NCBI RefSeq assembly: GCF_002931075.1
Contig: NZ_PSTQ01000011.1
Location: 62,001-126,000 of the forward strand
DNA length: 64,000 nt
Direction: 5' to 3'
DNA from: Pseudoclavibacter sp. AY1F1
GTDB lineage: Bacteria; Actinomycetota; Actinomycetes; Actinomycetales; Microbacteriaceae
The first letter of the stretch is position 1. Each line of letters opens with the position of its first letter. Shown one piece after another: positions 1-64,000 of the stretch. The notes beneath the pieces are model-generated. The model saw only the letters and a program-made list of their open reading frames with translations. It did no database searches and was not told the origin of the DNA. Both the position numbers and the translations under genes were made by a program.

Positions 1-49
1 GAGCGCCTCTCCGGGCGTCTTTCGTAGCGGACCGAGCCCAGGCGCTGCG

Positions 50-247
50 TCAGGCGGCCGTGACGCTGACCACGGCGTGCTTGAACTCGGGCATCGCAGA
101 GTGGGGGTCGGTGGCGGCGATGGCTTTGCCTTCAGCTGCCCAGAAGACCGGGTCTTCCGGGTTCCCGTTGTCGATCCACCGTCCGGGGCGGTGGCCGAGC
201 GTGGTGACCTGGGCGCTGAGCTGTGTGTTGCCGACTGTCGTTGCCAT
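50..247 (-). pseudogene. NarK-like N-terminus fused to an unrelated tail (nitrate-gene relic)
   Basis: This is a 65-codon reading frame starting at an ATG with a good ribosome binding site (gaggag, 5 bases upstream). Residues ~19-41 read GRWIDNGNPEDPVFWAAEGK, the pattern (GRWID.W.PED..FW...GK.IA) that opens actinobacterial NarK nitrate/nitrite transporters. No membrane segments follow: after about 43 residues it switches to a short tail with MPEFKHAVVSV and stops. NarK is normally about 450 residues, so this cannot be a transporter. The tail resembles what I recall of NarG C-termini, which would fit a deletion joining narK to the end of narG, but that is inference from memory. A short independent protein cannot be excluded. 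Confidence 0.45.
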
Positions 248-341
248 CGCGACTCCTCGGGGAGGTGAGCAGTGGTTCGACGGTAGGTGGCGCGTGTTGC
301 CGGTGGACGCTGTCGCGGTTGCCGCGGCGTAACTCATCACG

Positions 342-353
342 CCGTTCGAACGG
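342..353. promoter_or_regulatory. 12-base perfect palindrome upstream of the NarK-like relic
   Basis: ccgttcgaacgg is a perfect palindrome about 95 bases upstream of the relic's start. It could be a regulator site left from the ancestral operon. There is no other support. Confidence 0.25.
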
Positions 354-424
354 GGTGGAGAGCGTCGCGTCACGAGTCGGAGACGTGGGTGCGCATCCGC
401 GACGCGCCCCAGAGCGCTGCCAGC

Positions 425-462
425 CGTTTGCCCCTTTCGGCGGGTGCCAAGAGGGGCAAACG
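425..462 (-). terminator. Second hairpin downstream of the SGNH hydrolase
   Basis: Eleven paired bases (cgtttgcccct / aggggcaaacg) around a 16-base loop. It lies 80 bases beyond the hydrolase stop and may be a back-up terminator. No T-tract. Confidence 0.5.
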
Positions 463-502
463 ACAGGCAGCGATCGGCTCAGCGCGGGGCCGAGGCGACG
501 TG

Positions 503-527
503 GCGCATCCCGCCACGCGGGATGCGC
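503..527 (-). terminator. Hairpin terminator of the SGNH hydrolase gene
   Basis: Ten-base perfect stem (gcgcatcccg / cgggatgcgc) with a 5-base loop, starting 16 bases after the hydrolase stop. No T-tract, as is usual in high-GC actinobacteria. Confidence 0.6.
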
Positions 528-542
528 TCAGCGCGTCTCAGG

Positions 543-1898
543 TCAGGCTTCGGGGCTGTGCTCCTGGGACTCGCCGGCGGGAGCGGAGCGGCGGCGGCGG
601 AGCAGCATCGTGGTGCCGAGACCTGCGCCGAGGAGGACAAGCACGCCGGCGATGATCAGCGGCGCGATGGGTTCGCCGCCAGTCGTCGCGAGGCTCCCTG
701 GTGGGGTCTTGCCACCCGCCGCAGGGGCGGGAGTGGCGGTTGTGGTGGACGTCGCGGTCGCCGTGGCAGTCGTGGTTGCCGTCGGCTCGGCGGTGGCGGT
801 CGTGGTGGGCGTCGGCGTGCCGGTCTCGGTTGTCGTCGGGTCAGTGGGGGTCGGCTCGGGCGTGCCGGGCTCGAGGATCGCCTGCAGCTCGGCTCCGACG
901 GTCTCCGCGAGGTAGGCGACGCCTGCCTCGTTGGGGTGCAGCGCGCCCAGCTTGAGCGAGGTGCCCGGTGTGCTCGGGGTACCGGAACCCGGTTCGAGGG
1001 TGATGCCGTTCACGTAGGGTTCGGTCGTCGAGCACGCCGAGTTGGCCGCGGTCTCCTCGAAGGTTGACACGAAGCTCGCGCCGTTGAGTTCAGCCGCCGT
1101 CTTGATGACTGCGTCGAGGTGAGCCTCGGTCTCGTGGAGGTAGACGGTGTCGACGTCGGTGAACGGGAAGGAATTCTCGGTGTAGCCCGTCGGGGTGACC
1201 GCCGGAGTGAAGCATCCGCCAGCGGGTGTGTTCGCGGCGTCAGGCGTGACGGCGGGGTAGCCGACCACGACGACGTCGGCGTTCGGCGCCTTCTCGGCGA
1301 TGAGCGCGAAGGTCGCGTCGAGCGCGGGCGCGACGATCGTGTCGATGCGGTCCTTCAGGATGTCGACTTCGAAGCCGCCAGCGTCAGCGACGTACAGCGA
1401 CCGGCAGTTGGCTGCGGAGTCGTCCAGCAGGAGCGGGCCGACGGGGCTCGCCGCCACGCAAGAGGTTGCGATGTCTGCGAAGCCGAGGTCGTTCCCGCCG
1501 ATCGTGAGGGTCACGACATCCGTCGATTCGGAGAGGCTGTCTGATTGCACGGGCGCGCTTGCGCCGGCCGAGGTCACCTGCTCGACGTCGCGGATGTTCG
1601 CCGTCACGGCCCCGCTGCAGGTGCGGTCGTCGAGGGTGAGGCCAAGTGATTCGGCGATGCGGTGCGGGTAGTTGGCCACCGCCTGGAAGCATCCGGCCAC
1701 CGGGTCATCGCTGAACGGCACGAGCCCGAACCCGGCCGAGTACGAGTCGCCGAGGGCGACGTACTCGGGCGCGGCGGCGTCGGTTGATGGTCCGTCGCTC
1801 GGGGCGGCGAAGGCGGCGGGAGCTGCGAGCAGGGCGACACCGGCGGCCGCGAGGCAGGCAGCAGCCGCGCGTACGCGAGATCGGGAGCGAGAAGTCAT
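543..1898 (-). CDS. Secreted SGNH/GDSL-family hydrolase with LAxTG cell-wall sorting signal
   Basis: This is a 451-residue exported esterase/lipase-type protein. Residues 1-31 form a signal peptide (arginine-rich start, hydrophobic core, AFA-AP cleavage region). The SGNH blocks are visible: GDSYSAG (catalytic Ser) near residue 51, GGND near 155 and LHPNEAG (catalytic His with Asp/Asn) near 339. A Thr/Pro/Ala linker (about 365-415) precedes LATTG, a hydrophobic helix and RRRR. This is the class E (LAxTG) sortase layout of actinobacteria, so the enzyme is probably wall-anchored. The ATG has a GGAG site 5 bases upstream. The substrate cannot be told from sequence; the family acts on acyl esters. 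No sortase gene is seen in the window. Confidence 0.88.
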   Translation of the reverse strand: MTSRSRSRVRAAAACLAAAGVALLAAPAAFAAPSDGPSTDAAAPEYVALGDSYSAGFGLVPFSDDPVAGCFQAVANYPHRIAESLGLTLDDRTCSGAVTANIRDVEQVTSAGASAPVQSDSLSESTDVVTLTIGGNDLGFADIATSCVAASPVGPLLLDDSAANCRSLYVADAGGFEVDILKDRIDTIVAPALDATFALIAEKAPNADVVVVGYPAVTPDAANTPAGGCFTPAVTPTGYTENSFPFTDVDTVYLHETEAHLDAVIKTAAELNGASFVSTFEETAANSACSTTEPYVNGITLEPGSGTPSTPGTSLKLGALHPNEAGVAYLAETVGAELQAILEPGTPEPTPTDPTTTETGTPTPTTTATAEPTATTTATATATSTTTATPAPAAGGKTPPGSLATTGGEPIAPLIIAGVLVLLGAGLGTTMLLRRRRSAPAGESQEHSPEA

Positions 1899-2044
1899 GG
1901 TTCTCCTTTGAAGCGGACGTTGCTCGGATCGGGGGAATCGCTGAACTCATACTGCCTGCATCCGCACGCCAGGGGAATGGGTTGACGGCGTCACTTCCCT
2001 GCTTCGTCGGCGGATGCCGAAGGGATGCGCACTCGAGTGGCCCC

Positions 2045-2050
2045 TAGAAT
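2045..2050 (+). promoter_or_regulatory. -10 hexamer of menA (leaderless)
   Basis: TAGAAT ends 6 bases before the GTG start and there is no Shine-Dalgarno sequence, so transcription should begin at or next to the start codon. Confidence 0.5.
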
Positions 2051-2056
2051 CGCTCC

Positions 2057-3034
2057 GTGGCGCAGAAACAGAAGCAGAGACAGCGGAAGCAGCAAGCGAA
2101 CCCGACGCAGCGGCCCCGGCCGAAGGCGAGTGAGGTGCGCAAGCTGGATGCGCGCGCCTGGATCTCGGGCGCCCGCCTGCGCACGCTCCCGCTCGCGATC
2201 GCACCCGTGCTGCTTGGCACGGCGGGCGCGATCGTCGATGGGCCGCTTGGCGAGTACCACTGGGTGCGCGCGCTCGCGTGCCTCGCGGTCGCTTTGTGCC
2301 TGCAGATCGGCGTGAACTACGCCAACGACTACTCCGACGGCATCCGGGGCACCGACGCATACCGCGTGGGGCCGGCCCGTCTGACGGGCTCCGGTCTCGT
2401 CGACCCGAAGCGCGTGCGCCTCGTCGCCTTCATCTTCTTTGGGCTCGGTGCCCTCGCCGGCCTGTTCCTCGTCATCACGTCGGGCCACTGGTGGCTGCTC
2501 GCAGTTGGCGCGGCAGCGATCCTCGCCGCCTGGTTCTACACGGGTGGAAAGCGTCCGTACGGCTACGCGGGGCTCGGAGAGGTGTTCGTCTTCGTCTTCT
2601 TCGGGCTGGTCGCGACTGCCGGCACGACCTTCGTGCAGATCGGCAGCGTCTCCACGAACGTGTGGATCATGGCGGCCGCCGTCGGCCTGTTCGCCTGCGC
2701 CGTGCTCATGGTCAACAACATCCGTGACATCGAGCAGGACCGTCTCGCCGGCAAGCGCACGCTCGCCGTGCTCGTCGGGCCGGTCGTCGCGCGGTGGCTG
2801 TTCGGCGTCTTCACGCTGGCGCCGTTTGTGCTCGCCATCTTCTTCGCCATCGCGTACCGCAACGCGATCTTCACGTTCTTCGCGCTGCTCCTCGCGGCCC
2901 CTGCCGTGCTTATCGCGTCGACGGCCCGCAAGCCGAAGGAGCTCATCCTCGCGCTCATGCTGACGAGCTTCGCGACGCTCGCCTACGCCCTGCTGCTTGG
3001 GCTCGGGATCGTCTTCAGCGGCTACGTGCGCTAA
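2057..3034 (+). CDS. menA: 1,4-dihydroxy-2-naphthoate polyprenyltransferase (MenA)
   Basis: MenA is a membrane UbiA-type prenyltransferase. It joins the polyprenyl tail to 1,4-dihydroxy-2-naphthoate to give demethylmenaquinone. The 325-residue protein has a basic N-terminus of about 45 residues and then around eight to nine hydrophobic segments. The first Asp-rich motif is NDYSDGIRGTD (about residues 95-105) and the second is DIEQDR (about 225); both bind Mg-diphosphate. The GTG start fits the leaderless -10. Its stop overlaps the end of the convergent DUF4229 gene by 4 bases. menD lies 1.1 kb downstream on the same strand and menG further on, so the pathway context is strong. Confidence 0.95.
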   Translation: MAQKQKQRQRKQQANPTQRPRPKASEVRKLDARAWISGARLRTLPLAIAPVLLGTAGAIVDGPLGEYHWVRALACLAVALCLQIGVNYANDYSDGIRGTDAYRVGPARLTGSGLVDPKRVRLVAFIFFGLGALAGLFLVITSGHWWLLAVGAAAILAAWFYTGGKRPYGYAGLGEVFVFVFFGLVATAGTTFVQIGSVSTNVWIMAAAVGLFACAVLMVNNIRDIEQDRLAGKRTLAVLVGPVVARWLFGVFTLAPFVLAIFFAIAYRNAIFTFFALLLAAPAVLIASTARKPKELILALMLTSFATLAYALLLGLGIVFSGYVR

Positions 3035-3456
3035 CGCTGCGGAGCGGAGGGCGCGGCGTCGGCGCTCGGCTCGTCCGAGGGCTTGGCGGGGGGCTCAGCT
3101 TCGGTGAGCTCTGCCTCGGAGGAGTCTGCCTCGGCGCTCGGCTCTTCGGCAGTGGTCTTCTCGCTCGAGTCCAGAGTTGCGTCCTCGCTCGAGTCCAGGG
3201 CGGCGTCTTCGTCTTTGTCGTCCGCGGTGCGCGAGTCCTTGCGCTCGCTGAGGCGCTGAAGGTCTGCGCCCATCTGCTGGCGGGTTCCGCGCAGGAAGAT
3301 CACCGAGATGCAGGCGCTGATGATGGCGCCGACGGCGGCACCGGCGAGCCAGTTCCACTGCCAGGCGGGCAGCGCCAGCATGACGACGGCGAACGGCACG
3401 GCGAACGCGAGCAGTCTGATGACGGTGTAGACGAGCCAGGCGCGCTTCGAGTTCAT
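3031..3456 (-). CDS. DUF4229-type small membrane protein
   Basis: This is a 141-residue protein with two N-terminal hydrophobic helices (about 10-30 and 35-55), then FLRGTRQQMGADLQRL and a long acidic Ser/Glu/Ala-rich cytoplasmic tail. That arrangement matches actinobacterial DUF4229 proteins, commonly encoded beside menaquinone genes. Function is unknown; a membrane-associated role near MenA is only a guess from position. It is convergent with menA and overlaps its last bases. The tail (residues 75-141) is low complexity and probably disordered. Confidence 0.7.
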   Translation of the reverse strand: MNSKRAWLVYTVIRLLAFAVPFAVVMLALPAWQWNWLAGAAVGAIISACISVIFLRGTRQQMGADLQRLSERKDSRTADDKDEDAALDSSEDATLDSSEKTTAEEPSAEADSSEAELTEAEPPAKPSDEPSADAAPSAPQR

Positions 3457-3573
3457 CCCTCAAGTCTACGAGCGGGTGGATGCGCCAGGTTCGCAGTCGC
3501 TCCGCGTCCGGTTCGCGGAGAGCGCAGGCATCACCAGGTCGGGCGGAGGCAAGTCGCGTATCCTCGGGGGACC

Positions 3574-4134
3574 ATGTCTCGCCTCCTCATTACTGCCGCA
3601 GTCATCGTCGTCGCGGTGACCATCTTCGCCGTGGTCGATTGCGCGATGACGGACACGAAGCGCACGCGCGCCCTCCCGAAACCGGTCTGGGTTGTTGTGG
3701 TGCTGCTGGTCCCCGTGGTCGGCCCGCTCCTGTGGCTCTTCTTCGGCAAGGTCCGCGGCAACGCCCCGACTGCCAAGCCTGTGCAGACCACACCGGACGA
3801 CGACGAGACCTTTCTGCGCTCGATCGGAATCGAGTCAGATAGCGAGGAGCGCATCCGCAAGCTCGAGGAGGAGCTGAAGGCGCTCGACGACGTGGAGTTC
3901 CCGGCGGCAGCGCCGAAGGGCCCCGTCAGCGATGGCGGCGCAGCGACGGCCCTCGAGGATGCCGCTGACGAGCCCTTGAGCGGAGACAAGTCCGCGAAGT
4001 CGGACAAGGCCTCCAAGCCAGAGCCCCGTGGCAAGAAGCCGCGCAAGGGCGACGCGAGTGACGTCGAGCACGACGAAGAGCCCATCGAGCATAAGGACGA
4101 CAGGACGCAGGGCGACGGGTCGCCTCGTGCCTGA
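3574..4134 (+). CDS. PLDc_N-domain membrane protein
   Basis: This is 186 residues. Two hydrophobic segments (about 4-22 and 36-54) carry ALPKPVWVVVVLLVPVVGPLLW, typical of the phospholipase-D nuclease N-terminal (PLDc_N) domain that also starts cardiolipin synthases. No HKD catalytic motif follows. The rest is a charged tail rich in Lys, Asp and Ser, probably a cytoplasmic disordered segment with a short coiled coil near residues 88-108. The last 8 bases overlap the GTG start of menD, so the two are translationally coupled. A -10-like tatcct lies 9 bases upstream of the ATG. Function unknown. Confidence 0.75.
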   Translation: MSRLLITAAVIVVAVTIFAVVDCAMTDTKRTRALPKPVWVVVVLLVPVVGPLLWLFFGKVRGNAPTAKPVQTTPDDDETFLRSIGIESDSEERIRKLEEELKALDDVEFPAAAPKGPVSDGGAATALEDAADEPLSGDKSAKSDKASKPEPRGKKPRKGDASDVEHDEEPIEHKDDRTQGDGSPRA

Positions 4135-5956
4135 GCGGCACGCCGACTCAGAAGCTCCCAACTCCAAGCGCCCCGCACCGGGCGCCCCGTCGCCCGCGCT
4201 GAGTCCGGTTCACCTGCCGCGCACTGCGAACCCGGCGATCGACTTCAGCCTCGACTTCCTCGGCGCCCTCGTGCGCTTCGGCGTCACGGACCTGGTGGTC
4301 TGCCCCGGGTCTCGCTCGCAGGCTCTTGCGCTCGTAGCGGCAGAGTTGGAGCGCGTCGGCGTGGTTCGGCTGCACGTGCGCGTCGACGAACGCTCCGCGG
4401 GTTTCTTCGCGCTCGGCCTCGCAGCCGAGACGGGGCGCGCCGTTCCCGTGATCACGACGTCGGGCACCGCAGTCGCGAACCTGCACCCCGCCATGCTCGA
4501 GGCCTTCCACGCGGGCGTCCCACTTGTCGCTGTCACGGCAGACCGGCCCGAGGAACTGCTCGGTATTGGCGCGAACCAGGCGACGATGCAGCCGGGCATC
4601 TTCGGCCCGAGCGTTCCGTGCGAGGCGGTGGATGCGCCGACGGGCTCACCCGCGGAGGCCTCCCTCGCGGCAGGCCTCGCGCTGCGTGCCGCATCGACTT
4701 CTGGCCCACTGCACCTGAACCTCGCGTTCCGAGACCCGTTGAGCGTTGCGGTGCCGCCGCTGGACGAGTGGGCTTCCGGGTTCGATCTGGAGGGCAGTGC
4801 CCACGCGGAACAGGCGTCGCCGCAGGCAGACGTGCTCGACATCGAGGCGGCGGCCTGGCCTCGCACGATCGTCATCGCGGGTGCCGCGGCTGGCCCGGAG
4901 GCTGAGAAGGTCGCCCACGAAGGCGGCTGGCCGCTCATCGCAGAGGCGACCAGCGGGTCCCGGTTCGGGCGAAACCTGGTGCTCGCGTACCGGCAGCTGC
5001 TCCGTGCAGACTCGCCTCGACCCGACCTCCGTGACGCGGTCGAGCGGGTCCTGGTCTTCGGACACCCGACGCTCAGCCGCGAGGTTCCGCAGCTCATCGC
5101 GCGCGAGGGCGTGCACGCGGTTGTCGTGGGCCCGACGGGCGGCGAGCCGTACAACCCTGGTCACGCGGTCGCGGCGCACGTTGATGCCGTGCGCGTGCAT
5201 CCGGTTTCGGCGGCCGATGCGGATGCCCGTGTGGAGTCGCGCGCCTGGCTCCGCGAATGGGTGCTCGCGAGCCGTGAACTCGTCGAGGCGGAGGCCGAGC
5301 ACGCTCCCGCGCCAGACATCGAGGCCTCCCGCTCGAGCGACAAGGTCGTTCGCAGCCGCTTCGCGAGGCAGGAGCTGGCGGTCGCCCGCACGAAGGTCGA
5401 CCGGCGGATGCTCGTCGAGGCTGTGTGGAGCGCCACGTGGCCGCACGACCGGCTCGTGCTCGGCGCGTCTACGCTCATCAGGGTGCTCGACGCGCACGTC
5501 TCGGGCAAACCCATCCGTGTGCATTCGAACCGCGGCCTCGCGGGCATCGATGGCACGGTCGCGACGACGCTCGGCGTCGCCGTCGGCAGTCAGCTGGCTG
5601 GTCCCGTGTCGGCGCAGGGCGGTGTGACTCGGGCGCTCATCGGCGACCTGACGCTCCTGCACGACGCGTCATCGCTGCTGGTCGGGCAGGGTGGTGAATG
5701 GGCACCCCGCGTGCAGCTCATCGTTGGCAACGACGGCGGCGGCACGATCTTCGACGACCTCGAGGTCGCGCGCACTGCGGGCCCCGAGGCGCATTCACGT
5801 GTGCTCTACACGCCGACCGCGGTCGACCTCGAGGCGCTCGCGACCGCGTACGGCTGGGGCTACATCCGCGCCGAGACGCGTGCAGACCTCGAACGGGCCC
5901 TCGTCTCGCGCGAACACGAACGGGTGCTCATTGAGGTGCCGCTGCCCCGCGGTTGA
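4127..5956 (+). CDS. menD: 2-succinyl-5-enolpyruvyl-6-hydroxy-3-cyclohexene-1-carboxylate synthase (MenD)
   Basis: MenD is a thiamine-diphosphate enzyme that condenses 2-oxoglutarate with isochorismate, the second step of menaquinone ring synthesis. The 609-residue length fits the family (550-600) with a short extra N-terminus. Visible signatures are CPGSRSQALALVAAE near residue 62, the VRVDERSAGFFALGLA segment carrying the ThDP-activating Glu, TTSGTAVANLHPAMLEA, VTADRPEELLGIGANQ, and a C-terminal IVGNDGGGTIFDDL metal/ThDP site. The GTG start at 4127 overlaps the preceding stop. Transcription probably comes from the upstream gene. It ends 22 bases from the convergent lipoprotein gene. Confidence 0.93.
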   Translation: MPERHADSEAPNSKRPAPGAPSPALSPVHLPRTANPAIDFSLDFLGALVRFGVTDLVVCPGSRSQALALVAAELERVGVVRLHVRVDERSAGFFALGLAAETGRAVPVITTSGTAVANLHPAMLEAFHAGVPLVAVTADRPEELLGIGANQATMQPGIFGPSVPCEAVDAPTGSPAEASLAAGLALRAASTSGPLHLNLAFRDPLSVAVPPLDEWASGFDLEGSAHAEQASPQADVLDIEAAAWPRTIVIAGAAAGPEAEKVAHEGGWPLIAEATSGSRFGRNLVLAYRQLLRADSPRPDLRDAVERVLVFGHPTLSREVPQLIAREGVHAVVVGPTGGEPYNPGHAVAAHVDAVRVHPVSAADADARVESRAWLREWVLASRELVEAEAEHAPAPDIEASRSSDKVVRSRFARQELAVARTKVDRRMLVEAVWSATWPHDRLVLGASTLIRVLDAHVSGKPIRVHSNRGLAGIDGTVATTLGVAVGSQLAGPVSAQGGVTRALIGDLTLLHDASSLLVGQGGEWAPRVQLIVGNDGGGTIFDDLEVARTAGPEAHSRVLYTPTAVDLEALATAYGWGYIRAETRADLERALVSREHERVLIEVPLPRG

Positions 5957-5978
5957 CCGCGAGTCCTGCACTGCTCGC

Positions 5979-6593
5979 TTACACCGGTGGCAGGTCGCCA
6001 TCCATGACAACCGACTGCGTCGCCTCGTCCCACGCGTACGTCGCCACGGCTTCCCCGGTTGGTGCGGCGTTCGGCTCGCCCTCGAGCGGATACCGGTAGG
6101 TGACCGTGATCAGGATGTCGGAGGACTGGCTGATCTCGGGGAAGAAGCCGTACGCATCCGCCGTCGCCGTGCCGACGTACTCGCCGCCGTGGAAGAGCAG
6201 GATGTGGTGCGGGGTTGACGCGGTCCCACCTTCAAGCGTCACCACCGCGTAGGACAGGGGTGCGCATGAGTCCCAGGTCTCGCGGTCGGGTTCGGCGGGC
6301 ACCCAGGCCAGGTCGGGGAAGGCGGGATACGCGGCGACCTGGGGGAGCGCCTCCTCGAGTGCGGCCGTCTGCGTCGAATCAGCGCACGCCGTGCCTGTCT
6401 CTGGTGCCGAGGACTGGGAAGGTTGGGCCGCGCTCGGAGCCGTCGTCTCCGTGGCGGTCACGGTGACGGTCGCCGCGGGAGGAGTGCCGGCGGCCTGCGG
6501 GGATGCGGGTGTCGAGCATCCGCTCAACCCGAGTGCCGCCAAGGCGAAGGCGGCGACGGCCGTGGATGTGCGTGCTGGTCGCGAGAATCGCAT
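5979..6593 (-). CDS. LppP/LprE-family lipoprotein
   Basis: This is a 204-residue exported lipoprotein. The lipobox is LGLSGC near residue 27, after a hydrophobic signal peptide, and is followed by a Thr/Ala/Pro linker. The folded part contains W.SCAPLSYAVVTLEGGTAS, HHILLFHGGEYVGTAT and NAAPTGEAVATYAWD, the conserved pattern of LppP/LprE lipoproteins of mycobacteria and relatives. The biochemical function is unknown. The start chosen gives a clean signal peptide. It is divergent from the thioesterase gene, sharing a 134-base intergenic region that must hold both promoters. Confidence 0.82.
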   Translation of the reverse strand: MRFSRPARTSTAVAAFALAALGLSGCSTPASPQAAGTPPAATVTVTATETTAPSAAQPSQSSAPETGTACADSTQTAALEEALPQVAAYPAFPDLAWVPAEPDRETWDSCAPLSYAVVTLEGGTASTPHHILLFHGGEYVGTATADAYGFFPEISQSSDILITVTYRYPLEGEPNAAPTGEAVATYAWDEATQSVVMDGDLPPV

Positions 6594-6727
6594 GGTGGAA
6601 GGCCCCCTCAGTCGACGTCCCCGCAGGCTAGCCAGCGAGGCTTGACGCAGCCCGAGAAGGTCAATGTCAGGACATAGACTAGTTCGGGTTGGCGACCTGA
6701 CAGACGGACGAGACCTGCGGAGGAACG

Positions 6728-7213
6728 ATGGCCCCCTCATCCACCAACCCTGAGACGCTCGCGGCGGCAGAGGGCGACATGAATTTCCACACCCGCAAAT
6801 GGGTGCGGCCCGAGGACCTCAACGCGAACGGCACGCTGTTCGGCGGCAGCCTGCTGCGCTGGATCGACGAAGAGGCGGCGATCTACGCCATCATTCAGCT
6901 CGGGAACTACCGATGCGTGACGAAGTACATCTCGGAGATCAACTTCGAGGCGTCAGCCGAGCAGGGCGACCTCATCGAGATGGGCCTCGTCGCCACGCAC
7001 TTCGGCCGCACCTCGATGACGATGCGAGCCGTCGTGCGCAACATGATCACTCGCCGCACGATCCTTTCGATCGAGAAGATCGTGTTCGTCAGCCTCGGCG
7101 ACGACGGTGTGCCGGAACCCCACGGCTACTCGAACATCACGTACGCCAGGGACCGGATGCCCACGACGCACCCGAAGACCGGCACGATCGCCGTTCCTCG
7201 AGCTGGCGAATAG
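6728..7213 (+). CDS. Acyl-CoA thioesterase (hot-dog fold, YciA/BACH-like)
   Basis: This 161-residue protein hydrolyses acyl-CoA to free acid and CoA. The single hot-dog domain has FHTRKWVRPEDLNANGTLFGG near residue 19, where the Asn/Asp and following helix form the CoA site, then LRWIDEEAAIYA and a beta strand with SIEKIVFVSL. Length equals that of hexameric bacterial family members. The ATG follows a strong site (gcggaggaacg). It is convergent with the small helical protein at 7328-7537, and a hairpin separates them. Substrate chain length is not predictable. Confidence 0.88.
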   Translation: MAPSSTNPETLAAAEGDMNFHTRKWVRPEDLNANGTLFGGSLLRWIDEEAAIYAIIQLGNYRCVTKYISEINFEASAEQGDLIEMGLVATHFGRTSMTMRAVVRNMITRRTILSIEKIVFVSLGDDGVPEPHGYSNITYARDRMPTTHPKTGTIAVPRAGE

Positions 7214-7234
7214 CTCGCTGCGTCGTGTCGGACG

Positions 7235-7276
7235 ACGAGTGCGGAACGACGAGTGCGGAATGACGAGTGCGGAACG
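7235..7276. repeat. Three tandem 14-base repeats
   Basis: acgagtgcggaacg occurs three times in a row with one base difference in the second copy. It lies in the short gap between two convergent genes and runs into the terminator hairpin; no coding role. Confidence 0.8.
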
Positions 7277-7310
7277 ACGAAGGGCGCCCGGTCTCCCGCA
7301 CGCCCTTCGT
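7277..7310. terminator. Bidirectional hairpin terminator
   Basis: Ten-base perfect stem (acgaagggcg / cgcccttcgt) with a 14-base loop between two convergent genes, so it can serve both. Confidence 0.65.
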
Positions 7311-7327
7311 GACCCGTTGAGGTGGAG

Positions 7328-7537
7328 CTACTGGTTGCCAACCGCCTTGTCGGCGGCGTCGCGCGCGCCCTGAACCTGGTCGGTGAACTTGTCCCCGGTC
7401 GCCTTCTGGACCGCGTCGGCTGCGCCGTCGAGGATCTTGTCGCTGATGTCTTCCGCCTGCTCGCTCTTGAGCGCTTCGGTGACGCGCGGGTCCTTCAGGA
7501 ACTCCTGCGCCTTGCCGGTGATGTCTTCGATGCCCAT
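7328..7537 (-). CDS. Small helical protein resembling Rv0909/MT0933-type antitoxins
   Basis: This is 69 residues with no hydrophobic segment and an alternating charged/Ala pattern predicting amphipathic helices. GIEDITGKAQEF at the start and DGAADAVQKATGDKFTDQV resemble the MT0933/Rv0909 family, labelled antitoxin in databases, and also CsbD-like stress proteins. No toxin gene is adjacent, so an antitoxin role is not supported by context. The ATG has a strong agggag site. Confidence 0.6.
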   Translation of the reverse strand: MGIEDITGKAQEFLKDPRVTEALKSEQAEDISDKILDGAADAVQKATGDKFTDQVQGARDAADKAVGNQ

Positions 7538-7619
7538 GGTTCTCCCTCTGTTGAGCGACGCTCCCGCTCCGTCGTGGAAGCCGTTCGCAGGGGGGAAGCC
7601 TAGCGTCAGTTGGTGGGGC

Positions 7620-7625
7620 TAGCCT
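7620..7625 (+). promoter_or_regulatory. -10 hexamer of the PPK2 gene (leaderless)
   Basis: TAGCCT ends 6 bases before the ATG with no Shine-Dalgarno sequence between. Confidence 0.45.
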
Positions 7626-7631
7626 GTTCTC

Positions 7632-8483
7632 ATGCCTCACTTCACAACTGAAGACGCCGCAGTGCTGCGCGTTACTCCCGACTTCGATCTGAGCTCTGTA
7701 GACGCCGACTCGACACCCGGTTTCAGCGGGAAGAAGGCCGACGCGGCCGCGCTATTCACCGAGCACGACGAGGAGATCGCGGAACTCCAGGAGCGCATGT
7801 TCGCGAACTCCCGCGCGGGCCTCAAGGCGCCCGCCGTGCTGCTCCTCCTGCAGGGCATGGACACGTCGGGCAAGGGCGGAATCGTCCGTCACGTCATCGG
7901 CGGGGTCGACCCGCAGGGGGTGCAGATCGCCTCGTTCAAGGCGCCGACGGCCGAGGAGCGCGAGCAGGACTTCCTGGTGCGCATCCGCAAGCAGCTCCCG
8001 GCGGCGGGCAAAATCGGCGTCTTCGACCGCTCGCACTACGAGGACGTACTCATCCAGCGTGTCCGCTCGTTTGCGCCGGCAGAGGAGATCGAGCGCCGCT
8101 ACGGGGCGATCGTCGACTTCGAGAACGAGCTGGCGGCATCCGGCACCAAGCTCATCAAAGTCATGCTGCACATCTCCAAGGAGGAGCAGGGGGCTCGTCT
8201 CGCGGAACGGCTCGACCGTCCGGACAAGTACTGGAAGTACAACCCGGGCGACATCGACGAACGGCTGCTGTGGGATCAGTACCAGGAGGCCTACCAGATC
8301 GCGTTGCAGCGCACGTCGACGGAGACATCGCCCTGGTACTGCGTGCCCGCCAACAGGAAGTGGTTCTCGCGCCTCGTCGTGAAGGGCCTGCTGTTGGATG
8401 CGCTGCGCGGCTTCGACCTGCAGTGGCCGGCCGCCGACTTCGACGTCGAAGCAGAGAAGCGGCGCCTCGCCGAGAGCGCGTAG
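7632..8483 (+). CDS. PPK2-family polyphosphate:nucleotide phosphotransferase
   Basis: This 283-residue cytoplasmic kinase transfers phosphate between polyphosphate and nucleotides. The Walker A motif LLLQGMDTSGKGG lies near residue 72, the lid/Walker B region VFDRSHYEDVLIQRV near 132, and the basic phosphate-handling segment RLDRPDKYWKYNPGDIDERLLWD near 195. WYCVPANRKWFSRLVV is a conserved PPK2 closing motif. One-domain length matches short class I/III PPK2 enzymes. Whether it prefers ADP, AMP or GDP cannot be read from sequence. It appears monocistronic with a leaderless promoter. Confidence 0.92.
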   Translation: MPHFTTEDAAVLRVTPDFDLSSVDADSTPGFSGKKADAAALFTEHDEEIAELQERMFANSRAGLKAPAVLLLLQGMDTSGKGGIVRHVIGGVDPQGVQIASFKAPTAEEREQDFLVRIRKQLPAAGKIGVFDRSHYEDVLIQRVRSFAPAEEIERRYGAIVDFENELAASGTKLIKVMLHISKEEQGARLAERLDRPDKYWKYNPGDIDERLLWDQYQEAYQIALQRTSTETSPWYCVPANRKWFSRLVVKGLLLDALRGFDLQWPAADFDVEAEKRRLAESA

Positions 8484-8538
8484 CCGCGGGCGCGCGGTGT
8501 CAGGCTTTGCTCCTGCTTGCGGGTGATGGTCGGGGAGT

Positions 8539-9072
8539 TCAGTCGGCGAGCTCGGGAGGCCAGACCACGGTGAATCGCTCGAGGACGATCTCGTGCTCCG
8601 GCGTGAACTCGCGACCGGTGGCCGAGCGAGTGCGTTCCCAGTAGCGGCGGTGCTCGCGCCGCCAGCTCTCGAGGCTGCGGTCGTCTTCACCCTCGTCGTA
8701 GGCGAACGCGGCATCGACGCTGTCGAACGTGCCGATGCGCAGCTCGGTGCTGCGGATCACGATGACGGGCGCGCCGCTTCCATCGCAGGCGATCCAGTGC
8801 GAGCCGATGCGGGGGAGGGGCTCAGCCTCCTCGGCGAACTCCTCGACGAGGGCAGCGGTCGCTCGCTTTGGGCCGTGGGTGACGAGTGCGAGCAGTTCGT
8901 TGGCGAGCTCGACGCTGTCGCCGAAGAACTCGACCGTGTAGGCGGATGCCGCGGCGACTGATCCGGGGTGGGCGGCACGGTAGGCCTCCCACATCACGCT
9001 GGCCGCTGCGCGGTCGATTTCAGGGAGCTCGGAACGCCCGAGCGCTTCGTTGCTGTTGGTGGCGTCAGTCAC
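8539..9072 (-). CDS. ASCH-domain protein
   Basis: This is 177 residues. GPKRATAALVEEF, GSHWIACDGSGAPVIVIRSTELRIGTFDSVD and EGEDDRSLESWRREHRRYWE match the ASCH fold, a PUA-like beta barrel thought to bind RNA or a nucleotide. The E..D.S...W...H..Y/F pattern is the family signature. The substrate is unknown. The GTG start has a gagga site 7 bases upstream. It lies downstream of menF on the same strand with a 37-base gap, so it may be co-transcribed. Confidence 0.8.
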   Translation of the reverse strand: MTDATNSNEALGRSELPEIDRAAASVMWEAYRAAHPGSVAAASAYTVEFFGDSVELANELLALVTHGPKRATAALVEEFAEEAEPLPRIGSHWIACDGSGAPVIVIRSTELRIGTFDSVDAAFAYDEGEDDRSLESWRREHRRYWERTRSATGREFTPEHEIVLERFTVVWPPELAD

Positions 9073-9109
9073 CGCGCCATCCTCCCATTCGTCCCAGGGG
9101 GAAGGGCAC

Positions 9110-10381
9110 CTACGCGTCGCCGCGGAGGGCCTCCACGATCGGGCGGAACTTCAGCTGCGTCTCCCGGTACTCGTCCGAGGCGTCGGAGGAGGCGACGATG
9201 CCGCCGCCAGCGAACGCCGTGACGGCACCGTTCGCATCGATCTCCGCGCCGCGGAGAGCGACAGCCCATTCCCCGTCTCCACCAGCGCCGACCCAGCCGA
9301 CCGGGCCCGCGTAGCGTTGACGGTCGAACGGCTCGAGGGCCAGGATCGCGTCGAGGGCCGTCCCGGTCGGTGTGCCGCCGACGGCCGCCGTCGGGTGCAG
9401 TGCATCGACGAGGTCGAGTACCGTCACACCAGCGGGGAGGGTGCCGCGGATATCGCTCGCCAGGTGCCACAGGTTGGGCAGCTTGAGCGTGAACGGGATG
9501 CGGCTGCTCGTGAGCCCCGTGCCCGGGTCGTCGTGCGTGTCGAGGGTCTCGAGGGACGCGAGTGCGCTCTCGACCGCGTAGCGATGCTCCGCGAGGTTCT
9601 TTTCGCTGTGGCGCAGCCGCGCCTCTGCGCGCGCGTCGGCCTCGTCGTCGCCGCCGCGCGGTGCTGTGCCAGCCAGCACTCGGGCGGAGACCTGGCGCTC
9701 GAGCACGCGCACGAGGGTCTCAGGACTGGTGCCGGTGAGCCCGTCGACGGCGTAGGTCCAGCACTCCGGATACGCGGAGGCGAGTCGTGCGAGCAGCCGA
9801 CGGCGGTCGGCGCCCTTCGGGAGGGTGCCGTGCTGTTCGCGTGCCAGCACGACCTTGGAGAGGTGGCCCGTGTGGATGAGGTCGAGCGCGCGGTCGATGG
9901 CGCGGCGATGCTCCTCGACGGTCATGAGGCCGTCTGTGAGAGCGGCGGTCGCATCCACCTCGCCGGTTGGCAGTACGTCGGGCAGCTGCGGCTTCGGTTC
10001 GGATCCGTCAGCGGTGATCGCCGTCACGAAGGAGACGGAGCCGCGGCGTCCGACGATAAGCTCCGGGACCTCGAGGATGCTGCGCGCGCCGGACTCGGCG
10101 GCGAAGGCGAACGCCCCGAACGCGACGAGACCAGAGCCCGTGGCGGCGACGGTGTCGTCGATCTCGGCGACAGCGATGACGTCACGCCAGGCGGCCGCGG
10201 AGTCGGGGATGCGGGTCTCACCCCTGAATTCGCCCCGCCAACAGGTGCCGGTCGCAACGATTCCGTCGCCCTGGCGAACCCACGCGAGGGGGGAGCTTGA
10301 AGACGCGAAACGGAGGAGATCGCCCGGATCCGGGACCTCGATCGTCCGTGCGCGCAAGCGGGGGGTGTTGGCAGCTGGCAC
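9110..10381 (-). CDS. menF: Isochorismate synthase (MenF)
   Basis: This enzyme converts chorismate to isochorismate, the entry to menaquinone synthesis. The 423-residue protein has a variable N-terminal half and a chorismate-binding C-terminal half: LSKVVLAREQ near residue 195, VAGTAPRGGDDEAD-type loop near 260, HSEKNLAEHRYAVE (Mg/chorismate Glu), LHPTAAVGGTPT with the catalytic region, and the closing GGGIVASSDASDEYRET. An earlier in-frame extension is much longer than the family; GTG at 10381 fits family length and has a -10 (TAGGCT) 7 bases upstream, so it is probably leaderless. It is divergent from menG across 96 bases. Confidence 0.9.
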   Translation of the reverse strand: MPAANTPRLRARTIEVPDPGDLLRFASSSSPLAWVRQGDGIVATGTCWRGEFRGETRIPDSAAAWRDVIAVAEIDDTVAATGSGLVAFGAFAFAAESGARSILEVPELIVGRRGSVSFVTAITADGSEPKPQLPDVLPTGEVDATAALTDGLMTVEEHRRAIDRALDLIHTGHLSKVVLAREQHGTLPKGADRRRLLARLASAYPECWTYAVDGLTGTSPETLVRVLERQVSARVLAGTAPRGGDDEADARAEARLRHSEKNLAEHRYAVESALASLETLDTHDDPGTGLTSSRIPFTLKLPNLWHLASDIRGTLPAGVTVLDLVDALHPTAAVGGTPTGTALDAILALEPFDRQRYAGPVGWVGAGGDGEWAVALRGAEIDANGAVTAFAGGGIVASSDASDEYRETQLKFRPIVEALRGDA

Positions 10382-10388
10382 GACCGCA

Positions 10389-10394
10389 AGCCTA
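10389..10394 (-). promoter_or_regulatory. -10 hexamer of menF (leaderless)
   Basis: On the minus strand TAGGCT ends 7 bases before the chosen GTG start. This supports that start. Confidence 0.4.
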
Positions 10395-10465
10395 AACCCG
10401 GCGAGGAAGGGTGGCCCCCCGGCGATGCGCCTGAATACGGCCAGGGCGAGCCGTGCGCCGCAACG

Positions 10466-10471
10466 TAGGAT
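10466..10471 (+). promoter_or_regulatory. -10 hexamer of menG (leaderless)
   Basis: TAGGAT ends 6 bases before the GTG start with no ribosome binding site. Confidence 0.5.
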
Positions 10472-10477
10472 GATCTG

Positions 10478-11206
10478 GTGACAAAAGCCGACCTGAGCAA
10501 GCGACCCGAGCAAGTGTCGTCGATGTTCGACCGTGTTTCCAAGAAATACGACGAGACGAACGACATTTTGAGCATGGGCAACGCGCCGCGTTGGCGCGTG
10601 CAGACGCGCCACGCGATCGCCCCGCAGCCGGGCGAGAAGATCCTCGATGTCGCCGCGGGCACCGGCACGGTCAGCAAGGTGCTCGCCGACGCGGGAGCTA
10701 AGGTCACAGCCCTCGACTTCTCCGCGGGCATGATCGAAGAGGGGAAGCGCATCCACGGTGCGAACCCGAACATCGAGTTCGTGCAGGGAGACGCCACGAA
10801 GCTCCCCTTCGACGACAACACCTTCGACGCCTCGACTGTCAGCTTCGGACTGCGCAACGTGCAGCAGCCGAAGGTCGCGCTCCAGGAGATGCTGCGCGTC
10901 ACGAAGCCGGGCGGGCGCCTCGTCATCGCGGAGTTCTCGACGCCTCCGCAGGCCCTCATCCGCACGGGATACCGCGCCTACATGCAGCTCGCGATGCCCA
11001 GCATCGTGAAGCTCGTGAGCAGCGACCCTGAGGCTTACACGTACCTGAACGAGTCGATCATCGCGTGGCCGGCTCAGCGCGAGCTCGCGTCGTGGCTGCG
11101 CGAGGCGGGCTTCGAGCGGGTCAAGTACCGCAACCTCTCCGCCGGTGTTGTTGCGCTGCATAAGGGATTCGTCCCGCTTGCCGAGGCAGGCAGCTCCTCC
11201 AGCTGA
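10478..11206 (+). CDS. menG: Demethylmenaquinone methyltransferase (MenG/UbiE)
   Basis: This is the last step of menaquinone synthesis: SAM-dependent C-methylation of demethylmenaquinone. The 242 residues show the UbiE opening VSSMFDRVSKKYDETNDILSMG, SAM motif I ILDVAAGTGTVS near residue 57, motif II GDATKLPFDDNTFDASTVSFGLRNV near 107, and the UbiE signature LVIAEFSTPP. Because the window holds menaquinone genes and no ubiquinone genes, menG is the right name. It is probably followed in the same transcript by the polyprenyl synthase 102 bases on. Confidence 0.94.
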   Translation: MTKADLSKRPEQVSSMFDRVSKKYDETNDILSMGNAPRWRVQTRHAIAPQPGEKILDVAAGTGTVSKVLADAGAKVTALDFSAGMIEEGKRIHGANPNIEFVQGDATKLPFDDNTFDASTVSFGLRNVQQPKVALQEMLRVTKPGGRLVIAEFSTPPQALIRTGYRAYMQLAMPSIVKLVSSDPEAYTYLNESIIAWPAQRELASWLREAGFERVKYRNLSAGVVALHKGFVPLAEAGSSSS

Positions 11207-11308
11207 GGAGAAGCGCACCAGCAGCTACCGGCACAGTGCCGGCCTGAACCCCAACCCAGTTCGTCCGGAGGCTTCCCTTCGAGCGGAACACCTGAACCAC
11301 CAGGAGAC

Positions 11309-12406
11309 ATGAGCGTGGAGCTCCCCAAGACCGAACAGCGCCGCAAGGCGCGAAGCACCGTGGTGCCTGGCGGAACCGACGACCTCTTCGACGGTCCGAA
11401 GTCCGACGTGCTGCGCGAGCGTCTCGACGCCGGATTGGCTGCGGTCGAGACTCGTCTCCGCGCCGAGGTGCAGTACGCCGACGAGATCGCCGACGTCACC
11501 GCCCGCTACCTGCTCAACGCCGGCGGCAAGCGCCTGCGTCCCATGCTCACTGTCCTCGCCTCGCAGTTCGGTGAGACGCCGGGCTCGGACGACGTGATCA
11601 CGGCCGCCGCGGCCGTCGAGCTCACCCACCTCGCGTCGCTGTACCACGACGACGTCATGGACGAGGCTGAGCTGCGCCGTGGCGTCGCCGCCGCTCACCT
11701 GCAGTGGGGCAACTCCATCGCGATCCTCGCCGGCGACCTGCTCTTCGCGCGCTCGAGCCTGCTCTTCTCCGAGCTCGGACTGCGCGCCGTGCGGCTGCAG
11801 GCGACGATCTTCGAGCGACTTGTGCTCGGCCAGATGCGTGAGACGACGGGGCCTGCGGCGGATGCTGACCGCATCGACCACTACGTCGGTGTCCTCGCAG
11901 ACAAGACGGGCTCCCTGATCTCCGCCGCCGCCCAGTTCGGGGCGATCATCTCGAACGCCCCGGAAGCTGTTGTTGCTGCGCTTGCCGAGTACGGTGAGCG
12001 CGTCGGCGTCGCCTTCCAGCTTGCCGACGACGTCATCGACCTGCAGCAGAATCCCGACACGACGGGCAAGCTCGCGGGCACTGACCTTCGTGCTGGCGTC
12101 GAGACCCTGCCCGTTCTGCTCCTCGAGCGCCAGGCGGCGACCGACGAGGCGAGTCGCGACCTGCTGGAGCGCATCCGCACGCGCGTCGCGGGCGTCAACG
12201 AGCAGTCGGAGGAGACCCGCGCGAGTGAGGAGGAGATCTCGGGCATCATCACCGAGCTCCGCGAACACCGCGTGACGCAGCTCACGATTGACGAGGCCCA
12301 GAACTGGGTGACGCTCGCCGTGGAGGCGCTTCGTCCGCTCAAGGCCGGCCCCGCGAAGAACGCGCTCGAGCGCTTCGCAGCGGAGGTCGTCAGCCGCGAC
12401 CGCTGA
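11309..12406 (+). CDS. Polyprenyl (hepta-/octa-/nonaprenyl-type) diphosphate synthase
   Basis: This trans-isoprenyl diphosphate synthase should build the menaquinone side chain used by MenA. In 365 residues, GGKRLRPML is near 71, the first Asp-rich motif LYHDDVMDEAELRRG near 111, and the second LADDVIDLQQN near 233. Five bases before DDxxD are small/Tyr-type residues, so chain length cannot be assigned safely. The ATG has an aggagac site. It lies between menG and the ferredoxin reductase, with gaps of 102 and 93 bases. Confidence 0.92.
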   Translation: MSVELPKTEQRRKARSTVVPGGTDDLFDGPKSDVLRERLDAGLAAVETRLRAEVQYADEIADVTARYLLNAGGKRLRPMLTVLASQFGETPGSDDVITAAAAVELTHLASLYHDDVMDEAELRRGVAAAHLQWGNSIAILAGDLLFARSSLLFSELGLRAVRLQATIFERLVLGQMRETTGPAADADRIDHYVGVLADKTGSLISAAAQFGAIISNAPEAVVAALAEYGERVGVAFQLADDVIDLQQNPDTTGKLAGTDLRAGVETLPVLLLERQAATDEASRDLLERIRTRVAGVNEQSEETRASEEEISGIITELREHRVTQLTIDEAQNWVTLAVEALRPLKAGPAKNALERFAAEVVSRDR

Positions 12407-12499
12407 CCGAGCCGTCCGCAGAGACAGCTCACACCCTGATTCCTTTCCGGAGGACAGCGCCTAGCAAGCCACCACCCCCGAACCCGTCCTGGAGGACAT

Positions 12500-13864
12500 G
12501 TGACTACGCTCCGCCTTGCCATCGTCGGTGCAGGACCAGCCGGTATCTACGCGGCGGACATCCTGCAGAAGATGGAGCGCCAGTTCGATCTCTCCATCGA
12601 CCTGTTCGACAAGCTGCCCGCGCCGTACGGGCTGGTGCGCTACGGGGTCGCCCCGGACCACCCGCGCATCAAGGGCATCATCAATGCCCTGCGGGAGGTG
12701 CTCGAGTCCGGTGTCATGCGTGTCTTCGGCGGTGTCGAGTTCGGCAAGGACATCACGCTCGACGACTTGAAGCAGCACTATCACGCCGTGATCTTCTCGA
12801 CGGGGGCCATCCGGGATGCGTCCCTCGACATCCCGGGCATCGAGGCGCAGGGCAGCTACGGCGCAGCCGACTTCGTGAACTGGTACGACGGGCACCCCGA
12901 CGTGCCGCGCACGTGGCCGCTGGACGCGCGCGAGATCGCCGTCATCGGCAACGGCAACGTTGCATTGGACGTGGCGCGCATGCTCGCGAAGCACCCGAAG
13001 GACCTGCTGTCGACTGAGGTGCCGCAGAACGTTGTCGAGGGGCTCGAGGCGAGCCCCGTGACCGACGTGCACGTCTTCGGGCGCCGGGGGCCGGCGCAGG
13101 TGAAGTTCACTCCGCTCGAGTTGCGTGAGCTCGGTGAGGTGCCAGATGTCGACGTGATCGTCTACGAGGACGACTTCGACCGCGACCCGGCCGCCGCTGA
13201 GCTCGCGAAGACCAACAAGCAGCTCATGGTGATCGGGCGCATCATGGGGAAGTGGCGCGGCGAGCGGGAGCTCACGGCCTCGCGCCGCCTGCACTTGCAC
13301 TTCTACTCGAAGCCGGATGCGGTCCTCACGGAAGAGGGGCCGGACGGTGAGCGTGTGCGAGCCATCCGCATCGAGCGCACAGAGCCGGATGCTGAGGGCG
13401 GCGTCCGCGGAACCGGGGAGTTCATCGAGTACCCCGTGCAGGCCGTCTACCGCGCGATCGGCTACTTCGGCTCGCCCCTCCCCGGCGTGCCGTTCGACGA
13501 GCATCACGGCGTCATCCCGAACCGTGAGGGGCAGGTGTGGGACGACGACAACCAGCAGGTCAACGGCATGTACGCGACTGGGTGGATTAAGCGAGGCCCG
13601 ATCGGTCTTATCGGCCACACGAAGTCCGATGCGTTGGAGACGGTCACGCACCTCGTCGCAGACCAGGGGAACTGGTGGACCCCGGCCGACGCGAGCGAAG
13701 CATCCGTCGTGGAACTGCTCGAGGCTCGTGGGGTGCGGTTCACTGATCTGGCCGGGTGGCGTCGACTTGACGCCCACGAACTCGCTCTCGGTCAAGCGAA
13801 TGACCGTGAGCGAATCAAGGTTGTGGATCGAGACGAGATGACGCGCATTTCGCGGGGCGAATAG
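12500..13864 (+). CDS. fprA: Ferredoxin/adrenodoxin-type NADP+ reductase (FprA-like)
   Basis: This FAD protein passes electrons between NADPH and ferredoxin. The 454 residues match adrenodoxin-reductase-type FprA. The FAD Rossmann motif IVGAGPAGIYAADIL is at residues 8-22, followed by LPAPYGLVRYGVAPDHPRIK, the NADP-binding VIGNGNVALDVARML near 150, HVFGRRGPAQVKFTPLELREL near 190, and the closing YATGWIKRGPIGLIGHTKSDA. It starts at GTG with an ggaggac site. Genes for menaquinone lipid synthesis are upstream, but FprA is a general redox enzyme and no ferredoxin gene is adjacent. Confidence 0.93.
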   Translation: MTTLRLAIVGAGPAGIYAADILQKMERQFDLSIDLFDKLPAPYGLVRYGVAPDHPRIKGIINALREVLESGVMRVFGGVEFGKDITLDDLKQHYHAVIFSTGAIRDASLDIPGIEAQGSYGAADFVNWYDGHPDVPRTWPLDAREIAVIGNGNVALDVARMLAKHPKDLLSTEVPQNVVEGLEASPVTDVHVFGRRGPAQVKFTPLELRELGEVPDVDVIVYEDDFDRDPAAAELAKTNKQLMVIGRIMGKWRGERELTASRRLHLHFYSKPDAVLTEEGPDGERVRAIRIERTEPDAEGGVRGTGEFIEYPVQAVYRAIGYFGSPLPGVPFDEHHGVIPNREGQVWDDDNQQVNGMYATGWIKRGPIGLIGHTKSDALETVTHLVADQGNWWTPADASEASVVELLEARGVRFTDLAGWRRLDAHELALGQANDRERIKVVDRDEMTRISRGE

Positions 13865-13889
13865 GGGTTCTGGTCCCCGTTCATGAAGT

Positions 13890-13933
13890 GGGGAGTTCTC
13901 CCCATCGCGGAACGCTCGTTCACCTCGTACGCT
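13890..13933 (+). promoter_or_regulatory. 44-base promoter/operator block shared with the type VII locus
   Basis: The block consists of ggggagttctcccc, then atcgcggaacgct, 11 bases and tacgct (-10-like). The block at 54738-54781 has the same layout and length, with cccatcgcggaacgct identical over 16 bases. No gene follows on this strand before a terminator at 14106. Confidence 0.5.
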
Positions 13934-13939
13934 CGGAGT

Positions 13940-14133
13940 ACGCACAGAGAGCGGAAGAGATTCTGGACCTGAACCGGTCCGAGTCAAAGACTTCAGTCGG
14001 CGGCTGAGCCGCGTCGCAATGGTCGCTCTGACCGCGGCGCGATACTGGGGGAGCTCGCCGTCGGCTGAAGACCCCTTAGGTCTGGGGACCTACAGCAGGG
14101 TCACGCAGGGCAGCACCAGTCGGTGCTGCCCTG
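13940..14133 (+). ncRNA. Candidate small RNA between fprA and cls
   Basis: The stretch is about 190 bases. It starts just after the -10-like tacgct of the shared block and ends at a strong hairpin. It holds no convincing open frame with a ribosome site. Local inverted repeats include gcggc-tga-gccgc near 14001-14013 and aggt-ctgggg-acct near 14078-14091. It may simply be untranslated spacer between convergent fprA and cls; the shared promoter block is the reason to call it. No known RNA family recognised. Confidence 0.35.
14106..14133. terminator. Strong 12-base-pair hairpin between convergent units
   Basis: cagggcagcacc / ggtgctgccctg pairs perfectly around a 4-base loop, 21 bases from the cls stop. 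It can end both cls and the plus-strand transcript. Confidence 0.75.
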
Positions 14134-14153
14134 CTCTGCGTGTGTGCGCCTGG

Positions 14154-15725
14154 CTACTGGATGACGCTGGTCAGGCGGGCGACGTTGTCGAGTGCGCGGG
14201 TCAGGATGGGGCGCTGTCTCCACTCGTCGAGGGTGAGCTCGAAGCTGCGCTGCCGGTAGCCGTTCTCGACCTCGCGCATCCGGTTCACGAACTCTTCGCC
14301 GTGCACCATGAGCATGAGTTCGGCGTTGAGAGTGAAGGATCGCATGTCCATGTTGCTCGAGCCGATGAGGGTCACTGAGTCGTCGAAGGTGATGTGCTTG
14401 GAGTGCAGGATGTAGGGGCGGCGGTAGAGCCTGATTCTGACGCCTGCGCGGAGGAGGGCCTCGTAGTAGGAGCGTTGGGCGTGGAAGACGAAGAACTGGT
14501 CGGCGATTTCGCCGACGAAGAGTTCGACGTGGACTCCCCGTTGCACTGCCGTGGTGATGGCATACATGAGTGAGTCGTCTGGCACGAAGTAGGGGCTGAC
14601 GATGACGATGCGCTCGCGGGCTGCGTACAGCAACTGGTTGAAGAGGCGCAGGTTGTTCTCGTTCTCGTAGCCTGGCCCGCTCGGCACGAGCTGGCACGGG
14701 AACACGTCGTGCTGGTCGCCGGCTTCGACGTCGGCTTCCGCTTCGTCCGGCTCCGGGGTGACGGGGTCGTTCTCGAAGACCTCGGTGAGCAGCTGTTCCG
14801 TCTCGGCGTACCAGTCGGAGATGAAGACGGCGTTGACGCCCGTGACCATGGGGCCCTCCATGCGGAGCATGAGGTCTTTCCATTTGAGGGAGTCGGTGCC
14901 GGGCTTGGGTCCGCGGTGGTAGTCGCGGGAGATGAGGTTTTGCGAGCCGAGGTAGGCGACCCGGCCGTCGACGACCAGCAGTTTGCGGTGGTTGCGCAGG
15001 TCGACGCGCTGCATGCCGCCTTCCCACGGGTACAGGGAAAGCATGCGGCGCCAGTCGGCGCCGATCTCGGTGAGGCGCGTCTTCATTTTCTTGTAGCCCC
15101 GGTAGCGCATCGACCCGATGTGGTCGAAGAGGACGCGCACGGTCACGCCGCGTTGCACGGCGCGTTCGAGGGCGTCGAAGAACGGGGCGGTGGCGTCGTC
15201 GTGGCTCATGGCGTAGAAGAGGACGTTGACGTAGCTCTCGGCTTCGTCGATCTCGTTGGCCATGCGCCGGATGGCGCGGTTGTAGGTGCCGTGCAGCTCG
15301 AGTCGGTTGCCGTCGGCGAGGGGGATCGCGGTGAGGTGCTCGCCGAGTTTTGTGACCTGCTCGAACCAGGACGGGCTCGTGATCGCGCGTTCGGCGGGGG
15401 CGATCTGGTCGGTGGCGTCGCGGATGATGCCGTCGACCTGTGCCTGCATGCGTCGTCTGCGGGTCGGCAACTGGTTGGTGCCGAACAGGAAGAACAGGAT
15501 GACGCCGAGGTACGGGATCAGGATGATCGTGATGATCCACGCGAGGGCCGTCGTGGGGCGGCGGTTGCGGGGGATGACAACCACCGCCGTCAGGACGATG
15601 AGCACGTAGAAGGTCGCGACGGCCGCGAACCAGAACCCGGTGAGCCCGAGCTCCGGGTACCAGGGCATGAGCGCGCCAGCGGCGGCGCCTGGGTCGTACC
15701 CGGTCCGCGCGACCCCCGGGGGCAC
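14154..15725 (-). CDS. cls: Cardiolipin synthase
   Basis: This membrane enzyme makes cardiolipin from phosphatidylglycerol or CDP-diacylglycerol by phospholipase-D chemistry. Of the 523 residues, two N-terminal helices (about 28-50 and 58-82) form the PLDc_N region, with VVVIPRNRRP between. Two catalytic motifs are present: NHRKLLVVDGRVAYLGSQN near 254 and HSKHITFDDSVTLIGSSNMD near 440. The GTG start overlaps the upstream TAG stop (TAGTG), implying coupling to the YajQ gene. An internal ATG 57 bases downstream would also keep both helices. A strong hairpin follows the gene. Confidence 0.92.
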   Translation of the reverse strand: MPPGVARTGYDPGAAAGALMPWYPELGLTGFWFAAVATFYVLIVLTAVVVIPRNRRPTTALAWIITIILIPYLGVILFFLFGTNQLPTRRRRMQAQVDGIIRDATDQIAPAERAITSPSWFEQVTKLGEHLTAIPLADGNRLELHGTYNRAIRRMANEIDEAESYVNVLFYAMSHDDATAPFFDALERAVQRGVTVRVLFDHIGSMRYRGYKKMKTRLTEIGADWRRMLSLYPWEGGMQRVDLRNHRKLLVVDGRVAYLGSQNLISRDYHRGPKPGTDSLKWKDLMLRMEGPMVTGVNAVFISDWYAETEQLLTEVFENDPVTPEPDEAEADVEAGDQHDVFPCQLVPSGPGYENENNLRLFNQLLYAARERIVIVSPYFVPDDSLMYAITTAVQRGVHVELFVGEIADQFFVFHAQRSYYEALLRAGVRIRLYRRPYILHSKHITFDDSVTLIGSSNMDMRSFTLNAELMLMVHGEEFVNRMREVENGYRQRSFELTLDEWRQRPILTRALDNVARLTSVIQ

Positions 15726-16213
15726 TAGCGGCGGTTGACGAACTGCAGGTCGACCTCGACGTCGGCGCTCTTGAGCAGCGCCATGGTGGCCTGCAGGTCG
15801 TCGCGGCTCTTGGAGGAGACGCGGAGCTCGTCGCCCTGGATCTGTGCCTTCACGGTCTTGGGGCCCTCGTCGCGGATGAGCTTCGTGAGCTTCTTCGCGC
15901 TCGGCTGGTCGATGCCCTCCTTGAGGGAGGCCTCGATGCGGTACTCCTTGCCGGAGGCGTACGGCTCGCCGACGTCGAGCGTCTTCAGTGAGAAGCCGCG
16001 CTTGATGAACTTGGTCTGCAGGACATCGAGCACCGCCTTCACGCGCTCTTCACTGGAAGCCTTGAGGAGGAGCTTTTCGCCAGACCAATCGACCGAGGCG
16101 CCAACGCCCTTGAAGTCGTAGCGCGTCTCCAGTTCCTTCTGCGCTTGGTTGACGGCGTTGTCCGCCTCCATCTTGTCGACCTTGTTAACGACGTCAAACG
16201 AGGAATCTGCCAT
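15725..16213 (-). CDS. YajQ-family nucleotide-binding protein
   Basis: This is 162 residues. [27 protein letters not shown] at the start and the two ferredoxin-like repeats ([25 protein letters not shown] and [28 protein letters not shown]) are the YajQ/DUF520 signature. In some proteobacteria members bind cyclic di-GMP, while elsewhere the role is unclear. The ATG chosen gives the canonical N-terminus. It overlaps cls by one base and is probably the first gene of that pair. Confidence 0.9.
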
Positions 16214-16274
16214 GTCGACCATGGTAGCGAGGACCGCCGACAATCTCACGAGCGGAGCCCGGTCCCGGGTCGTT

Positions 16275-16303
16275 TCGACAAACCGAGTGGAAGTCGGTAG
16301 TCT
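16275..16303 (+). promoter_or_regulatory. Promoter of tRNA-Tyr
   Basis: TCGACA (-35-like) is followed by a 17-base spacer and TAGTCT (-10-like), placing the start about 28 bases before the tRNA. Confidence 0.55.
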
Positions 16304-16337
16304 CTAGCCTGCACGTTTGCGCTCTGCGCTGTGCACT

Positions 16338-16422
16338 GGCGAGTTACCCAAGCGGCCAAAGGGATCTGACTGTAAATCAGACTGCTCAGCATTCGGGGGT
16401 TCGAATCCCTCACTCGCCACCA
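16338..16422 (+). tRNA. tRNA-Tyr (anticodon GTA)
   Basis: The acceptor ggcgagt pairs with actcgcc, followed by A and an encoded CCA. The anticodon loop tgtaaat contains GTA at 16372-16374 between paired ctgac-type arms. A long class II variable arm (actgctcagcatt) and the T-arm gggggttcgaatccc complete the cloverleaf, all as expected for bacterial tyrosine tRNA. Confidence 0.97.
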
Positions 16423-16427
16423 ACACA

Positions 16428-16462
16428 CTGACGCGAGGCATCCACAAGGTGCCTCGCGTCAG
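16428..16462 (+). terminator. tRNA-Tyr terminator
   Basis: A 13-base perfect stem (ctgacgcgaggca / tgcctcgcgtcag) with a 9-base loop starts 6 bases after the tRNA and is followed by tgctttat. Confidence 0.85.
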
Positions 16463-16514
16463 TGCTTTATCTGTCACGGCTCTGTCTGCCGCGGTCTTCG
16501 GTGCGGTACTGCGC

Positions 16515-17351
16515 TCAGTTGCTCGTCGGCACCTCGGCGTGGGTCGTGGCCCAGGTGAGCGCGTAGTCGGCGACCTCTTCCCACCCGGTCTGGCTCACGA
16601 TGCGGTGCGTGCGTCCCGCGAACTCGCGGTACGCGACCGTCGCGGGGCTTCCCGTCTGCGAGTACTTCTTGACGATCGCGCGCCCGATGACGGGCGGCAC
16701 GACGTGGTCGATCTCGCCCGTGATGACGAGCAGGGGTGCCCGGTCGCCACGTGCGTAGTCGACGTGGCTCGCGCCGCTCTTCTCATTGAAGGCAGCCGCG
16801 ACTCCCTCGAAGAAGACCCTGTTCACCGAGTTGACGGCGAACTCCTCCCACAGCTTGTCCGACTCGGCGCGGCTGAGGTCGTTGCCAAACGTGTAGTGGA
16901 AGTGCGACTTCGAGATGGGTGACGCCCCGTTCTTGTTGAACGGGTTGCGGAGGACGGGGAAGCCGGATCGCACGGTGGAGATGGGCAGCGTCGTGATGCC
17001 AGCGGGCTGGCCGGGGGTGACGCCGACGTAGGCGACGCCGAGGTCGCGGTCGGCGAGCATCTGCGTGAGGAGTCCGCCGAAGGAGTGGCCCATGATGATC
17101 GGCTTCTCCGGCAGGGCGCGGATGATGCGCTCGTAGTGGTCAGCGATCTGCGCGAGGCCGACCCCCTTGAGTGCGGCGGGGTTGCGGCGGATGTCGGCGA
17201 CGCTGCGGTCGTCGATTCCGGGCCAGCCAGGCACGATGACTTCGTGTCCGCGGGCCCGGAAGTACTCAGCCCACGTGGTCCAGCTGGTGGGGGTCATCCA
17301 GAGCCCGTGGATGAGGACGATGGGGGTCTTGTGCTGGTCGTTGCTGTTCAT
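16515..17351 (-). CDS. Alpha/beta hydrolase
   Basis: This 278-residue hydrolase has the full triad layout: oxyanion loop IHGLWMTP near residue 14, nucleophile elbow MGHSFGG near 87, acid in GEIDHVVPP near 215, and a late His in RTHRIV. No signal peptide, so it is cytoplasmic. The substrate is unknown; the fold covers esterases, epoxide hydrolases and dehalogenases. It is divergent from a TetR regulator, and an operator-like palindrome 57 bases upstream suggests induction by the TetR ligand. Confidence 0.85.
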   Translation of the reverse strand: MNSNDQHKTPIVLIHGLWMTPTSWTTWAEYFRARGHEVIVPGWPGIDDRSVADIRRNPAALKGVGLAQIADHYERIIRALPEKPIIMGHSFGGLLTQMLADRDLGVAYVGVTPGQPAGITTLPISTVRSGFPVLRNPFNKNGASPISKSHFHYTFGNDLSRAESDKLWEEFAVNSVNRVFFEGVAAAFNEKSGASHVDYARGDRAPLLVITGEIDHVVPPVIGRAIVKKYSQTGSPATVAYREFAGRTHRIVSQTGWEEVADYALTWATTHAEVPTSN

Positions 17352-17407
17352 TGCGATCTCCGTTGTGCGTCTGCGTGGTTCTGGGTTGGTGTCTTACTGT
17401 GTTGAGT

Positions 17408-17421
17408 AGAACGATCGTTCT
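17408..17421. promoter_or_regulatory. TetR operator site 1
   Basis: agaacgatcgttct is a perfect 14-base palindrome, 57 bases before the hydrolase start. A near-identical copy lies 63 bases away by the tetR start. Confidence 0.65.
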
Positions 17422-17470
17422 GTCTTGCTGGAACCATACGGCCGGAATCGAGAACTTGTCAAGCGAAAAG

Positions 17471-17484
17471 AGAAAGATCGTTCT
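17471..17484. promoter_or_regulatory. TetR operator site 2
   Basis: agaaagatcgttct differs from site 1 at one base and lies 13 bases before the tetR ATG, a position suited to autorepression. Confidence 0.6.
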
Positions 17485-17496
17485 ACTATTGACCGC

Positions 17497-18132
17497 ATGG
17501 CCAAGCGAACGACGGCAGGCGGCGCATCCGCTGCCCGAGAGCGACTTCTGGCGACCGCATCCGCCCTCTTCTACGGGGAGGGGATTCACGCGGTCGGGGT
17601 CGACCGCATCGTGAGCGAGGCGGGCGTGACGCGGGCCACCTTCTACCGGCACTTCCCGAGCAAGGAAGACCTCGTCGAGGCCTACCTCGGGGTCGAGGAC
17701 GCGAGTATTCGCGAAGCGCTCGAGGGTGCGGAAGCGATGGCGCAGGGCCCGACCCAGCTCATCGAGCTTGTCATCGGCGGCCTCGCCGAGGATGTCGCTC
17801 GCCACCACACGAGGGGCTGCCCGTTCATCAACGCGGCGGCCGAGTACCCCGCGAGCGAGAGTGGCGTGCGCGTCGCCGTCGCTCGGCATCGCGAGTGGTT
17901 CAGGGCCGAGCTGCAGGCCATGCTCGAGGGTGCGCAGCATCCGGAGCCGCAGGCGGCCGCTGCCCAGCTGGTCCTGCTGCGCGACGCCGCGATGGTGGGT
18001 GGCTACCTCGACGGCTGGGAGCGGGTGAGTCCCGCGTTCACCGCTGCGGCACGCGCTGCGGCGGGGTTGGATGCTCGCGCCGGGTCGGGCGGGGTATCCG
18101 GCGTCGAGGTTGGGGTTACTGAGGGGCGGTAG
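17497..18132 (+). CDS. TetR-family transcriptional regulator
   Basis: This is 211 residues. The N-terminal helix-turn-helix domain reads AARERLLATASALFYGEGIHAVGVDRIV and then EAGVTRATFYRHFPSKEDLVEAYL, the classical TetR recognition helix (residues about 12-60). The C-terminal ligand domain contains ARHHTRGCPFINAAAEYP, a motif seen in a subgroup beside small hydrolase or oxidoreductase genes. It is divergent from the alpha/beta hydrolase and probably represses it and itself through the two palindromes. The 3' end overlaps the convergent GntR gene by 17 bases. Confidence 0.9.
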   Translation: MAKRTTAGGASAARERLLATASALFYGEGIHAVGVDRIVSEAGVTRATFYRHFPSKEDLVEAYLGVEDASIREALEGAEAMAQGPTQLIELVIGGLAEDVARHHTRGCPFINAAAEYPASESGVRVAVARHREWFRAELQAMLEGAQHPEPQAAAAQLVLLRDAAMVGGYLDGWERVSPAFTAAARAAAGLDARAGSGGVSGVEVGVTEGR

Positions 18133-18820
18133 TGCGCCGACGCCTCGTCTTGGCGGCGGGCGCCTCGCGCGGCAGCTGCGCCTCGAGCAGCGGCATGGAC
18201 TCGATGCGGCCGCGCTCGACGTGGGCGGCGGTCAGCAGCTCTGCCACGTCGGCCTGGCCTGCGACGATGGCGTCGACGATGTCACGGTGCTCGACCCACA
18301 TCGCTGCGGTGTCGCGCTGCGGAGTGAGCCTGAAGAGCCATCGCACGCGGCCGCTCATCAGCTTCGTGACGCGGCGCAGCAGGGCGTGGTCGGCCAGGGC
18401 GATGATCTCTTCATGCAGGTCGGAGTTGCGTGTCGAGGGCGGCGCATCCGATGGGGTATCGGGGGTCGATGCGCCGTGTGCCGAGCGCAGGGCGGCCAGC
18501 ATGGGGGCGACGTCTGCTCCGGCGCTCGCCCGCCTCGCTGCGAAGGCGGAGGCCATCGGCTCGAGCTGGCGCCTCAGGTCGAAGACCTCGATCGCGTCGG
18601 TCACGGTGAGCACGTGGACAACCGCGCCACGACGCGGCTGCGAGGTGATGAAGCCCTCCGATTCCAGGATCGGCAGGGCTTCCCGCACCGGCACGCGCGA
18701 CACTTCGAGCCGCTCTGCGATCTCGCGCTCGTTGAGTTTCGACCCCATCTCGAGCTCGCCCGTGATGATCTGCTCGCGGAGGGCGTGGGCGATGCGCGCC
18801 GGGGTCGGTTCGAGGGTCAT
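18116..18820 (-). CDS. GntR-family regulator with FCD ligand domain
   Basis: This is 234 residues. The winged helix is ARIAHALREQIITGELEMGSKLNEREIAERLEVSRVPVREALPILESEGFI (residues about 8-60). The C-terminal all-helical FCD domain has LRRQLEP, LHEEIIAL and EHRDIVDAI carrying the Asp/His metal-type ligands. FCD regulators usually bind small carboxylates and repress a neighbouring catabolic operon. The ATG at 18820 has a tggag site; an ATG 9 bases upstream is equally possible. It is divergent from the ABC operon, which it most likely controls. Confidence 0.87.
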   Translation of the reverse strand: MTLEPTPARIAHALREQIITGELEMGSKLNEREIAERLEVSRVPVREALPILESEGFITSQPRRGAVVHVLTVTDAIEVFDLRRQLEPMASAFAARRASAGADVAPMLAALRSAHGASTPDTPSDAPPSTRNSDLHEEIIALADHALLRRVTKLMSGRVRWLFRLTPQRDTAAMWVEHRDIVDAIVAGQADVAELLTAAHVERGRIESMPLLEAQLPREAPAAKTRRRRTTAPQ

Positions 18821-18852
18821 GGGCTCCATTCTGGCACGTACGCGAAACGTCA

Positions 18853-18865
18853 TTTGGAATGCCAG
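18853..18865. promoter_or_regulatory. Candidate GntR operator half 1
   Basis: tttggaatgccag shares the pattern TTTGG(A/T)AT(G/T)C with the site 52 bases away. Both are imperfect palindromes in the divergent intergenic region. Confidence 0.4.
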
Positions 18866-18904
18866 AAGCGACTTAGAAACAAGATGGACCCCGGAAAATG
18901 CAGG

Positions 18905-18917
18905 TTTGGTATTCAAA
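18905..18917. promoter_or_regulatory. Candidate GntR operator half 2
   Basis: tttggtattcaaa is an imperfect palindrome (TTTGNATNCAAA) matching the site at 18853, five helical turns apart. Confidence 0.4.
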
Positions 18918-18984
18918 AGTGACGTCAGGGTAAGAACTGTGTGACAAGCGTGTTACTTCGCCCCGATGCGTGAATGCGGTCGCA

Positions 18985-18990
18985 TAGCGT
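18985..18990 (+). promoter_or_regulatory. -10 hexamer of the ABC importer operon (leaderless)
   Basis: TAGCGT ends 7 bases before the GTG at 18998 and favours that start over the ATG at 18974. Confidence 0.4.
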
Positions 18991-18997
18991 CACCAAC

Positions 18998-19915
18998 GTG
19001 CTCCCGTTTATCGCCCGCCGACTGGCCCTCGCCGTCGCCACCGTGCTTGCCGTGGTGACCATCGCTTTTGCGCTCGGCCGCGCCACCGGTGAGCCCGGTG
19101 CGCTGCTCCTGCCCGACAACGCGACGCAGGCTGAAGTCGATGCGCTCAACACCGCGCTCGGCTTCGACCGCCCCCTCATCGTGCAGTATCTCGACACCAT
19201 CGCCGGACTCTTCACCGGCAACTTCGGCAGCTCCTACCGGCTGCACGAATCAGCGCTCGGGCTTGTCCTCGAGCGCGTCCCCGCGACACTCGAGCTGGCC
19301 TTCTGGGCCTTTGTCATCGGGCTAGCGCTCGCAGTCGCCGCGGCGCTGGCGATCCAGCTCACCGGCAGCCGGGTGCTGCGCGCCATCGTGGGGTGGGCTG
19401 GCGCTGTGCGCCAGTCGATCCCGGACTTCTTCTTCGCACTGCTGCTCGTGCTGGTCTTCTCCGTGCTGCTCGGCGCCCTGCCGTCGCTCGGCCGCAACAG
19501 CTACGCCAGTCTCGTGCTTCCCGTGGCCACACTCGCCACAGGTCAGTTCGTCATGTACCTCCGCCTCCTGGACTCGGCGCTCAGCGAGCAAGCCGGGCAG
19601 GACTACGTGCGCACCGCCATCGCACAAGGCCAGCGCCGCTCGACCGTGCTGTTCACTCGCATGCTGCCGAACGCGGCGCTGCCGGTGCTCGGCATGGCCG
19701 GACTCAACCTCGGCGGGCTGCTCGGCGGCACCGTCGTCGTCGAGGTGGTGTTCGCCTGGCCCGGCCTCGGCCAGCTCCTCACCACGGCCGTGAGCCAGCG
19801 CGACTTCCCGATCGTGCAAGCGGGTCTCGTCTTCGTCGCGCTTGCCTTCGTCATCGTCAACACCGCGGTGGACGTGCTGGTCCGCCGAATCGACACGAGA
19901 ACGGCTGCCGCATGA
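18998..19915 (+). CDS. ABC importer permease, DppB/OppB type
   Basis: This is the first permease of a peptide/opine-type ABC importer, 305 residues with six predicted helices. The start LPFIARRLALAVATVLAVVTIAFAL is the usual opening of DppB-like permeases. The EAA-type coupling loop DYVRTAIAQGQRRSTVLFTRMLPNAALPVL lies near residue 205. The GTG at 18998 is preferred because it gives the standard N-terminus and a leaderless -10; ATG 18974 would add 8 residues. Its stop overlaps the next gene (ATGA), the first of a chain of coupled genes. Confidence 0.88.
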   Translation: MLPFIARRLALAVATVLAVVTIAFALGRATGEPGALLLPDNATQAEVDALNTALGFDRPLIVQYLDTIAGLFTGNFGSSYRLHESALGLVLERVPATLELAFWAFVIGLALAVAAALAIQLTGSRVLRAIVGWAGAVRQSIPDFFFALLLVLVFSVLLGALPSLGRNSYASLVLPVATLATGQFVMYLRLLDSALSEQAGQDYVRTAIAQGQRRSTVLFTRMLPNAALPVLGMAGLNLGGLLGGTVVVEVVFAWPGLGQLLTTAVSQRDFPIVQAGLVFVALAFVIVNTAVDVLVRRIDTRTAAA

Positions 19916-20808
19916 CCGCTCAACTCACTCCCGTCACGACGGCACCGCGTCGCCTGCCTCGTCGCCTCCGACCTCCCCGGCGGCTCCGCCCTGGCGCTGT
20001 GATCGGCGCCACCATGATCGGCGCAGTCCTGCTGCTGACGGCGATCGTGCCGATGCTGCCCGGCTTCGACCCCATGGGTCAGGACCTGCGTGCAGCGATG
20101 CTGCCGCCGTTCACCGACCCGGCGCATCCGCTCGGCACGGACGCGCTCGGCCGAGACCTCCTCGACCGCATCGCGCTCGCCTCGGCCGTGACGCTCGGCA
20201 TGACGGTGCTCATCGTGGTGATGAACGCCATCATCGGCAGCACCGTCGGCATCCTCGCCGGCTACTTCGGTGGGCGCCTCGAGGCGCTCGTCACGCTGCT
20301 CAGCAACGTGACGCTGGCCATGCCGGTTGTGCTGCTGCTCATCGCGATCTGCGCCGTCCTGCGTCCGAGCGCTGGGCTCACGATCCTGGTACTCGGCTGC
20401 ACCTGGTGGGTCGGCTACGCACGAGTCACGCGCAACGTCGCGGCCGCGCTTCGGCGACAGGACTTCGTGGTCTCGCCGCTCACCCAGGGCGGGGACACGA
20501 TCTGGGTGCTCACTCGTCACATCGTGCCGAACATCTGGCCGCACACGCTCATCATCGCCGCCACAGACCTCGCCACGATCGTGCTCATCACCTCCTCGCT
20601 CGAGTACCTCGGGCTGGGCGTCCAGCCGCCTGTGCCGAGCTGGGGCGGCATGATCTTCGACGGCCAGCGTCACCTCGGCAGCGACCCGTGGCTGTCGCTG
20701 CTGCCCGGCCTCGTCATGCTGCTCGCGGTCGGCGGAGTGCAGTTCCTGAGCCAGCAGTTCACTGCAGAGACCCGCGGCTCGCTGCTGCGGAAGGGAGGCA
20801 TGCGATGA
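19912..20808 (+). CDS. ABC importer permease, DppC/OppC type
   Basis: This is the second permease, 298 residues. A basic N-terminus precedes helix 1. GQDLRAAMLPPFTDPAHPLGTDALGRDLLDRI near residue 60 is the conserved DppC periplasmic segment. The cytoplasmic coupling loop near 185 is atypical (FVVSPLTQGGDTIWVLTRHIVPN) but well placed. It ends with LGVQPPVPSWGGMI, another family hallmark. ATGA overlap with both neighbours shows tight co-translation. Confidence 0.9.
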   Translation: MTAQLTPVTTAPRRLPRRLRPPRRLRPGAVIGATMIGAVLLLTAIVPMLPGFDPMGQDLRAAMLPPFTDPAHPLGTDALGRDLLDRIALASAVTLGMTVLIVVMNAIIGSTVGILAGYFGGRLEALVTLLSNVTLAMPVVLLLIAICAVLRPSAGLTILVLGCTWWVGYARVTRNVAAALRRQDFVVSPLTQGGDTIWVLTRHIVPNIWPHTLIIAATDLATIVLITSSLEYLGLGVQPPVPSWGGMIFDGQRHLGSDPWLSLLPGLVMLLAVGGVQFLSQQFTAETRGSLLRKGGMR

Positions 20809-22433
20809 ATCCGGTACTGCGCATCGAAGACCTGCGCATCGAGACGACGGGCGAGGCGCCGCGTGCACTCGTAGATGGCGTCACGCTCCAAGTCGACCCC
20901 GGCGAGTCGCTCGGGGTGGTGGGGGAGTCCGGCTCCGGCAAGAGCCTGACGGTGCTCGCCGCGCTTGGTCTGCTTCCTGCGGGCACCCGCATCGCCGCCG
21001 GGCGCATCCTGCTCGATGGCAAGGTGCTCGTCGATGTGGAAGCCGACGTGTGGATGGGCGAGCGGGAGCTGCGAGCGCTACGTGGTCGCACCGCCGCCAT
21101 GGTGTTCCAGGACCCGATGTCCTCGCTCGACCCGCTGCGCGCGGTCGGCGCGCAGGTGGCTGCCGCCGTGCGTGTGCACCAGCCCATGAGCCGCCGTGCC
21201 GCCCGGGAGCGTGCCGTTGAACTGCTGACCGCAGTCGGCGTCCGGGATGCCGCGGAGCGAGCATCCGCCCGACCGCACCAATGGTCTGGTGGGATGCGCC
21301 AGCGGGCCATGATCGCGATGGCGATCGCCCACGATCCGCTCCTCCTGATCGCCGACGAGCCCACAACGGCCCTCGATGTGACGGTGCAGGCGCAGGTCAT
21401 GGACCTGCTCGCCGAGGTGCGCGAGCGCACCGGCTCGGCGCTTGTGCTCATCACCCACGACCTGGGCTTGGTCGCCGAGAACAGCGACAGGCTCGCCGTC
21501 ATGCACCACGGCCGCGTCGTGGAGACCGGCGGAACACGATCAGTGCTCGACTGCCCCACCGAGGACTACACCAAGCGCCTCATGGCGGCCATCCCCGCCG
21601 AGAGCGAGCGTGCCGCGAGCGCCGTACGCCCTGGCCAACCGGATGCGCTGGTCGCCGACCGCGTTGTGGTCGAGTACCGCGCGCACGGTCGCAGGCAACC
21701 CGTGCGCGCCGTGGACGGGGTCTCGCTGCGGATCGCGGCGGGAGAGACCGTCGCCGTCGTCGGCGAATCCGGGTGCGGCAAGTCGTCGCTCGCGAAAGCT
21801 GTGCTCGGTGTGCACCCCGCCACATCCGGGACCATCGAACTCGGCGGGGTGTCGGTCCACAACGAGCTGGGGGCGCGCAGCGCGGCGGAACGCGAACGTG
21901 CGCAGATCGTCTTCCAGGACCCTTACTCGGCCCTCGACCCGCGGCTGACCGTGCACGACCTCGTCGCGGAACCCCTCCGCATCCGCCACGCCTACGACAA
22001 GGCCACCGTCGCTCGCTTGCTCGCCGATGTCGGCCTCGACGAACAGCACGCGAAGCGCCTCCCGGCTCAGCTCTCGGGAGGCCAGCGCCAGCGCGTCGGC
22101 ATCGCCAGGGCGCTCGCGTTGCGCCCGGGGCTGCTTGTCCTCGACGAGCCCGTCTCGGCACTCGACGTGTCGATCCAGGCGCAGGTGCTTGAACTCCTCG
22201 ACGGGCTGCAGCGCGAGCACGGGCTCGGCTACCTCTTCATCTCCCACGACCTCGGCGTCGTGCGCAGCATCGCCGACCGCGTGGTGGTGATGCAGGAAGG
22301 GCGAGTGGTCGAGGAGGCGTCGACCGCAGAGATCTTCAGCTCTCCCAAGCATCCGTTCACGCGTCAGCTGCTCGACGCCGTGCCGCGCCTCGACGGGCCG
22401 CGCCGCGGTGCGCATCCGCTGGCCGTCGCCTGA
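20805..22433 (+). CDS. Fused DppD-DppF type ABC importer ATPase
   Basis: This is a 542-residue protein with two complete ATPase domains in one chain, as in many actinobacterial dipeptide-type importers. Domain 1 has Walker A GESGSGKS near residue 40, signature WSGGMRQR near 160 and Walker B LLIADEPTTALD. Domain 2 has GESGCGKS near 322, LSGGQRQR near 424 and LLVLDEPVSALD. Each domain has its His switch (ITHD, ISHD). The fusion gives fixed 1:1 stoichiometry. ATGA overlap with the upstream permease; 90 bases separate it from the binding protein. Confidence 0.93.
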   Translation: MNPVLRIEDLRIETTGEAPRALVDGVTLQVDPGESLGVVGESGSGKSLTVLAALGLLPAGTRIAAGRILLDGKVLVDVEADVWMGERELRALRGRTAAMVFQDPMSSLDPLRAVGAQVAAAVRVHQPMSRRAARERAVELLTAVGVRDAAERASARPHQWSGGMRQRAMIAMAIAHDPLLLIADEPTTALDVTVQAQVMDLLAEVRERTGSALVLITHDLGLVAENSDRLAVMHHGRVVETGGTRSVLDCPTEDYTKRLMAAIPAESERAASAVRPGQPDALVADRVVVEYRAHGRRQPVRAVDGVSLRIAAGETVAVVGESGCGKSSLAKAVLGVHPATSGTIELGGVSVHNELGARSAAERERAQIVFQDPYSALDPRLTVHDLVAEPLRIRHAYDKATVARLLADVGLDEQHAKRLPAQLSGGQRQRVGIARALALRPGLLVLDEPVSALDVSIQAQVLELLDGLQREHGLGYLFISHDLGVVRSIADRVVVMQEGRVVEEASTAEIFSSPKHPFTRQLLDAVPRLDGPRRGAHPLAVA

Positions 22434-22523
22434 CCCGACCTCCCTCTCCTTCTCGCACGCTCCGTTCCGTTCTCCCTCGCTCCTTCACCATGCCCTCGCA
22501 CGCCCCCCGAACAGAGGAACCCC

Positions 22524-24062
22524 ATGCCCAAGCACACCCTCCGGCGTCGCCTCCTCGCGACCGGCGCACTCGCCGCCACCGGCACGCTCCTGCTCACCAG
22601 CTGCGCAGGCGGCTTCGACGACACCGGCGCCGCAGGCGACGAGCCGACCAAGATCGTCGCCGCGATTCCCACTGATCCGACCTCGATGGACCCGATCCGC
22701 TCCGGCGCCCTCGTTGTGCTCTCCGTGTTCTTCCACACCTTCGACCAGCTCGTGGCGATTACCGCCGACGGCGAGCTGGCGCCGAAACTCGCCACGGAGT
22801 GGACCCCAAACGACGACCTCACGCAGTGGGACTTCACCTTGCGCGAAGGAGTCGAGGCCAGCAACGGCGAGGCGATCACCGCCGAAGACGTCGCCTTCTC
22901 GTACCAGACGATCCTCGACGACCCGACTGGCGAGAACTTCGCCTACCTCAGCTCCGTCGCGTCGGTCGAGGCCGTGGATGAGCTCACCGTGCGCTTCACC
23001 CTCAACTCTCCGTTCTCAGCCTTCCCGCGCAACACGTCCCTGATCTCGATCGTGCCCGCGGACACGTATCAGGAGGTGGGGGCCGACGCCTTCGCGCAGG
23101 ACCCCATCGGTTCGGGACCATACGTCTTCGAGAGCATCCAAACCGGCGTCTCCTACGACCTGGCTCGCAACGATGACTACTGGGGCGAGGCACCCGCCAT
23201 CGAGCAGATCTCGCTGCAGCCCGTTTCCTCCGATGAGTCCCGGGTCAACGGGGTGCTGTCCAGCAGCCTCGGCGTCGCGCCGATCGGACCAACGCAGGTC
23301 TCCTCGGTCGACGGACAGGGGTCCGCGCAGGTGTTCTCAGCACTGTCGAACGGCGTTGTCTTCCTCGGCGTCAACTCCACCAGCGGCGTGCTCACCGACG
23401 TGCGCATCCGCGAAGCCATCGCCCTCGCCATCGACAAGGAGGCCATCACTGGCGGACTGCTCGGAGGGCTCGCTGAACCGGCGAGCGCCATGCTCGCACC
23501 GGCCGTCGAGGGGTACAGCGACGACGTGACCGCACCCGACTACAACCAGGAGCGGGCCCGCGCGCTCCTCGCCGAAGCCGGCTACGCAGGCGAGCCGATC
23601 CCCTTCGACTACGCCACCGACGGGCGCATCCCGCTCTCCTCGGAGGTCGCGCAGACGATCCAGGCCTCGCTGGCCGACGTCGGCATCACCGTCGAACTGC
23701 GCGGGGCAGACCAGCAGGCCCATACGCTGAAGATTCGCAGCAAGGAGATGCAGGGCATCTACCTCAACACCTGGGCGCCGTCGACCGTCGACGGCGACTT
23801 GCCGCTGACCGACTTCTACGAGACTGCCGGCAACAACAACTACGCGCAGGACCCGCGCACGGCGGAACTCGCTGCCGAACAGCGTGCGGTCACCGGCGAC
23901 GAACGCCTCGACGTCTTCGCCGAGCTCCTCAACTACAGCAACGAACAGGGATACTTCGTGCCGCTCTACGTGCCCATGAACAACTACGCAGCTGACCCCG
24001 ACCTCGAGTGGACGCCCCGCGCCGACGGCCTGTTCGACTTCACGCAGACGAGCTTCCGTTGA
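22524..24062 (+). CDS. ABC importer substrate-binding lipoprotein (solute-binding family 5)
   Basis: This is 512 residues. The signal peptide ends in the lipobox LLLTSC (Cys near residue 28), so it is membrane-anchored outside the cell. The family 5 pattern is clear: TDPTSMDPIRSG, LVAITADGELAPKLATEW, FTLREGVEASNGEAITAEDVAFSY and RIREAIALAIDKEAI. Family members bind peptides, nickel, opines, glycosides or cyclic amines. The binding protein therefore does not reveal the substrate, which must be judged from the two enzymes downstream. It ends in an overlap with the amidohydrolase start. Confidence 0.92.
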   Translation: MPKHTLRRRLLATGALAATGTLLLTSCAGGFDDTGAAGDEPTKIVAAIPTDPTSMDPIRSGALVVLSVFFHTFDQLVAITADGELAPKLATEWTPNDDLTQWDFTLREGVEASNGEAITAEDVAFSYQTILDDPTGENFAYLSSVASVEAVDELTVRFTLNSPFSAFPRNTSLISIVPADTYQEVGADAFAQDPIGSGPYVFESIQTGVSYDLARNDDYWGEAPAIEQISLQPVSSDESRVNGVLSSSLGVAPIGPTQVSSVDGQGSAQVFSALSNGVVFLGVNSTSGVLTDVRIREAIALAIDKEAITGGLLGGLAEPASAMLAPAVEGYSDDVTAPDYNQERARALLAEAGYAGEPIPFDYATDGRIPLSSEVAQTIQASLADVGITVELRGADQQAHTLKIRSKEMQGIYLNTWAPSTVDGDLPLTDFYETAGNNNYAQDPRTAELAAEQRAVTGDERLDVFAELLNYSNEQGYFVPLYVPMNNYAADPDLEWTPRADGLFDFTQTSFR

Positions 24063-25273
24063 GCGCCGCGCTGCTGCGTGACGTCCGCCCCTGGGGCGGG
24101 GAAGCAGCCGACGTCCGGCTGAAGGACGGAACGATCGCCGCCATCCTGCCGACCGGCGCAACGCCGGAAGCGGGCGAGACGGTGATCGAGGGTCGCGGTC
24201 GCATCCTGCTCCCCTCCTTCGCTGACGTGCACGTGCACCTCGACTCCACCAGAATCGGCCTCCCGTTCCGGCCGCACACGGGCCGCCCCGGGGTGTGGGG
24301 CATGATGCTCAACGACCGTGTCAACTGGCGCGAGGCTGAAGTACCAATGGACGAGCGCACAAGCGGCACCCTGGCGCGCATGATCGCCCACGGCACCACA
24401 AGCGCACGAAGCTACGCGCAGGTGGATGTGGATGCGGGGCTCGAACGGCTCGAGGCGGTGCTCGCGGCCAAGCAGCAGCACCGCGACCGCGCCACCGTGG
24501 AGGTGATCGCCTTCCCGCAGGCTGGTCTGCTTCGCGAGGAGGGATCGTTCGAACTGCTCGAGGAGGCCATGCGCTCCGGGGCCGACGTGGTCGGCGGCAT
24601 CGATCCGTGCCAACTCGACCGCGACCCGGCGAAGCACCTCGACCTGGTCTTCGGGCTCGCCGAGCGTTTCGACGCCCCCATCGACATCCACCTGCACGAG
24701 CCCGACCAGCTCGCCCGGTTCTCGGCCGAGCTCATCGTGGAGCGCACCCGCGCGCTCGGCATGACCGGGCGGGTGACCATCTCGCACGGGTACGGGCTCG
24801 CCGAGCTGCCGCGCGAGCAGCTTCTCCCCCTGGTCGAGCAGTTTGCTGAGCTTGACATTGCCTGGGCGACGATTGCGCCAGCCAAGCCGTTGCCCACGCT
24901 GCTGCTGGCTGAGCACGGCATCCGGGTCGGCCTCGGCGAGGATGGCCAGCGCGACTACTGGTCGCCGTACGGCAACGCCGACATGCTGGACCGCACCTGG
25001 CAGCTGGCCTTCACGAACGGCTTCCGGCGTGACGAGGACATCGAACACTGCATGGCCATCGCCACCGTCGGCGGCCGCTCGGTGCTGGGGACCTCCCCAG
25101 CGCTGCAGGGGGCTCTCGACCGCCCTGGCGTCTCGGTCGGCGACCGCGCAGACCTCCAGCTCATCGCCGGCGAGACCGTGACGAGCGCCGTCATGGACCG
25201 CCTCCCTGACCGCACCGTGCTTTTCGGCGGGGTTGTCGTCGCCGACGCGCTCGAGCTCGTGGGTACCGCGTGA
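24059..25273 (+). CDS. Cytosine-deaminase-like metal-dependent amidohydrolase
   Basis: This is a 404-residue hydrolase of the amidohydrolase superfamily. The metal site includes DVHVHLDST (His58, His60), IDIHLHE near 222, TISHGYGL near 240 and GEDGQRDYWSPYGNADM (late Asp) near 305. The order and HVHLD motif are those of cytosine deaminase / N-isopropylammelide hydrolase (CodA/AtzC) relatives, which deaminate or remove amines from cyclic nitrogen compounds. The TTG start at 24059 overlaps the previous stop. It is likely co-translated with the importer, so it probably acts on the imported compound. Exact substrate unknown. Confidence 0.82.
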   Translation: MSAALLRDVRPWGGEAADVRLKDGTIAAILPTGATPEAGETVIEGRGRILLPSFADVHVHLDSTRIGLPFRPHTGRPGVWGMMLNDRVNWREAEVPMDERTSGTLARMIAHGTTSARSYAQVDVDAGLERLEAVLAAKQQHRDRATVEVIAFPQAGLLREEGSFELLEEAMRSGADVVGGIDPCQLDRDPAKHLDLVFGLAERFDAPIDIHLHEPDQLARFSAELIVERTRALGMTGRVTISHGYGLAELPREQLLPLVEQFAELDIAWATIAPAKPLPTLLLAEHGIRVGLGEDGQRDYWSPYGNADMLDRTWQLAFTNGFRRDEDIEHCMAIATVGGRSVLGTSPALQGALDRPGVSVGDRADLQLIAGETVTSAVMDRLPDRTVLFGGVVVADALELVGTA

Positions 25274-26250
25274 TCGTGCTGACCGCCTCGCAGCTCGAGG
25301 AGCTGGTCGACAGATCGGCGACGGAGCTCGCGGTGGCGGAGATCTTCGCCGAGATCGCCCGCGGCGCGGCGGACCAGCCGCCGCCCACCTCCATGAAGAC
25401 GGATGCGGGCACCGGCCGCTACGTGCTCATGTCGGCGCTTTCGGAGGCCACCGGTACTGCCGCGGTGAAGCTGCTCGCCGATGTTCCCGACAACTTGGCC
25501 AGGGGTCTTCCGACGCAGCGTTCGATGATCACGGTGCTCGATCGCGAGCTCGGAGCCCCGGTCGCGCTCCTGCACGGAGGCGTGCCCACTCGTGTGCGGA
25601 CGGCGGCCGCCAGTGCCGTCGCGACCCGCGCGCTGGCCCGCGACGACAGCCGCGTCCTCGGCCTCGTCGGTGCTGGCGGGCTCGCGCGGGAGCACGTCGA
25701 GGCGCTTCGCGGTGTGCGCGACTGGGATCGCCTCGTCATCTGGTCGCGGACCAACGAGCGGGCCGTCGCGCTCGCGGAGTCGCTCGACTGGCCGGGTGCC
25801 ATCGAGGTCGTCGACTCCTGCGAGTCGGTCTTCGAACGGGCAGACACGGTGTGCACGCTCACGCCGTCGGTCAGTCCGATCGTGCGGGGCGAGTGGTTGC
25901 GTCCCGGGCAGCACCTCAACGTGGTCGGCGCCAGGCCGCGACCCGACGAGCGCGAGGTGGATGCGCTGACCATGTCACGCGCATCCGTGTGGGTCGACGA
26001 CCTGGCGACGGCACGCACGAAGTCGGGAGACCTCATGCTCGCGGTGGCCGAGGGCGCGCTTGGCCTCGACGATGTCATCGGGACGCTCGGTGAGGTGCTG
26101 GCTGGGCTGCGACCGGGCCGCACGAGCGCCGAGCAGATCACGCTGTTCGATTCCGTCGGCATCGGCGCTCAGGACCTGGCGATCGCCGACCTCCTCGTGC
26201 GTGAGGCGCGCTCGCGGGGCGTCGGGATCGAGCTCGATCTCAACAGCTGA
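25270..26250 (+). CDS. Ornithine cyclodeaminase / mu-crystallin family protein
   Basis: This is 326 residues with an N-terminal dimer/substrate domain and an NAD-binding Rossmann domain (VLGLVGAGGLAREHVEAL near residue 132). PPPTSMKTD and AAVKLLADVPDNLARGLPTQRSMITVLD carry the conserved Lys/Arg region of the family. Members include ornithine cyclodeaminase, alanine dehydrogenase and ketimine reductases. Divergence from true ornithine cyclodeaminase argues for a different NAD(P)-linked amine or imine step. The GTG start overlaps the previous stop (GTGA). It is the last gene of the importer operon. Confidence 0.83.
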   Translation: MIVLTASQLEELVDRSATELAVAEIFAEIARGAADQPPPTSMKTDAGTGRYVLMSALSEATGTAAVKLLADVPDNLARGLPTQRSMITVLDRELGAPVALLHGGVPTRVRTAAASAVATRALARDDSRVLGLVGAGGLAREHVEALRGVRDWDRLVIWSRTNERAVALAESLDWPGAIEVVDSCESVFERADTVCTLTPSVSPIVRGEWLRPGQHLNVVGARPRPDEREVDALTMSRASVWVDDLATARTKSGDLMLAVAEGALGLDDVIGTLGEVLAGLRPGRTSAEQITLFDSVGIGAQDLAIADLLVREARSRGVGIELDLNS

Positions 26251-26286
26251 GGATGCGGGGCGCGGCTAGGGGGTGTCTGACATGAG

Positions 26287-27297
26287 CTACCGGACTCCGG
26301 CCATCACGGTCGCGTGCCAGGCATCGAGGAGGCGCGCGACCGTGCGCGTCTGCTCCCACGGCATGGCACGCGACTCGAGGCGCCCGTCCCTGAGTGCGCG
26401 GGAGACCGCATCCGCTTCGGCCGCGAACGGGTGCACCTGGGCGACCTCGATCGTGGTTCGTCGTCCGTCGTGGAAATGGTCGAGGGTCGTCGGCGAGAGG
26501 TCGCGCTCGCCGAACGCGCTCTCGAGCGTGATCCAGCCCCCGTCGCCGACGATGTCGGCTCGCTTCGACAGCTGAGTGTCGATGGAGCAGTCGACGTAGG
26601 CGGTGAAGCCCTCGGCACCGAGCCACGCCGTCGAGTACACGTCGACTCCGCCTTCGACGTGTCCCGTTGCTCCGCCGACTCGTCCGTGCGCGGCTTCGAG
26701 GTTCAAGTGCTCGAGCGCGACGCCGGCTGACGCGGCCACCGCGACCGCGAAGGAGACGGGATAGCCTCCGACGTCGAAGATGGCGCCGCCCGCGAGTTCC
26801 GGGTCGAAGAGGCGGCCGTCGCGACTGCCCGCTTCGAAGCCGAACTGGGTGCGCACCTGCAGCGGCAGCGTGACCTGGCCCCACTGCAGCCGGCGATCGA
26901 TGGCGCGAGCGAGAGGGCTGAAGCGATGCTTGTACGCCTCCACGACGGGCAGGCCCGCGCGCTCCGCGGCGGCGAGGACTCGCTCCGTCTCGGCGGCGCT
27001 GGGTGCGAGTGGCTTCTCGCAGAGCACCGCCTTGCCGGCCTCGAGCGCCGCCACCGCGAGGTCCGCGTGTGTTGTGTGCACGGTCGCGACGTAGACGGCG
27101 TCGACGTCGTCGCGCGCCAGGATCTCGGCGTACGTGCCGGAGATCTCCGCGCCGTAGCGGGTGGCGAACACGGCTGCGCGCTCGGGGTCCCGGCTTGCGA
27201 CCGCCCGCAGCTCGCCGTGTTCCGAGCTTGGCAGCCACTTCGCGAACGACTCCGCGATCGCGCCCGGCCCGAGGATGGCCCACCTGGTCTTCTGCAT
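26287..27297 (-). CDS. Gfo/Idh/MocA-family oxidoreductase
   Basis: This is 336 residues. The NAD(P) Rossmann motif is AILGPGAIAESFAKWL at the start. CEKPLAPSAAET near residue 92 contains the family Lys, and EAYKHRF follows near 120. The C-terminal half is the usual alpha/beta substrate domain. The family acts on sugars, inositols and similar polyols; trans-dihydrodiol dehydrogenase-like members share this length. It is convergent with the importer operon and probably unrelated to it. Leaderless start likely. Confidence 0.87.
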   Translation of the reverse strand: MQKTRWAILGPGAIAESFAKWLPSSEHGELRAVASRDPERAAVFATRYGAEISGTYAEILARDDVDAVYVATVHTTHADLAVAALEAGKAVLCEKPLAPSAAETERVLAAAERAGLPVVEAYKHRFSPLARAIDRRLQWGQVTLPLQVRTQFGFEAGSRDGRLFDPELAGGAIFDVGGYPVSFAVAVAASAGVALEHLNLEAAHGRVGGATGHVEGGVDVYSTAWLGAEGFTAYVDCSIDTQLSKRADIVGDGGWITLESAFGERDLSPTTLDHFHDGRRTTIEVAQVHPFAAEADAVSRALRDGRLESRAMPWEQTRTVARLLDAWHATVMAGVR

Positions 27298-27303
27298 GAC
27301 GCG

Positions 27304-27309
27304 AAACTA
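27304..27309 (-). promoter_or_regulatory. -10 hexamer of the Gfo/Idh gene (leaderless)
   Basis: On the minus strand TAGTTT ends 6 bases before the ATG. Confidence 0.4.
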
Positions 27310-27404
27310 CCCGCATCGCCGATCGCTCGTGTGTCGGCCGGAGTCACGAAGTGACGCCCCTAATCGGGTCGCCCCTCGCGCTCGGTCGTTGTTCAACCGG
27401 GAGA

Positions 27405-27480
27405 CACGCCGCCTCGGTTCCCCAACGGAGGCGGCGTGCTGCTTCGTTCCTGGTCCCAAACCGGAACGAAGGTGCTTTTT
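27405..27480 (+). ncRNA. Two C-looped hairpins ending in a T-tract: candidate small RNA
   Basis: Hairpin 1 pairs cacgccgcctc with gaggcggcgtg; its 12-base loop can close further (gtt/aac) to leave CCCC. Hairpin 2 pairs cttcgttcc with ggaacgaag; its loop holds CCC and it is followed by gtgcttttt. The layout recalls actinobacterial 6C RNAs (two hairpins with C-rich loops), though the C runs are shorter. The stretch could equally be tandem terminators of an unseen transcript. The rest of 27298-27731 holds no gene I can support. Confidence 0.35.
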
Positions 27481-27731
27481 GCCCAGAAAGCAGACGGCAC
27501 AATGCTCAGCAAACTGCGAGGGGAGGTCGCGAGCAAGCAACTCGACGAAAATACCCCTCTTTGGGGGTCTGGGGGCAGTTCAGCGCGGCGATCCTGCTGC
27601 TCGCGCGTTGGCCGAGGCGTGCGCCTGTGGATCGGCCTCAGGGCGCCTGATGGTTTCCCGGCTTGCTCCTGCGCAGTGCGCTTTCCCGCAAGGATTGGCC
27701 CACAGCGTTTCGACGAGGACCGGAGAAGACC

Positions 27732-27962
27732 GTGACCGCACCGAAGCAAGGCAAAGACCCCGTCAGCTCTTACCGCCCGCGGCTTGTCCCATGGGTGCTC
27801 GGCATTCTGATCGGCGTGGCCATCGGGATCGTCATCTCCGTGATCCTGTCGATGAGCGCTGCCTTCACGATCGCGTTCATCTTCATGGGTGTCGCCATCG
27901 GTGTCGCCTTCGCGATCGCGTTGCAGGCGGCCTTCGATGACGTAACTCGACGTCGAGGGTGA
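27732..27962 (+). CDS. Small two-helix membrane protein
   Basis: This is 76 residues. After a basic 20-residue start, two hydrophobic helices fill residues about 22-66, rich in Gly, Ile and Val, and the protein ends DDVTRRRG. GTG start with a ggagaag site 4 bases upstream. No family recognised; it resembles short hypothetical membrane proteins common in Microbacteriaceae. A strong terminator follows, so it is a monocistronic unit. Confidence 0.65.
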   Translation: MTAPKQGKDPVSSYRPRLVPWVLGILIGVAIGIVISVILSMSAAFTIAFIFMGVAIGVAFAIALQAAFDDVTRRRG

Positions 27963-27999
27963 TGCACCGCAGACCGTCGTGATGTGAGACGGCAGAAAG

Positions 28000-28030
28000 A
28001 CGCCGCCCCGGCTTTCGGCCGGGGCGGCGT
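28000..28030 (+). terminator. Strong GC hairpin terminator
   Basis: A 13-base perfect stem (acgccgccccggc / gccggggcggcgt) with a 5-base loop lies 38 bases after the small membrane protein gene. Confidence 0.85.
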
Positions 28031-28234
28031 TCGGCTTCGGTCCAGTCCCCCGACGGAGCGAAGCTGCGCACCACTCGATGAGGGTTACTGCGCGACTTCG
28101 ATTCCATCCGCTACCCAGGTCGGGGTCAACGCAGACGACAAAATGACCTGCAGAGAGGGGCCGTCATCGCGGCTGTTCTCGCATGAGAAGCCCGCTTCCT
28201 TACCTCACAACCTTCAGCAAATCTATGCCTTGCG

Positions 28235-28257
28235 GTGACCTCCAAAAGGAGGTAATT
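28235..28257. promoter_or_regulatory. Inverted-repeat site A upstream of the sensor kinase
   Basis: gtgacc-tcc-aaaa-gga-ggt-aatt. The inner acctcc/ggaggt is a perfect repeat around AAAA. A -10-like TACACT lies at 28287-28292. Sites B (31495) and C (33894) have the same GACC-N10-GGT spacing. Apart from this promoter the gap 28031-28409 shows nothing else. Confidence 0.5.
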
Positions 28258-28409
28258 ACTCTGCCCCCGTTTGCCGTCCGGCTCACTACACTTCAATCAG
28301 TGGTCGCAAGAGACCCGGGTCCCCCAGCCTGGTGCGCCCTGAAGCCACTTCTACCCGTTCCTTCGTTGGAGAGGCCGCTTTGGCGAGCGCATCCAGGATG
28401 CAGGTGCCC

Positions 28410-30806
28410 ATGGCAGTGGCTGGAGATTCCCCCTCCCAGTCATTGCGCGACCGGCCGGCAGACCGCTCTGGCCGTGCAGGGTGGGCGACGCAGACCCTCC
28501 GCCTCTCGATGCGGCGCACGCTGCTGACGGGTCTCGCCGCCTGGCAGGTCGTCATGCTCGGCGCCATCGTGGTGTCTTCGCTGTCGACATCCCTCGCGTC
28601 CGGGCTCGCGCTCGCCCACGCCGTGCTCGCAGCTCTGGCGCTGGGAGCCAGGGACAATCGCATCCCCGCCTGGGTCGTCGTCGTCGCCTCCTACCTGGTG
28701 GGCGTGCTCGATTGGCGGGCCACGGGGGATCTGGATGCGACGCTGACCTTCGCCGCGTGCTGGCTCGTGAACCTGACTGCGCTAGTCTGCGCCTTCGCCA
28801 TGTCCCGGAACCTGGCGATCGTGCTCGTGGCGCTGTCGGCCTTGCTGGTACCGCTCGCGATCCTCGTCACGAACCCCGACTGGGGGCATGGCTTCCCGAG
28901 CGCTGTGCTCGTCACACAACTCGCGATCCTGACGGCCACCCAGCTCGGATCCTGGGCGCTGTCCAGCTTCACCGCAACCGCCGATGAGGCGGTCTCGAGC
29001 TCACGAGACGCCTTCCGGGAAGCGGTGACCAGGCGAACTCGGCGACGTGAGGTGGCCGAGGACGCGCGGGTCCTGCACGACTCGGCCATCAACACGCTCG
29101 GCGCGATCGCAAACGGTGGTGCCGGAACCAGCGATGTGGCAGCTGTCCGTGCTCGCTGTGCTCGCGATGTCGTCGTGGTGAGGGAACTGCTCCTGGCGAA
29201 CTCGGAGCGGACCACGACGGCGACATCGTTCGAGGAAATGTTCGACTCGTCCCTTGTGCAGCTGTCCCGTTCCGGTCTGGATGCGCGCCAACTCGCGCGA
29301 CTCTCCAACGCGGCCACCCCTGATCAGATACGGGCGGTCGTCGGCGCGACGCGAGAACTGCTGCTCAACACGTTCAAGCACGCGGGGGTGCAGCGTGCAG
29401 AACTGGGCACTGCATTCACGGGCGGCGAACTCATCGTGCGGGTCAGCGACCGGGGGCGCGGGTTCGACGGTGCCATTCGCTCGGGCCGCGGTCTCGCGAG
29501 GTCCGTGTTCGCCCGCATGGAGCTCGTGGGGGCGAGCGCCACAGTGACTTCGGAGGAGGGCGCCGGTACGACGGGGATCATCCGGCTGCCCCTTGCGCTG
29601 TCGCCCTCGCAGGATCCGGGCTCCGAGCATCCGAGTGTCGACGTCGTCGCGGGCGGTGAGTCGCTGGTCAGGCGCGCAGCGTTCTTCTGGGCGACCGGGG
29701 TCACCGTGGTCGGCGTCGTTCTCGAGTCCGTGAACAGGGTGGGTCTGGCAAGCGCGGCCTACCCCATGCTCGCGGCCAACGTCGTCGCGATCGTCGTCGC
29801 TTGGTTTGCGTTCCGGGTTGGGCCTCGGCTCAGGACCGCGCTGGTGCTGAGCCTCGTCCCGCTCGGCGTCGCGGCGTTCACGCTCTCCGCCGCTGCAGTC
29901 TCCTTCGGTGCGGTCGACGCCGTGCTCTGGCAGGCGCTCGCGCCGAGCGCGGCCCTCGTGCTCGTGCTCGCCGTTCCGGTTGCAGACCCCCGCAGAACGG
30001 CGTGGCTCTCGTTGCTGATTTACGCCCTCGCGAGCTTCGTTCTCGCTGGCCTCGTGACACCGATGCTGGGTGGCGCCGCTCTGACGGTCCTCGTTGCCGG
30101 TCTTGTCGGGGTCGGGTTCACGCTCGCTTGGATGCACTTCAGGGCAGCCATCGGGCAGATCGGGTGGAAGGTCAACGCGGACCAGGAGGCGGTGTTCCGC
30201 GCTCGGATGCAGGAGTCGCGCATCGAAGCGGCAGATGAGGCGCGGAGATACTGGCTGCAGGCAGGCCTCGACGGTTCGATTCGCGTGTTGGACGCGCTCG
30301 CAAAGGGCGAGGCGGACCCCGACTCGCTGCAGACGCGTTCGACGTGTGCGCTCGAGGAGTCCTTCCTGAGGCAGGTCTCCCTCCTCAGCTCGGAAGCCGT
30401 GCACCTCGGTCCTTGGCTCGTGCGAGCCCTCAGTGAATGTCGGCGGAGGAACTCGGTGCTGCGTCTGAGCGCCGACGACGTGGACATCGTGGATCCAGAG
30501 GCCGCCGATCGGCTCGGCCAGCTGCTCGTGTCCAGCGCCGCGGCGATTCCAGCCGCGGGGGAGCTCACGATCACGGTGTTCGAGCAGCACGGTCGCGCGA
30601 CGTGCACCGTCGTCGGCGACTCCCCGTGGATCTCCGAGGCCGGCCAGCAGTGGGCAGCACTTCAACCAGTTGGCATGGCTGCCAACTTCACGAACAACAC
30701 CTACGGTTCCCAGGATGTGCTCCAGCTCTCGCTCGGAGCACGACGACTCAGCACTGCCGCGGTCGACCAGTGGGACAGCCCTACGACAGAGATGAGCCTG
30801 ACATGA
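28410..30806 (+). CDS. Membrane sensor histidine kinase with a second, degenerate kinase-like module
   Basis: This is about 798 residues. Module 1 has about five helices (roughly 35-185), a HisKA_3-type phosphoacceptor VLHDSAINTL (His near residue 223), an N-box RELLLNTFKHAG near 316 and a G1 box VSDRGRGFDG near 347. Module 2 repeats the plan: more helices (about 440-590), then YWLQAGLDGSIRVLDALAKG near 613, aligned to the first but without the His, and a terminal domain lacking N- and G-boxes. So one active NarL-type kinase is followed by an inactive copy. The ATG at 28410 is one of several weakly supported starts (GTG 28332 also possible). Overlaps the regulator gene by 4 bases. Confidence 0.8.
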   Translation: MAVAGDSPSQSLRDRPADRSGRAGWATQTLRLSMRRTLLTGLAAWQVVMLGAIVVSSLSTSLASGLALAHAVLAALALGARDNRIPAWVVVVASYLVGVLDWRATGDLDATLTFAACWLVNLTALVCAFAMSRNLAIVLVALSALLVPLAILVTNPDWGHGFPSAVLVTQLAILTATQLGSWALSSFTATADEAVSSSRDAFREAVTRRTRRREVAEDARVLHDSAINTLGAIANGGAGTSDVAAVRARCARDVVVVRELLLANSERTTTATSFEEMFDSSLVQLSRSGLDARQLARLSNAATPDQIRAVVGATRELLLNTFKHAGVQRAELGTAFTGGELIVRVSDRGRGFDGAIRSGRGLARSVFARMELVGASATVTSEEGAGTTGIIRLPLALSPSQDPGSEHPSVDVVAGGESLVRRAAFFWATGVTVVGVVLESVNRVGLASAAYPMLAANVVAIVVAWFAFRVGPRLRTALVLSLVPLGVAAFTLSAAAVSFGAVDAVLWQALAPSAALVLVLAVPVADPRRTAWLSLLIYALASFVLAGLVTPMLGGAALTVLVAGLVGVGFTLAWMHFRAAIGQIGWKVNADQEAVFRARMQESRIEAADEARRYWLQAGLDGSIRVLDALAKGEADPDSLQTRSTCALEESFLRQVSLLSSEAVHLGPWLVRALSECRRRNSVLRLSADDVDIVDPEAADRLGQLLVSSAAAIPAAGELTITVFEQHGRATCTVVGDSPWISEAGQQWAALQPVGMAANFTNNTYGSQDVLQLSLGARRLSTAAVDQWDSPTTEMSLT

Positions 30807-31498
30807 ACAGCGGCGATAGCCTCGACCATGGAATGCCCCACGGGGAGGGGCCGCGGAAGGTTCGCGTCGCGGTCGTCGAAGACCACCTCCTTCAGCGCGC
30901 ACGCACCGTCGAGCTCTTGGATTCGGCGGGCGATCTCGTAGTCGTGGCGAGCGTCGAGACGCTGCCGGAGCTGTTTCGCTGGCTGAGCGAGACCCCGCGA
31001 CCAGAATGGCCGCAACTGGTGGTTCTCGACCTGATGGTGGACCGCGGGGAGAGCGCAGATCCTGCGCTCATCGAGCGGCTCACGAAGGTCATGAGCGTGC
31101 TTGTCCTCTCGGCGCTGGCCTCCCCACCCCTGGTTCGTGCCGTGCTCCGTGCCGGGGTCGCGGGTGTTGTCGGCAAGCGGGACTCCGAGTCGGCCATCCT
31201 CGGCGCCGTCCACTCGGTGCTCGACAACGAGAGCTGGCTCACGCCCGACCTGGCCAGTGTGATCGCGAGCGATCCGGAGCGGCCGAAGCTCAGCATCCAG
31301 GAAGAGCGCGCCATGGTGCTCTACGCTTCCGGGCTGACTCTCGACGCGGTCGCGGCGGCCATCGGGGTCAAACCCCACACGGCGAAGAAGTACCTGGCCA
31401 GGGTGAAAGCCAAGTACGCGGGGGTCGGCCGCCCGGTCTACACGAAGATCGATATCGCACGTGCGGCGAGGGAAGACGGCTTCTTCGAACGCGAGTGA
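30803..31498 (+). CDS. Response regulator with LuxR-type helix-turn-helix
   Basis: This is 231 residues. The receiver domain has VRVAVVEDH (acidic pair), phosphorylated Asp near residue 76 in VVLDLMVD, LVLSAL and a Lys in GVVGKRDSE. The output domain, LSIQEERAMVLYASGLTLDAVAAAIGVKPHTAKKYLARVKAKY, is LuxR-like, but the usual LT.RE start is replaced by LSIQEE. ATGA overlap with the kinase makes them a pair. Its likely targets are the inverted repeats upstream of the kinase and of the two exported proteins. Confidence 0.88.
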   Translation: MNSGDSLDHGMPHGEGPRKVRVAVVEDHLLQRARTVELLDSAGDLVVVASVETLPELFRWLSETPRPEWPQLVVLDLMVDRGESADPALIERLTKVMSVLVLSALASPPLVRAVLRAGVAGVVGKRDSESAILGAVHSVLDNESWLTPDLASVIASDPERPKLSIQEERAMVLYASGLTLDAVAAAIGVKPHTAKKYLARVKAKYAGVGRPVYTKIDIARAAREDGFFERE

Positions 31499-31517
31499 CC
31501 CTCTTTATGAGGTCATT
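31495..31517. promoter_or_regulatory. Inverted-repeat site B upstream of exported protein 1
   Basis: gtgacc-ctc-ttta-tga-ggt-catt overlaps the stop codon of the response regulator. Its centre is 47.5 bases before a -10-like TACGCT (31553), the same distance as at site C. Confidence 0.5.
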
Positions 31518-31639
31518 TATCTCCTGTCGCATTTCGGCGGGTAGTCCTGTCCTACGCTTGCCATTGTCTGCACCAATCGCTGTCGATGTGACGGCGCATT
31601 TCTGGTGCGACGAGAATTGCAATGAATGCAGCGCAGGTG

Positions 31640-31663
31640 GGCGAATCGGAATTGTGATTCGCC
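31640..31663. promoter_or_regulatory. 8-base inverted repeat in the leader of exported protein 1
   Basis: ggcgaatc and gattcgcc flank 8 bases, 30 bases before the ATG, within the transcribed leader. It could be an mRNA hairpin or a protein site. Confidence 0.3.
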
Positions 31664-31692
31664 GCACGCGAAATAGGTACCCAGGGGAGAAC

Positions 31693-32391
31693 ATGTCTGA
31701 ATCCGGTGTCACACAATCAGCAGCGATGTCGAGTGCGTCGCCGACTCGGCGAAACCTCGTCAAGGGCGCGGCGTGGGCAGTGCCGGTACTAGCGGTCGCC
31801 GTTGCTACGCCGATGGCCGTCGCTTCGCCGAAATGCCTCTCGGCGTCAGATGTTTCCATCGTCTACTCGAATCAGCCGGTTACGACTCCAGCTGCCACGG
31901 TGACTGATGCTGCAGCACAGAACCCCGGGTACTTTGTGCATCGGTTTACGCCTGGCACGCCCTACACCGTCAGGGGAACGGCCACATTTACCTTCAATGG
32001 CTCGAGCCCGACCCTGACCTCAGGTCTGAGAGTTCGTGTCGGAGCCACATCGTCGGTTGTCTGGCTCGCCGCGGGTACTCCCACGGCGACATCGAGCGCC
32101 GGAAATGTGATTGTCTCGGCGGTGTCGGCGCCTTCAACCTCGCCGACGGCAGAGCGTACGCTCACACTTGCCTCCACTGCGGGGCCCACGGGTCTCGTCA
32201 ATCCCGGCGACACGATTACAGTCATCTGGGAAGTCACGTCAAATGTCCCTGGTGCGAACTGGAACGGAACGTCAACAGGGTTCGCATTCCCCTACATCGG
32301 CCTCACTGATTGCGGGGGCACCGTCGTGCCTATCAGCCCGCAAGCCGCGATCATCCCTCGCCCGTTCGACGTGTACCAGTACCACATCTGA
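31693..32391 (+). CDS. Tat-type exported protein 1 of unknown function
   Basis: This is 232 residues. The N-terminus TRRNLVKGAAWAVPVLAVAV, ending ATPMAVAS, is a twin-arginine signal with the W-x-x-P-V motif common to actinobacterial surface proteins. The mature part is Thr/Ser/Val-rich with alternating hydrophobics, suggesting beta structure, and it has two Cys. No anchor or LPxTG motif, so probably released or loosely attached. The ATG has a strong aggggaga site. A 194-base leader with site B separates it from the response regulator. Confidence 0.75.
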   Translation: MSESGVTQSAAMSSASPTRRNLVKGAAWAVPVLAVAVATPMAVASPKCLSASDVSIVYSNQPVTTPAATVTDAAAQNPGYFVHRFTPGTPYTVRGTATFTFNGSSPTLTSGLRVRVGATSSVVWLAAGTPTATSSAGNVIVSAVSAPSTSPTAERTLTLASTAGPTGLVNPGDTITVIWEVTSNVPGANWNGTSTGFAFPYIGLTDCGGTVVPISPQAAIIPRPFDVYQYHI

Positions 32392-32560
32392 TCCTCGTCA
32401 AGGTTTCAACGATCGCTCACTACAGCGTTGCTCCCTGTCGAGTGACTCAGGCGATCTTGACTCGGCGTTTGGGTTCTTGTGTGGATTGCGCGGGGAGTTC
32501 CGTGCGAGACGCGTTGCCCTGACCGCGAGGTATGAAACGCCTAATAGTTGTGGGAAGCCA

Positions 32561-32612
32561 AAGCCTCCGTGAGTATGCGAGCCGCGACGCTTGCAGCTCA
32601 CGGAGGCTTTTC
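32561..32612 (+). terminator. Terminator after exported protein 1
   Basis: A 14-base stem (aaagcctccgtgag / ctcacggaggcttt) with a branched 23-base loop, followed by tttcttg, ends the unit 170 bases after the stop. Confidence 0.75.
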
Positions 32613-32822
32613 TTGTGACTCATCCAACGCATGTAGAAACGCGGAGGGCGTCCCGTTGTGGTCGTGAGCGGGGGTGTGGTGTCCTCGCGCGGTGTTCCAT
32701 GCCGCGCCAGGCGGTCGTTATAACAATGTTCTTGTACCCCTGGTGCCGCAGACCTAGCCGTAACCACACGTCTGGTTCCCCGCCCCGTCTGGCACGCGCA
32801 CAACGCGCGCCCGGCGGGGTTT
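32613..32822 (+). other. Non-coding stretch ending in a second terminator-like hairpin
   Basis: There is no supported gene here. A -10-like tataac lies near 32728. A 7-base stem (ccccgcc at 32778 / ggcgggg at 32813) is followed by tttc. A short transcript from about 32735 to 32822 is possible but has no further support. Confidence 0.25.
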
Positions 32823-32866
32823 CTGCGTGTCCGGAGGGTTGCGGAGCTGCCGTCGGTGGAACGCGA

Positions 32867-32900
32867 AAAGCGGCGCCCTCCAATTGGAGGGCGCCGCTTT
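32867..32900. terminator. Perfect 34-base palindromic terminator
   Basis: The 15-base arms (aaagcggcgccctcc / ggagggcgccgcttt) around AATT lie 58 bases beyond the stop of exported protein 2. The A-flank gives a T-tract on the minus strand. Confidence 0.85.
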
Positions 32901-32957
32901 GAAGAGACGTGCAACACCGGCCGCGGGCCGACTGCGGGAGCTCGCGCTCCCCGGAGC

Positions 32958-33776
32958 TCAGGCGGTGCAGCTCGGGTTGATGGCGGTGAACGTGAACGGG
33001 CCGATCCAGATGTTCTGGTTGGGGCGGTCAGCGGGAGCCCGCCCCGAGTTGTTGGCGACGAACGTGAGGTCGAACTCCGACGTGAACGGGTTGGTGACCG
33101 CCACGTTGCCGGCACCGCTGGTCGGGATGACCTCGGGGTTCGGTGCCCCGGTGGCTGCCCGCCACGCGTTGTTGCTGAGCCCCTGTCCGACGACCCAGGT
33201 CGAGTTGTAGGTGCCTGTGCCCGACGACACGTATACGCGCTCTGCGCCACCAAGACCGTCGATCGCCTGGACCCCGTCGATGTCCTTGATCTTGTAGGTC
33301 AAGTCATCCACAACCGAGGGGACGCCATCGAGCGCGAAGGCGAACGTGACTCGCTCCCCTCCGCCGGCGTTGTTGAGGTTCTGCGTGTCGAGGGAGAGGC
33401 GCACGCTCGGCAGTGCCTCGCCGCCGGCAGTCGCGGAGTCGAGCAGGAAGTTGTTGGCCGTGTTGATGGTCATGTTGGCCGCTCCGTTGGGGACGGCGCT
33501 GAGCGTCAAAGTGAAGTCCTTGCCGTCGCCGAACAGATCGGTCCACGTGAAGACCGCCGAGGTGGCGCTGGTCCTGGTGTACGTCGCCGTCGACGTGCTG
33601 ATCGTCTCGGTGCAGGTGACCGATGCCGAGGCGAAGGGTGCCGCAGCGGCCGTCGCGAAGACGGGGATCGACCATGCGAGCCCCTGCGTGACGGTGCGCC
33701 GGGAGACTCCTGCCGGAGGTGCATCCGTGAGAGCGTCGTCGGTCGTCAGTCGATGGGATGTGGGGTTGGAGGTCAT
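32958..33776 (-). CDS. Tat-type exported protein 2 of unknown function
   Basis: This is 272 residues. SRRTVTQGLAWSIPVFATAA, ending PFASAS, repeats the twin-arginine plus W-x-x-P-V signal of exported protein 1. The mature part is rich in Thr, Asn and Gly with predicted beta strands (FTLTLSAVPNGAANMTINTANN) and ends NIWIGPFTFTAINPSCTA. The two mature regions show no obvious alignment, but the signal, size class and upstream inverted repeat are shared. No wall anchor. It is flanked by a perfect terminator and a C-rich leader. Confidence 0.72.
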   Translation of the reverse strand: MTSNPTSHRLTTDDALTDAPPAGVSRRTVTQGLAWSIPVFATAAAAPFASASVTCTETISTSTATYTRTSATSAVFTWTDLFGDGKDFTLTLSAVPNGAANMTINTANNFLLDSATAGGEALPSVRLSLDTQNLNNAGGGERVTFAFALDGVPSVVDDLTYKIKDIDGVQAIDGLGGAERVYVSSGTGTYNSTWVVGQGLSNNAWRAATGAPNPEVIPTSGAGNVAVTNPFTSEFDLTFVANNSGRAPADRPNQNIWIGPFTFTAINPSCTA

Positions 33777-33795
33777 GAGGCCGCCTTGCGCGCAA

Positions 33796-33842
33796 TGGAG
33801 GGGAATGGGGGATGGGGGATGGGGAATTCAGGATGGGGGATC
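33796..33842. repeat. G-run repeats in the leader of exported protein 2
   Basis: The unit ggggat/ggggaat recurs, giving five or more runs of at least four G on the plus strand (C runs in the mRNA of the minus-strand gene), just upstream of its start. It could form a G-quadruplex on the template strand. Confidence 0.6.
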
Positions 33843-33893
33843 CTACGAGCATTCATACAGGCGTGCGGCATCCGAACAAACGAAGAAGTTGAT

Positions 33894-33913
33894 TTGACCT
33901 CCGAAAAGGGGTC
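33894..33913. promoter_or_regulatory. Inverted-repeat site C upstream of exported protein 2
   Basis: ttgacc-tcc-gaaa-agg-ggt-cc. Read on the gene's strand it aligns with site B at 17 of 24 positions. Its centre is 47.5 bases from a minus-strand TATGAA at 33852-33857, matching site B. Confidence 0.5.
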
Positions 33914-33995
33914 CCAGTGTCGGATGGCCGTTGTAGGTGCAGCAAAGCTCCCACGCTCCGCCTTCGCGGGCACCGTCATGGGCCTGCCCCGTCGA

Positions 33996-34039
33996 CCGAA
34001 GCTGGGCGTGCAGGAAGAGCGGGCATTGGTGCTCTACGC
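33996..34039 (+). pseudogene. Relic of a second response-regulator gene
   Basis: These 44 bases match 31283-31326 of the intact regulator at 37 positions and translate to RPKLGVQEERALVLYA against RPKLSIQEERAMVLYA. It is the start of the helix-turn-helix domain only. The frame then stops within a few codons (LR-stop) and the rest of the regulator is missing. Confidence 0.7.
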
Positions 34040-34085
34040 GGATCTGCGGTGAGGACGGGAGACGGCTCCGCCGCCCTGCATCCAC

Positions 34086-35261
34086 CTACAGGGTCGCGGC
34101 GAGCGCCAGCGTCGCGAGCGGCACGATGATCGCGGCCCCAACCAGCCCGAGGGCTACGAAGCGCAGCCACGAGATCGTCACGCCGAGTGACACGAGCCGC
34201 TCGTGCCAGAGCAGCGTCGCGAGTGAGGCCCACGGCGTGACGAGCGGACCGAGGTTGACGCCGATGAGCAGTGCGACCAGCCTGGCGGGGCTGTCGGCGA
34301 CGGGTTCCAGCGCTAAGTATGCGGGCAGGTTGTTGATGCCGTTTGCGCTCGCGGCGCCGATCGCCGCCAGCTGCAGGAGGCTGAGGGGGTCGTCGCCGCG
34401 GCCAGAAACAGACGCGAGCAGCTCGCTCAGCCCATGTGCGTGAGCCGCCTCGACGAGGACAAACAGCGACCCTGCGATACCGAGCGCCTGCCAGGGCACG
34501 AGCCCGAACCGCAGGGCCGCTCGTCGGCGCGCGGCGAAAGCGACGATGAGCAGGAGCGCGGCCGCCCCCGCCGGGATCGCCACCTCGATGCCGGAGACCA
34601 ACAGTGGCAGCAGCAGCGCCGTGACCACCGCCGAGAAGACCAGGAGCGGGCGGTCCCGGATGCTCGTGGGAGTCGGCATCCGATATCGGCGGTCGAGCTG
34701 CCGGCGGAAGACGAACGACAGGATGGCGGCGCTCGCCACCACACCCACAAGCGCGGGCGCCCACGTGAGTGCCAGGAACTGCAGTGGCCCGCCCTCGAAG
34801 GATCTCGCCGCGAGCAGGCTCGTGAGGTTCGAGACCGGCAGGAAGAGCGATGCGGTGTTCGCGAGCCAGACGGTCGCGAGCGCAAACGGGATGGGCGACA
34901 CCCCGACGTGCACGGCCAGCAGCACCACGACTGGCGTAACGAGCACAGCGGTCGTGTCGAGGGAGAGAAATGCCGTGCTGACCACGGCGAGCAGGAGCAC
35001 GAGCATCCACAGCAGCCAGAGCCGCCCCCGGCCGAGCTTCGCGAGCCGGTCAGCGAGCGCCGAGAAGACGCCGGCCTCGCTCGCGAGCTCAGCGACGATC
35101 GTGATGCCCACGACAAACGCCAGTACGGGCAGGACCCGCTCGCCCAGCTCCAGCAGCTCGGGAGCCGGCAGCACACCGGCGGCCGCGACGACAACCGCTG
35201 CGACGACGAGCACGGCGGTAGCGATGATGGGGGCGATGCGGGACGCGCGGGACTCGGCCAT
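34086..35261 (-). CDS. SLC13/ArsB-like permease
   Basis: This 391-residue membrane protein has about ten to eleven hydrophobic segments. LSLDTTAVLVTPVVVLLA near residue 100 and the second-half repeat SANGINNLPAYLAL near 305 are the inverted-topology hairpin motifs of the ion-transporter superfamily that includes ArsB (arsenite export) and SLC13 carriers. No arsenic genes are nearby, so the substrate is uncertain. The ATG at 35261 is preferred over an upstream in-frame start. It is divergent from the ABC exporter pair. Confidence 0.8.
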   Translation of the reverse strand: MAESRASRIAPIIATAVLVVAAVVVAAAGVLPAPELLELGERVLPVLAFVVGITIVAELASEAGVFSALADRLAKLGRGRLWLLWMLVLLLAVVSTAFLSLDTTAVLVTPVVVLLAVHVGVSPIPFALATVWLANTASLFLPVSNLTSLLAARSFEGGPLQFLALTWAPALVGVVASAAILSFVFRRQLDRRYRMPTPTSIRDRPLLVFSAVVTALLLPLLVSGIEVAIPAGAAALLLIVAFAARRRAALRFGLVPWQALGIAGSLFVLVEAAHAHGLSELLASVSGRGDDPLSLLQLAAIGAASANGINNLPAYLALEPVADSPARLVALLIGVNLGPLVTPWASLATLLWHERLVSLGVTISWLRFVALGLVGAAIIVPLATLALAATL

Positions 35262-35312
35262 GGCGGAGCAAGCATAGGCCCGCAACGCGCCTGCGATGTC
35301 GGTGCTCGCTCG

Positions 35313-35318
35313 TAGGAT
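35313..35318 (+). promoter_or_regulatory. -10 hexamer of the ABC exporter operon (leaderless)
   Basis: TAGGAT ends 6 bases before the ATG. Confidence 0.45.
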
Positions 35319-35324
35319 TCGAGT

Positions 35325-36104
35325 ATGAGCTCGAACGGTGCTGTTCAGGTGCGTGAGGCGGCCGTCGTCGTCAGCGGACTGCGCGTCAGTCGCGGTCGCA
35401 CATCGGTGTTCGACGGGCTTGAGCTTTCCGTCCCGCGAGGTCAGATCACGGGGCTCCTCGGGCCATCCGGATGCGGGAAGACGACCCTCATGCGCGCGAT
35501 TGTTGGCGTCCAGAAGACTTCCGGCGGCACGGTGACCGTGCTCGGTGAGCCCGCTGGCTCCCGGCAGCTTCGCTCGCGCGTCTCCTACGCGACGCAGGCC
35601 GCATCCGTCTACGACGACCTGACCGTGGCGCAGAACCTCGGGTACTTCGCGAGTGTGCTCGGCAGGGGGCGCGCCGGGGTGGATGCGATCATCGAACGTG
35701 TCGGGCTCACCGCCCAGGCGAAACAGAGAGTCGAGTCGCTGAGCGGCGGCCAGAAGAACCGGGTCTCGCTCGCCGTCGCGATGCTGGGGGAACCCGAGGT
35801 GCTGGTGCTCGACGAGCCCACCGTCGGCCTCGACCCCGTGCTGCGGGAGGAGCTCTGGGCGCTGTTCCGCTCACTCGCCGACAGCGGTGCGACCCTCTTC
35901 GTCAGTAGCCACGTCATGGACGAAGCCATGCGCTGCGACCGCCTCCTCCTGATGAGAGACGGTCAACTCATCGCCGACACGACCCCGCCGGAACTGCTGC
36001 GCGAAACGGGGACCAGCGACGCCGACGCGGCCTTCCTCGCGCTCATCGAACGTGGCGAGAGTACGGGGCGTCACGCCGGCCCGGTTGAGGGGGACGCATC
36101 ATGA
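35325..36104 (+). CDS. ABC exporter ATPase (DrrA-like)
   Basis: This is 259 residues. Walker A is GPSGCGKTT near residue 45, then YATQAASVYDDLTVAQNL (Q-loop), signature LSGGQKNRVSLA near 141, Walker B VLVLDEPTVGLDP and His switch FVSSHVMDEAMRCD. The single domain pairs with the ABC-2 permease downstream (ATGA overlap). Such pairs export drugs, lipids or antimicrobial compounds; nothing local shows which. Confidence 0.92.
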   Translation: MSSNGAVQVREAAVVVSGLRVSRGRTSVFDGLELSVPRGQITGLLGPSGCGKTTLMRAIVGVQKTSGGTVTVLGEPAGSRQLRSRVSYATQAASVYDDLTVAQNLGYFASVLGRGRAGVDAIIERVGLTAQAKQRVESLSGGQKNRVSLAVAMLGEPEVLVLDEPTVGLDPVLREELWALFRSLADSGATLFVSSHVMDEAMRCDRLLLMRDGQLIADTTPPELLRETGTSDADAAFLALIERGESTGRHAGPVEGDAS

Positions 36105-36835
36105 GCCCCACCAGGACCTTCGCGACGGCCGGCCGCGTGCTCAGCCAGATCCGGCACGACCCACGCTCGATCGTCCTCATGGTCGTCGCACCGAGCCTGC
36201 TCGTCGGCCTATTCTCTTGGCTGTTCTCCGAACAGGACGGCGTCTTCCAGCAGCTGGGCCCCGCGATCCTGGCGCTGTTCCCGTTCATCATCATGTTCCT
36301 CATCACGAGCATCACAACCCTGCGGGAACGCCGATCCGGAACGCTCGAGCGCCTCATGACGACGCCGCTCTCGAAGGGCGACTTCATCGTCGGCTACGCA
36401 CTCGCCTTCGCCGTCGCGGCCGTGCTGCAAGCAGTGGTGACCGTGGCGTTCGCCGTGATCGTGTGCGGCCTGAGCGTGGAGGGACCGCTGTGGCAGCTCG
36501 GCCTCGTCGCGGTCGCGGATGCGCTGCTCGGCACAGCTCTCGGGCTCCTCGCCAGCGCGTTCGCGCGCACCGAGTTCCAGGCCGTGCAGTTCATGCCCGT
36601 ACTCGTGTTCCCGCAGGTGCTGCTCGGCGGCATCCTCATGCCCCGCGAGCAGATGCCGGACGCACTCCAGGCGATCTCCGACTGGCTACCGCTGAGCTAC
36701 GCCATCGATGCCATCAACGCGGTCACGGCGGGCGACGAAGGCTGGGACCTCTGGGCGCCCATCCTCGTCATCCTCGCCTTCGCGTCTGGCGCGCTGGTGC
36801 TCGGATCGCTCACGCTCCGCCGCCGAACCGGGTAG
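36101..36835 (+). CDS. ABC-2 type exporter permease
   Basis: This is 244 residues with six predicted helices. LRERRSGTLERLMTTPLSKGDFIVGYALAF near residue 73 is the conserved ABC-2 coupling-helix region, and FPQVLLGGILMPREQMPDALQAISDWLPLSYAIDAI near 170 is the ABC-2 signature. It forms the channel for the preceding ATPase. Its end lies 3 bases from the convergent hypothetical gene, with no visible terminator. Confidence 0.9.
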   Translation: MSPTRTFATAGRVLSQIRHDPRSIVLMVVAPSLLVGLFSWLFSEQDGVFQQLGPAILALFPFIIMFLITSITTLRERRSGTLERLMTTPLSKGDFIVGYALAFAVAAVLQAVVTVAFAVIVCGLSVEGPLWQLGLVAVADALLGTALGLLASAFARTEFQAVQFMPVLVFPQVLLGGILMPREQMPDALQAISDWLPLSYAIDAINAVTAGDEGWDLWAPILVILAFASGALVLGSLTLRRRTG

Positions 36836-36838
36836 CAG

Positions 36839-37198
36839 CTACTTGGCGGCGACGCTGTCGAGGTGCTCACGCAGCGCGATGATGATGTCGTCGCGAGTCG
36901 TGTTGCGGGCGTGCGCGAGCTCCTCGATGAGCCAGTCGAGCGTCATGTAGTTCGCGTGCAGCAGGTTCGAGAGCTCGATGTTGACCTTGACCTGGTTCGG
37001 GCCACCGTCAACGGGCTGCTCGGCGTCCGGGTCGATGTCGGTGTCGAGTCCCTGCCCCTGCTCGACCTTCACAACAAACGCTCCCACCTCGACGAGTCGC
37101 TCGTAGGCGAGCGCCGCGGCGTCGGGGGAGACTTCCGTGACGGAGACGGCGTCGAGCAGCACATGCGCGGCTTCTCGGCTGGTAGTTGGAGTGGACAT
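36839..37198 (-). CDS. Conserved-looking cytoplasmic protein of unknown function
   Basis: This is 119 residues, acidic, without signal or membrane segment. The N-terminal half is helical (TSREAAHVLLDAVSVTEVSPDAAALAYERLVEVGAFVV), the middle is acidic (DTDIDPDAEQ), and a second helical part follows (QVKVNIELSNLLHANYMTLDWLIEELAHARNTTRDDII). No family recognised. The ATG at 37198 is chosen because the longer frame runs into the divergent kinase promoter. Ordinary codon usage supports it as real. Confidence 0.6.
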   Translation of the reverse strand: MSTPTTSREAAHVLLDAVSVTEVSPDAAALAYERLVEVGAFVVKVEQGQGLDTDIDPDAEQPVDGGPNQVKVNIELSNLLHANYMTLDWLIEELAHARNTTRDDIIIALREHLDSVAAK

Positions 37199-37253
37199 GC
37201 AACGAGGATAAGCGCGCACGTCGAACGGACAGTCAGGGTCCATCCATACAGGG

Positions 37254-37259
37254 CACAAT
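37254..37259 (+). promoter_or_regulatory. -10 hexamer of the PfkB kinase gene
   Basis: CACAAT ends 7 bases before the ATG; no Shine-Dalgarno sequence. Confidence 0.35.
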
Positions 37260-37266
37260 CGGGGAC

Positions 37267-38229
37267 ATGAGCAGCAAACCCACAGCGAAGGCCCGCCCCA
37301 CCTCAGACGCGCCAGTTGTGGTCATCGGCGACGCCATCGTCACCGAGCTGCGGGAGACGGAAGCCCGGGGAGGGCTCACGAGTCGCAGCTACGTGAGTGG
37401 TTCCGCCCTCAACGTTGCAATGGCGCTCGCGCGCCTCGGCGTTCCGGTCGCGCTCATCTCGAGCATCGGTGACGACGCGGACGGCCGGCGCATCCGCGAC
37501 CACCTGGGCAAGCGAGGCATCCACTTCGCCCCGTCCGTGTCGCTCGCGGGAACAGGACGGGCGCTCGGAGAACCGGCAGACGGCGAGCCCCTTTACACGT
37601 TCGACGACGCGGCACGCGCCCGGCGCATCCGCTTCGACGACGAGCAGGTGGCCCTGATCCGCGCGGCCCCGTTCGTCGCGATCTCAGGCTTCGCGTTCGA
37701 CGACAAGAAGCAGCACCGGCGCCTGCTCGAGGCGGTCATCCGCCCGCAAGAGCGCCTGCTCCTCGACCCGAACCCGCGCCTCGGGCTCGTCGACGACCCA
37801 GTGGCGTTCCTCGACAACTTCGAGCGACACGTCTCCAGCGCCCTCTTTGCGCACCTCTCCGACAACGACGCCGACCTGCTCTTAGAAGCTCCCCTCGATG
37901 AAGCGACCAGCGACATGCTCGACCTCGGCGCGACGCACGTGATCGCCACGGAAGGGAATCGCGGCGGGCGGTGGGTCAACCGGGCCGGCATCGACGTTGC
38001 CGAGCCCATCGTGGAGTTGCCGGGCGACATCGTCGACACGATGGGAGCCGGTGACGCCGTGTTCGCGACGGCCGTCGCCTCCATCGTGCAGGGTGGAGTT
38101 CCGCATCAGGTGGCGGATGCTCGACGCATCCTGAAGCGGGCCATGACGGTTGCGGCCGCCACGGTACGCGTCACGGGCAGCTTCCTCGCCGCGGACGACG
38201 ACCTGCCGCCGGCCGCCGACGCGCTCTGA
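37267..38229 (+). CDS. PfkB/ribokinase-family sugar kinase
   Basis: This is 320 residues. GSALNVAMALARLGVPVALISSIGDDADG near residue 43 is PfkB signature 1, and ELPGDIVDTMGAGDAVFATAVAS near 250 is signature 2 with the catalytic Asp in GAGD. The pattern between, including ISGFAFDDKK and LLLDPNPRLGLV, fits fructokinase or KDG-kinase-like members. No sugar transporter is adjacent, so the substrate is undefined. It ends at a shared hairpin with the amino-acid permease. Confidence 0.87.
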   Translation: MSSKPTAKARPTSDAPVVVIGDAIVTELRETEARGGLTSRSYVSGSALNVAMALARLGVPVALISSIGDDADGRRIRDHLGKRGIHFAPSVSLAGTGRALGEPADGEPLYTFDDAARARRIRFDDEQVALIRAAPFVAISGFAFDDKKQHRRLLEAVIRPQERLLLDPNPRLGLVDDPVAFLDNFERHVSSALFAHLSDNDADLLLEAPLDEATSDMLDLGATHVIATEGNRGGRWVNRAGIDVAEPIVELPGDIVDTMGAGDAVFATAVASIVQGGVPHQVADARRILKRAMTVAAATVRVTGSFLAADDDLPPAADAL

Positions 38230-38235
38230 TGCCCC

Positions 38236-38270
38236 GTCTCGGGATGGGCGCGAGGAACCCATCCCGAGAC
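38236..38270. terminator. Bidirectional terminator between pfkB-type gene and permease
   Basis: A 13-base perfect stem (gtctcgggatggg / cccatcccgagac) with a 9-base loop lies between two convergent genes. Confidence 0.8.
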
Positions 38271-38287
38271 CGTGGAGCGGTGCGGAA

Positions 38288-39871
38288 CTACTTCGACGAA
38301 GGCGTCAAAGTCGACTCGGAATCCGGGGCCGAACCGGAAGCCGAGGCCGCCGCCGCGCGCTCGCGCTTCTGCTTGCGCTGCACGTAGACGCCCGCGACGA
38401 TCGAGATGCCAGCGATGATGAAGCTCGTCGTGACCTCGATGAGGCGCGTCTCGCCCGCGAAGAACATGTAGATGAGCAGCGCGGACAGCGCGACGATGAC
38501 AACCCAGGTCAGCCACGGGAAGCCCCACATGCGGATGGCGCCCTTGGTCTTCTCGTTCGGGTCCTTGCCGGCGGCGATGGCGTCTTCCGCGAGGATGCGC
38601 CGTGAGCGCAGCTGGGAGACGGCGATGACGATCCACACGAAGATCGCGACGGCGCCGGTCGAGTTCACGAGGAACGAGAACACGTACTCGGGGGTCGTGT
38701 AGTTGAGCACAACCGAGAGGAGTCCGACGACGGCGGATGCGAGGATCGCGACGTACGGGGTGCCGCGCTTCGAGACCTTGCGGAACGCTTTGGGGGCTTC
38801 GCCGCGGCGCGACAGCGAGAACGCCATGCGGGAGGCCGTGTAGAGCGACGCGTTGAGGGTGGAGAGCAGGGCGGAGAGCACGATGATGTCCATCGCGAGG
38901 GCTGCCCAGCCGATTCCCGCGGCGTTCAGCATCGTGACGAAGGGGCTGACGCCCGCCGTGATCTGGTCCCAGGGCAGCACGATGAGGACCACGAGGATCG
39001 AGCCGATGTAAAAGAGCAGGATGCGCCACACGACCGAGTTGACGGCCTTGCGGACTGCTTGGGCCGGCTGCTCGGATTCGCCGGCGGCGATTGTGGCGAC
39101 CTCTGCCCCGAACATCGAGAAGATGACGGGAAGGAGGGCGGCGAGGACGCCCGCGACGCCGAAGGGTGCGAAGCCGCCGTCGGCAGGCGACAGGTTGCCG
39201 AACGTGGCCGTGTTGTTCGGGATGATGTGCGCGATGAGGAGCGCGCCGACGATGATGAAGATGATGATCGACACGATCTTGATCGACGCGAACCAGAACT
39301 CGAACTCGCCGAACGATTTCACGCTGATGAGGTTGGCGATGAGGAAGACGAGCGTGATGACAAGCGCCGGGATCCACTGGGGGATCTCCGGCAGCCAGCC
39401 GCTGATGATGACTGCGGCGGCCGTGGCTTCGATGCCGACGACAACAACCCAGAACCACCAGTAGAGCCAGCCGATAGAGAGGCCGGCCCACGGCCCGATG
39501 AAGCGCGTCGCGTAGGCGGAGAACGAACCCGTCTCCGGCGATATTGAGGCCATCTCGCCGAGCATCCGCATGACAAGCACGACGACGACCCCGGCGAGGG
39601 CGTAGGCGAGGATGACGGCAGGGCCGGCCGCGAGGATCGCGGTGCTCGAGGCGACGAGCAGGCCGGCGCCGATGACACCACCGAGGGCGATCATCGACAG
39701 GTGGCGCGGCTTGAGCGTGTTGGCGAGCGCCTCGCCCTGCTCGACGGCCGGACCGCGGCCTGCCTGGTGGCCGCGCTCGCTCAGGTCGCGGCCCTTCTCC
39801 GTGAAGACGGCTTCGGTGTGGGGCGCGGCTGCGCTCTCTGGAATCTGGCCGTCAGCGCTTGGGCACGTCAT
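38288..39871 (-). CDS. APC-superfamily amino-acid permease (GABA/AnsP-like)
   Basis: This 527-residue protein has 12 predicted helices. LKPRHLSMIALGGVIGAGLLVASS near residue 55 is the amino-acid transporter (AAT) opening, and FSMFGAEVATIAAGESEQPAQAVRKAVNSVVWRIL near 245 is the family's conserved loop. The N-terminal 50 residues and last 25 are polar cytoplasmic tails. Proton-driven uptake of a neutral amino acid or GABA is likely, without finer assignment. The ATG has an aggag site. The 229-base upstream region up to the next gene holds its promoter and no gene. Confidence 0.9.
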   Translation of the reverse strand: MTCPSADGQIPESAAAPHTEAVFTEKGRDLSERGHQAGRGPAVEQGEALANTLKPRHLSMIALGGVIGAGLLVASSTAILAAGPAVILAYALAGVVVVLVMRMLGEMASISPETGSFSAYATRFIGPWAGLSIGWLYWWFWVVVVGIEATAAAVIISGWLPEIPQWIPALVITLVFLIANLISVKSFGEFEFWFASIKIVSIIIFIIVGALLIAHIIPNNTATFGNLSPADGGFAPFGVAGVLAALLPVIFSMFGAEVATIAAGESEQPAQAVRKAVNSVVWRILLFYIGSILVVLIVLPWDQITAGVSPFVTMLNAAGIGWAALAMDIIVLSALLSTLNASLYTASRMAFSLSRRGEAPKAFRKVSKRGTPYVAILASAVVGLLSVVLNYTTPEYVFSFLVNSTGAVAIFVWIVIAVSQLRSRRILAEDAIAAGKDPNEKTKGAIRMWGFPWLTWVVIVALSALLIYMFFAGETRLIEVTTSFIIAGISIVAGVYVQRKQKRERAAAASASGSAPDSESTLTPSSK

Positions 39872-40100
39872 GGATCACGTTTCTCCTGGTGAAGGGGCCC
39901 ACGGGTGCCGCGCGTTCGCTGGAGAATCAGCACATAAGGGGAGGAACGCGGCGCACACCTCGGGGTCGGTACTGAGCAAGGGTAGGGCTCTGCGTGCATC
40001 CCGTTCACCTTGTGTTCATAAGAGACGTGTTCAGAAGAGACGCGGGAGAGTACGAGCTGCCCCGCCTGCCGGGCGAGCACCCACGTCGAAGCTGAGCAGC

Positions 40101-40793
40101 TCAGCTGGCGGGGGTGTCGCCTGGCAGGGTCTCGGGGTCGCTCGGCTCGACGCTGCCGCGCGCGTCCCGTTCCGCCGGGGTCTCAGCTTCGGCGGAGCCG
40201 CCGGTGTCGACCGTGAACCAGCGGATCGCGACCCCGCAGATGGGCCCGATGAGCAGCGCGAACGCGACCGTGCCGATGCCGACGTCGCCGCCGAGCATCC
40301 AGCCGATCGCGAGGACAACAACCTCGAGGCTCGTGCGCACGATCCAGATGCGCCAGCCAGTGACGCGGTGCAGCCCCGTCATGAGACCGTCGCGCGGGCC
40401 CGGCCCGAAGAGCGCTCCGATGTAGAGGCCTGTCGCGAGGCCAAGGGTCAGGATGCCCCCGGCGAGCAGCAGGATGCGCCACCACAGGTCGAGGCCCTCG
40501 GGGATGATCCAGAGACCCAGGTCGGCGCACGGCCCCACGAATAGCGCGTTGAAGATCGTGCCGAAACCGGGACGCTGCCTGAGCGGGATCCAGATGAGGA
40601 GCACGACGACGCTGATGAGCACCGTGATGAGCCCGAACGGCAGGCCCGACTGCACCTGGATGCCGAGCGTCAGCACATCCCACGGGGAGACACCGAGCTC
40701 ACCCCGAACGATCATGGCGATGGCGAGGCCGTAGAGGAGGATGCCGACGACGAGCTGAGTGGCGCGACGGGGCAGGCGGACGATGGAGCGCAT
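40101..40793 (-). CDS. YczE/YitT-like membrane protein
   Basis: This is 230 residues with five to six helices. LVVGILLYGLAIAMIVRGELGVSPWDVLTLGI near residue 12 and GLYIGALFGPGPRDGLMTGLHRVTGW near 115 are the hallmarks of the YczE-like family. These proteins are widespread, often near regulators or surfactant genes, with no proven activity. The C-terminal 35 residues are acidic and polar. The ATG chosen removes a long basic extension unlikely to be translated. It lies downstream of ldh on the same strand with a 118-base gap. Confidence 0.8.
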   Translation of the reverse strand: MRSIVRLPRRATQLVVGILLYGLAIAMIVRGELGVSPWDVLTLGIQVQSGLPFGLITVLISVVVLLIWIPLRQRPGFGTIFNALFVGPCADLGLWIIPEGLDLWWRILLLAGGILTLGLATGLYIGALFGPGPRDGLMTGLHRVTGWRIWIVRTSLEVVVLAIGWMLGGDVGIGTVAFALLIGPICGVAIRWFTVDTGGSAEAETPAERDARGSVEPSDPETLPGDTPAS

Positions 40794-40888
40794 CCGCTCA
40801 TCTAAGCCGCAGACCCGCACGGGGATCGCGGTCCACTCAGGAAGAGTGGATGGGTGTGCCGCGCCCGCCGCGGGTCTAACTGAGGAAG

Positions 40889-40922
40889 CGCGTCTAGCTG
40901 ACTGGCCGCGTCTAGCTGACTG
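40889..40922. repeat. Two direct 16-base repeats over the ldh stop codon
   Basis: cgcgtctagctgactg occurs at 40889-40904 and 40907-40922. The stop codon of ldh lies in the second copy, so the gene end has been duplicated. Confidence 0.75.
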
Positions 40923-41865
40923 ACCGAACCGTCGAGCGGATCTCCTCGGCGGATGCGAGGAACTTCTCGAGCTCGCTCGGCGACATCGGGGTGTCGAGGA
41001 TGCGTTCGACACCCTTGGCGCTCACGATGACGGGCGTCGAGATGGCGACGTCGTCGATGCCCCACTGCCCCTGCAGGAGAGTCGAGACGGGCATGATGGC
41101 ATGCTCGTCGTTGATAATCGCCTCGGCGATGCGCGCCCCGGAGAGGCCGATCGCGTAGTTCGTCGCGCCCTTGCCCTCGATGACCTTGTACGCGGCAGTG
41201 CGCACGTCGTGGGTGATGCTCTCGAGCGTCTCCTCGGTGAAGGGGCGCTCACCGTCGCGCTCCCAGTCGAGGATCGGGATGGGGCCGATCGTGGCCTGCG
41301 ACCAGAGCGCGAACTCGCTGTCGCCGTGCTCGCCGACGATGGTGGCGTGCACGCTCGTGGGGGCGAGGCCGCCCGCGAGCTTCGCGATGATCCAGCGGAG
41401 ACGGGATGTGTCGAGCACCGTGCCGGAGGAGATGACGCGGCCGGGCGGGAGGCCGGAGATGCGCTGGGCGACAACCGTGAGCACGTCGCACGGGTTCGTG
41501 ACGAGCACGAACACCGCGTCTGGGGCGAGCTCCACGAGTTTCGGCATGAGCGACTCGAGGATGCCGACGTTCACGCCGACGAGATCGAGCCGCGTCTGCC
41601 CGGGCTTCTGCTTCGCGCCCGCCGTGATGATGACGACATCGGCTCCCGCGACGGTGGTGATGTCGCTCGAGCCCGTCATGACGCTCGAACCCGTGAACTG
41701 GGTGCCGTGGGCGAGGTCGAGCACCTCGGCTTCCACCTTCTTCGTGTCGATGTCGTAGAGGGTGATCTCGCGCGCGACACCGCGGATGAGACACGCGTAT
41801 GCGAGAGAGGTGCCGACGCTCCCGGCCCCCACGATCGCGACTTTCGACTGCTTCTGCAGGGGCAT
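40912..41865 (-). CDS. ldh: L-lactate dehydrogenase
   Basis: This enzyme converts pyruvate and NADH to L-lactate. It has 317 residues with NAD motif VAIVGAGSVGTSLAYA at residue 8, ITAGAKQKPGQTRLDLVGVN (substrate Arg and loop) near 85, VTNPCDV, and the active-site VGEHGDSEFALWS (catalytic His) near 178. The Gln/Lys before PGQTR separate it from malate dehydrogenase, which carries Arg there. ATG with a ggaag site 4 bases upstream. No allosteric features can be judged by eye. Confidence 0.93.
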   Translation of the reverse strand: MPLQKQSKVAIVGAGSVGTSLAYACLIRGVAREITLYDIDTKKVEAEVLDLAHGTQFTGSSVMTGSSDITTVAGADVVIITAGAKQKPGQTRLDLVGVNVGILESLMPKLVELAPDAVFVLVTNPCDVLTVVAQRISGLPPGRVISSGTVLDTSRLRWIIAKLAGGLAPTSVHATIVGEHGDSEFALWSQATIGPIPILDWERDGERPFTEETLESITHDVRTAAYKVIEGKGATNYAIGLSGARIAEAIINDEHAIMPVSTLLQGQWGIDDVAISTPVIVSAKGVERILDTPMSPSELEKFLASAEEIRSTVRSVS

Positions 41866-41984
41866 GGTGCTTCCTTTCGGGAAGATCAGCAACTCTCTGA
41901 TCGTATGGGCGCTCGCCCGGGCACTGCGGCGTGTCGCGGCGCGGCTCGGGTTGGCCCGGAGGTGCGCTGGTTACGCTCGTTCGC

Positions 41985-44900
41985 ATGCGCATCCCGTCGG
42001 AACCAAGTGAAGAATCACGGCACGACGGCGCGACTCCTCCTCCGATCGGAATCAACGGCACGAGCGGCCGCGGCGACACTGATCGCCGTGCACGCGGTCT
42101 CGAGGAGGTCGACGCCAGGCGGGTGCAGCGCGCCGATTTTGTGAAGCAGGTGCTCGCGAAGCGCGATGGCGGCTGGGATGCGAGCGACGAGACTCGCGCC
42201 GAGACTCGCGCCGACGCTCCGGGTGCGGACGCAGCGGACTCGATTGATCCTGCCTCCTCTGCCGACTCTGGCCCAACTACCGACTCTGGCCCAACTACCG
42301 ACTCTGGCCCAACTACCGACTCTGGCCCAACTACCGACTCTGGCCCAACTACCGGCTCTGCGCCCTCGACCGACTCTGCGCCCTCGACCGACTCTGCCCC
42401 ATTAACGGTTGCGGACACCGAAGAGCGCCTCGACTCCGAGCCCCGCGAGTCAGGGCGAGCGGATGTGCCAGCTGGCCCTTCCGCGAACGAGACCGTGGCC
42501 GTCGACGACTCGATCGTCGACGCTCTGCGCGCCGAAGGTCGCACTGCCGGCGGCTCGCGCGGCGACGCGCCACGCCCCGACCCTGCCCCACGCGTCGACC
42601 AGACGGTGGCTGTCGACGACTCGATCGTCGCCGCACTCCGTGCCGAGGGGCGCACTGCTTCCGCTGACCGCGACGCGAAAGCCAACGCTCCGAGCGCTGA
42701 CGAGACCGCGCGTGTCGACCAGACGGTCGCCGTCGACGACTCGATCGTCGCGGCGCTCCGCGCCGAAGGACGCACAGCAACCGGCGATCGCGATGCGAGC
42801 GACGCGAGTGCCCCAAACGCCGAGAGCTCCGCCGCTTCCGCCTCCAAGCCGCCAGTGGACGACGCACCGCCGACCGCCGCGATCCCGGTTGTGACGCAGC
42901 TTCGCGACGTCCCGGTCTCGGAGGCCCTGCCAGCTGCGCTTGCGCTGCTGCGCGGCTGGCGCGAGCAGGTCGCCGCGGCGGACGCGCAGCGTGCCTCCGC
43001 GGTCGAGGCGGCCTCGAGCCAGCGCGCCAAGCGTCGCGCCGACACCACCTCGGAGCTTGATCGTGTGCTCGCCGGACCGGACGGCGAGGTGTTCCTCCGC
43101 TCCCTGATCGACGAGGTCATTCGGCCGGACGACGCGATCGCGGCGGGAAACGGCCTCGGCGACCTCGCTCCGAAACTTCCCGCGAGCCTCTCGCCCGGCA
43201 CGAAACGCGCGTTCCAACTGGGCGCTTTCGCGGGGCCAGGCGTGCCGTGGCTCGCGGTGCCGCTCATGCGCCGAGCCACGTCGGCGTTCTTCGGCGACGA
43301 CACCGTCCGCAACGTGCCCTCCGAGATCTCCGCCGCGACCGAGCGCGCGGCGACTCGCGGAGCCGCGTCGCGCATCCGCCTGCTCGGTGACGCGGTGCTC
43401 GGGGAGCGGGGCTCGAACGCGAGCCTCGAGACCTACACGCAGCTGCTCGCCGCCGGCCAGGTGCGCGAGCTCGAGCTTCGGGTCGTCGACATCGAGGCGC
43501 AGCCGGCCCTCTGGGACTTCGACGGCACCCTCGAGCGTGTCGTCTTCAAGCTCTCGGCGCTCGGCCGCGCCGCGCTTACCGCGCCGACGCCGCCGCTGAT
43601 CATGCTGCGCGCGCAGTCGTCGGCTGACCTCGAGCTCACGGTGCAGGCGTTCATGCGCGCCTTCGAGCAGGAGGAGCTGCGCGGCCTGCACGTCGGCATC
43701 TCCCTCCCCGCCCAGTTCCCCGAGACGCCGGGTCTGCTTCGCCGCATCGGCGGATGGGCGCACATGCGCCGCGAGGACCTCGGCTCCGACATCACGGTCG
43801 CCATCACACGCGACGCGAACCACGAGCTCGAGCGGGCCGACGCCGTGATCAACGGCTGGCGCCTCGCCACGTACGCGTCGGAGGCTGATGTCGACGCCAA
43901 CTTCGCACGCCTCCTCGACGAGGCCCTCGCGATCGACCACGTCGCCGCGTTCAGGGTCGAGGTCGAAGCGGATGCGCGCCGAGACGTCGCGCTCGCGGCC
44001 GCCATCGCGAAGGCGCGAGGCCTGCCGAAGCCCGTGCGGGTCGTCGTGCCGCGCTCGGCAGACGATGCGGCGCTGGAGCGCATCCGCTCGGCTGGCGTCG
44101 AGCTTGTGGAGCGCACACCCGTCGTAACGGGCACCACGCAGCGCCACGCGGCCAGTTATCTCCAGCACCGAGTCGACGTGCGAGCCAGGCAGCTCGGCGC
44201 GGAGCCAGCCGACGCGGCGCAGGCGGACCAGCCTTCGATCGCTCCAGGGATCGGTGCCGACGCCGTGCATCCCGACGACGAGCGCCTCCTCAGCGCGACG
44301 GCGCGCATGCGGCAGATCGACTCGGGCCCGAACCGCGAGCAAGACCGGGTGCTCGCGGACGACGCGGCCACCGTCACCGCCAGCATCCAGCTCGAGCTCT
44401 TCCCCGATGGTCTCTTCGAAGACGAGGAGCCTGCGGCCGAGCGGCCGGCACGCGTGAAGAAGCTGAAGCCGGCCTCGAAGCCCGTCATCGAAGACGACGA
44501 AGAGGTCACCGAGAACCCCGCAGACACGGGCCCAAGCCCCCGCCTCACCGAGGTGGTGCTCGGCCTCAAGCGCGGCAGGCTGCTGCGCAACACGTTCCGC
44601 AACGCGCCAGGAACCGACCCGTCGCTCGCCAGCAACCGCGAGTGGCTGCTCTCCATCCAGCGTCGAGTGCCGCGCAGCGAGCTCGGCATCGACGAGGTCG
44701 AGCGGCACCTGCTGCACGAGCCGGAAGACGTGGATGCCCTGCTCTCGCGAGCAGAGCGTGCGGCTGAGCCGTGGGCCCAGAAGCCAGGCTGGGAGCGGGC
44801 GGCCGTGCTCGAGAAGGTGGCGAAGGCGCTCGAAGCGAACCGGGCGCGCCTCATCGAGGTCGCCGTCTCCGAGACGGGGACCCCGCTGCCCGACGTCGAC

Positions 44901-46700
44901 GCCGACGTGAGCCGCTGCGTCGACCTCGCCAACTACTACGCGCACCTCGCACGCCAGCTCGACCGCATGCAGGGCGCAGACTTCGAACCCGTCGCCGTGA
45001 CCGTCGTCACCCCGTCGTGGGTTCCGGCCGTCGCAGGCAGCGCCGGGCACACGGCGCAGGCGCTCGCGGCCGGAAGCGCGGTTGTGCTGAAGCCATCGCC
45101 GCGCACGCGCCGCACGGCGGCCGTCTTCGCCGAGGTGCTCTGGGATGCGGACATCCCCCGCGACCTCGTGCAGCTCGCGATCTGCGACGAGAGCCTCCTC
45201 TCAGATGAGCAGCTCGGACAGATGCTCATCACCGACGACCGCGTTCAACGCGTGCTGCTCAGCGGCAACTGGGAGACGGCGCGCTCGTTCCTGCGCTGGC
45301 GCCCCGACCTGCCACTCATCGCCGCGACAAGCGGCAAGAACTCCATGATCATCACGCCGAGCGCCGACCTCGACCGGGCGGCCCTCGACGTCGCCCGCAG
45401 CGCGTTCCTCAGCGCGGGACAGCGACCCGGCCACGCGGGCACAGTCATCCTCGTCGGCTCCGTGGCGCGTTCGAAACGCTTCCACGAGCAGCTCGCCGAC
45501 GCCGTCGCCTCTCTTCGCATCGGTTATCCGAGCGACCCAGGCGCTGTTGTCGGGCCGCTCGTCTCCCCACCCGACTCGCAGCTGCGCTTCGCGCTGTCCT
45601 CGCTCGGCGAGGGCGAGTCGTGGCTCGTCGAGCCACGCCAGCTCGATGACACGGGCCGCCTCTGGTCCCCCGGAATCCGCGTCGGAGTGAAACCCGGCAG
45701 CTATCAGCACGTCACCGAATTCTTCGGCCCGGTGCTGAGCGTCATGCACACGCACACGCTCGACGAGGCCATCCGCCTGCAGAACTCGACCCAGTACGGG
45801 CTGACGGCGGGCATCCACTCGCTCGACCGCACCGAGATCGCCGAATGGCTGCGGCGAGTCGAGGCGGGCAACCTCTACGTGAACCGAGACATCCTCGGCA
45901 ACACGCCCCAGCGGCAGCCGTTCGGTGGCTGGCTCCGCTCGATGGTCGGCACCGCCACGAAGTTCGGCGGGCCCAACTCGCTGCTATCGCTCGGCACGTG
46001 GCGCTCCAACCACGGCGAGCAGTCCCAGACCCTGCACCTGCGCGGCATCGACGAGCAGGCCACGGCGCTCATCGAGTCGGCGGCACCCTTCATGGACTAC
46101 GAGACCTTCGACCGCCTCCGCCGCGCATCCCTCAGCGACCAGATCGCGTTCAACGAGGAGTTCGGCGAGGTCTCTGACGTCTCGAACCTGAAGTTCGAAC
46201 GCAACCTCATGCGGTACATCCCGGCTCGCGCCACGATCCGCGCGGCCGAGGACGCGACGCTCGCCGACCTCATCCGCGTCATCGTCGCGGCACGCATCGT
46301 GCGCTCGAAGCCGCTCATCACGTCCGGCATCGAGGTGCCGGAAGCGGTGCTCGCCGAACTCCAAGCGCAGAACCTCACGGTGCAGCGCGAGACAGACGCG
46401 GAGTTCGCGGAGCGCGCGCGCAGCGGTGGCATCGAGACGCTGCGGGTGCGCCTCGTCGGCGGCAAGCGGCGCGAGTTCTGCGACGCGCTGCAGGGCGACC
46501 CCGACATCTCCATCTGGTCGGACGAAGTGACGCCCGCCGGTCGCATCGAGGCGCTCCCCTTCCTCCGCGAGCAGGCGATCTCCATCACCGCGCACCGGAA
46601 CGGACACCCGGACCCGCGCATGCAGCAGCTGTTCCCGTACGAGCAGACCTTCGACCCGGACGCGCCCATCACGCAGGGCCCCATCAAGTCCCGCGGATAG
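41985..46700 (+). CDS. PutA-like protein lacking catalytic residues in both domains (probable pseudoenzyme)
   Basis: This is 1571 residues, much longer than usual bifunctional proline dehydrogenase / pyrroline-5-carboxylate dehydrogenase. Residues about 20-290 are a disordered repeat-rich insert, about 340-740 align to the proline dehydrogenase barrel, about 880-1340 to the aldehyde dehydrogenase, and a C-terminal tail follows. Family landmarks have changed: expected RLVKGAN reads AITRDAN, YLVRRLEEN reads YLQHRVDVR, AETSGKNA reads AATSGKNS (general base Glu to Ala1114) and AGQ(K/R)CS reads AGQRPGH (nucleophile Cys to Pro1148). Flanking segments such as GNLYVNRDILG and LTEFFGPVL-like VTEFFGPVL stay intact, so the fold is kept and sequencing error is unlikely. 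The start is uncertain (ATG 41985 or GTG 41931). Confidence 0.85.
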   Translation: MRIPSEPSEESRHDGATPPPIGINGTSGRGDTDRRARGLEEVDARRVQRADFVKQVLAKRDGGWDASDETRAETRADAPGADAADSIDPASSADSGPTTDSGPTTDSGPTTDSGPTTDSGPTTGSAPSTDSAPSTDSAPLTVADTEERLDSEPRESGRADVPAGPSANETVAVDDSIVDALRAEGRTAGGSRGDAPRPDPAPRVDQTVAVDDSIVAALRAEGRTASADRDAKANAPSADETARVDQTVAVDDSIVAALRAEGRTATGDRDASDASAPNAESSAASASKPPVDDAPPTAAIPVVTQLRDVPVSEALPAALALLRGWREQVAAADAQRASAVEAASSQRAKRRADTTSELDRVLAGPDGEVFLRSLIDEVIRPDDAIAAGNGLGDLAPKLPASLSPGTKRAFQLGAFAGPGVPWLAVPLMRRATSAFFGDDTVRNVPSEISAATERAATRGAASRIRLLGDAVLGERGSNASLETYTQLLAAGQVRELELRVVDIEAQPALWDFDGTLERVVFKLSALGRAALTAPTPPLIMLRAQSSADLELTVQAFMRAFEQEELRGLHVGISLPAQFPETPGLLRRIGGWAHMRREDLGSDITVAITRDANHELERADAVINGWRLATYASEADVDANFARLLDEALAIDHVAAFRVEVEADARRDVALAAAIAKARGLPKPVRVVVPRSADDAALERIRSAGVELVERTPVVTGTTQRHAASYLQHRVDVRARQLGAEPADAAQADQPSIAPGIGADAVHPDDERLLSATARMRQIDSGPNREQDRVLADDAATVTASIQLELFPDGLFEDEEPAAERPARVKKLKPASKPVIEDDEEVTENPADTGPSPRLTEVVLGLKRGRLLRNTFRNAPGTDPSLASNREWLLSIQRRVPRSELGIDEVERHLLHEPEDVDALLSRAERAAEPWAQKPGWERAAVLEKVAKALEANRARLIEVAVSETGTPLPDVDADVSRCVDLANYYAHLARQLDRMQGADFEPVAVTVVTPSWVPAVAGSAGHTAQALAAGSAVVLKPSPRTRRTAAVFAEVLWDADIPRDLVQLAICDESLLSDEQLGQMLITDDRVQRVLLSGNWETARSFLRWRPDLPLIAATSGKNSMIITPSADLDRAALDVARSAFLSAGQRPGHAGTVILVGSVARSKRFHEQLADAVASLRIGYPSDPGAVVGPLVSPPDSQLRFALSSLGEGESWLVEPRQLDDTGRLWSPGIRVGVKPGSYQHVTEFFGPVLSVMHTHTLDEAIRLQNSTQYGLTAGIHSLDRTEIAEWLRRVEAGNLYVNRDILGNTPQRQPFGGWLRSMVGTATKFGGPNSLLSLGTWRSNHGEQSQTLHLRGIDEQATALIESAAPFMDYETFDRLRRASLSDQIAFNEEFGEVSDVSNLKFERNLMRYIPARATIRAAEDATLADLIRVIVAARIVRSKPLITSGIEVPEAVLAELQAQNLTVQRETDAEFAERARSGGIETLRVRLVGGKRREFCDALQGDPDISIWSDEVTPAGRIEALPFLREQAISITAHRNGHPDPRMQQLFPYEQTFDPDAPITQGPIKSRG
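42264..42407 (+). repeat. 18-base tandem repeats inside the PutA-like gene
   Basis: gactctggcccaactacc occurs five times exactly (42264-42353), then three diverged copies based on gactctgcgccctcgacc. They encode a (D/G)SGPTT-type run. All copies keep the reading frame. Confidence 0.95.
42490..42780 (+). repeat. Three 20-residue repeats inside the PutA-like gene
   Basis: The peptide TVAVDDSIVxALRAEGRTA occurs three times (about 42492, 42602 and 42722) with 17-20 variable residues between. Each could form a short helix usable as a docking motif. Confidence 0.9.
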
Positions 46701-46756
46701 CGCGGCTGCCCCGGGGCTTGGGTTGGCCTTCGAGGGCCTGGGTCGTGCTCCGGCCT

Positions 46757-46824
46757 CGGGGCGCGCGGCCTCCGGCCTCCGGCCCCGGCCTCCGGCCTCC
46801 GGCCTCCGGCCCCGGGGCGCGCGG
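46757..46824. repeat. cctccgg run between two 12-base direct repeats
   Basis: cggggcgcgcgg at 46757 and 46813 flanks a run of cctccgg/ggcccc units. It is non-coding and begins the 616-base gap between the PutA-like and GlcD-like genes, which contains repeats and no supported gene. Confidence 0.7.
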
Positions 46825-46866
46825 ACCGAGCCCCGCTGCCCGCGTTGCTCCCGCTGTCTGCGGCCG

Positions 46867-46950
46867 CACTGTCCAACCTGAGTGCAGAATCGGTGCCAAT
46901 CGCCAGTTGGAAGGTTTCAGGCGCGCGTATTGCACTGATGTTGGACAGTG
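46867..46950. repeat. 84-base imperfect inverted repeat
   Basis: Outer arms cactgtccaac / gttggacagtg pair perfectly, and inner arms agtgca / tgcact extend the stem after 3-base interruptions. It could be a terminator of the PutA-like gene, a structured RNA or a small mobile element. Confidence 0.6.
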
Positions 46951-46980
46951 ACTCCGGCGTCTGAGGCGCCCGGGCATGGG

Positions 46981-47108
46981 CGGCCGGTCTCCGCTGAGTA
47001 CCCACGGCGCGCGCTCCCGGCAGAAGAGTGAGGCAGATGCAGACCGGCCGGTCTCCGCTGAGTACCCACGGCGCGCGCTCCCGGCAGAAGAGTGAGGCAG
47101 ATGCAGAC
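46981..47108. repeat. Exact 64-base tandem duplication
   Basis: The segment beginning cggccggtctccgctgagta is repeated head to tail (46981-47044, 47045-47108) with no difference seen, implying a recent event. Confidence 0.92.
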
Positions 47109-47144
47109 TCCTGCGATGCGGAACGTGCGTCTGCCCCACTCTTC
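47087..47144. repeat. 19-base hairpin arms overlapping the tandem duplication
   Basis: gaagagtgaggcagatgca pairs with tgcgtctgccccactcttc with one mismatch and one G-T pair, around a 20-base loop. Only the second tandem copy has the matching arm. Confidence 0.75.
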
Positions 47145-47303
47145 GCGGCGGAGGAACGGATCGGCAGCAGCAGCGGCAGGGGCGCGGCGGGGCGCGGGCC
47201 AGAGCGGCGGGGCGCGGGCGCGGACGCGGGCACCCGCACGGACGCGAGCGCGAGCTGGCGCGGGCACCGGATGCGGGCCTCGTGGCGGCGCAGGCGCGTC
47301 GCC

Positions 47304-47309
47304 TACGAT
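47304..47309 (+). promoter_or_regulatory. -10 hexamer of the GlcD-like gene (leaderless)
   Basis: TACGAT ends 7 bases before the ATG. Confidence 0.45.
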
Positions 47310-47316
47310 CGGGCGC

Positions 47317-48768
47317 ATGTCTGCCGTTGTCGCCGGAACCCCCAAGTCCCCTCAGCCCCCTCAGTCCCCCAAGTCCCCCATGTCCCCTGAGCCCGTGAAG
47401 TTCGCGCTCGCCGTCGATGCCCTCGCTCGCGAGCTGCCTGGCCGAGTCGTGACGGAACCGGAGTCGCTCGAGCCGCTGCGCGTCGACCGCTCCGGCGTGG
47501 TCGCGGCCGGCGTTCCGCTCGCGCTGGTCGAGGCCGAGTCTGTCGAGGATGTGCAGGCGGCGTGCCGAATCGCGAGCGAGTTCGGCGTGCCGGTTGTCAC
47601 GCGCGGGGCAGGCACGGGGCTTGCGGGCGGCGGGGCCGCAGGCCATGGCGAGATCGTGCTGTCGACGCTGCGCATGAACCAGATCCTCGAGGTCTCGCCG
47701 GCCAACCAGCTCGCGGTCGTGCAGCCTGGCATCCTCAATGGCGCCCTCAACGAAGAGCTCGAGCGGCACGGTTTCTGGTGGGCGCCGGATCCGGCTTCGA
47801 AGCACATCTCGACTGTGGGCGGGAACATTGCGACCAACGCCGGTGGCCTGCTGTGCGCTAAATACGGGGTGACGCGGGAGGCTGTGCTCGGCCTCAAGGT
47901 CGTGCTCATCGACGGTTCGGTCATCGACGTCGGCCACCGCACGGTGAAGGGTGTCACGGGCCTCGACCTGTGTGCGCTCATGGTCGGTTCGGAGGGCACG
48001 CTCGGCGTGATCGTTGAGTGCACGCTCAAGCTGCGCCCGCTTGTGGCGGGGGTCGTGCCGACGATCGGCGCGTACTTCACCGATGTGGGGAGCGCGGCGC
48101 GTGCCTCCGCGGCCGTCACGGCGTCGGGCATTCAGCCAGCCATCATGGAGCTGATGGATGCGGGCGTTCTGCGCGCAGTATCCGCGTACACGGGGGTTGA
48201 CCTCGCCTCGCACGGCGACTCTTATTTGCTCATCCAGACGGATGGCGCGAACGCGGTCGCCGAAGCCGAGGGCATCGTCGAGGTGCTGCGCGCCAACGGC
48301 GGCACGGTCGAGATGACGACCGACCCGCAGTCGGCGCTGACGCTCGTGGATGTGCGGCGCCAGGCGTACGCGGCCAAGGAGGCGCTCGGCAACGTGCTGG
48401 TCGAGGACGTGTCCGTACCCCGTGACAAGCTGCCGGACATGTTCGCGAAGATCGACGAGGTCGCGGCGCGCACCGGCACCACGATCGTCACGGTCGCGCA
48501 CGCTGGCGACGGCAACCTGCATCCGACGTTCATCTACGACCGAGCGGAGTCCGTCGTGCCGCAGGCGGTGTGGGATGCGGCCGACGAGCTGTTCACGTAC
48601 GCCATCTCGATCGGCGGCACCCTCACGGGGGAGCACGGCGTCGGCCTCCTCAAGCGGCAATGGCTTGGCGAGGAGCTCGGCGAGCGCCAGTTCGAGCTGC
48701 AGCGCGGTATCAAGCGGCTCTTCGACCCGCAGGGGCTCCTCAACCCTGGCAAGGTCTTCGCCGAGTAG
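47317..48768 (+). CDS. FAD-linked 2-hydroxyacid oxidase/dehydrogenase (GlcD-like)
   Basis: This is 483 residues. PVVTRGAGTGLAGGGAAGHGEIVLST near residue 88 and HISTVGGNIATNAGGLLCAKYGVTREAVLGLKVVL near 165 form the PCMH FAD-binding domain. The C-terminal FAD-oxidase part ends with VAHAGDGNLHPTF near 390 and SIGGTLTGEHGVGLLK, the GlcD/D-lactate dehydrogenase signature. It should oxidise D-lactate, glycolate or 2-hydroxyglutarate. The first 25 residues are a Pro/Ser/Lys repeat encoded by tandem cccctcag-like units, an unusual addition. No GlcE/GlcF partner is adjacent. Confidence 0.88.
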   Translation: MSAVVAGTPKSPQPPQSPKSPMSPEPVKFALAVDALARELPGRVVTEPESLEPLRVDRSGVVAAGVPLALVEAESVEDVQAACRIASEFGVPVVTRGAGTGLAGGGAAGHGEIVLSTLRMNQILEVSPANQLAVVQPGILNGALNEELERHGFWWAPDPASKHISTVGGNIATNAGGLLCAKYGVTREAVLGLKVVLIDGSVIDVGHRTVKGVTGLDLCALMVGSEGTLGVIVECTLKLRPLVAGVVPTIGAYFTDVGSAARASAAVTASGIQPAIMELMDAGVLRAVSAYTGVDLASHGDSYLLIQTDGANAVAEAEGIVEVLRANGGTVEMTTDPQSALTLVDVRRQAYAAKEALGNVLVEDVSVPRDKLPDMFAKIDEVAARTGTTIVTVAHAGDGNLHPTFIYDRAESVVPQAVWDAADELFTYAISIGGTLTGEHGVGLLKRQWLGEELGERQFELQRGIKRLFDPQGLLNPGKVFAE

Positions 48769-49020
48769 GTCGCACCTGCCCGCCGTCTTTCGTTCGTAGC
48801 CCTCGCCCGCGCGCTCACCGTGCGTCGGGTTCCGCCCGGCCAACTTCCGGGATGGCTGGCCGCTGCGCCGCCTCTTGGGGCGATCTGGGCTGGATTGATC
48901 ACGCAAGACGGTCGCGCGCCACCCCCGCAGAATCTCTCGATTGACGGGAAATTTTGCGGGACCTCGGGCGTGCCGTCCAGGCGGGAAGTCCGCGAAACAA
49001 GAGCGTCACATTCCGTCCAC

Positions 49021-49026
49021 TAGTCT
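49021..49026 (+). promoter_or_regulatory. -10 hexamer of the ATP-grasp operon (leaderless)
   Basis: TAGTCT ends 6 bases before the ATG. The 264-base region before it is AT-richer around 48930-48960 and contains no gene. Confidence 0.5.
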
Positions 49027-49032
49027 CGGGAC

Positions 49033-50823
49033 ATGGGTGACCTTTTCGATGGCTACAGCCAGGCTCTGACCAGGCAATCCCAAGCGGCGCTGTCGCCGCC
49101 ATTCGACGAGATGTTCATGGGGGAGGCGCCCGAGGGCGAGCTGGATCCGCGGCGCACGTACCGAGATCTCTACGACGTCCTCTCGGGGATGACGCAGGAG
49201 CAGATCCGGCATCGCTCCGACTCGCTTGCCGACTCGTACCTCGCGCAGGGCGTCACGTTCGACTTCGCCGGCGAGGAGCGTCCGTTCCCGCTTGACGTGG
49301 TTCCGCGTGTCATCGAGCGCGCCGAGTGGCAGAAGACGGAAGCCGGCATCAAGCAGCGCGTGCGTGCGCTTGAGGCCTTCCTCGACGACGTGTACGGCGA
49401 CCAGCGGGCCATCGCCGACGGCGTGATCCCTGCGAGCCTCATCGCTTCCTCGGTGCACTACCACCGGGTCGCGAAGGGTATCCGCACGGCGAACGGGGTG
49501 CGCATCCACGTCTCGGGCATCGACCTGATCCGTGATGAGCACGGCGAGATGCGCGTGCTGGAAGACAACGTGCGCGTGCCGTCGGGCGTCTCGTACGTCA
49601 TCTCGAACCGCCGCGCTATGGCGCAGACGCTCCCCGAGCTCTTCTCGCGCATGCGCGTCCGCCCCGTGGGCGACTACCCGAACCGCCTGCTGGGCGCGCT
49701 TCGGGCATCCGCGCCGGACGGCATCGAGGATCCGACGGTGGTTGTCCTCACGCCTGGCGTCTACAACTCGGCGTACTTCGAGCACACGCTGCTCGCCCGC
49801 CTCATGGGCGTCGAGCTCGTCGAGGGGCGCGACCTGTTCTGCTCCGGCGGCAGGGTGTGGATGCGCACGACGGCGGGCCCTCAGCGCGTGGACGTCATCT
49901 ATCGCCGCGTCGACGACGACTACCTCGACCCGCTGCAGTTCCGTCGCGACTCGATGCTCGGCTCGCCCGGCCTCATGATGGCTGCGCGCCTCGGCAACGT
50001 GACGATCGCGAACGCGGTCGGCAACGGCGTCGCGGACGACAAGCTCGTCTACACGTATATGCCTGACCTCATCCGCTATTACCTGTCGGAAGAGGCGATT
50101 CTGCCGAACGTCGACACGTGGCGGTTGGAGGAGCCGGACGCGCTCGAGGAGGTGCTCGACCGCCTCGACGAGCTTGTCGTGAAACCGGTTGACGGCTCGG
50201 GCGGCAAGGGCCTCATGATCGGTCCGAGCGCCAACAAGCAGGAGCTCGACGAGATGCGGGTGCGGCTGCTCGCCGACCCGCGCGGTTGGATCGCCCAGCC
50301 GGTTGTGCAGCTCTCGACGATCCCGACGCTCGTGGAAGACGGGATGCGTCCGCGGCACGCTGACCTGCGTCCGTTCGCCATCAACGACGGCCACGACGTG
50401 TGGGTGCTGCCCGGCGGCCTCACCCGCGTGGCGCTCCCGGAGGGGCAGCTGGTTGTGAACTCGAGCCAGGGTGGCGGTTCCAAGGACACCTGGGTGGTCG
50501 GCGCCGAGCGCAGCTTCTCGAAGCCCGTGCCGCACGGCGTCGAGGAACTCCTCGATGACCAAGCCGATGCGTCTGAGACCCCGCACCCCGTGACGGGCGT
50601 GCTGCGGGTCATCCCGCACCGCCAGGACCACATGCCGCAGGATGCCCCGAAGCGCGGCGACCAGCAGCAGGTGCAGCAGCAGACGCAGGGGCGAGTCCCG
50701 CAGGCCCAGTCGCATTCGCAGGCGCAGTCGGAGCAGGTCCAGCAACAGCAGCAGGCGCGCACAGACGCGCCGGCGCCGGCCGAATCGGCTGGCACGAACC
50801 AGAAGGGAACGGACGCATGCTGA
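49033..50823 (+). CDS. Circularly permuted ATP-grasp protein
   Basis: This is 596 residues. GVRIHVSGIDLIRDEHGEMRVLEDNVRVPSGVSYVI near residue 158, VLTPGVYNSAYFEHTLLARLMG near 240 and VVKPVDGSGGKGLMIGP near 384 define the permuted ATP-grasp (DUF404/DUF407) family, proposed to be peptide/amide ligases. The next two genes (alpha-E and transglutaminase-like) are its standard partners. The last about 70 residues are a Gln-rich low-complexity tail (runs such as QQQVQQQ and QVQQQQQ), unusual for the family. The 3' end overlaps the alpha-E gene by 7 bases. Confidence 0.9.
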   Translation: MGDLFDGYSQALTRQSQAALSPPFDEMFMGEAPEGELDPRRTYRDLYDVLSGMTQEQIRHRSDSLADSYLAQGVTFDFAGEERPFPLDVVPRVIERAEWQKTEAGIKQRVRALEAFLDDVYGDQRAIADGVIPASLIASSVHYHRVAKGIRTANGVRIHVSGIDLIRDEHGEMRVLEDNVRVPSGVSYVISNRRAMAQTLPELFSRMRVRPVGDYPNRLLGALRASAPDGIEDPTVVVLTPGVYNSAYFEHTLLARLMGVELVEGRDLFCSGGRVWMRTTAGPQRVDVIYRRVDDDYLDPLQFRRDSMLGSPGLMMAARLGNVTIANAVGNGVADDKLVYTYMPDLIRYYLSEEAILPNVDTWRLEEPDALEEVLDRLDELVVKPVDGSGGKGLMIGPSANKQELDEMRVRLLADPRGWIAQPVVQLSTIPTLVEDGMRPRHADLRPFAINDGHDVWVLPGGLTRVALPEGQLVVNSSQGGGSKDTWVVGAERSFSKPVPHGVEELLDDQADASETPHPVTGVLRVIPHRQDHMPQDAPKRGDQQQVQQQTQGRVPQAQSHSQAQSEQVQQQQQARTDAPAPAESAGTNQKGTDAC

Positions 50824-51758
50824 GCCGTATCGCCGAGTCGCTGTTCTGGATCGGCCGCTATGTGGAGCGGGCCGACGGAACGGCGCGCATCCTGGATGTG
50901 CACCTGCAGCTGCTCCTCGAGGACCCGTGGGTCGACGAGGCGACGGCCTGTCGGTCGCTCCTGAGTGTCATGGGTGCGGCGGATGTGCAGCCGGACGCCG
51001 AGCTGACCCGCTCTGACGTGCTGAACCTCATGGCCGTCGATCGTTCGCAGCCCGCATCTATCGCCTACTCGGTGAACGCGGCTCGCGAGAACGCTAGGCG
51101 TGCTCGCGAGATTGTGTCGACGGAGCTGTGGGAGTGCCTCAACGCGACGTACTCGCGTATGCCGTTCAGCGTGCGCCAAGAGAAGGTGCACGACTTGTTC
51201 GCGTGGGTTCGCGAGCGTTCGGCGCTCGCGGTGGGCGTTGTGAACTCGGCTGCGAGCCGCGACGACGCCTACCAGTTCATGATGCTCGGCCGCTCGCTGG
51301 AGCGCGCCGACATGACGGCACGTCTGCTCGCGACGCGTTCGCTGACGGAGGCGTCGGGCGCATCCTGGACGACGATCCTCCGCTCGTGCGGCGCGTACGA
51401 GTCGTACCTGCGGACTTACCACGGCATGCCCTCCGCGGCGAACGCAGCGGAGTTCCTGCTCCTCGACCGGCTGTTCCCTCGGTCGATCCAGTACTCGGTG
51501 TCGACGGCGCTCTCCTGCCTCTACGACATCCAGCCCCGCCACGAGCGCGGCGGCCGCGTGGGCGTCACCGACCAGGCCCAGCGCCTGCTCGGGCAGATCT
51601 CGTCCGACCTCGAGTATCGGCCTATCCACGACACCCTGGCCGATCTGCCCCGTTATATGGATGGCGTGCAGGACGCGGTGTCTCGGGCCTCCGAGGCGAT
51701 CCGCCAGCGCTACTTCCCGTCGATCACAGCCCCGAGCTGGGTGGGAGACAACTCATGA
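50817..51758 (+). CDS. Alpha-E domain protein
   Basis: This 313-residue all-helical protein begins MLSRIAESLFWIGRYVERADGTARILDVHLQ, the unmistakable opening of alpha-E (DUF403) proteins. Later AYQFMMLGRSLERADMTARLLATRS repeats the E-R-A-D-x-T-A-R motif. Always linked to ATP-grasp and transglutaminase-like genes, it is thought to be an accessory or scaffold in a peptide-modification or small-peptide synthesis system. Coupled by overlap to both neighbours. Confidence 0.92.
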   Translation: MLSRIAESLFWIGRYVERADGTARILDVHLQLLLEDPWVDEATACRSLLSVMGAADVQPDAELTRSDVLNLMAVDRSQPASIAYSVNAARENARRAREIVSTELWECLNATYSRMPFSVRQEKVHDLFAWVRERSALAVGVVNSAASRDDAYQFMMLGRSLERADMTARLLATRSLTEASGASWTTILRSCGAYESYLRTYHGMPSAANAAEFLLLDRLFPRSIQYSVSTALSCLYDIQPRHERGGRVGVTDQAQRLLGQISSDLEYRPIHDTLADLPRYMDGVQDAVSRASEAIRQRYFPSITAPSWVGDNS

Positions 51759-52603
51759 GCCGCATTCGCATCCGCCACTCGACCGGCTTCCGGTACGAGG
51801 GCGACGTCACGACCTCGTACAACGAGGCCCGCATGCTGCCGATGGCCAATAACGGCCAGTTCGTGCTGTTCGGGCACCTCGATGTCACGCCGCACTCGTC
51901 GACGCACAACTACTCCGACTACTGGGGCACGAAGGTGACGGCGTTCGAGGTGCTCAACCCGCACTCCGAGCTGTCGCTGACGGCGTCGAGTCTCGTCGAG
52001 GTTCGTCAGCGCCCCGAGGCCGGGCAGTTGTCGCTGAGCTGGGATGAGCTGGCCCGTGAGCGGCTTCGCAGCGTCGAGCTTGTCGAGCAGACGGCGCAGA
52101 CGCGCCTGACGATGCCGCCGGACGACGTGAAGGCGCTCGCGGCCGAGGTGAAGGGCGCGAACAGCGGACCCGCATCCACGGCCATGGAGATCCTGCACCT
52201 CGTCTACGAGGCGGTCGCCTATGAGGGTGGCGTGACGGGTGTCCGAACGACTGCCGCCGAGGCGTGGGAGCACAAGCGCGGCGTCTGCCAGGACATCTCG
52301 CACATCGCGCTCGGCGCGCTGCGCGCTGCCGGGATTCCCGCGATCTACGTATCCGGCTACCTGCACCCCCGGCCGAACGCTGAGATCGGTGAGACGGTGA
52401 GCGGCGAGTCGCACGCGTGGATCGAGTACTGGGATGGCGAGTGGCGCGGCTGGGACCCGACGAACGACATCCCGATCGGCGAGCGCCACGTGCTTGTCGG
52501 CCGCGGCCGCGACTACAACGACGTGCCGCCGCTGCGCGGCGTGTACGCGGGGCCGTTCTCCTCGCAGCTGTTCGTGAAGGTCGACATCACTCGAGAGGCG
52601 TAG
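51755..52603 (+). CDS. Transglutaminase-like cysteine protease family protein
   Basis: This is 282 residues. The N-terminal beta region begins RIRHSTGFRYEGDVTTSYNEARMLP. The papain-like core has the catalytic Cys in HKRGVCQDISHIALGALRAAGIPAIYVSGY near residue 173, His in GESHAWIEYWDGEWRGWDPTN near 215 and Asp in the same segment, a complete triad. It may cleave or transfer peptide amide bonds made by the ATP-grasp protein. ATGA overlap with the alpha-E gene. Confidence 0.92.
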   Translation: MSRIRIRHSTGFRYEGDVTTSYNEARMLPMANNGQFVLFGHLDVTPHSSTHNYSDYWGTKVTAFEVLNPHSELSLTASSLVEVRQRPEAGQLSLSWDELARERLRSVELVEQTAQTRLTMPPDDVKALAAEVKGANSGPASTAMEILHLVYEAVAYEGGVTGVRTTAAEAWEHKRGVCQDISHIALGALRAAGIPAIYVSGYLHPRPNAEIGETVSGESHAWIEYWDGEWRGWDPTNDIPIGERHVLVGRGRDYNDVPPLRGVYAGPFSSQLFVKVDITREA

Positions 52604-52605
52604 TC

Positions 52606-53571
52606 GTGCCGGGGTCGGTGTCCGGTTCGCAGGGCGGATCGGCGGGCGGGTCCCATGGCGGCTCGCAGGGGCGAGCGGATGCGCGTGGTCCTGCTGCCCC
52701 GAACCCCGACCCGTCCGGTGCGCCGGCGGCGTTCGTGGTCCCGACGGGGCACGGCGTCGACGTGCACGTCTACGAGTGGGCGTGCGCGTCGCCGCGCGGT
52801 GTGATCCACCTTTCGCACGGCTCCGGTGAGCACGCGAAGCGCTACGACGCGTACGCGCGCGATCTGGTCGCCGCTGGGTACTCGGTTGTCGCGCATGACC
52901 AGCTCGGGCACGGGCAGACGGGGCTCGGTTCGCATGGGCTCTCCGTGTTGCCCGCAACCGAGAACCGGGCTGCGCTCGAAGCGCTCGAGGACATCTCGGC
53001 GTGGGTGCGCGACCGCTACCCGAAAATGCCCTTGATTTTGCAGGGGCATTCCTGGGGCTCGTTCCTCGCGCAGCAGCTCCTCGCGCGCGATTCTGCGTTC
53101 TTCTCGGCGTGCATCCTGACCGGCACTGCGCTTGCCATGCCCGGCTTCACGAACCCGGGGAACCTCAACAAGCGATTCGAGCCTGACGAGTCTGGTCTGC
53201 AGTGGATGTCGCGTGACGCTGCGCAGCGGCGGAAGTTCGCTGACGACGAGTTGTGCTTCCGCATCTCCGAGCAGCCGGTGTGGGGTCTGCGGGGTGCGGT
53301 GCAGCTCGTGCATCTCCCGCCGCGCGCGGCGTCGGGGAAGCTCGACGACATTCCTGTGCTCATCATGGGCGGCTCCGAGGACTCGGTCGGCTATGGCGAG
53401 CGGGGACCGCGCGCGCTGGCGAGGGTGTACCGGAAGCGTTCGAAGCTCAGCGACGTGACGCTCAAGCTGTATCCGGAGGCGCGGCACGAGCTGCTCTTCG
53501 AGTTGAACCGTGACGAGGTCATCGCCGATATCGTCGCGTGGTTGGACGCGCGCATCCCGCCGCTCTTGTAG
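52606..53571 (+). CDS. Alpha/beta hydrolase, monoacylglycerol-lipase-like
   Basis: This is 321 residues. After a Gly/Ser/Pro-rich 45-residue N-terminus, VIHLSHGSGEHAKRYDAYARDLVAAGYSVVAHDQLGHG near 68 and QGHSWGSFLAQQLL near 148 (nucleophile Ser) match the serine aminopeptidase S33 / monoacylglycerol lipase family. The acid is in MGGSEDSVGYGE and the His in ARHELLFELNRDEV. The GTG start lies 2 bases after the transglutaminase stop, so it belongs to the same operon. A link to that system is not established. Confidence 0.85.
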   Translation: MPGSVSGSQGGSAGGSHGGSQGRADARGPAAPNPDPSGAPAAFVVPTGHGVDVHVYEWACASPRGVIHLSHGSGEHAKRYDAYARDLVAAGYSVVAHDQLGHGQTGLGSHGLSVLPATENRAALEALEDISAWVRDRYPKMPLILQGHSWGSFLAQQLLARDSAFFSACILTGTALAMPGFTNPGNLNKRFEPDESGLQWMSRDAAQRRKFADDELCFRISEQPVWGLRGAVQLVHLPPRAASGKLDDIPVLIMGGSEDSVGYGERGPRALARVYRKRSKLSDVTLKLYPEARHELLFELNRDEVIADIVAWLDARIPPLL

Positions 53572-53658
53572 GCCTGCGCTGGCGCGCTGATCGGGATCAC
53601 GCGAATGTTCGGATGCGCTCGAGTGGCACCAGTGAGCTCGCCTGGCATCGGCTCGCCG

Positions 53659-53664
53659 TAGAGT
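53659..53664 (+). promoter_or_regulatory. -10 hexamer of the lipoate ligase gene (leaderless)
   Basis: TAGAGT ends 6 bases before the ATG. Confidence 0.45.
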
Positions 53665-53670
53665 GCTTCC

Positions 53671-54720
53671 ATGCACGGTGAGTACAAGGTTCCTGGCGGG
53701 AAGCTCGTCACAGTCGACCTCGAGGTTGAGGGCGGACGGATCGTCGACGCGCACCTCGCCGGCGATTTCTTCCTCGAGCCCGACGAGGCGCTCGATGACA
53801 TCAACGGCGCTCTGAACGGACTGCCTGCGGATGCGAGCGCTGAGGAGATCACGGCCGCTGTGCGTGATGGCCTGCGTGCCGACGCGCAGCTGCTCGGCGT
53901 CACTCCGGAAGCGGTCGGCGTGGTCGTTCGCCGGGCAGTGCTGGGCGCCCGCGACTGGCGCGCGTACGACTGGCAGATCCTGCATCCGGGCCCTCTGACG
54001 CCGCGCGAGCACGTCGCCCTCGACCAGGTGCTCACGGAGGAGGTCGGCGCTGGCCGACGCCCCGCGACGCTGCGCCTGTGGGAGTGGGAGGAGACGGCCG
54101 TCGTGCTCGGTTCGTTCCAGTCGGTGAAGAACGAGGTCGACCAGGAGAACCTCGACAAGTACGGCGTGCAGCTGGTTCGGCGCATCACGGGTGGTGGCGC
54201 CATGTTCATGGAGGCCGGCTCGGTGGTGACGTACTCGCTGTACGTGCCGAGCGATCTTGTGCACGGAATGTCGTTCGCGGAGTCCTACGCGTTCCTCGAC
54301 TCGTGGGTGCTGGATGCGCTGCACGGGCTCGGCATCAACGCTCGGTATGAGCCGCTCAACGACATCGCGAGCCCGTCTGGCAAGATCGGCGGGGCCGCGC
54401 AGAAGCGCCTCGGCTCCGGGGCGGTGCTGCACCACGCGACGCTCAGCTATGACATCGACGGCGACCGCATGACGGAGGTGCTGCGCATTGGCCGCGAGAA
54501 GCTGAGTGACAAGGGCACGCAGTCCGCCAACAAGCGTGTGAGCCCACTGCGGTCGCAGACGGGCATGGAGCGCTCGGCGATCATCGACCACTTCAAGGCG
54601 ACGTTCGTGGAGCACTACGGCGGGACGCCCGGCGAGGTGACGGACGAGGAGCTGGCGAGGGCCCGCGAGCTAGCTCAGTCGAAGTTCGCGTCGCGGGAGT
54701 GGACGCACCGGGTTCCGTAG
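53671..54720 (+). CDS. Lipoate-protein ligase family protein with N-terminal accessory domain
   Basis: This is 349 residues. The C-terminal about 250 form the lipoate/biotin ligase fold: LRLWEWEETAVVLGSFQSVKNEVD near 130, VQLVRRITGGGAMFMEAGSVVTYSLYVP near 165 and NDIASPSGKIGGAAQKR (lipoyl-AMP Lys) near 230. The first about 85 residues (HGEYKVPGGKLVTVDLEVEGGRIVDAHLAGDFFLEPDEAL) match the accessory domain that sits at the C-terminus in E. coli LplA; here it is N-terminal. It should attach scavenged lipoate or an octanoyl group to lipoyl domains. The gene ends 17 bases before the type VII promoter block. Confidence 0.88.
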   Translation: MHGEYKVPGGKLVTVDLEVEGGRIVDAHLAGDFFLEPDEALDDINGALNGLPADASAEEITAAVRDGLRADAQLLGVTPEAVGVVVRRAVLGARDWRAYDWQILHPGPLTPREHVALDQVLTEEVGAGRRPATLRLWEWEETAVVLGSFQSVKNEVDQENLDKYGVQLVRRITGGGAMFMEAGSVVTYSLYVPSDLVHGMSFAESYAFLDSWVLDALHGLGINARYEPLNDIASPSGKIGGAAQKRLGSGAVLHHATLSYDIDGDRMTEVLRIGREKLSDKGTQSANKRVSPLRSQTGMERSAIIDHFKATFVEHYGGTPGEVTDEELARARELAQSKFASREWTHRVP

Positions 54721-54737
54721 CGCGAGCGCCCCGGGCA

Positions 54738-54781
54738 GGGGAGAAGTACCCATCGCGGAACGCTGATTGCGTGGTTACGCT
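54738..54781 (+). promoter_or_regulatory. 44-base promoter/operator block of the type VII locus
   Basis: ggggagaagtaccc, atcgcggaacgct, 11 bases, then tacgct (-10-like at 54776). The 14-base start is identical, reversed, at 61451-61464, and the layout is the same as at 13890-13933. Confidence 0.55.
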
Positions 54782-54816
54782 GGCGATTCATCCGAGAATT
54801 CCCCGGAGGATCCGCA

Positions 54817-54867
54817 GTGCCCCACGTTCGTAGTTCTGCCCTCGTCGCCCAGGCGGCGGCTTCGTGA
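54817..54867 (+). CDS. Possible 16-residue leader peptide
   Basis: A GTG preceded by a strong ccggagga site (7-base spacing) opens a 16-codon frame ending TCG TGA. The TGA overlaps the GTG start of the next gene (GTGA). That gene has no ribosome site of its own, so its translation would depend on this short frame. A frameshift shortening the N-terminus is the alternative. Confidence 0.4.
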   Translation: MPHVRSSALVAQAAAS

Positions 54868-55961
54868 CCGCGTTCATCGACCCGCTCTCCGACGAGCGCG
54901 GGCCCGACGGCGCGGGCGGTGGCTACTCCGTCTACTGGGCGTCGGCCGAGCGGGTCACGCTCTCGACGCCCCTGCAGCGGTTCCTCATCGACGCGCAGTT
55001 CTCGCGCCTCCGCCCGATTCTCGTGACGACCGACCAGGCGCACGTGTCGAGCTTCGTCGCGGACGCGTTCCAGGCGGCGGGTGGGTACTGGGCTGTGTCG
55101 CACGGCGGCACTATGTTCGACGCGTTCCGCGGGACGCGCATCCGCAGCTTCGGCGACTTCTGGGCACCAAGGCCCGACGCCGAGATCGAACCGCACCCGA
55201 CACTGTCGCGCCTGCGCGAGCACACAACGCCTTCGTTTGTCTTCGATGTGTACGTGCGAGACCGCGCCGACGACCGCACCCTCATCGGGGGCGCCGCCGA
55301 CCTGCTCGTGGCGGGTCTCGGCGGGGCGGGCCTCGACCGCTGGGGCCTCGTCGAGCCGCTCGCGCAGCGTTGGACGCACGCCGCCGTCACGGAGTCGATG
55401 CGCCGGCAAATGCCCGTGACCGAGCGGCACTACGCGGCGGGCAGCGACGGTTCGACCGTCAGTCTCGCGGTCTCGCGCACGAAGTCGGGCATCCTCGAGC
55501 ACGTTCGCGGCGTAGTCCCGATTCGCGACGCGGCCCTCGCACCCCTCGCGCACACGGCAGGTGGGTCGCTCGCCGCGCACCCGCGCGTGCTCGACACCCT
55601 CCGCGAGCTCGCCGAGCGCAACCGCGTCAACGTCGCGCTGCTCTCGACCGGTGAGGTCGAGGAGCGAAACGGCTCGGTCGGTCGCCTGCCCGGTGTTCGC
55701 CGCCCAGAGCAGCCGCTCGCCGTGCTCCTCGGCGCCCGCGCCGTGCGCGACCTCGCGATCGACGTGGATGCGCTCGCCGAGCAGCATGACGTCACCACCG
55801 TTGGTCTCCGCCGCGCCCCGGCGCTCATCGTGCGCCTGTCAGGGAGCGATCCGCTCTGGTATCAGCTGCGCGCGTTCGCGACGGACCTCAACCAGGAACG
55901 CCTCGCGTCCGCTCTCGCCGTGGAGTTCGCCACGGGCGACGCCAACGTGGGGAGGAGCTGA
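54864..55961 (+). CDS. DUF6177-type protein of the type VII locus
   Basis: This is 365 residues, cytoplasmic. TLSTPLQRFLIDAQFSRLRPILVTTDQAHVSSFVADAFQAAGGYWAVSHGGTMFDAFRG and QRWTHAAVTESMRRQMPVTERH match what I know of DUF6177, found in actinobacterial type VII clusters. Function is unknown; some resemblance to chaperone-like partners of secreted effectors is only suggested by position. GTG is the only start after an in-frame stop at 54831. It is coupled to the short leader frame and lies 2 bases from the next gene. Confidence 0.7.
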   Translation: MTAFIDPLSDERGPDGAGGGYSVYWASAERVTLSTPLQRFLIDAQFSRLRPILVTTDQAHVSSFVADAFQAAGGYWAVSHGGTMFDAFRGTRIRSFGDFWAPRPDAEIEPHPTLSRLREHTTPSFVFDVYVRDRADDRTLIGGAADLLVAGLGGAGLDRWGLVEPLAQRWTHAAVTESMRRQMPVTERHYAAGSDGSTVSLAVSRTKSGILEHVRGVVPIRDAALAPLAHTAGGSLAAHPRVLDTLRELAERNRVNVALLSTGEVEERNGSVGRLPGVRRPEQPLAVLLGARAVRDLAIDVDALAEQHDVTTVGLRRAPALIVRLSGSDPLWYQLRAFATDLNQERLASALAVEFATGDANVGRS

Positions 55962-55963
55962 CC

Positions 55964-56299
55964 GTGCCCATCGAACTGGTCCTGCTGAGCGAGGTCGCCC
56001 CGAGCGACGAGGTCATCGCGCGCGCTATCGCCGAGGCGCACCCGGAGGGGCAGCTCGTCTCGTTCGAGAACGGGGCCGTACGCCACGCCGTCGACGGGGC
56101 GGGAGCGTCCCTGCTGACGGTCTTCGAGAGCCAGCCGATCGCCGACCCGGCGAGCGCGGTCGCCGCCATCGCGCATCCACCCACAGCGTTCGGGCTGTGG
56201 ACAGACGTGACCGTGCCAAGGAGCGAGCCGCAGCGCGGACGCGCCCTGGCCGAGCAGATCGCCGCGGCAGTCGGCGGCACCGTGACAGAGAGGGTGTGA
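55964..56299 (+). CDS. Small type VII-locus protein of unknown function
   Basis: This is 111 residues, starting at GTG 2 bases after the previous stop. Mixed alpha/beta pattern: a hydrophobic start (PIELVLLSEVAPSDEVIARAIAE), a beta-rich middle (GQLVSFENGAVRHAVDGAGASLLTVFESQPI), and a helical end. ESX chaperones of the EspG type are larger, so that role is not claimed. No family recognised. Sandwiched between DUF6177 and DUF6507 genes without gaps. Confidence 0.6.
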   Translation: MPIELVLLSEVAPSDEVIARAIAEAHPEGQLVSFENGAVRHAVDGAGASLLTVFESQPIADPASAVAAIAHPPTAFGLWTDVTVPRSEPQRGRALAEQIAAAVGGTVTERV

Positions 56300-56300
56300 C

Positions 56301-56669
56301 GTGTCGGATTGGAAGATCGACCCCACCGGGGTGCAGACGGTGCTCACGAGCGTGCAGACCACGCAGGGTGAGCTCGCGACGGTCATCACGGAAGCGGGGA
56401 TGAACGGCGTCATGGCCGGCGTCGCGTGGGGCGGGGGCATCACGGTCGGCGTCTCCGAGGCCCTCGCGGGTCTCCTCACGGAGCAGCAGTCGAACGTCAC
56501 GGCCGTCGGCAACACCGTCAACGCGAGCGTCACGGGAGTCGCGAACGCCGTCTACGCCTACAACAACGGGCAGGAGCAGATGGCGCTCGAGTTCCAGGGC
56601 GCCATCGCGGATGGCTCCGACGGCGACTTCAGCTTCTTCGAGCAGCACGGCTACCGGGGGGACGCATGA
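56301..56669 (+). CDS. DUF6507-type WXG100-like protein
   Basis: This 122-residue helical protein begins SDWKIDPTGVQTVLTSVQTTQGELATVITEAG and contains a small-residue stretch (GVMAGVAWGGGITVGVSEAL) then VTGVANAVYAYNNGQEQMA. The pattern fits DUF6507, a companion of type VII toxins, probably pairing with the helical N-terminus of the toxin downstream for export. Its stop overlaps the toxin ATG. Confidence 0.7.
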   Translation: MSDWKIDPTGVQTVLTSVQTTQGELATVITEAGMNGVMAGVAWGGGITVGVSEALAGLLTEQQSNVTAVGNTVNASVTGVANAVYAYNNGQEQMALEFQGAIADGSDGDFSFFEQHGYRGDA

Positions 56670-59161
56670 CTATCGAAGTCTGCACGGGGGACGGCCTCAT
56701 CGACCCGTCGGCGTTCGTCTGCAAGAGCGCCGACCTCGATACGTCGCTCATCGAGGGGTCTGCGACGTCGCTCGAGGGGATGGGGTCTGGCCTCGTCGAG
56801 AAGGTATCGACCATCAGCACCACATGGACCGGCATCGGCGCGTCCTACCAGGCGCCGGAGCAGGAATCGGTGTACGCGGCGATCACGCCCGCGACCAACG
56901 CGGCCAGCGAGGTGGAGACGAGCTTCTCGAGCGCCGCCGGCTACCTGCGCACGTACGCGGAGGAGCTCCAGGGAGTAAAGGCGACGCTGCAGGACCTCGA
57001 GGAGCGCGCAGCGACGTTCCGACAGGAGGCGCTGCGCGGCTACGACGTGACGATCTGGGATGCGCACGGCCTGTTCTCGTCGGAGTTCTGGACGACCGAC
57101 GTGACCAAGCTGGGCGACAAGAGCGAGCACATCCCGTGGACCGAGCACGGCCCGGCGATTGAGAAGAACGAGTCGCTCCTCGCCGAGTACGCCGCCATCA
57201 TCGAGACGGTCTCGGCGGCCGCGACGACGTGCGCCGCGGGCCTCGAGACGCTCAGCACCGGCACGTACGTGACCGAGGACGAGGCCATCACGGCCGAGGC
57301 GATCATGGCGTCCACCGAGCTGCCGTGGGGCTACCCGGCTGACGAGGATCGCAACTGCTCGGAGTCGGTCGCGCACGGCGCTGGCAACTTCTGGCACGGC
57401 ACCTGGACGGGTGCGGCGTCGCTCGTCGGCCGCGACCCCGTCACTGGTGATTGGGGCTGGGACAAGGCGGGCGCCGCGTGGGGCGGCCTCGGCAACTTCG
57501 CGCTCTCCACGGCCGTCGTGCTGTCGCCGACAACCTGGGCCGTGAAGCTCGTCGCTCCCGGTTCTGAGGCAGACCAGTGGTTCGACGACCGCGTCAACGT
57601 CGCCGCAACCGGATGGGGCAGCCTCATCGGCTACGACCACCAGGCCGCGCTCGCCGGCGAGAACGGCTTCCACGCGTGGGAAGAAGACGCGGTCGCGACG
57701 GGCACCGAGACGATCGCGAACATCGGCACCTTCTTCATTCCAGGCGCGAACATCGCGAAGGGCGTCTCGACGGCGGGCAAGGTCGGCTCGATCGTGACGC
57801 GCGTCGGCGGGTTCGCCGCCGACTTCGCGATCCCTGGCGGCTCGCTAGCCGTCGGCCTCGTGACGAAGGGCATCAAGTTCTCGCCAGACGGTCTGAAGAT
57901 CACGCCGTACGTCGGCGCGACCGGGGTTGTTGAGGCTCTCTCCCCGACGGGTGGGGTACCTCCCGTCTCGTCGCACTTCGGGCTGGATGCGCCTGGGACT
58001 GCGGTGCCGCCCTCAGGGCCAGCGGTCACGCCGGCCCCAGGCGCTGGCACGCCCACGCCTACGCCCGGGGCCGCAGGTGCGCCGTCGGGCTCCGCCGGCT
58101 CCCCGCCTGGCACTACCTCCCCGACCTCCCCGGCCGGCAGTACCTCCCCGACCTCCTCGACCTCCCCCGCCGGCACGCCTGGCGCGACCTCCCCGACTGG
58201 TGCGACCGGCACTCCTGAAGGCCCGAACGGGGTGCGGGGCCCTGAGCCGGCTCCGACCCGGACACCTGAGGTCGAGGCCGAGCATCCGTCGGGCAACGGC
58301 TCGCAGGATGCAGGCGGCCAGCAGAACGCCCCTGGCCACCAGAATGGCAGCGGCCAGCAGGATGTCCCTGGCACAAAACCGGCGCCAGACGCGAACGGCG
58401 AGCAGGCGGCGCCCAACGCAGAGGGCACGCCGCCCGGACCGGCCGCCGCCGCGTCCTACCCGGAGCCACCCACGGAATACCCGCGTCCGGAGCCGACCCA
58501 GACAGTCGAGGTGCCGAAGGCGGACGCTCCCGGGCCCCGCACTCCGTTCGCGGCCAGCAGCGACTTGGCACCGAACAGCCTGTACCGGGTCGAGGGCCGC
58601 GGCGACTTCTACACGGACGCTGACGGCAAGGTCGTCTACGTCGAAGCGAACTACGGGACGACGGGAAATCTCAACGCCGATCTGCTCAACCCGCAGCCGA
58701 ACGCGACGTACGTGGTGCATCCGAACGTCGGCGAGGTTTCCAACGGGGCGAGCGCCGCCCACGTCTTCGAGACGGACCATGCCGGCCGCACCGTCGGTGC
58801 GCACACGGAGCAGCTGGCACTCGGAGACGCGGACCGGTCGCCAAGCGTGCAGTCGCGCATCGGCGACGAAGGCGGCGATGGGTACGATGGCGGCCACCTG
58901 TTCGGGAACGGCTTCGGCGGCGGCCCAGAAGACGCCAACCTCATCGCCATGTTGAAGGAGATCAACAGGGGTGGTGGCGACAGCTACTTCAACCTGGAGA
59001 ACTCGTGGCGTGAGCTCTTGCAGAAAGACCCCGCGACGACGATCGAGGTTTCGATCAAGCCGCACTACCCGGACGGGAGCACGGTGCCGGATCGCGTGCA
59101 GGTAACGTACTCGGTCAACGGCGAGATGCCCATCAACAAGGAGTTTTCGAATGTCAAATGA
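56666..59161 (+). CDS. Type VII polymorphic toxin with DNA/RNA non-specific nuclease domain
   Basis: This is 831 residues. An LXG/WXG-like helical N-terminus (about 1-130) serves as the export signal. A middle region includes a glycine-rich hydrophobic stretch (about 350-400). A long Pro/Thr/Ser/Gly linker spans about 440-620. The C-terminal about 160 residues form an Endonuclea_NS_2-type nuclease: RGDFYTDADGKVVYVEANYG, then YDGGHLFGNGFGGGPEDANL carrying the DxGH catalytic His, and metal Asn residues in EINRGG. It probably kills competitors after secretion. The immunity gene overlaps its 3' end by 11 bases. Confidence 0.9.
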   Translation: MTIEVCTGDGLIDPSAFVCKSADLDTSLIEGSATSLEGMGSGLVEKVSTISTTWTGIGASYQAPEQESVYAAITPATNAASEVETSFSSAAGYLRTYAEELQGVKATLQDLEERAATFRQEALRGYDVTIWDAHGLFSSEFWTTDVTKLGDKSEHIPWTEHGPAIEKNESLLAEYAAIIETVSAAATTCAAGLETLSTGTYVTEDEAITAEAIMASTELPWGYPADEDRNCSESVAHGAGNFWHGTWTGAASLVGRDPVTGDWGWDKAGAAWGGLGNFALSTAVVLSPTTWAVKLVAPGSEADQWFDDRVNVAATGWGSLIGYDHQAALAGENGFHAWEEDAVATGTETIANIGTFFIPGANIAKGVSTAGKVGSIVTRVGGFAADFAIPGGSLAVGLVTKGIKFSPDGLKITPYVGATGVVEALSPTGGVPPVSSHFGLDAPGTAVPPSGPAVTPAPGAGTPTPTPGAAGAPSGSAGSPPGTTSPTSPAGSTSPTSSTSPAGTPGATSPTGATGTPEGPNGVRGPEPAPTRTPEVEAEHPSGNGSQDAGGQQNAPGHQNGSGQQDVPGTKPAPDANGEQAAPNAEGTPPGPAAAASYPEPPTEYPRPEPTQTVEVPKADAPGPRTPFAASSDLAPNSLYRVEGRGDFYTDADGKVVYVEANYGTTGNLNADLLNPQPNATYVVHPNVGEVSNGASAAHVFETDHAGRTVGAHTEQLALGDADRSPSVQSRIGDEGGDGYDGGHLFGNGFGGGPEDANLIAMLKEINRGGGDSYFNLENSWRELLQKDPATTIEVSIKPHYPDGSTVPDRVQVTYSVNGEMPINKEFSNVK

Positions 59162-59621
59162 ACGCGGACTCATTGCTGAGCAGGAAGCCCTCACGCGGGT
59201 CGCGAAGGAACTGCACGGCCTGCTCGGCCCGGGAGACGAACGCGCCGAGTACCTCGGGACGGTGCTCGCCCCGGTCACGTCGGAGCGTGTGCGGGCCGCG
59301 AACCCGAACGGAAAGTACAAGATGAGCGACGGGCAGTTCAACGCGCTCCCGTTCACGGAAACCCTGCGTGACGCCGTCCGGGACCTGCGGTCGGCGACGT
59401 ACCGCGAGGGGGCGGGCACCTGGTTCAGCGCGAAGGTCTCAGTGACAGCCCAAGGGGCAGTCTCTGCGGAGTACAACTACGACGACGAGCCAGAGTGGGA
59501 TGCGCCAGTCGATGCCGTTGCGTACCTGACCGACCTTGAGCAGTTCCCGCGAGACGAGGCCAACCAGCCCGAATGGCTCAAGGCCAAGCTCGCAGAGGGG
59601 CGCGCCGCGCGTCGCTCATGA
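59151..59621 (+). CDS. Probable immunity protein of the nuclease toxin (YezG/DUF600-like)
   Basis: This is 156 residues, no signal peptide. WFSAKVSVTAQGAVSAEYNYDDEPEWD and AYLTDLEQFPRDEANQPEWLKAKL recall YezG-family immunity proteins (EYNYDDEP, then FPR...PEWL). Acidic character suits binding a basic nuclease. It starts within the last codons of the toxin gene (11-base overlap), the normal arrangement for toxin-immunity pairs. A truncated second copy of its end lies at 60325-60447. Confidence 0.78.
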   Translation: MSNERGLIAEQEALTRVAKELHGLLGPGDERAEYLGTVLAPVTSERVRAANPNGKYKMSDGQFNALPFTETLRDAVRDLRSATYREGAGTWFSAKVSVTAQGAVSAEYNYDDEPEWDAPVDAVAYLTDLEQFPRDEANQPEWLKAKLAEGRAARRS

Positions 59622-59684
59622 CGCTCTTGGTCGGGGCGAATACCCGAATGACCTCGACCTCGGGCCTGGGAAGTAGACGACGCC

Positions 59685-60194
59685 ATGACGACGCAGAACA
59701 TCGCGGGCCGTAGCACCGTTGCCCGCCTGAGCGAGGTGTTGACGGGGCTCAGCTGGCCGGTCTCGAAGCAAGAGCTGACCGGGGTAGCCGCAGCGCTGGG
59801 GTGGTCGGAAGCCCGGTCGACGAGCCGCAGCGCTCGCTACCGGACCGGATACATCGAGTCGCCCGAACGCGTCTCGAACGCCTCGGCTTCCGTCAAGGAC
59901 GAGTCGGTGACCGAGATCCAGGTGAAGCTCAGCGGCGCGGACGCCAGCGGTGCCGCCGATGTCGCAGGTGCCCGGCGTCAACTCGGCGCGGAGCTCGCGG
60001 AGATCCTCGGTGAGGGAGCCGCACGTCAGGGCAGCGACATCGCTTGGGATCTCGACAACGGCGGCCGCCTTTGGCTGAAGTCGCTCGACACAAGCGTGGC
60101 GCTCATTGCGCTCCAGCCGGCATACGCCGAGATCGAGCGCCGCGAGGAGCGGTCGGGCATCAGCCCGGACCGGGTGCCCGGCGAGGCCATCTGA
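59685..60194 (+). CDS. DUF6301-type protein
   Basis: This is 169 residues. ARLSEVLTGLSWPVSKQELTGVAAALGW near the start, with a beta-rich middle (VTEIQVKLSGAD) and DIAWDLDNGGRLWLKSLDTSVALIALQP, matches DUF6301, recurrent in type VII toxin clusters and likely immunity-like or chaperone-like. It lies 63 bases after the immunity gene. Its first codons are repeated at 60511. Confidence 0.65.
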   Translation: MTTQNIAGRSTVARLSEVLTGLSWPVSKQELTGVAAALGWSEARSTSRSARYRTGYIESPERVSNASASVKDESVTEIQVKLSGADASGAADVAGARRQLGAELAEILGEGAARQGSDIAWDLDNGGRLWLKSLDTSVALIALQPAYAEIERREERSGISPDRVPGEAI

Positions 60195-60271
60195 TTCCAG
60201 GCACAGCACCGTTCGCGGCCACCGCAGTCGGCGAGGAGTGGTGATCGCTGGCCGCACCCGGGCTCCGAGAA

Positions 60272-60555
60272 GACGGGAGCACGGTGCCGGATTGCGTGCA
60301 GGCTACGTACTCGGTCAGCGGCGAGATGCTCCAGTCGATGCCGTCGCGTACCTGACGGACCTCGAGCAGTTCCCGCGAGACGAGGTCAACCAGCCCGCAT
60401 GGCTGAAGGCCAAGCTTGTGGAAGCGCGTGCCGCGCGTGACCCGTGACGCTCTCGGTCGGGGCGCGTACCCGAATGAACTCGACCTCGGGCTCGGGAAGC
60501 AGACGACGCCATGACGATGCAGAACATCGCGGACATTGTCGGTGACGAGCGGTGA
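60272..60555 (+). pseudogene. Decayed second copy of the toxin/immunity/DUF6301 cassette
   Basis: 60272-60330 repeats toxin bases 59072-59130, exactly 1200 bases downstream. At gatgc (60325-60329) it switches straight to the immunity gene end (59499 onward, which also starts gatgc), losing 374 bases. The match runs on through the immunity stop, the spacer and the first codons of the DUF6301 gene (60511), which then stops after 14 codons. No part can make an intact protein, although a short frame with APVDAVAYLTDLEQFPRDE survives. Confidence 0.85.
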
Positions 60556-60586
60556 GTGCCCGCGCATGTGCGTCCCTGAGAACGCC

Positions 60587-60620
60587 AACGGCGAGCATCC
60601 GCTCCAGGATGCTCGCCGTT
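60587..60620. terminator. Hairpin closing the toxin cassette
   Basis: A 14-base perfect stem (aacggcgagcatcc / ggatgctcgccgtt) with a 6-base loop then tctgcgtttc separates the toxin cassette from the convergent WXG100-like genes. Confidence 0.85.
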
Positions 60621-60658
60621 TCTGCGTTTCTGCGCGTTCTGCGGATGATGCTTCGGCG

Positions 60659-60967
60659 CTAGCTCGGGATCGACGCGCGGGCGGCCGACAGGGCGCGGCG
60701 TGCGACGTCGTCGTTCTCGACGAGCGAGTTGCGGATGGCGGCGATGACGTCGCGCACCTGCTGGCCGGCCGAGTTCCACTGCTGCTCGAGCTGCGCGTAC
60801 TCCTCCGAGACGCCGTCGGCCTGGTAGTCGGCCATGGCCTGCTTGACGTCGGCGTCGCGGCGGTCGAGCGCCGACTCGAGCCGGGAGGCGACCTGCTCGA
60901 AGTTCGCCTGCGTCGCCTCGGATGAGCCGATGTTGTAGTCGTTGCGATCCATCTGGTTCGTGAACAT
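60659..60967 (-). CDS. WXG100-like secreted protein (EsxB-like)
   Basis: This is 102 residues, all helical, with the hairpin-turn motif WNSAGQQV (W-x-x-G) near residue 64 and long amphipathic helices either side (NFEQVASRLESALDRRDADVKQAM; VRDVIAAIRNSLVE). Length and motif fit ESAT-6-like type VII substrates. The ATG has a caggaga site. It is encoded 46 bases after the second Esx-like gene and should form a heterodimer with it. Confidence 0.85.
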   Translation of the reverse strand: MFTNQMDRNDYNIGSSEATQANFEQVASRLESALDRRDADVKQAMADYQADGVSEEYAQLEQQWNSAGQQVRDVIAAIRNSLVENDDVARRALSAARASIPS

Positions 60968-61013
60968 GCGTGTTCTCCTGGTTCTCGTCGCGTCTGTGTC
61001 TGAGCGCTCGCGC

Positions 61014-61361
61014 CTAGGCCTGCGGGCGGATGCGCGTCAGGAAGGACTCTGAGCTGAAGTCGGTGGAGTTCGCAGACGCCTCGTGCGTCGCGGCGCCGTC
61101 GTCGGCTGCGGCGACGAAGGCCTTGTTCTGGCCGCTGATCGAGGTGACGATGCCGGCGAGCGCCGAGTTGAGGGCGTTCGAGATGTCGTCGGTCTTGGCT
61201 TTGAAGTTGTTGAAGCTGGCCTTGGCCGGGCCGTTAAAGGTGGAGGCGAGGGGCTCCGCCGCGTCGAAGAGCTGCTTCACCAGCTCGCCGAGGTCGTCCG
61301 ATTCGGTCTGTGACTTGTTGCCGAGCGTGACCAGGGTCTGGTCTTCCATTGCGAACTTCAT
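61014..61361 (-). CDS. WXG100-like secreted protein (EsxA-like)
   Basis: This is 115 residues. Helix-turn-helix with turn FNGPAKASF near residue 43 in place of W-x-G, and a C-terminal helix (ISNALNSALAGIVTSISGQNKAFVAA). The tail THEASANSTDFSSESFL may hold the export signal; no exact YxxxD/E motif. ATG with ggagagg. First gene of the two-gene minus-strand unit, about 90 bases after the shared 14-base motif. Confidence 0.82.
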   Translation of the reverse strand: MKFAMEDQTLVTLGNKSQTESDDLGELVKQLFDAAEPLASTFNGPAKASFNNFKAKTDDISNALNSALAGIVTSISGQNKAFVAAADDGAATHEASANSTDFSSESFLTRIRPQA

Positions 61362-61450
61362 GGCATCCTCTCCAGCACCGCGATCGGCGCGCGTTCTTGT
61401 CCGAGACGTCAGTCCAGCACGAGCGGGCCGTCGTCGTCCAACTTTTCCCC

Positions 61451-61464
61451 GGGTACTTCTCCCC
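61451..61464 (-). promoter_or_regulatory. 14-base type VII motif, reversed copy
   Basis: On the minus strand this reads ggggagaagtaccc, identical to 54738-54751. It lies upstream of the WXG100-like pair and between it and the divergent FHA gene. The rest of the 44-base block is not conserved here. Confidence 0.55.
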
Positions 61465-61487
61465 TCCCAGGGTCGGGTCCGGCCGAC

Positions 61488-61493
61488 TAGCCT
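61488..61493 (+). promoter_or_regulatory. -10 hexamer of the FHA-protein operon (leaderless)
   Basis: TAGCCT ends 8 bases before the GTG start. Confidence 0.4.
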
Positions 61494-61501
61494 TGCCACT
61501 C

Positions 61502-62239
61502 GTGTGGAAAACGGCCGATCTCCCAGCGGCGACCTCCCAGCTCGCCTGGTCGGTCGTCGTCGACGTGGCGCTCGGGCTCGTGGTCACCGCGGGGCTCTCG
61601 TTCCTCGCCGCAGTGCACGGTGCCCCGCTCGCGGTACTGGTCGGAGCATCCGCTGCAGTCGTGGCGTTCGGCGCCTGGTGGTGGATGCGTGCGGCTCTCG
61701 GCACCAGCGCGGGCCACGCATTGCTGGGGCTGCGCACAGTTGCCCGCTCGACGGGGATGCCGGGGCATCCGTTCGCAGGCTCGCGGGCGACCCTCAACAT
61801 CCGGGAGGGGCGCGACCCGCTCAGGCTGGTGCCGTCCGCCATCGAGCTGGCACCGCCCACGCGTGTCCCCCAGCGCTTCTCGAGCCCAGACCTCGAGCTG
61901 AGCTTCGACGACGGGTCGCGGCACGTGGCCCGCGGGGTTGTCATCGTGGGGCGGGCCCCGCAGGTCACCTCGAGGGGGCAGCGCCCCGTCGCGGTTCCTG
62001 ACTTCTCGCGCAGCCTCGCCCCGACCCACGTGCGCCTCGAGCCGAACTTCGAGGGCGTGCTCGTCACGGATCTCGGCAGCGTCGGCGGCACGTGGGCGTT
62101 CGCCGGCGGAGACCCGAAGCGACTCCAGCCGGAGACGGCTGTCACCGTGCCCTTCGGCACCGTTCTCGCCCTGGGCTCACGGCGCGTGCGCCTCGGCCGG
62201 CCAGGCGCGGCAGCGGTCGGAGCGGGGGTGGCGGCATGA
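61502..62239 (+). CDS. RDD-like membrane protein with FHA domain
   Basis: This is 245 residues. Two N-terminal helices (about 16-38 and 43-62) end in ALGTSAGHALLGLRTV, an RDD-type segment. The C-terminal about 100 residues form a forkhead-associated domain: VVIVGRAPQ near 145, RSLAPTHVRLEP (in place of S-x-x-H) and TDLGSVGGTWAFAGG near 195. FHA domains bind phospho-threonine peptides and are common in type VII loci. The GTG overlaps a leaderless -10. ATGA overlap with the next gene. Confidence 0.8.
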   Translation: MWKTADLPAATSQLAWSVVVDVALGLVVTAGLSFLAAVHGAPLAVLVGASAAVVAFGAWWWMRAALGTSAGHALLGLRTVARSTGMPGHPFAGSRATLNIREGRDPLRLVPSAIELAPPTRVPQRFSSPDLELSFDDGSRHVARGVVIVGRAPQVTSRGQRPVAVPDFSRSLAPTHVRLEPNFEGVLVTDLGSVGGTWAFAGGDPKRLQPETAVTVPFGTVLALGSRRVRLGRPGAAAVGAGVAA

Positions 62240-62736
62240 GCGAAGCCGACCGCACGCTCATCGACACGACCCGGGCCCACCGCGAGCGGATGCTCGGCGC
62301 ACTCGCGCACGGGCCGCAGGCGACCAGGCGGGTCGTGAACACCAACGTGGGGCGCATGCTCGGCTCCGTCATCCTCGGGGCGGTCATCTGCTGCGCGTGC
62401 CTCGGGACGAGCTTCGTCGTGAACCTCCTCGAGGACCGCAAACAGCAGGAGGCGATCTCCGCGTTCCAGGCTGCGGCGGCCGCGAACCCCGTCCAGCCGG
62501 GCGGCACGGTCGTGAAGGACGAGGCGACGGGCTTCTTGCTCGACCAGGCGACGGGCGAGTACACCGACCCGCGGACGGGTTTCGTCGTCGACCCCGCGAC
62601 GGGCTACGCGACCGACCCTGACGGCAAGCTCATCGACACCAGGCTCGGCTGGTACATCGACCCGGCGACGGGCTACTACACGAACCCGACGAGCGGAATC
62701 ACGATCGATCCGCAGACGCTGACGGTGGTCGAATGA
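62236..62736 (+). CDS. Single-pass membrane protein with D-P-x-T-G-Y repeats
   Basis: This is 166 residues. A basic cytoplasmic N-terminus precedes one helix (about 43-62, containing CCAC). The outer part carries repeats of the form D(Q/P)ATG-(E/Y)-Y-T-(D/N)P-(R/T)(T/S)G: DQATGEYTDPRTG, DPATGYATDPDG, DPATGYYTNPTSG. No family recognised. Repeats of this kind may bind a polymer or metal, but that is a guess. Coupled by overlap to the FHA gene and 74 bases before eccD. Confidence 0.65.
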   Translation: MSEADRTLIDTTRAHRERMLGALAHGPQATRRVVNTNVGRMLGSVILGAVICCACLGTSFVVNLLEDRKQQEAISAFQAAAAANPVQPGGTVVKDEATGFLLDQATGEYTDPRTGFVVDPATGYATDPDGKLIDTRLGWYIDPATGYYTNPTSGITIDPQTLTVVE

Positions 62737-62810
62737 GCCACCCGACGAACGCCGGCCGTGCGCCGTGCATCCGAACGACCGCCAGCCGAACGAACCTTGA
62801 GGAGCACTGA

Positions 62811-64000
62811 GTGTCGTACACGCGACTCACTGTCATCGGCACCGAGCGGAAGGCGGAACTCGCCCTCCCCAACGGCGAGCCGGTAGGGGCGCTTCTTCCG
62901 CACGTGCTCGAGCTGCTCGAGGAGAAGCCGCGCGGCGGCGACGTGCTGACGCTGGCGACGCTCACCGGTGCATCCCTCGACTTCGACGCGACCCTCGAAG
63001 AGCAGGGAGTGCGGCCAGGGGCGATGCTGCGCGTGACGACCGCCGACGACGCCCCGCAGGCGCCGGAAGTCATCGACATCACCGACGCCATCACGGAGGC
63101 GGGCGCCTCGCGCCGCGATGCCTGGACGGACACGCACACGCGAATGACGTTCGCAGTCGCTGCCGGGGTAGCGGCGTCGGGCACCACGATGTGGGCGATG
63201 GGTGAGTTCGCACTTCCGGCGCAGTGGATGCTCGCCGCCGTCGCCCTGCTCGCAGCACTCGGCGCCGGGCTCGCACGGTCAGGTCAGGGCGTCGCCGCAG
63301 TCGCGATCGCGAGCGCAGCGCTCGGTGCGGCCGTCCCCGCCGCGATCGGCCTCGCCGCGGAGATCAGCTTGGTTGCTGGGTCCGCCGCCGCCGGCGCTCT
63401 GCTGCCGAACAGCGTGCTCGTCGCCGCCATGGCCGCGTGGCTCGTGCTCGGGCTCGTCTGGGGCGTCGGGTTCCAGCGGAGCTCCGCGAGGTACGGCGCG
63501 GCGATCGGTCTGCTGGCCAGCAGCATCCTCTTCTTCCTGGGCTTGGCGGGCTTCGACCGCGGCGGCGTCGCCGTCGTCGCGTCGGTGCTGAGCGTCGCCG
63601 CCCTCGGCCTGCTGCCCGGTGCCGCCCTCTCCCTCAGCGGCCTCACCTCCTACGACGACCGCATCATGCGCGGCGAGCGAGCCTCGACCCGTGACGTGCG
63701 GGCCGCGATCGCCGAATCGTTCGCGCAGCTCACCTGGAGCGTCATCGCCGTCTCTGTCATCGCGCTCCTCTCGCTCTCCGAGCTGCTGCTCTCGACGGAT
63801 GCGTGGCGGCAGGGGCTCGCCGCGGCCCTCGCCGTCGTCGCTCTGCTGCGCATGCGCACGTTCCCCCTCGCTCCGCCCCGCATCGCCCTGCTGGTGGCCG
63901 TCGTCGTGCCGGCCGTGCTGTGGCTCTTGTCGACGACGCTCGTCGACGCCGGAGGGAAGGCGCTCATCGCCGGCATCGTCGCGCTTGTCGCGGTCGCTGC
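62811..64000 (+). CDS. eccD: EccD-like type VII secretion membrane protein (partial, runs off the window)
   Basis: The GTG at 62811 has a ttgaggag site. The 396 visible residues begin SYTRLTVIGTERKAELALPNGEPVGALLPHVLELL, the ubiquitin-like YukD domain (about 1-85) of EccD, followed by at least eight closely spaced hydrophobic helices from about residue 105. EccD is the channel component of the ESX core complex. The 3' end is outside the window, where eccC, eccB or mycP would be expected. Confidence 0.85.
   Translation, partial: MSYTRLTVIGTERKAELALPNGEPVGALLPHVLELLEEKPRGGDVLTLATLTGASLDFDATLEEQGVRPGAMLRVTTADDAPQAPEVIDITDAITEAGASRRDAWTDTHTRMTFAVAAGVAASGTTMWAMGEFALPAQWMLAAVALLAALGAGLARSGQGVAAVAIASAALGAAVPAAIGLAAEISLVAGSAAAGALLPNSVLVAAMAAWLVLGLVWGVGFQRSSARYGAAIGLLASSILFFLGLAGFDRGGVAVVASVLSVAALGLLPGAALSLSGLTSYDDRIMRGERASTRDVRAAIAESFAQLTWSVIAVSVIALLSLSELLLSTDAWRQGLAAALAVVALLRMRTFPLAPPRIALLVAVVVPAVLWLLSTTLVDAGGKALIAGIVALVAVA

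Follow-up and report, generated by a model that had tools for sequence, protein, structure and literature searches.

The gene on the forward strand at positions 41985..46700 of the window, a 64,000-nucleotide stretch of the genome of Pseudoclavibacter sp. AY1F1, encodes a full-length homologue of the bifunctional enzyme PutA in which both enzymatic halves have lost their catalytic residues. With these residues gone, the fold predicted to be kept and the gene under purifying selection, its assignment as a pseudoenzyme is strongly supported by sequence comparison and structure modelling. A sequence-only reading of the window had proposed such a pseudoenzyme with a non-catalytic role. The proposal gains from an intact PutA in the same genome, from orthologues with the same losses and from strong selection, while the non-catalytic function itself is the part that we infer.

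The 4.7 kb frame is free of stops, as first described: from the ATG at 41985 it codes for 1571 amino acids and a stop codon, and the longest frame begins at a GTG at 41931 (41931/41985-46700, + strand). Homology along the whole of PutA, also claimed from the sequence, was borne out by a whole-chain alignment to the intact PutA of the genome, in the order proline dehydrogenase (PRODH) barrel, aldehyde dehydrogenase (ALDH) domain and C-terminal region. Pfam domains and Foldseek and VIA-align matches to PutA place the protein in the same family. Pfam scores Aldedh at 263.6 bits and Pro_dh weakly at 43.4 bits (cut-off 27); in four of four other members tested Pro_dh falls under the cut-off, three of them giving no match at all. 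The NCBIfam models NF008869 and NF008772 do not discriminate, scoring 216 and 190.5 bits for the pseudoenzyme and 374.8 and 291.8 bits for the intact PutA of the genome against cut-offs of 747 and 1750.

The chain opens with a low-complexity, net acidic extension (amino acids 1-357; 41985..43055, + strand; 65 D/E, 39 K/R) that evolves fast, at a dN/dS of 0.22-0.28, and is mostly absent from the genome's active PutA. It holds three copies of the peptide repeat TVAVDDSIVxALRAEGRTA (42487..42792, + strand; starting at amino acids 170, 207 and 247), of which some close relatives have two. An in-frame 18-bp tandem repeat encoding DSGPTT units lies at 42268-42357, where close relatives differ. The PRODH-like (beta-alpha)8 barrel follows (amino acids 358-737; 43056..44195, + strand) and is joined to the ALDH-like domain (amino acids 869-1342; 44589..46010, + strand) through a stretch that includes a family-specific linker with near-invariant residues, ADDAATVTASIQLELFPDGLFEDEEP (44355..44432, + strand). 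This linker, DDAATVTASIxLELFPxGLFEDE, is conserved in the pseudo family and was seen in none of the 11 active PutA rows compared. Readings of the N-terminal repeat and of QLELF as FHA- or sliding-clamp-type elements were dropped; QLELF is not kept as such in relatives. In the C-terminal region (46011..46697, + strand), which includes LPFLREQAISITAHR, none of the 20 active-invariant columns is lost, and 14 of the 20 are kept in all 19 pseudo members.

Catalytic positions were read from an alignment of 19 pseudo members with 31 active Microbacteriaceae PutAs, using the numbering of E. coli K-12 PutA and checking the codons of the window gene. The actives are a chosen subset of matches (18 from Microbacteriaceae, 13 from Pseudoclavibacter and Gulosibacter), and the pseudo members are 19 of 21, one copy with frame breaks (G398) and one split over two contigs (G399) being left out. 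In PutA, K329 is described as the catalytic base and R555/R556 as proline-binding, according to passages of PMC10651016. The window protein carries Arg499 at K329 (codon 43479..43481, + strand), together with D370>R542, Q404>P575, R431>A606, K434>R609 and Y540>R710. We take D370, Q404, R431 and K434 to have FAD-side roles. In the ALDH half the nucleophile C917 is P1148 (45426..45428), the base E883 is A1114 (45324..45326) and the Asn N779 is V1013 (45021..45023), all three codons on the + strand. C917, E883, N779, K329, D370, Q404, R431, K434 and Y540 are each present in 31/31 actives and in 0/19 pseudo members. The Cys position is filled by Pro in 15 members, Ala in three and Thr in one, with Pro also in the G399 fragment; the Glu position is filled by Ala in eight, Gly in five, Ser in five and Met in one. 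An earlier residue table of 19 pseudo and 37 active proteins agrees, two of its actives having Gln for the Glu that adjoins the Arg pair.

Both ALDH substitutions named by the sequence-only reading, Cys to Pro and Glu to Ala, are thus found in gap-free alignment at their sites. The possibility that the motifs were simply displaced was rejected by alignment: no gap occurs at these sites against the intact PutA of the genome, nor against the solved PutA 5ux5 in the part compared. For the PRODH half the reported loss of the Lys and Arg residues is real in substance and misplaced in detail, since the segment AITRDAN corresponds to K434 and it is at another place, R499, that the base K329 has been replaced. 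The Arg pair is a partial case. In the window R555 is H728, R556 is kept as R729 and the nearby E559 is V732; across the family 3/19 members retain R555 and 12/19 retain R556, against 31/31 actives for both. By K329 and R555/R556 and by D370, Q404, R431 and K434 the protein does not qualify as a proline dehydrogenase, nor does it qualify as a glutamate-semialdehyde dehydrogenase by the Cys nucleophile, Glu base and oxyanion Asn (0/19 each).

The losses had also been called selective, a description that fits the ALDH half better. There, of 137 columns invariant in the 31 actives, 11 hold a residue that none of the 19 pseudo members has at that position, and these 11 include the catalytic Cys, Glu and Asn (hypergeometric p 4e-4); the loss of ALDH catalytic residues is not chance. 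Losses in the PRODH domain are more widespread, taking in 32 of 111 active-invariant columns, and enrichment at the site is weak, with 7 of 13 author-chosen site positions lost (p 0.04).

Modelled alone, the PRODH-like domain gives a structure with pLDDT 89.2, pTM 0.87 and eight barrel strands. VIA-align superposes it on PutA 5ur2 with Z 36.3 and an rmsd of 2.4 Å over 342 residues and on 5ux5 with Z 35.3 and 2.0 Å over 302, and the barrel fold is therefore predicted to be kept in the dead PRODH half. The AlphaFold model of the whole length is poor (pTM 0.42; TM-scores of 0.25-0.34 to PutA chains) and was not used for inter-domain architecture. Within or directly after strands 103-110, 138-142, 181-185, 213-218, 246-251, 299-304 and 349-357 of the barrel (numbered as the residue minus 357) stand R463, E497, R542, P575, R609, E659 and R710, in place of N155, S189, D234, Q267, K301, G351 and Y402 of the active copy. 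Five of the replacements (R463, R542, P575, E659, R710) occur in 19/19 members, R609 in 18/19, and position 497 is Glu or Asp in 19/19. Judged by the alignment, these seven changes are new conserved residues and not mere drift. The Arg/Glu/Pro set is either a candidate ligand site or a packed core.

The same catalytic losses mark an orthologous family in two genera. A pseudo-PutA is present in 10 of 10 Pseudoclavibacter and 11 of 11 Gulosibacter genomes searched; one of the 11 Gulosibacter copies has frame breaks and one is split over two contigs. A profile search of 398 Microbacteriaceae genomes gave 19 matches of at least 1653 bits and then 1160, the 11 loci ranking next carrying intact motifs. 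Across 396 genomes from the order, the highest score besides that of the window itself was 923 bits. A pattern scan of GTDB r220 contigs, which detects relatives carrying one of two peptide patterns, returned 16 loci. Fifteen belong to Pseudoclavibacter, Gulosibacter, [Zimmermannella] or a Microbacteriaceae MAG, and the sixteenth (Arthrobacter, 30% over 77 residues) was not counted. The plasmid collection searched gave no match. The 19 pseudo members form one clade (SH-aLRT 100) on a long stem, and their frames are open over the matched core; a TGA in G151 is the gene's own stop codon, the match having overrun the frame end. In Gulosibacter sediminis (L192, G398:C42) the gene shows two compensating frame shifts. 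Its three pieces are 93-98% identical to a relative and the stretch has 5 N, and an assembly error is the likely cause.

Selection was measured as pairwise Nei-Gojobori dN/dS between the window gene and four close orthologues, with the active PutA taken over the same four genome pairs. In the ALDH domain the pseudoenzyme stands at 0.013-0.022 and the active paralogue at 0.034-0.054; in the PRODH domain the values are 0.045-0.083 and 0.028-0.058. The dead ALDH half is therefore more constrained than its active counterpart and the dead PRODH half somewhat less. The linker gives 0.064-0.126 and the C-terminal region 0.038-0.105, and the check on dN/dS that had been suggested returned strong purifying selection and no general decay. 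In the pseudo ALDH domain dS is itself low (0.26-0.39), perhaps through some other constraint on the DNA. Over longer distances the pseudo-PutA diverges more than the active PutA in nine of ten more distant genomes and equally in one, and it diverges slightly less in the two closest. Identity to the window is 0.55-0.57 for the pseudo and 0.73-0.76 for the active protein in three Pseudoclavibacter genomes, and a fourth gives 0.59 for both; six Gulosibacter genomes give 0.47-0.49 for the pseudo and 0.60-0.63 for the active protein.

The second, intact putA that the sequence-only reading advised looking for lies on another contig of the same 4.1-Mb, 29-contig genome. Its product of 1163 amino acids carries the KGAN, RRLEE, AETSGKN and GQKC motifs and shares 41% identity with the pseudoenzyme over aligned columns, rising to 46% over residues 866-1554. 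A Pro_dh search of 19 genomes found a strong match besides the pseudo gene in 17, with residues checked in 13 of the 17. In one of the other two (G073) the sole match was its own pseudo-PutA, with no intact proline dehydrogenase, and in the other (G217, one 2.0-Mb contig) there was no match at all. Both are rated 99% complete and both carry a full-length pseudo gene, which excludes a role strictly via an active PutA there, within that completeness. The suggestion of a partner for an active PutA elsewhere did not hold up as a sole role: the pseudo-PutA persists in these two genomes, and it sits at its own locus rather than beside the active gene.

No intact putA adjoins the pseudo gene in the neighborhoods examined. 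Downstream of it in the window is a GlcD-like, FAD-linked oxidase gene (47092..48768, + strand; 382 bits to TIGR00387, cut-off 567.9), as in 12 of 15 named loci. This frame is 558 amino acids long against 452-487 in L083, L084, L085, L090, L094 and L095, owing to a longer N-terminus, and the true start probably lies downstream of 47092. A perfect 64-bp tandem duplication occupies 46981-47108, between the pseudo-putA stop and the GlcD-like gene. In the 12 loci annotated further (L086-L097) a class-III aminotransferase, presumably RocD-like, follows in seven and a HemD-like gene lies upstream in seven; synteny is only partly conserved. A role in the P5C pathway via the aminotransferase was rejected, the gene being absent near L087, a close relative of the window, and at the locus of G217. 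The active putA, in turn, stands beside a LysR-type regulator in the window genome and in 6 of 14 other neighborhoods (14 genomes, 11 genera), two examples being confirmed with Pfam and the others judged by eye. Genes in these comparisons were called with a crude GC-position caller of our own, and Pfam was also used to check one label each of HemD, LplA, ADH and aminotransferase. The neighbors of the two genes differ, and the pseudo gene is therefore a paralogue with a location of its own.

A second dead PutA lineage was met in another Microbacteriaceae genus, at first as a 34%-identity match in G098. Its members are L196 (G098:C7:31626-35366), L197 (G216:C22), L198 (G167:C11) and L199 (G017:C1:2035581-2039288), covering four of four genomes of the genus; each genome also has a second PutA with intact motifs, and G216 is rated 9% contaminated. 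All four carry Arg at C917 and K329 and Ala or Ser at N779, and E883 is kept in three and Gln in one. L196-L198 have lost D370, Q404, K434, Y540 and R556 and keep R431 and R555, with Q404>Pro in common with the window's family. L199 has lost K329, Cys, Asn and Glu and keeps D370, Q404, R431, K434, Y540 and both Args, and by these residues it looks like an earlier stage of a PutA pseudoenzyme. In a 22-row tree the lineage nests among actives (enclosing forks at SH-aLRT 100 and 95). Uniting it with the window's family in a single clade is rejected by the AU test (p-AU 0.025, a borderline value with long branches), and the second lineage is apparently separate. Its closest pair has a dN/dS of 0.079. 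When 299 genomes were searched with a profile, no other member of it emerged, the scores dropping from 2197 to 1596 bits and the next 16 loci having intact motifs.

Since the gene remains under strong selection with the catalytic residues gone, a non-enzymatic job is probable. The pseudo-PutA would be, somewhat probably, a non-catalytic scaffold, that is, a structural or allosteric platform on the PutA fold. In the ancestor shared by Pseudoclavibacter and Gulosibacter, a putA duplicate may have turned into a conserved pseudoenzyme whose PutA body (the ALDH half and the C-terminal motif) was retained for assembly and for contact with partners. The emptied FAD/proline pocket may have been refilled by the conserved Arg/Glu/Pro set, as an internal salt-bridge core or a new anion site, and the LELFPxGLFEDE linker and long acidic tail could recruit one or more partners. 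Any such partner would not be the active PutA only, because the two genomes in which no intact proline dehydrogenase was found still have the pseudo-PutA. Counting against the scaffold reading are the raised dN/dS of the PRODH half, the greater divergence over longer distances, the failing Pro_dh matches, the uneven retention of NAD-site residues, the incomplete synteny and the frame breaks in Gulosibacter sediminis. A wider proposal, that Microbacteriaceae repeatedly turned PutA into a non-enzymatic receptor or scaffold, with the pocket of the window's family rebuilt as an Arg/Glu anion-binding site, is tentative and rather doubtful.

Overlapping with the scaffold reading, and unlikely in its own right, is a metabolite sensor or receptor whose Arg/Glu-lined pocket binds an anionic ligand and signals via the tail or linker. 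The conserved barrel-strand replacements, four Arg, one Glu, one Glu/Asp and one Pro, suit such a pocket, and the linker and tail offer a possible output; the same charged residues could, however, simply form pairs among themselves and plug the cavity. Regulation of the active PutA of the same cell, or hetero-oligomerization with it in the manner of a prozyme, is less likely still. PMC5201418 and PMC3663545 describe dead paralogues acting on their enzyme, and an active copy is at hand in the window genome and a strong Pro_dh match in 17/19; but this reading, if it needs an active PutA, is weakened by G073 and G217 and by the separate location of the two genes. That the protein is an active enzyme with changed chemistry is very improbable. 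The predicted barrel and the NAD-site residues kept by some members (Lys 15/19, Glu 8/19, Phe 7/19) would allow for it, against which stand the absence from 19/19 members of the ALDH Cys/Glu/Asn, K329, D370, Q404, R431 and K434 and the variable residues (P/A/T; A/G/S/M) at the ALDH chemistry positions. To a relic in decay we give almost no probability. The long stem branch and the two frame breaks in one genome are outweighed by frames open over the matched core in the 19 scored members and by presence in 21/21 genomes of the two genera, and the dN/dS values, 0.013-0.083 for the PRODH and ALDH domains and 0.038-0.105 for the C-terminal region, rule out ordinary decay. Values near 1 in folded domains and many null alleles were not seen.

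Homology annotation would call such proteins proline or aldehyde dehydrogenase although both halves lack catalytic residues. With two apparent origins and one member seemingly at an earlier stage, the order of pseudoenzyme birth, chemistry residues first and cofactor pocket later, becomes testable. Among the matches listed from open-licence PMC papers there was no paper on a catalytically dead PutA. With bifunctional PutA (proline dehydrogenase plus L-glutamate-semialdehyde dehydrogenase), of which the Corynebacterium freiburgense protein 5ux5 is the best solved sequence match, the pseudo-PutA has in common the domain order, the barrel and ALDH homology and the C-terminal motif. It differs in that neither half has its catalytic residues, D370/Q404/R431/K434 are lost as well, and an N-terminal extension of about 350 amino acids and the family-specific linker are added. 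Long PutAs contain a non-catalytic C-terminal ALDH-superfamily domain and have intact catalytic domains, whereas the pseudo-PutA lost residues in the catalytic domains themselves. Human ALDH16A1, unlike pseudo-PutA, has no proline dehydrogenase half. Like pseudo-PutA, it is an ALDH-fold pseudoenzyme without catalytic residues that has been kept in evolution, according to passages of PMC10650815. The trypanosome prozymes of AdoMetDC and deoxyhypusine synthase are each a dead paralogue beside an active copy and act on the partner enzyme, as set out in PMC5201418 and PMC3663545. In contrast to these prozymes, the pseudo-PutA is retained in two genomes in which the search found no active enzyme. 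It is a two-headed pseudoenzyme, with an ALDH half more strongly selected than the same half of the active copy.
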